Of a stretch of DNA of 17,238 nucleotides, positions 1 to 17,238 are shown one piece after another (position 1 is the stretch's first letter; each line of letters opens with the position of its first letter). The DNA is from Methanomassiliicoccales archaeon (lineage in GTDB: Archaea; Thermoplasmatota; Thermoplasmata; Methanomassiliicoccales; UBA472), in NCBI GenBank assembly GCA_028679935.1, contig JAJRAL010000037.1, positions 1 through 17,238 on the forward strand. The letters are read 5' to 3'. Under the pieces are notes generated by a model that was not told the origin of the DNA, did no database searches, and worked only from the letters and a program-made list of their open reading frames with translations. A program made the position numbers and the translations under genes.

Positions 1-1
1 C

Positions 2-532
2 AGCGACATGGTCGAGATCCCGCTAGACGATGTGCTGGCACGCCTCTTCAGGCGATTCTCGTGCGCCGACGACCCAGACTTGATGTCGGAATCCCTGCAG
101 GCTTTCTACGGCGTCCTCCTGGAGGACCGGCGGCTGGTGGAAGGGGCGCCGCAGATGCTCGCCGATATCAGGGGCATGGGCTACCGCATCGGCCTCGTCT
201 CGGACGTTGCCTGGGGCCTGCCCTCCCGTTTCCCGCTCCAGGACATGAGGCACTACGGCCTGGACCGCTATTTCGACGACATGATCTTCTCGACCGACGT
301 CGGCATCAGGAAGCCGAACCCTGAGATCTTCAGAATGGCGCTCTTGCACGTCGGCGCCGAGCCGGAGGAGGCCGTCTTCGTCGGCAACAACCTCCAGGCG
401 GACATCAAGGGGGCGCAGAACGTGGGCATGAGGGCGGTGCTGAAGAGGTCCGGGTTCTACACTCACGACGAGACGATCGTTCCGAACGCGAGGATCTCCT
501 CTTGGAACGAGCTGATGGACCTCCTCGAGTGA
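2..532 (+). CDS. HAD-superfamily hydrolase, 5' end cut by the window
   Basis: This is the C-terminal part of a haloacid-dehalogenase-type phosphatase. Counting from the first in-window ATG (position 8), motif II is the Ser in LVSDV (residue 65), motif III is the Lys in RKPNP (102) and motif IV is VGNNLQADIKGA (125-136). The first position of motif IV is Asn rather than the commoner Asp; the following Asp (132) is present. The DxDxT nucleophile motif I, which should lie near the N-terminus, is missing, and the frame stays open to the window edge. The ATG at 8 is therefore probably internal and the gene starts upstream. The helical segment before motif II looks like the cap domain. The substrate cannot be told; family members act on small phosphorylated metabolites in the cytoplasm. 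The next gene begins 38 nt downstream on the same strand. Family assignment is sure, function is not. Confidence 0.88.
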   Translation, partial: SDMVEIPLDDVLARLFRRFSCADDPDLMSESLQAFYGVLLEDRRLVEGAPQMLADIRGMGYRIGLVSDVAWGLPSRFPLQDMRHYGLDRYFDDMIFSTDVGIRKPNPEIFRMALLHVGAEPEEAVFVGNNLQADIKGAQNVGMRAVLKRSGFYTHDETIVPNARISSWNELMDLLE

Positions 533-569
533 CCCTGAGCGGAGCCATTAATCCCGCACCGCCCAATCC

Positions 570-1328
570 ATGGCCGTGCCTGGGTCCGTCCGCTGCGTGC
601 ATCGCCTGACCGACGACGAGGAGAGCTACTGCTTCCTCCAATCGAACCGCTCCGCGGAGGACGGACTGCGGCAGCTGGTGTTCCACGGACCTATCGGGAC
701 GTGGCCGATCCGCTGCGATCAGACCCTTGCTGACGCGTGCACCTTCCGCGAGGAGCGGATCGAGGAGAGAAGGGCGGCGAGGATGCTTCCGTGCGAGTGC
801 TGCGGCGGGCGGCATCGAGAGGGTTCGACGACCGGGGGGATTTGCATTGCCTGGCACAGCGTCAAGGGGGTGCTCAAGGACCTCAGGGAATCCCTCCCTC
901 CAGGAAGGAGGTTCTACGAGGAGGGGACGATGGCGACGCCGTACTCGATCGACACCCCAGACCTGGTCCGCGGACTGCTCTGGCCCAGGATAAAGGCGGC
1001 CGTGCTGCGCCGCGACGCCTACACCTGCCAGGACTGCGGCGAGGTCTTCGGGCATCCGCGCCGCAAGGTGTTCGATCCCTCTGCGAGGAAGGGCAGAGGC
1101 GCGTATCGATGGGAGAGCCTGGAGGTCCACCACATCATCCCGAGGTATCGGAGGGGGAGCGATCATCCGGGGAACCTGAAGACCTTGTGCCCCGCCTGCC
1201 ACGCGAAGTACACCCAGGCCCAGCTGCCCGACTTTGTTGGAGCGGCCAGACAACAGAAGGACACCATCAAGATGTTACGCGAGACGCCCGACGAACCCGA
1301 TTATCCCTGGGACATTGGCGGGGACTGA
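570..1328 (+). CDS. Stand-alone HNH endonuclease family protein
   Basis: A 252-residue protein whose C-terminal half is a zinc-bound HNH nuclease fold. CxxC is at 153-156, the His pair of LEVHHIIPR at 187-188, the Asn of GNLKTLC at 202, and CPACH at 207-211. These match the usual order of HNH metal and catalytic positions, so DNA cleavage or nicking is plausible. The N-terminal 120 residues match no family I recognise but hold a second Cys cluster (CECCGG, 75-80) that may bind zinc. A shorter protein from the ATG at 930 would keep the whole HNH domain. I kept the ATG at 570 because the longer frame is open and reads like protein, though no strong Shine-Dalgarno precedes it. There is no intein, intron or methyltransferase partner in view, so a homing or restriction role is unsupported. 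Its stop lies 4 nt from the stop of the convergent guaA subunit gene. Confidence 0.75.
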   Translation: MAVPGSVRCVHRLTDDEESYCFLQSNRSAEDGLRQLVFHGPIGTWPIRCDQTLADACTFREERIEERRAARMLPCECCGGRHREGSTTGGICIAWHSVKGVLKDLRESLPPGRRFYEEGTMATPYSIDTPDLVRGLLWPRIKAAVLRRDAYTCQDCGEVFGHPRRKVFDPSARKGRGAYRWESLEVHHIIPRYRRGSDHPGNLKTLCPACHAKYTQAQLPDFVGAARQQKDTIKMLRETPDEPDYPWDIGGD

Positions 1329-1332
1329 CCGC

Positions 1333-2280
1333 CTACTCCCACTCGATCGTCGCCGGCGGCTTGTTGGTGATGTCGTAGACGACGCGATTCACCTTGTCCT
1401 TCATCTCGTTCGTGATCCTGACCGATATCGTCTCCAGGACGTCGTGGGGCACCTTCGAGTACGCCGCCGACATGCCGTCGATCGACTGCACTGCTCTGAC
1501 CGCTATCGTGCGGCCGTAGGCGCGGTTGTCTCCCTGGACACCGACGCTGCGCACCGGGAGCAGCGCGGCGAAGTATTGCCAGGGCAGCTCCATCTTTCCA
1601 TCCCTCGCCGCCTTCTCCAGCTCTTCCTCGACGATGTCGCAGGCGTTGCGCACTATCTCCACGCCCTCCCGCGTGACCGGCCCGATGATCCTGATGGCGA
1701 GGGCGGGTCCGGGGAAAGGCTGCCTCTCAGCCGCCTCCATTCCCAAGTATCTGGCGACCTTGCGGATCTCATCCTTATAGAGATCTCGGAGGGGTTCGAC
1801 GAGCTCGAGCTCCATCTCCGCGGGCAGGCCGCCAACGTTATGGTGGGACTTGATCGTGTCCCTGACCTGGTCACCCGATTCTATCCAATCCGGGGCGATC
1901 GTGCCCTGCACCAGGTACTTCGCACCGTAGGCCCGCGCTTCGCGTTCGAATACCCGGATGAACCTCTCGCCGATGATCATACGCTTCGCCTCTGGCTCCT
2001 CTACCCCTTCCAGGGCATTGAGGAACTCGTCCGAAGCATCTACGAGCTTGAAATTGATCTTGAGGCGGGAGAGCATTCCGCCTACGTACTGCGTCTCACC
2101 CTTTCTCATCAGGCCAGTATCTACGTAGACCGCGAGCAGCTTGTCGCCGATGGCCTGGCTGACCACGGCGGCCGCGACGGTGGAATCGACCCCGCCGGAG
2201 CAGGCGATGATGGCCTTCCCCTTTATCGACGACCGAAGCTCGATCACCTTCTCGTCCACGAACTCCTTCGGATCGAACAT
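1333..2280 (-). CDS. guaAB: GMP synthase, ATP-pyrophosphatase subunit (GuaA C-terminal part)
   Basis: Converts XMP to GMP using ATP and ammonia, the last step of guanine nucleotide synthesis. The 315-residue protein opens with the PP-loop motif SGGVDS (28-33) and continues through the typical C-terminal dimerisation part ending in KPPATIEWE. As in most archaea it lacks the glutaminase domain, which is a separate protein; no gene for that subunit is in this window. The frame can be extended upstream, but ATG at 2280 is the right start. It gives the family's normal N-terminus, it overlaps the purE stop in a TGATG, and a strong Shine-Dalgarno (GAGGAGGT) lies about 9 nt before it inside purE. Translation is therefore probably coupled to purE, linking IMP-forming and GMP-forming steps of one pathway. 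Its 3' end faces the HNH gene with a 4-nt gap. Confidence 0.96.
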   Translation of the reverse strand: MFDPKEFVDEKVIELRSSIKGKAIIACSGGVDSTVAAAVVSQAIGDKLLAVYVDTGLMRKGETQYVGGMLSRLKINFKLVDASDEFLNALEGVEEPEAKRMIIGERFIRVFEREARAYGAKYLVQGTIAPDWIESGDQVRDTIKSHHNVGGLPAEMELELVEPLRDLYKDEIRKVARYLGMEAAERQPFPGPALAIRIIGPVTREGVEIVRNACDIVEEELEKAARDGKMELPWQYFAALLPVRSVGVQGDNRAYGRTIAVRAVQSIDGMSAAYSKVPHDVLETISVRITNEMKDKVNRVVYDITNKPPATIEWE

Positions 2281-2747
2281 CAGTTGCCGACCTCCTCGGA
2301 ATCCTTCTCGACCTGCTGTTCCATCTCCTTGCGGTGGGCAATTAGCCGTTGGCGCAGCCCCTTGTCCTCCAAGGCGAGCATCTCGGCGGCCAGCAGGGCC
2401 GCGTTCTCGCCCCTGTCCACGCCGACCGCCGCCACCGGTATCCCCGGCGGCATCTGCACGATCGATAGGATGGAATCGAGGTTGACCTTGCCGCTGACCG
2501 GGACGCCTATGACCGGTCTCACGGTGTAGGAGGCGATTGCGCCGGGCAGAGCCGCGGCCATGCCCGCGACCGCGATGAAGATCTTGGCGTCGCTCTCCTC
2601 GACCATCCTCTTCACCCGCTCCGGGCTTCGATGGGCCGAGGCGACGACCATCTTCGCCTCGATGTCGAACTTCTTGAGCGTGGAGACGGCCTTCTGCCCC
2701 ACCTCTAGGTCGCTCTTGCTTCCCAAAATGACCAGGACCGCGGGCAT
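2280..2747 (-). CDS. purE: 5-(carboxyamino)imidazole ribonucleotide mutase / AIR carboxylase catalytic subunit
   Basis: De novo purine synthesis: forms CAIR from N5-CAIR or from AIR plus CO2. The 155-residue length is normal for a single-domain PurE. Signature blocks are GSKSD (9-13), SAHRSP (37-42), AGMAAALPG (61-69) and SIVQMPPG (95-102). The Arg in SAHR points to the class I (N5-CAIR mutase) type rather than class II, which usually has Lys here, but no purK is in view to support that. Start is ATG at 2747 with GAGAGGG just upstream. It is the first gene of a two-gene operon with the GMP synthase subunit, overlapping it by one base. Confidence 0.95.
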   Translation of the reverse strand: MPAVLVILGSKSDLEVGQKAVSTLKKFDIEAKMVVASAHRSPERVKRMVEESDAKIFIAVAGMAAALPGAIASYTVRPVIGVPVSGKVNLDSILSIVQMPPGIPVAAVGVDRGENAALLAAEMLALEDKGLRQRLIAHRKEMEQQVEKDSEEVGN

Positions 2748-2789
2748 GATGCCCTCTCAAATGGTCGGAGAATAAGAAGGTTTCTAGAA

Positions 2790-2798
2790 CTAAAAACT
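2790..2798 (-). promoter_or_regulatory. Probable TATA box of the purE-guaA operon
   Basis: On the minus strand the A/T-rich AGTTTTTAG lies about 47 nt before the purE ATG. A start about 26 nt downstream would give a leader of roughly 20 nt that holds the GAGAGGG ribosome-binding site. The same T-run follows a pyrimidine-rich stretch after the stop of the small membrane protein gene, so it could also serve as that operon's T-rich terminator. The call rests on position and composition only. Confidence 0.4.
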
Positions 2799-2824
2799 GA
2801 GGAAGGAAGTGGTTTGGAGGGCGA

Positions 2825-3130
2825 TCAGCTCTTCATGATCGCCAGGAGGAACACGCCAATCGCTATCCCCGCGCCGATGACGGCCGCGATGATGTTGACG
2901 AACGCGTCCCAGATGATGGCGCTCAGGTTGGCATCCAGCTTTATCCACTGAGGCCCACCATACATGGTGGCGTATATCCAGAATATCCCAACAATCAGGC
3001 CTACGATCAGGAGAACGGCCCCGATCGCCCGGCTCTTTCCGCTCCCGAAGTAGGCAGTGAAGGCGCCAGCCAAAATCATGAACAGGCCGAATACCAGCAC
3101 CAGCACCGTTAGGAAGTCCATCAGGCTCAT
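2825..3130 (-). CDS. Small integral membrane protein, unknown function
   Basis: A 101-residue hydrophobic protein with about three membrane helices (roughly residues 4-26, 32-54 and 73-98). The loop between helices 1 and 2 is basic (GSGKSR) and the one between helices 2 and 3 is WIKLDAN-like. I see no catalytic or binding motif and do not recognise a family. I chose ATG at 3130 rather than a start at 3190. It begins just before the first helix, has AAGGTG upstream as ribosome-binding site, and lies 19 nt after the stop of the Lrp-like gene, whereas the longer form would overlap that gene and add a non-hydrophobic tail. It is very likely co-transcribed with the Lrp-like gene. Confidence 0.7.
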   Translation of the reverse strand: MSLMDFLTVLVLVFGLFMILAGAFTAYFGSGKSRAIGAVLLIVGLIVGIFWIYATMYGGPQWIKLDANLSAIIWDAFVNIIAAVIGAGIAIGVFLLAIMKS

Positions 3131-3149
3131 CTTTTGTGCACCTTCTGTC

Positions 3150-3383
3150 TCAGAACTTAATTCCGGTAAGGGTCTTCGTGTCGATGACACCGGGGATCGA
3201 TCGGATCTTGTCCACGACCACTTGCCCCAGGAGGTTGAAGTCGTCCGCCTCTATCTTCGCGATCAGATCGTACTCTCCGAAGAGAGGATGAAGCTCCACG
3301 ACCTCCTTGACCTTCAGGAGCTCATTGTAGACCTCGTGCTCCTTGGCCGGTGCCGTGCTGATCAGGACGAACCCCACCGCCAT
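3150..3383 (-). CDS. Lrp/AsnC ligand-binding (RAM) domain protein without DNA-binding domain
   Basis: A 77-residue protein that is only the C-terminal effector-binding domain of Lrp/AsnC regulators, with a βαββαβ pattern: MAVGFVLIST, the segment HPLFGEYDLIAKIEADD, then IRSIPGVIDTKTLTGIKF. The GEYDL/GxxD block is the typical ligand-loop region. It has no helix-turn-helix. Such stand-alone domains are common in archaea and may bind amino acids or join full-length Lrp proteins in mixed oligomers. I chose ATG at 3383, preceded by GGTGA at proper spacing, over a GTG at 3392 that adds three residues. It heads a short operon with the small membrane protein gene. Confidence 0.88.
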   Translation of the reverse strand: MAVGFVLISTAPAKEHEVYNELLKVKEVVELHPLFGEYDLIAKIEADDFNLLGQVVVDKIRSIPGVIDTKTLTGIKF

Positions 3384-3416
3384 TCGGTTCACCGGAGCCG
3401 GTTACGACCTTGACTC

Positions 3417-3424
3417 AAATAAAG
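3417..3424 (-). promoter_or_regulatory. Probable TATA box of the Lrp-like operon
   Basis: CTTTATTT on the minus strand, centred about 38 nt before the ATG at 3383. A start 26 nt downstream leaves a leader of about 11 nt containing GGTGA. It overlaps the AAAGCTTT palindrome at 3420-3427. It shows that this operon need not rely on readthrough from the kinase gene, whose stop is about 100 nt upstream. Confidence 0.45.
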
Positions 3425-3485
3425 CTTTCTGTAAAGGATGCGCTCGCTGGACTGTCTGGCGGAACCGGCGACGCCGCCTTGATGC

Positions 3486-4397
3486 TCAAAAGAAGGGCTT
3501 TGCTCGGGCTTCTACCTGCGACCAAGTCGGGACGTTCGTGAGCGATCCCCGGGCCTCGATGACGAAGGATGCGGCGGCGGCCCCGGCGATCGCGCTCTTC
3601 CTCAGGTCGTGGCCGCGGAACCTTCCGGCGTAGAATCCCGCCCTGAAGGCATCCCCCGCACCGGTCGTATCGACCACCTTCATCGGCTTCACCGCCGGCA
3701 CGGTCAACGATTCCTCGCGGGTCAGTATCCTGCTCCCCCTGGAACCGAGCGTGTTGACCAGGACCTCGACGTGGTCGAGGAGCTGCTCCGGCCTGTCCAG
3801 CTTGAGGTACTTGAGCGCGGTACGAAGCTCGTTCTCGTTGCAGAAGAACACCGTCGCCCTTGAGACCGCCCGCTTGAATCTCCTCGCATCCCAGACGTGG
3901 TGGATTTCCTGGGCGGGGTCGAAGCCGATGCGCCGGCCCGCCTTCGCGCAAACGTCCATGACCTTGAGGTAATAGTCGGGTCGGCCGGTCATGATATGGA
4001 CCCAGTCCGACTCCAGCGCCGCCTCGGTACGGGGAGCGAACCTCTCCATATCCCCCATCGGCCCCTGGTACACGTAGGCGATCTGGTTGTGCTCCTGATC
4101 GGAGACTATCCAGACCGTAGGGGTTTCTTCATCGGGGACCACCACCAGGTCCCTCAGATCGACCCCCAGGTCCTTCATCTGCCTGCGGAAGCCGTCGGGG
4201 AGGTCTCCTCCCACGTAGGAGCAGAGGGCGGTCGGCACGCCCAGGCTCGAGGCGATTGTGGCGACGTTCGCGCCCGTTCCTCCGTAATACGAGCGCTTCT
4301 CCTCCACGTTGACCGAGGTGTTCTTTTCCGGGAACTTCTTCAGGCTGAGGATGTAGTCCAGGTTGGTGTGACCGTAGACGCAGAGGTAGGGTCGCAT
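3486..4397 (-). CDS. PfkB/ribokinase-family kinase, possibly a nucleoside (adenosine) kinase
   Basis: ATP-dependent small-molecule kinase, 303 residues. The first PfkB signature is YYGGTGANVA (38-47), the NxxE metal motif is NENE (187-190), and the second signature DTTGAGDAF (243-251) carries catalytic Asp249 and the anion hole. Start is ATG at 4397, which overlaps the hydrolase stop as TGATG with GAGGG upstream; an in-frame TTG at 4400 is less likely. It is coupled to the S-adenosylhomocysteine hydrolase gene. Since that enzyme releases adenosine (or inosine if it acts on S-inosylhomocysteine), the neighbour suggests this kinase traps the nucleoside as a monophosphate and pulls the hydrolysis forward. 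That is inference from context: PfkB sequence motifs alone do not separate sugar from nucleoside substrates. Confidence 0.9.
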   Translation of the reverse strand: MRPYLCVYGHTNLDYILSLKKFPEKNTSVNVEEKRSYYGGTGANVATIASSLGVPTALCSYVGGDLPDGFRRQMKDLGVDLRDLVVVPDEETPTVWIVSDQEHNQIAYVYQGPMGDMERFAPRTEAALESDWVHIMTGRPDYYLKVMDVCAKAGRRIGFDPAQEIHHVWDARRFKRAVSRATVFFCNENELRTALKYLKLDRPEQLLDHVEVLVNTLGSRGSRILTREESLTVPAVKPMKVVDTTGAGDAFRAGFYAGRFRGHDLRKSAIAGAAAASFVIEARGSLTNVPTWSQVEARAKPFF

Positions 4398-5635
4398 CAA
4401 GTACCCTCTTGCCAGCTCGACAGGTACTTCTTCTGCGCCGGCGAGAGTTCGTCGATTCCGACGCCCAACGCTTTGAGCTTGAGGACGGCGACCTCACGGT
4501 CGATCTCCGGCGGGACGTTGTAGACGCCTGGCTTGAGCTCAGCGTGATGCAAGACGAGGTGCTCCAGGCTGAGCGCTTGTATCGAGAAGCTCATGTCCAT
4601 GATCTCGACCGGATGCCCCTGGCCGGCGGCGAGGTTCATCAGCCGTCCTTCGGCGATGAGGTACGCCTTCCTGCCTTCCGGGAGCTTGTACTCGTCCACG
4701 AACTCCCTGACCCGCTTCGGCTTGCCGTACTTCTCCAACGCCTTCTTCGATATCTCGTTGTCGAAGTGGCCGGAGTTGCCCATCACGCAGCCGTCCTTCA
4801 GGACTTTCAGGTGCTGGTCCGTGATGATGTCCCGGTCCCCCGTTGCCGAGATGATGATGTCAGCGACCTTCGCTGCCTCCATCATCGGCATGACCTGGAA
4901 GCCGTCCATCTTCGCCTCGATCGCTCTGATCGGGTCGATCTCCGTCACGATGACCGTCGCCCCGAGGCCCTTCGCCCTCATCGCTATCCCCCTACCGCAC
5001 CAGCCGTAGCCGGCTACGACCAGATTCTTCCCCGCGATGAGGAGGTTCGTGGCGTTCATGAAGCCGTCGAACGTGCTCTGGCCCGTTCCATAGCGGTTGT
5101 CGAATAGGTACTTCATCTGCGCATCGTTGACCGAGATCACCGGGAACTCGAGCTTGCCGGCCTTCGCCATGGAGCGCAGGCGGATGATGCCGGTGGTCGT
5201 CTCCTCATTGCCCCCCTTGATGTCCTTGAGCTGGGAACGGCGTTCCGTGTGCAGCATGTTGATCAGGTCGGCGCCGTCGTCGATGACGTACTCGGGCCTG
5301 AGGTCGAGCACCGCGTTCAGGTTCGCGTAGTACTCCTCCGTCGATTCCCACTTCTTTGCGTAGGTCTCGATGCCGTAGCTCTTGTTCAGCGCGAGCGCCA
5401 CGGAATCGTCGGTGGAGAGGGGGTTGCAGCTCGCCAGTCGCACCTTCGCGCCCGCCTCGGCCAGGGTGACCGCGAGCATCCCCGTCTTCGCCTCGACGTG
5501 GAGCGCCATGCCGACGCGAGCGCCCTCAAGCGCGCCGCTCTTGATCAGCTTCTTCCGGACCGCGGCGAGGACGTCCATGTGCGAGTTCGCCCATTCCAGC
5601 CTGCGTTCGCCCTTGACCAGTAAGTCGTCGGCCAT
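4397..5635 (-). CDS. ahcY: S-adenosylhomocysteine hydrolase (adenosylhomocysteinase)
   Basis: NAD-dependent hydrolysis of S-adenosylhomocysteine to adenosine and homocysteine, which relieves inhibition of methyltransferases. The 412 residues include HVEAKT (His46), the VIDDGAD block (Asp119-120), NEETTTG (143-149), the KYLFDN block (Lys175, Asp179, Asn180), the NAD-binding GYGWCGRG (209-216) and GNSGHFDNEI (His290). The protein is of the short archaeal/thermophile type: it lacks the long insert and the KYYRY-like tail of eukaryotic enzymes, and the Cys usual after the FDN motif is Thr (YGTGQS). In some methanogens the same family prefers S-inosylhomocysteine, which cannot be excluded here. 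ATG at 5635 has AGGTGGGAG upstream. It is the middle gene of an operon: 30 nt after the PPS gene and overlapping the kinase gene by one base. Confidence 0.97.
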   Translation of the reverse strand: MADDLLVKGERRLEWANSHMDVLAAVRKKLIKSGALEGARVGMALHVEAKTGMLAVTLAEAGAKVRLASCNPLSTDDSVALALNKSYGIETYAKKWESTEEYYANLNAVLDLRPEYVIDDGADLINMLHTERRSQLKDIKGGNEETTTGIIRLRSMAKAGKLEFPVISVNDAQMKYLFDNRYGTGQSTFDGFMNATNLLIAGKNLVVAGYGWCGRGIAMRAKGLGATVIVTEIDPIRAIEAKMDGFQVMPMMEAAKVADIIISATGDRDIITDQHLKVLKDGCVMGNSGHFDNEISKKALEKYGKPKRVREFVDEYKLPEGRKAYLIAEGRLMNLAAGQGHPVEIMDMSFSIQALSLEHLVLHHAELKPGVYNVPPEIDREVAVLKLKALGVGIDELSPAQKKYLSSWQEGT

Positions 5636-5665
5636 CTTCTCCCACCTGCATCCATCGTCCGTTGC

Positions 5666-6421
5666 TTATCCTTTGCCTTCCGTGGCGATGCTCTCGAGCC
5701 TGGCGCCCATGAACCTCACGGCCTTGGCGAGGTTCGCGGCGTTGTCGAAGGCGGCCAGGACCCTCTCCCTCTCGCTCGCCCTCTTGAGCCCAGGCACTGC
5801 CTTGGTCATGTTCGGGATGGCCCTGGTGACCTCGTCGACCACGGCGACCGTCGCCGCCCGGGAGGAACGGGAGAGGGGGTTCAGGTCCACCACGATCACC
5901 TTCTTTCCAGCGCGAACGAGCGCCTCCGCCCTATCCCCGTCCTCGAGCGGAACGAGGACGATATCGGCCGAGAACACGCCCTCACGCTCGCAGAGAGTCC
6001 TATCGGAAGCGATGCCCGGAAGTCTCGCCGTCTGATTCCTGCCCAGCACATCCCTCCCGCCAGCGTCCTCCATGAACGATACGATCAGCTCGACCCTTTT
6101 CTTGGTGCGGTGGAACAGATTGACCTCGATCCTCGAACCGGTGGCCTCGGCCAGGTCGACCACCTCCTTGGAGCAGAGGGCGGCCGTATTCCCGTTCACC
6201 GAGACCACGGGCCTCTTGGCAGAGAGCAGAAGGGCGGTCGCGGCAGTCTCTGCCTCCCTCGCAGGCCCCGTTGTCGCCTCGCCGAGAATGTAGTCGAACG
6301 CCTCGCCCCGTCCATGGGCGATGAGTCCAGAGGGCGACACGATCCCCTTCCGCACCGCCTCAACCATCATCTCCCTGGTGACGAGCGAGCGGTAGCGGGG
6401 ATGTTCCTTCGAAATCTCCAC
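5666..6421 (-). CDS. 4-phosphopantoate--beta-alanine ligase (archaeal phosphopantothenate synthetase)
   Basis: Archaeal coenzyme A route: ATP-dependent joining of 4-phosphopantoate and beta-alanine to give 4'-phosphopantothenate, replacing bacterial pantothenate synthetase plus kinase order. The 251-residue protein shows the family's conserved N-terminus HPRYRSLVTRE (6-16), LIAHGRGEAFDYILGE (33-48) and VSVNGNTAALC (73-83), then a Rossmann-like half with VIVVDLNPLSRSSR (174-187). The start is a GTG at 6421; this gives the normal family N-terminus. Only a weak ribosome site precedes it, but a TATA-like box lies 25 nt upstream, so the mRNA may be leaderless. It is the first gene of the operon with ahcY and the PfkB kinase. 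The partner pantoate kinase is not in the window. Confidence 0.93.
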   Translation of the reverse strand: MEISKEHPRYRSLVTREMMVEAVRKGIVSPSGLIAHGRGEAFDYILGEATTGPAREAETAATALLLSAKRPVVSVNGNTAALCSKEVVDLAEATGSRIEVNLFHRTKKRVELIVSFMEDAGGRDVLGRNQTARLPGIASDRTLCEREGVFSADIVLVPLEDGDRAEALVRAGKKVIVVDLNPLSRSSRAATVAVVDEVTRAIPNMTKAVPGLKRASERERVLAAFDNAANLAKAVRFMGARLESIATEGKG

Positions 6422-6440
6422 GCGCCTAATCCTGCGACGC

Positions 6441-6452
6441 GGGATAAGGATT
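6441..6452 (-). promoter_or_regulatory. Probable TATA box of the PPS-ahcY-kinase operon (leaderless start)
   Basis: AATCCTTATCCC on the minus strand is centred about 25 nt before the GTG start at 6421. At the usual archaeal TATA-to-start distance the first transcribed base would be at or next to the start codon, which explains the lack of a good Shine-Dalgarno there. Confidence 0.45.
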
Positions 6453-6595
6453 TGTCGTCTCCGGCCGGCCGAACCGCCGGAAGGGTTAAGCCCTGACGCC
6501 TGGCATCTTTAAGTGAGAGGAGTCACCGATGGACCGCCGTAGGAGGGAAATGTTTTTCATCGGCTGGCGCAAAGGTAATATAGTTTTGCAGAATC

Positions 6596-6604
6596 CTTAA
6601 ATAG
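6596..6604 (+). promoter_or_regulatory. Probable TATA box of gar1-tfb
   Basis: CTTAAATAG is centred about 58 nt before the gar1 ATG. Transcription about 26 nt downstream would give a leader of roughly 30 nt with GAGGAG placed 8 nt before the ATG. A second A/T-rich box at 6575-6583 is an alternative. Confidence 0.5.
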
Positions 6605-6657
6605 TATTAACGGCTTGACGGGCTTAACAATCGCGGAAACGACGAGGAGCCCCAGGC

Positions 6658-6918
6658 ATGAAACTTCTTGGAGAGGTCAGTGAAGTGACCCACGAAGGAA
6701 AGCTCATCGTCAAAGGCACTTTTGCACCACATCCCAGGGACAGAGTGTTCGACGGACGCAAGCGGCCCCTAGGCCAAGTCTATAGGATCTTCGGACCAGT
6801 GAAGGCGCCGTACGTTTCCATCCAGGTTTCCAGCGATCAAAGCCTGCTATCGGCAGTCGGCAAGCAGGTCTATGTGGAGGAGGCAGTAAATGGCAAAGGC
6901 GGTAAAGGAAGGAACTGA
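6658..6918 (+). CDS. gar1: H/ACA ribonucleoprotein subunit Gar1
   Basis: Small β-barrel subunit of the H/ACA guide RNP that makes pseudouridine in rRNA; it contacts the Cbf5 synthase and helps substrate turnover. The 86-residue length is normal for archaeal Gar1. Conserved blocks are LGEVSEV at the start, GKLIVKG (14-20), [26 protein letters not shown] in the middle (28-53), and a short glycine/lysine tail (GKGGKGR) that is a vestige of the eukaryotic GAR domain. ATG at 6658 has GAGGAG at 8 nt. The last 29 nt overlap the tfb gene in another frame, a gene pair found in many archaea. Confidence 0.93.
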
Positions 6919-7825
6919 TGAGATAGAGCGCTGCCCGGAGTGCAACAGCGGGCACCTCGTCCGTGACTACGAACGGGGCGAACTCATCTGCGAGGAGTGC
7001 GGACTCGTCATCGATGACCAGTTCATCGATCAGGGGCCGGAGTGGAGGGCGTTCGACGTCGAGCAGGGCGAGAAGCGGGCAAGGACCGGCGCCCCCATGA
7101 CGTACACCATCCACGACAAGGGGCTCTCGACCGAAATCTCCTGGAAGAACAAGGACTCCTACGGCAAGAGCATCCCCACCAGGAACCGCGCCCAGCTGTA
7201 CCGCCTGAGGAAGTGGCAGCGGAGGATCAGGGTCTCCAATGCCACCGAGCGCAACCTGGCCTTCGCCCTGAGCGAACTGGACCGGATGGCCTCGGCGATG
7301 GGGCTGCCGCGCAACGTGCGCGAGACCGCGGCGATGGTTTACCGGAAGGCGGTCAACAAGAACCTCATCCGCGGCAGGAGCATCGAGGGCGTCGTCGCAG
7401 CCTCGCTGTACGCCGCGTGCCGGCAGTGCAACGTTCCGCGCACGCTCGACGAGGTCGCGAACTCGTCCCGTGTCGGGAGGAAGGAGATCGGCCGCACCTA
7501 CAGGTTCATGACCCGCGAGCTGAAGCTCAAGCTGATGCCCACCCGGCCGCAGGACTACGTGCAGCGCTTCTGCTCCGAGCTCAAGCTCAGCGGAGAGGTG
7601 CAGTCGAAGGCGGCCGAGATCCTGAAGGACGCGGCGAAGAAGGAACTCACCTCCGGGAGGGGGCCGACCGGCGTGGCCGCGGCGGCGATCTACATCGCGA
7701 GCATCCTCTGCAACGAGAGGCGCACGCAGCGCGAGGTCGCTGACATCGCGGGAGTGACCGAGGTCACCATCAGGAACCGGTACAAGGAGCTCACCGAGAA
7801 GCTCGGAATAGAGATACAGCTCTAG
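6890..7825 (+). CDS. tfb: Transcription initiation factor B (archaeal TFIIB)
   Basis: Basal factor that binds TBP-TATA-BRE and recruits RNA polymerase. The 311-residue protein has the N-terminal zinc ribbon (Cys15, Cys18, Cys34, Cys37), the B-reader/linker region around residues 50-105, and two cyclin-like repeats (about 115-205 and 210-305). The second repeat carries the helix-turn-helix [22 protein letters not shown] that reads the BRE. All expected parts are intact, so it is likely the housekeeping TFB. The start at 6890 lies inside gar1, with GGAGGAGG 7-8 nt before it, so gar1 and tfb are probably co-transcribed and translationally linked. Confidence 0.98.
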
Positions 7826-7834
7826 ACAATTGGC

Positions 7835-7860
7835 CAGGCCGCGCTCGAACCCGCGGCCTG
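7835..7860 (+). terminator. Hairpin after tfb, possible terminator
   Basis: A perfect 9-bp inverted repeat (CAGGCCGCG / CGCGGCCTG) with an 8-nt loop begins 9 nt after the tfb stop and is followed by the A/T-rich TATTTATTTAT. It resembles a stem-loop terminator, although archaeal termination usually depends more on T-runs. The A/T tract is also the likely TATA box of the next gene. Confidence 0.45.
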
Positions 7861-7866
7861 ACTAGA

Positions 7867-7877
7867 TATTTATTTAT
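7867..7877 (+). promoter_or_regulatory. Probable TATA box of the zinc-ribbon/TPR membrane protein gene
   Basis: TATTTATTTAT is centred about 41 nt before GTG 7913. The predicted transcript would start near 7899, giving a leader of about 14 nt that opens with the GAGGTG ribosome-binding site. Confidence 0.5.
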
Positions 7878-7912
7878 CAGGCTGAGGCAATCCAGCGCGA
7901 GGTGTTCCGTTG

Positions 7913-9190
7913 GTGAAAAAGAAGTTCATCTTCAAACCGATCGCGATTCTGCTCGTCATCGCCGGCTTCTTCACCTTCGCCGCTTCCGTCGACATCTTCA
8001 TCCTGAAATCGACCGCGGCCTACGGAACGCTCGCCGGCGTGGTCATCATCCTCGGATACTTCATCCTCGCCGGGCTCGAGATCAGCCTGTTCCGCTCCGT
8101 CTACCGCACCGAGGTGGGAAGTTGGAAGGGGATATTCAACACCCTTGTGATGGCCGTCCTGGCAAGGGCCTTCCTTGTCTGGACCAACTGGAACGTCCTC
8201 CAGAGCCCATCGTTCCGTGTCGACTATTCCGACATACTCAAGGCGCTCGAGACGTCGGACGCTTTCCTGTTCTTCGTTCTCAATATCTTCTTCCTCGCCG
8301 TCGAGGTCCTCGCCATCGTCCTGATGATGACGAGCAAGGAATTGTTCATGCCGACGGAGGAGGAGAAGGCGGCTGCCCTGAGGAGGTTCGGCGGCCAAAT
8401 GGTCAAGACGGTCTCCGAGTGCCCGAGCTGCCACGCGCTCATCGAGAAGGACTGGATCCTATGCCCGGAGTGCGGGAAGACGCTGCCCCGGACCTGCGCC
8501 AAGTGCGGAACGGCGCTCGTCGGCATGGTCGCGAAGTGCCCCAACTGCGGCGCGGAGGTGGCGAACCTGGAGGCCCTCCGACACTCGATCAGCACGCTGA
8601 AGAAGATCGCCGAAGAGGAGGCGAAGCCGGAGGCGCGTTCGGTTAGGTACGCAAGGCTCGCGGAGGAGTACCTGAAGGCGGGTGACCTCGAGGACGCGAT
8701 CGAGACCTACAAGAAGGCCATCCACTTCACCGAGTTCACCCGGAAGCAGAGCAACTTCATGGTCAAGATGGCGACCGTCCTGCAGAGCGCGGGTAGGGAC
8801 TCCGAGGCCTTCCAGATCCTGGACGCAGCGCTCGAGCTCGACCCCGAGGACGCGGCCGGCGCCAAGGCGATGAAGATGCAGCTCGAGGCGCATGGCATCT
8901 ACCTAGAGGCGAAGAAGGAGCACGAGGCGAGGAACGACGCCGACGCGCTGGCGAAGCTCGAGAAGGCCATCGAGCTCGACCCCCAGGACGTTCATGGAGA
9001 GAAGGCGTTGAAGGGCGAGATCGAGGCGCTGGCGTTGATCGAGAAGGCGAAGGAAGCGGTGCAGGGCGGCAAGAACGACCAGGCCGTTCAACTACTGGAA
9101 CAGGCGGTCAAGGCCGACGTCGGAAAGAAGACGACCGCTTCCGCCGAGCTGGGAAAGCTCGCTCCCAAGGGCCGCAAGAAGAAGACCTAG
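7913..9190 (+). CDS. Membrane protein with double zinc ribbon and TPR-like repeats, unknown function
   Basis: A 425-residue protein in three parts. The first 145 residues contain four membrane helices (about 6-32, 36-61, 73-92 and 118-141). Next come two consecutive zinc ribbons: Cys170/173/184/187 and Cys195/198/209/212. The rest (about 245-400) is helical, with TPR-like repeats that end in the typical ALELDP and AIELDP turns, and a basic tail (GRKKK). TPRs and zinc ribbons suggest protein binding, probably on the cytoplasmic face. The product looks like a membrane-anchored scaffold; no enzyme motif is visible. GTG at 7913 is preferred because GAGGTG lies 8 nt upstream; TTG at 7910 would add one residue. 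Its stop shares the bases CTAG with the stop of the convergent tRNA endonuclease gene. Confidence 0.8.
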   Translation: MKKKFIFKPIAILLVIAGFFTFAASVDIFILKSTAAYGTLAGVVIILGYFILAGLEISLFRSVYRTEVGSWKGIFNTLVMAVLARAFLVWTNWNVLQSPSFRVDYSDILKALETSDAFLFFVLNIFFLAVEVLAIVLMMTSKELFMPTEEEKAAALRRFGGQMVKTVSECPSCHALIEKDWILCPECGKTLPRTCAKCGTALVGMVAKCPNCGAEVANLEALRHSISTLKKIAEEEAKPEARSVRYARLAEEYLKAGDLEDAIETYKKAIHFTEFTRKQSNFMVKMATVLQSAGRDSEAFQILDAALELDPEDAAGAKAMKMQLEAHGIYLEAKKEHEARNDADALAKLEKAIELDPQDVHGEKALKGEIEALALIEKAKEAVQGGKNDQAVQLLEQAVKADVGKKTTASAELGKLAPKGRKKKT

Positions 9191-10287
9191 GGACGGACCC
9201 TTCTCAGTCTGACGTACTCGACTTCCCTCGAAGTGACGGTCGCGATCAAGATGTCCTTCTTCACTCCGTGGGCCAGCCTTACCGCGCGCGAGATCTCGGG
9301 CCAGGTCGACTCGTAGCCCCCGGGGACGGCGTGAACCAGATATCTCGAGTGGTGGTCCTCCGGAGCGCCGTCGTAGACGCGGAAGTGCGTCCCGTACTTG
9401 AAGCCGGTCTTGACGACCAGGCCACGCGCGCGCATGTCGTCGTAGGCCCTGAGCCTCAGCTCGAAGTCGGGCTGCACCTCCTCCGCCTTCTTCTTGAACG
9501 CCGAGAGCTGGACCTTCTTGCCTGTGCCTCGCGTCGTGAGCGTTACTCTCCCAGCCTTCATCAGGTGAGCCGCCTCGATCAATGATAGCTGCAGAACGCG
9601 CCCGATCTGCTTTCCGTAGAAACCGTGCTCGTGCAGGTCCTTCCCGGCCTCTACCGGGACGAAGACCCTGTCCTTCAGAATGAACGCCTCCACCGGCTCG
9701 GCGGCGTACCCATCCTCCGATTGGCCCTTCGGGTCGGCCTTCGAGGCCTGATAGTAGGTGATGTCACCCTCCTCGTCCACGACCCCGAGCATGAGCTCCT
9801 TCCTCGTCCGCGCCGACGTCTCGCTGAGCCGCAGCATGTCCCGGATCCTGAACGTCGCCCTCTCGGAGAGGGCGTTCACCCAGTGTTTCGTCTGGGACGT
9901 GGAGGGCGTCCCTCCCCTGGGGTAGACCCGGAAGTCGAAATCGCCCGCGTCGGCCTTGACGATATACCCCCTCTGTCTGAGGTCGCGGTAGACAATGTAG
10001 TGGATCTCGAAGTCCTGGAGCAACCGGGCCGCCCGTCGGATGAGCTCGGTGTTGTCGATCTCCCGGCCCTGTTCGACGACCTTCAGCCTGTCGCTCTCCA
10101 GGAGGAACAACGCCTCGAGCAGGTCGAGCTCAAGGCCTCCGCCTGGCCGGGGGTAGCCGTAGAAGCCTTTGTTGTAAATCTGGCTTCCCTCCGATTGGTC
10201 ATCGATGATGACCGACTCACCGACTAGCTCACCGGGCATGCTCGCTCGTAAGCGAATGTCCCCTGGTAATACTATTCCTTCCTCCAT
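9187..10287 (-). CDS. endA: tRNA-splicing endonuclease, fused two-repeat type
   Basis: Cuts introns from pre-tRNA at bulge-helix-bulge sites. At 366 residues it is two endonuclease units in tandem, the form that works as a homodimer in Archaeoglobus, haloarchaea and Thermoplasma relatives. The C-terminal unit has the full catalytic set: Tyr305 in HFRVYDG, His313 in HHSRYLV and Lys344 in HGVKKDILIA. The N-terminal unit (1-180) keeps matching positions: Tyr122 in FDFRVYPRGG, a candidate His135 in TKHWVNAL and Lys163 in TRKELMLG. ATG at 10287 follows a leader of about 20 nt from the TATA box at 10331-10336. The gene is convergent with the zinc-ribbon/TPR gene (stop codons overlap) and divergent from the heat-shock-type regulator. 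Confidence 0.94.
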   Translation of the reverse strand: MEEGIVLPGDIRLRASMPGELVGESVIIDDQSEGSQIYNKGFYGYPRPGGGLELDLLEALFLLESDRLKVVEQGREIDNTELIRRAARLLQDFEIHYIVYRDLRQRGYIVKADAGDFDFRVYPRGGTPSTSQTKHWVNALSERATFRIRDMLRLSETSARTRKELMLGVVDEEGDITYYQASKADPKGQSEDGYAAEPVEAFILKDRVFVPVEAGKDLHEHGFYGKQIGRVLQLSLIEAAHLMKAGRVTLTTRGTGKKVQLSAFKKKAEEVQPDFELRLRAYDDMRARGLVVKTGFKYGTHFRVYDGAPEDHHSRYLVHAVPGGYESTWPEISRAVRLAHGVKKDILIATVTSREVEYVRLRRVRP

Positions 10288-10330
10288 CAGACGGCGGGTC
10301 TTCGGCTACGTCCCTTCGGGCGAAACGTCC

Positions 10331-10336
10331 ATATAT
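10331..10336 (-). promoter_or_regulatory. Probable TATA box of endA
   Basis: ATATAT preceded on the minus strand by CCCCG lies about 47 nt before the endA ATG. It is separated by 11 nt from the palindrome at 10348-10370, so a protein bound to the palindrome would sit next to the BRE of this promoter rather than on its TATA box. Confidence 0.5.
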
Positions 10337-10347
10337 CGGGGCCGCCT

Positions 10348-10370
10348 GTTTACAACTTCAAGTTGTTAAC
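10348..10370. promoter_or_regulatory. Operator palindrome 1, promoter of the Phr/HSR1-like regulator
   Basis: A 23-bp palindrome, GTTTACAAC-N5-GTTGTTAAC, ends 11 nt before the regulator's ATG. The arms pair at 10 of 11 positions; the core ACAACTT-C-AAGTTGT is perfect. The likely TATA box of the regulator (TTTACAAC, about 10349-10356) lies inside it. A bound dimer would therefore block TBP or polymerase, as expected for autorepression. The same layout recurs before hsp20 at 11373-11395. Confidence 0.75.
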
Positions 10371-10381
10371 GACGTGAGAGA

Positions 10382-11029
10382 ATGAGCGAGCTGCCAAATC
10401 TGGACATGCTGCTGTCGGTGATCGAGAACCCGACCCGGAGGAGGATCCTGATGGCCCTCGTCAGGGAGCCCCACTATCCTCTGCAGCTGTCGAAGGAACT
10501 GGGCATGAGCCAGCAGGCCGTGATGAAGCACCTGAAGCTGCTGGAGACCATGAACCTGGTGCGTTCGTACCCCGAGCAGAGCGACCAGGGTGGGCCCGCC
10601 AGGAAGCGATACGTTCCGACGACGAAGTTCACGATCATCGTCGACTTCGGCCCCGGGCTCTTCGATGCCGAGCTGGTCACGGTGGCGATAAGGGATGTCG
10701 ACCGTGAGGAGGAGTACGCCGAAGAGGGCGCCAACGAGCTGATGGGGGTAGGTGAGAAGGCCAACCAACTGAGGGACATGGTCGCCGGCATTGACAGCGA
10801 GCTTGAGGGCCTCCAGACATCGAGGGATCGGCTCATCGAGATGAAGGAAAGGGCACTGGAGGAGGCCGCCCACCTAGCCGAGAATCAGATAGACGATTAC
10901 CAGGTCAGGCGCATCGTCTTCGAATACATTAAGAGGCCGGAACTGACACCTGAGCAAGTAGCCGAGCTCTTGGACCTCCGCGACGAGGTGGTCCATGAGA
11001 CGATCAGCAAACTGAGGAGCGTGAAGTGA
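10382..11029 (+). CDS. Phr/HSR1-like heat-shock transcriptional regulator (ArsR-type winged helix)
   Basis: A 215-residue DNA-binding protein. The winged helix-turn-helix spans about 8-80 (NPTRRRILMALV, then LSKELGMSQQAVMKHLKLLE as recognition region, then a wing ending in KRYVP). A β-rich middle is followed by a coiled coil (about 130-168) and a C-terminal helical domain. This order matches Phr of Pyrococcus and HSR1 of Archaeoglobus, which repress hsp20, AAA ATPase genes and themselves until heat shock. Here the same targets lie directly downstream (hsp20 at 11428, cdc48 at 11972), and palindromes sit in both promoters. Identification as the repressor of this locus is inference from architecture and context. 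The ATG is 11 nt after the operator, with a leader of only a few nt. The stop abuts the start of the next gene (TGAATG). Confidence 0.87.
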   Translation: MSELPNLDMLLSVIENPTRRRILMALVREPHYPLQLSKELGMSQQAVMKHLKLLETMNLVRSYPEQSDQGGPARKRYVPTTKFTIIVDFGPGLFDAELVTVAIRDVDREEEYAEEGANELMGVGEKANQLRDMVAGIDSELEGLQTSRDRLIEMKERALEEAAHLAENQIDDYQVRRIVFEYIKRPELTPEQVAELLDLRDEVVHETISKLRSVK

Positions 11030-11341
11030 ATGGCCAAGGAGAAAGGATGTGCCGAGGACTGCGCGAAGCAGCTCGAGAAGATGCTTGAGAACTTGGGCAA
11101 AGAGCTTGACAAGGCCGCCAAGAGCGTGGACCGCGCGGGCAGACAGGTCTATGAGAACATGCCCAAGGAGCTCAAGGACGCGGGCAAGCGTCTGAACAAT
11201 GTCGCAGACGCGGTGGCCAAGGATGTCGGGCAGGACGTGCCGAAGATCCAGAAGGAGATCGACAACCTGGGCAGAAGGATGGAGCAGTACGTCCGCGATG
11301 TCCGTGATGCGATGAGGTCGGAGCGCAAAGGCAATAAATAG
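11030..11341 (+). CDS. Small helical, probably coiled-coil protein, unknown function
   Basis: A 103-residue hydrophilic protein that is almost wholly amphipathic helix, rich in Lys, Asp, Glu and Ala, with hydrophobic residues at three/four spacing (for example QLEKMLENLGKELDKAA near the N-terminus and IQKEIDNLGRRMEQYVRDV near the C-terminus). It starts MAKEKGCAEDC; the two Cys at 7 and 11 could cross-link or bind metal. There is no signal peptide or membrane segment. Its ATG directly follows the regulator's TGA, with GAGGAG in the end of that gene, so both are made from one autoregulated transcript. The position suggests a role in stress response or in control of the regulator, but no family is recognised and apolipoprotein- or LEA-like resemblance may only reflect helix composition. 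Confidence 0.75.
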   Translation: MAKEKGCAEDCAKQLEKMLENLGKELDKAAKSVDRAGRQVYENMPKELKDAGKRLNNVADAVAKDVGQDVPKIQKEIDNLGRRMEQYVRDVRDAMRSERKGNK

Positions 11342-11372
11342 AAGTTCTTACATTCTCTGATGCTAGTCACAA

Positions 11373-11395
11373 GTTATCAACTAATGGTTAATAAC
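11373..11395. promoter_or_regulatory. Operator palindrome 2, promoter of hsp20-cdc48-hsp20
   Basis: A 23-bp palindrome, GTTATCAAC-N5-GTTAATAAC, matching operator 1 at 15 of 23 positions, including all outer GTT/AAC bases and the CAAC-N5-GTT core. One more base on each side (A and T) also pairs. The probable TATA box of hsp20 (GGTTAATAAC, about 11386-11395) is inside it. A further half-site, ATTAAC, is at 11403-11408, 10 nt beyond the GTTAAT of the palindrome. It lies 32 nt before the hsp20 ATG. Confidence 0.75.
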
Positions 11396-11427
11396 TACGA
11401 CCATTAACGCCTGGACAGGGTGGAAAC

Positions 11428-14155
<2,728 letters not shown>

Positions 14156-14159
14156 TGGC

Positions 14160-14684
14160 ATGGCCAGGGATGAGCGGAAGAGAAGAGGCGACTGGAACGA
14201 CTTCTTCGAGGAGTTCGACCAGGAGTTCAGCGAGATGAGGGATCGGTTCGACCAGATCATGGAGGGCTTCGTGAACGGGGAACTCGATGCAGAGAGCAGG
14301 CCCCTCATCTACGGCTTCTCGATGCGGGTCGGCGGCGATGGCGTCCCGGTGATCCAGGAGTTCGGCAACACGACGGGCGCGACCCAGACCGGAGAGAAGG
14401 ATCTGCTGCGGGAACCGCTGACCGACATCATCGAATCGGACGACAAGGTTCGGGTGATCGTGGAACTCCCCGGCGTCGAGAAGAATGACATCAGGCTGAA
14501 TGCCGACGGCCGGACGCTCGAGATCGAGGTCGAGAACCCGGACAAGAGGTTCAGCAAGCACCTCGACCTGCCTTGCGATGTCCGCCCGGGCAGCGCGAAG
14601 GCCAACTACAAGAACGGAGTCTTGGAGGTCGTCCTCACCCGGAGGGCACCGAAGCGGAAGGGGAAGGCGATCCCGGTCGACTGA
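14160..14684 (+). CDS. Second, divergent Hsp20/alpha-crystallin family protein
   Basis: A 174-residue protein. The N-terminal arm is acidic and helical ([20 protein letters not shown], 11-30) and a linker includes [19 protein letters not shown] (51-69). The alpha-crystallin core follows (about 85-162), with [20 protein letters not shown] and the closing [11 protein letters not shown] block. The C-terminus has an I-x-V docking motif (AIPVD). It is shorter in the core than the hsp20 at 11428 and only distantly similar, so it is not a recent duplicate. Its ATG lies 4 nt after the cdc48 stop, with a GAGGTGAT ribosome site formed by the end of cdc48, so translation is probably coupled. It may supply substrates to the ATPase or act as a mixed-oligomer partner; this is inference. 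Related proteins are sometimes labelled GvpH-like, but no gas vesicle genes are present. Confidence 0.88.
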
Positions 14685-14718
14685 CCGTCAAGCCAGGCAG
14701 ATGCGGTCCGCCAAACGA

Positions 14719-14726
14719 TTATATAG
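14719..14726 (+). promoter_or_regulatory. TATA box giving a leaderless mRNA for the HTH regulator gene
   Basis: TTATATAG is centred about 26 nt before the GTG start codon at 14748, the normal TATA-to-start distance, and no Shine-Dalgarno precedes the GTG. The box lies between two inverted 7-bp arms (CAGGCAG at 14694-14700 and CTGCCTG at 14732-14738). Confidence 0.65.
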
Positions 14727-14747
14727 AAGTACTGCCTGCTAAGTAGC

Positions 14748-15710
14748 GTGCACAGGGAAGAGCTGATCGCCCAGGTGAGGGAGACCCTCGGCCGCGCTGG
14801 CTTCTACGTCTCGAAGCCGCTGAACATGCGCAGCATCAGCTTCGACATCGTGGCGAGGAGGGACAAGTCGCTCCTCATCATCAAAATCCTATCGAATGTT
14901 GACGCGTTCTCCAAGGAGAACGCCGACGAGATGAAGGCGCTCGCCGAGGCGTTGCAGGCCTCACCCCTGATGATCGGAGAGCGCTCCGGCTCGGGGCCGG
15001 TGGAGGACGGCATAGTCTACAGCCGATTCTCAGTGCCGATCATATGCGTCCAGACCCTCTCGGACTATCTGCTGGAGGGCGTCCCGCCATTCATCTTCGC
15101 CGCGCCGGGCGGGCTATACGTCAAGCTCGACAGCCTCGCGCTCCGGAAGCTGAGGGACGAGAGGGGGATCAGCCTCGGGAATCTCGCCGAGGTCGCTGGC
15201 GTCTCGCGCCGAACGATCCAGATGTACGAATCGGGCATGGGGGCGATGATCGAGGTCGCCGTCCGACTCGAGGATTACCTGAAGCAGCCGATGGTCGTCC
15301 CGGTCGATATCCTGGACTACCGTCACTCGGAGCAAATGCCGACGCCTCCGGACCCCGCCTCCATGGATGATTTCACGAGACAGATCTTCGTCAGACTGAA
15401 GGAGATGGGCTTCTCCGTCGTACCCACGGCGAAGTGCCCCTTCGAGGCGCTCACGAAGGACCATGAGGTGCTCATCCTGACGGGAGTGGGGCACAAGGAG
15501 ACGAAGCTGGTAGAGAAGGCCAAGGTCGTCTCCGACCTCGGCAAGATCACGGAGACGCGTTCGGTCATCTTCATCGAAAGGGTGAAGTCAAGGTCAAGCA
15601 TCGAGGGCACGGCTCTAATCGGGAGGGACGAGCTCAAGGTCATGGACGAAACGACCAAGCTCTTCCATCTGGTCGAGCAGAGAAGCAGTGACTCCGATGC
15701 GAAGCGCTAG
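14748..15710 (+). CDS. Archaeal HTH regulator with nuclease-like N-terminal domain
   Basis: A 320-residue member of the archaea-specific 'putative HTH-type transcriptional regulatory protein' family. The N-terminal part (1-120) resembles a restriction-endonuclease-like fold with SFDIVARRDKSLLIIKIL (31-48). A Cro/CI-type helix-turn-helix follows (about 128-180: LRKLRDERGISLGNLAEVAG, then VSRRTIQMYESG). The C-terminal domain (about 205-310) seems to repeat the α/β fold, with ILTGVGHKETKLVEKA and VIFIERV. The target genes are unknown. The GTG start at 14748 fits a leaderless transcript. The 3' end overlaps the next gene, so the two proteins are likely made together. Confidence 0.85.
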   Translation: MHREELIAQVRETLGRAGFYVSKPLNMRSISFDIVARRDKSLLIIKILSNVDAFSKENADEMKALAEALQASPLMIGERSGSGPVEDGIVYSRFSVPIICVQTLSDYLLEGVPPFIFAAPGGLYVKLDSLALRKLRDERGISLGNLAEVAGVSRRTIQMYESGMGAMIEVAVRLEDYLKQPMVVPVDILDYRHSEQMPTPPDPASMDDFTRQIFVRLKEMGFSVVPTAKCPFEALTKDHEVLILTGVGHKETKLVEKAKVVSDLGKITETRSVIFIERVKSRSSIEGTALIGRDELKVMDETTKLFHLVEQRSSDSDAKR

Positions 15711-16338
15711 AATCGGCACATCCACGGTCCAGGTCCTTGGGGTGCTCAAGGGGCTGGTCTCCGAATCAAGCAAGGTCGAGGAGGCCGTCTCCGCCTGGAG
15801 CCCCGATGCCGTTGGGATGAGCGTCTCGGCGGAGGAGTTGGGGGCGCTGAAGGTGAAGGAGGACTACTCGCTCTACGAGATGTCCACCCTGGAGGAGGTC
15901 TACTCCGTCTACATGGAGAGCTTCGGACCGATCTCGCTGCCCACCCCGGCATACGTCAGGGCACTCGACCTCTGCCAGGAGAGGGGAATCCCAATCGAGG
16001 CAGTGGACCTGAGCGATGCGGACTTCACCGAGGCGTACTGCCAGCTAATAGGTGCCACCGAGATGGTGAGGGAGGCCTTCTTCACGCGAAGCATCGGGCG
16101 GAAGAAGTTCGACATATCATCGCCGGAGTCGTTCGCCCTGGACTGGGACCGCCGCCTGAACAAGGCTAAGGGGTTCAGGCAGCTCGAAATGGAGAGGGAG
16201 GAGCACATGGCGCAGAGGATTTTCGAGCTCGCCGACAAGCATTCCATCATCCTCGCCGTCATCGAGTACGAGCGCTCCGATCGGGTGGCAGACCTCCTCG
16301 AAGAGAAGGAGAAGGTCAGGACCGCCGGAACGGCCTAG
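15697..16338 (+). CDS. Uncharacterised protein, possibly a degenerate TraB/PrgY-like domain
   Basis: About 213 residues from ATG 15697; a GTG at 15688 would add three, and neither has a clear ribosome site. It is soluble, with no membrane segment. Its layout recalls TraB-type proteins: a first strand and helix VQVLGVLKGLVSESSKVEEAVSAWSPDAVGM where TraB has VGTxHV...S...V...PDxVxVE, a middle segment with GIPIEAVDLSDADF, and a late MEREEHMAQRIFELADKH segment followed by IILAVIEYERSDRVADLL. The GxxH and Glu positions expected in active TraB are replaced, so if related it would be catalytically dead. The resemblance is from eye only. It overlaps the HTH regulator gene and probably works with it. 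Confidence 0.6.
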   Translation: MRSARIGTSTVQVLGVLKGLVSESSKVEEAVSAWSPDAVGMSVSAEELGALKVKEDYSLYEMSTLEEVYSVYMESFGPISLPTPAYVRALDLCQERGIPIEAVDLSDADFTEAYCQLIGATEMVREAFFTRSIGRKKFDISSPESFALDWDRRLNKAKGFRQLEMEREEHMAQRIFELADKHSIILAVIEYERSDRVADLLEEKEKVRTAGTA

Positions 16339-16360
16339 GCGACGCACTTTACCATGCAGG

Positions 16361-16370
16361 ATTTTTATAG
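16361..16370 (+). promoter_or_regulatory. TATA box giving a leaderless mRNA for the terminal membrane protein gene
   Basis: ATTTTTATAG is centred about 26 nt before the ATG at 16392, with no Shine-Dalgarno between. This is the same spacing as at 14719-14726. Confidence 0.6.
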
Positions 16371-16391
16371 CCAGCAGGGCTTGCCTGTCTG

Positions 16392-17238
16392 ATGGCGGAG
16401 AAGACCGACCTGGCAACGAGGTTCACCGAGCGGGTCGACCGCTTCGTGACCTGGCTGGAGAAGGACCGTCTCTCGATCGTCGCCATCTTCGTCTATGTGA
16501 TCATCGTCGCCACGATCAGGGACCTTCTCGAGTACCTGCTCCTCGATCAGGCGTTCGTCACCACCCCCCACCCCTGGATCTTCAGCATCGCGCACCACGT
16601 CTCCTTCTACATCGTCGTCTTCCTCGGACTGATCTTCCTTCTTTCCGCGTTCTCCGGCAGGGGAGTGAGACGGGTCACGAACTTCGTGGTCATGTTCTGG
16701 TGGATCATCATCCTACCACCGCTCATCGACCATTACATCGGCGGGCTGAACACCAACTACGCCTACTTCTCGATCACCGACTTCATCAACGCCTTCTTCC
16801 ACTTCAGCGGCGAGACGTTCCACATCGGCCAGGCGACCGAGGTCATCGTCATCCTTTTCGCGCTCTTTGCCTACACGATCTGGACGCAGAAGGAGCTCTG
16901 GCACTCGATCCGGGACAGAGGTCTGCTCGCCCTCCGCGTCGGGTTCCTGGTGTTCTTCACCTTTCTCTCGATGTTCATCATCGCCACGCCGGCGACCTTC
17001 CTGCCGGTCGGCTTCGTCGGCACAATACCGGAGTTCCCGGCGTTCGACCTGACGAGGTACTACCAGTATCCCCTCTTCCTCATGGTCTACTACCTCGTCG
17101 CGGGCATCATCATCTCTCTGGCCATCTACTACTTCGCCATGAAGAGCACGTTCGGCAACGTGCTGAGGAGCATGAGGCCGGCCCAGACGCTCTTCTTCGG
17201 GGCGGTGGTCGCCGCTGGCATTGTCACCGGCTGGATGA
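16392..17238 (+). CDS. Polytopic membrane protein, 3' end beyond the window
   Basis: The reading frame stays open from ATG 16392 to the window edge (282 codons, no stop). After a charged 25-residue start (MAEKTDLATRFTERVDRF) it has about seven hydrophobic helices, near residues 27-50, 63-86, 96-112, 148-165, 178-198, 225-248 and 264-280. There is no signal peptide. Polar or aromatic residues inside or next to helices include HH at 68-69, the FHFSGETFHIG stretch (136-146) and YYQY (223-226). After helix six there is a KSTFGNVLRSMRPAQTL segment. The RP followed by a Gly-ending helix recalls the opening of UbiA prenyltransferases, so an N-terminal membrane domain fused to UbiA is possible, but the diagnostic Asp-rich motifs would lie outside the window. 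Function is unknown. Confidence 0.8.
   Translation, partial: MAEKTDLATRFTERVDRFVTWLEKDRLSIVAIFVYVIIVATIRDLLEYLLLDQAFVTTPHPWIFSIAHHVSFYIVVFLGLIFLLSAFSGRGVRRVTNFVVMFWWIIILPPLIDHYIGGLNTNYAYFSITDFINAFFHFSGETFHIGQATEVIVILFALFAYTIWTQKELWHSIRDRGLLALRVGFLVFFTFLSMFIIATPATFLPVGFVGTIPEFPAFDLTRYYQYPLFLMVYYLVAGIIISLAIYYFAMKSTFGNVLRSMRPAQTLFFGAVVAAGIVTGWM

Follow-up and report, generated by a model that had tools for sequence, protein, structure and literature searches.

Two candidate operators of a probable autoregulated Phr/HSR1-type heat-shock regulon in a Methanomassiliicoccales archaeon and their conservation among relatives

A review lists no more than two archaeal heat-shock regulators identified to date (PMC9133787). 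In Archaeoglobus fulgidus, HSR1 is encoded in an operon with hsp20 and autoregulation has been proposed for it, according to the same review (PMC9133787), and CDC48 is a target of HSR1 according to another paper (PMC5852551); in Pyrococcus furiosus, Phr sites precede HSP20 and VAT1, as stated in PMC10746257. The locus described here has these traits in common with the two systems. The Phr site, given in the review as TTTA / TGGTAA / AAAA over 29 bp, is unlike that of the present locus, and the HSR1 site is given there as CTAAC-N5-GTTAG, just as an earlier note on this DNA had it (PMC9133787).

The window, that is, the whole 17,238-base stretch of DNA analysed, carries a cluster in the order tRNA intron endonuclease (divergent), regulator, 103-aa ORF, hsp20, CDC48, second hsp20 and PRK04140 HTH protein. 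On the + strand, the gene of a 215-aa Phr/HSR1-type winged-helix regulator (10382..11029), assigned by profile, PDB and Foldseek matches, is followed by a small coiled-coil-like ORF of 103 aa (11030..11341) that is present in part of the relatives, by hsp20 (11428..11925; PF00011, 84.8 bits), by the gene of a CDC48/VAT AAA+ ATPase (11972..14155; PF02359, PF00004) and by a second hsp20-family gene, hsp20b (14160..14684; archaeal Hsp20 NF041800, 165 bits, cut-off 140), at whose own start no operator was found. The PRK04140 HTH gene lies at 14748-15710. The linkage of the regulator to hsp20 and cdc48 recurs in similar order in many relatives and was not seen in the loci of Marine Group III (MGIII).

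The regulator has an N-terminal ArsR-type winged helix (PF12840, 54.6 bits, cut-off 27; PF01022, 43.2 bits, cut-off 22), and its homology to Phr extends beyond the DNA-binding domain, two traits of the Phr/HSR1 type (arCOG01684). Its best PDB match is P. furiosus Phr (2p4w; E 2.3e-16), which also ranked first by Foldseek, with about 28% identity in the structural alignment, and its named close homologues are from Methanomassiliicoccales. The regulator scored 67.9 bits against the NCBIfam model of Phr proper (NF053602), below the cut-off of 320, which was passed in none of 41 related genomes.

Operator 1, GTTTACAAC-TTCAA-GTTGTTAAC (10348..10370), lies ahead of the regulator gene in its own promoter, and operator 2, GTTATCAAC-TAATG-GTTAATAAC (11373..11395), lies in the hsp20 promoter; both are written on the + strand and, as features, carry no strand. 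The two 23-mers are present as the earlier note had claimed, with 15/23 bases common to both, and the proposed consensus GTTWWCAAC-N5-GTTRWWAAC fits both, as counted by eye. ACAAC-N5-GTTGT and TCAAC-N5-GTTAA form the two cores. The general pattern GTTNNNAAC-N5-GTTNNNAAC has exactly two matches in the window, and none of 200 dinucleotide shuffles of the window contained an exact match. Allowing up to three mismatches added no more than two places, both of them weaker: 479, and 11359, which overlaps operator 2 at a 14-bp shift. A further ATTAAC, noted earlier as a half-site after operator 2, is present at 11403-11408, but as a functional half-site it was rejected, being one base off the 14-bp register; no counterpart was seen among the relatives' hsp20 promoters listed, and it is not conserved.

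Seventy-nine loci were gathered by similarity of the regulator protein alone, and the window brought the number of promoters to 80; the loci are labelled as Methanomassiliicoccales, related Thermoplasmata or Euryarchaeota, and MGIII or Poseidoniia, and one as a bacterium. In 77 of the 80 regulator promoters (150 nt upstream, window included), the operator occurs with at most three mismatches (0 in 25, 1 in 16, 2 in 21, 3 in 15, 4 in 2 and 6 in 1), counts that are not independent, the loci being related, and that depend on start codons picked by script, some of which may be off. The 56 distinct sites outside MGIII hardly vary at the inner AAC and GTT, and conservation of the outer GTT/AAC is strong. 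The MGIII regulator promoters carry a variant, mostly TACAAC-N5-GTATACAAC, and all 16 have the degenerate form only, with 3-4 mismatches. A good site is absent from the regulator promoters of L014 and L026; in L026 the regulator sits behind cdc48, and operator sites precede cdc48.

In the second promoter, that of hsp20 or cdc48, a site of at least 10 bits occurs in 22 of the 23 loci tested (L001-L024 minus two too short, plus the window), the exception being L005 with 7.8 bits. Where cdc48 follows hsp20 or the regulator, its start, like that of hsp20b, had best places with 3 to 7 mismatches, which is background-like, except for true sites at the cdc48 promoters of L019, L022 and L023; the apparent hsp20b exceptions in L015, L020 and L024 arose where the script's start is really that of the hsp20a gene. 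The motif is thus kept before the regulator and before hsp20/cdc48, and the lack of conservation in relatives' promoters that the earlier note had named as counting against an operator was not what we found.

Three-unit arrays with a 14-bp period were rejected, as the enrichment of a third unit is only modest, and counts that take in sites shifted by 14 bp come out too high, such sites having one arm in common: at least 4/6 bases match at -14 in 8 of 22 second promoters, versus 0 to 3 of 22 at 23 other offsets, and in regulator promoters the count is 13/62 at +28, versus 0 to 9 at other offsets. Separately, Methanoplasma-type loci (e.g. L027, L034, L039, L046, L051) carry in the regulator promoter the array ATTAAC-N5-GTTAGTAAC-N5-GTTAACAAC, in which a third half-unit stands upstream in the 14-bp register, with variants in L038, L044 and L063.

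The exact pattern has 27 matches in the 79 loci and the window together (706,221 bases); 25 of them lie no more than 150 nt upstream of a regulator start, and the other two (window 11373 and L020 5880) precede hsp20. Of 24 sites with one mismatch in the same set, 17 are in regulator promoters and seven in the second promoter, where six precede hsp20 or cdc48 and the seventh (L001) lies at the same distance on a contig too short for the following gene to be named. From 55 regulator sites of other organisms, with the window excluded, a symmetrised matrix was trained; it ranked the two window sites first, with 31.7 bits for operator 2 and 26.5 bits for operator 1. The next window places scored 7.0 bits at 11359, which overlaps operator 2 in the 14-bp register, and then -1.9, leaving a gap of about 28 bits to the next non-overlapping place. 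Over 671,596 positions outside regulator promoters, the top 24 matches to the matrix all lie in the second promoter, in 21 loci, and the 25th precedes cdc48 in L026.

Three scans with the exact pattern, together covering 162 whole genomes of relatives, gave 49 places, versus three for the reversed control (G032, G041, G084). Assigned by hand from gene context, the 49 places comprise 33 before regulator genes, one before hsp20, five before thermosome genes, three before grpE (MGIII) and one before htpG, 43 altogether, and six unrelated ones. Four of these six have almost the same 23-mer and lie, in three genomes, at the start of one and the same oxidoreductase-like gene (Pyr_redox_2), one lies within an AMP-binding-enzyme gene and one in an AT-rich stretch. 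Scattering over the genome, the other observation that would have spoken against the earlier proposal, was thus not seen for the exact pattern in these 162 genomes, and the exact form of the candidate operator is rare enough for defining a putative regulon genome by genome. With one mismatch allowed, 18 genomes gave 50 places, 19 of them in regulator, hsp20 or cdc48 promoters; the 31 places outside the cluster compare with 28 for the reversed control, and the one-mismatch scan was rejected as a regulon finder. One such near-palindrome (G002:C109:11299-11321, L120) stands just ahead of the gene for a class I lysyl-tRNA synthetase, where it may have arisen by chance.

Archaeal promoters have a usual TATA-to-start spacing. 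The likely TATA boxes of the regulator, CCATATATC (10329..10337, + strand), and of hsp20, AATAAATAG (11333-11341, + strand), were assigned by reading of the sequence. The earlier note had let the operators overlap the TATA boxes; by position, both lie instead downstream of the likely boxes, operator 1 by about 10 nt (edge to edge) and operator 2 by about 31 nt, and the layouts of relatives are comparable. Given the usual spacing, the regulator start is predicted to fall inside operator 1, and operator 2 would lie just downstream of the hsp20 start; both predicted positions are suited to blocking RNA polymerase. The review describes the Phr site as overlapping the transcription start, with a blocking mode like that considered here (PMC9133787). 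Of 77 regulator promoters, 18 have a TATA-like centre 25 nt ahead of the first operator base; in 13 of 15 MGIII sites this distance is 7-8 nt, and the remaining promoters vary. At thermosome and htpG promoters, the operator stands directly upstream of TATA, where it could block TBP/TFB or activate.

The operator reaches further chaperone genes in some relatives, whose families were confirmed by Pfam for one example each (Cpn60_TCP1, HSP90, GrpE and HSP70). Among 17 scored MGIII grpE promoters (18 loci, one too short), it is exact in 13 and has one mismatch in two; the two promoters without a match each belong to an additional, less closely related grpE-like gene in a genome that also has a match. 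In all 15 matching promoters the operator ends 2 nt ahead of the ATG, and dnaK follows grpE in the MGIII loci read. Thermosome promoter regions have a site with at most two mismatches in 9 of 100, a set in which one promoter (L210/L249) was scored twice and some genomes contributed two paralogs; the sites are in eight genomes (G030, G033, G035, G084, G090, G095, G140 and G145), and in G090 the thermosome gene is followed by grpE and dnaK, the latter named by reading. No thermosome operator with at most two mismatches was scored from G001-G005 and G007-G009, the regulators of which are among those most similar to that of the window. Four of 23 htpG promoters have sites with 0, 1, 2 and 2 mismatches, and six more have three mismatches, which is weak (5 to 30 of 200 shuffles equal them). 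At these frequencies of sites with at most two mismatches, 9/100 and 4/23, the thermosome and htpG were both ruled out as general targets. According to a 2023 paper, thermosome subunits are outside the regulons of Phr and HSR1 (PMC10653856); unlike this description, the predicted operator stands at thermosome-grpE-dnaK, grpE-dnaK and htpG in some lineages, which is new.

Many thermosome leaders (e.g. L211, L215, L223 and L227) carry, downstream of TATA, an inverted repeat of the type CTAGC-N5/6-GCTAG with a varied loop, possibly another operator or an RNA element.

A second element, the core sequence TTATATAGAAG, combines TATA with GAAG and is mostly restricted to stress promoters. In the window it lies before the start (14748) of the PRK04140 HTH gene (14719..14729, + strand), and a variant, in which the hsp20 TATA box is joined to the stress-associated extension (AATAAATAGAAG; 11333..11344, + strand), overlaps the end of the upstream ORF; it is also found in L357-L372. 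Sixteen places in six whole genomes comprise 10 before thermosome genes, two before htpG, one before a LonB-like gene, so named by reading as Pfam gives AAA-type matches only, one before an SRP RNA and two without assigned feature. A looser form has 52 matches in 706 kb of loci, versus nine for the reversed control, and 44 of the 52 precede PRK04140, the regulator or hsp20a. Alternatively, the element may be a very strong general core promoter. A dedicated TFB paralog is unsupported: each of 10 genomes has one strong zinc-ribbon match (73-80 bits), and a second match is barely above the cut-off in three of the 10. In L361 and L363, downstream of position 1501, two sequences that follow the element resemble each other over roughly 90 nt and show by eye a closing inverted repeat, with no Rfam match, possibly an unknown small RNA.

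It is conceivable, though we consider it rather doubtful, that in Methanomassiliicoccales and MGIII an HSR1-type repressor serves as master chaperone regulator, the 23-bp operator and TTATATAGAAG forming a two-element heat-shock promoter code read with a single strong TFB. In such a code, the operator would act from downstream of TATA at the regulator, hsp20 and cdc48 genes and from upstream at thermosome-grpE-dnaK and htpG.

The position of the sites, their conservation, the restriction of exact sites largely to stress genes and the homology of the regulator to Phr are direct observations. For the window, we propose with a probability of about 0.9, taken as one reading, that both palindromes are candidate operators of the adjacent Phr/HSR1-type repressor, autoregulated and released by heat. 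Conservation and the restriction of the exact pattern support what the earlier note had suggested, namely that a heat-shock operator with N5 core spacing and extended outer arms probably serves a Phr/HSR1-like regulon under autoregulation. We infer that the regulator binds as a dimer with a repressive effect and that heat is the signal. The dimer would recognize both the inner AAC-N5-GTT core and the outer arms, GTT/AAC. Bound at normal temperature, it would cover its own start site at operator 1, giving autoregulation, and at operator 2 it would sit just past the hsp20 start, keeping RNA polymerase from being recruited or from escaping. Heat would weaken binding, and the regulator gene, cdc48 and both hsp20 genes would be released.

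Promoters tend to be richer in AT than genes, which gives some room for chance palindromes; this explanation is scarcely credible, being contradicted by the 0/200 shuffles, by the dozens of loci that conserve the site and by the genome-wide restriction. The inverted repeats could also be RNA hairpins in leaders, acting as RNA thermometers or stability elements instead of DNA operators, and the sites at the regulator and hsp20 do lie in or near the transcribed leader. Among 83 distinct sites, pairs 5/19 and 10/14 covary beyond independence (reached by 1 and 3 of 2000 shuffles, respectively), as does 6/18 more weakly (32/2000); however, a dimer site also predicts symmetric covariation, there is no excess at pairs 11/13, 1/23, 2/22 and 3/21 and little at 4/20 (144/2000), and the conserved feature is mainly base identity (AAC/GTT). 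As the thermosome and htpG sites, lying upstream of TATA, should moreover not be transcribed from that promoter, hairpins are highly improbable.

Another factor, such as the PRK04140 HTH protein, might bind the palindromes while the regulator acts elsewhere. PRK04140 is encoded nearby in the window, and 21 of the 52 matches to the stress-associated core element in the loci precede its gene; yet it had no match in the MGIII loci or L019-L024, as searched in the loci, where the operator nevertheless accompanies the regulator, grpE or cdc48, and the operator precedes the regulator's own gene, as autoregulation predicts. We consider this very unlikely. That the operators serve activation instead of repression is unlikely as well. 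The homologue SurR (PF0095) is a dual regulator, and the sites at thermosome and htpG border on the stretch ahead of TATA that activators occupy. The two window sites, however, are downstream of TATA in a blocking position. PMC5852551 words Phr/HSR1 as inducing targets, hsp20 and CDC48 among them, which we count against repression, whereas PMC9133787 and PMC10746257 describe Phr, and HSR1 in its proposed model, as repressors.

The candidate repressor operator is readable from sequence alone and in some lineages reaches Hsp60, Hsp70 and Hsp90 genes, offering a testable case of a small ancestral stress regulon growing in methanogens and their marine relatives. A full-text search of the open-licence literature found no paper apparently about the operator in these groups. 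Compared by its published description, HSR1 has in common with the window a palindrome with an AAC-N5-GTT core before the regulator gene, the spacing being identical. In the window cores, the bases next to AAC/GTT are not those of the HSR1 site, conserved outer GTT/AAC arms give a 23-bp site, and some relatives extend the operator to thermosome-grpE-dnaK and htpG. Phr (2p4w) is the nearest solved relative by sequence and first by Foldseek; SurR, a sulfur-metabolism regulator by its NCBIfam name and, of the two relatives with a solved structure, less close than Phr, is homologous over the protein's length (residues 11-211, E 2.8e-07). We regard the sites as genuine and conserved, and as probable operators of a heat-shock regulon of the Phr/HSR1 type. 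This kind of regulon is known, whereas the lineage, the extended 23-bp form and the apparent spread to large chaperones in some relatives are new.
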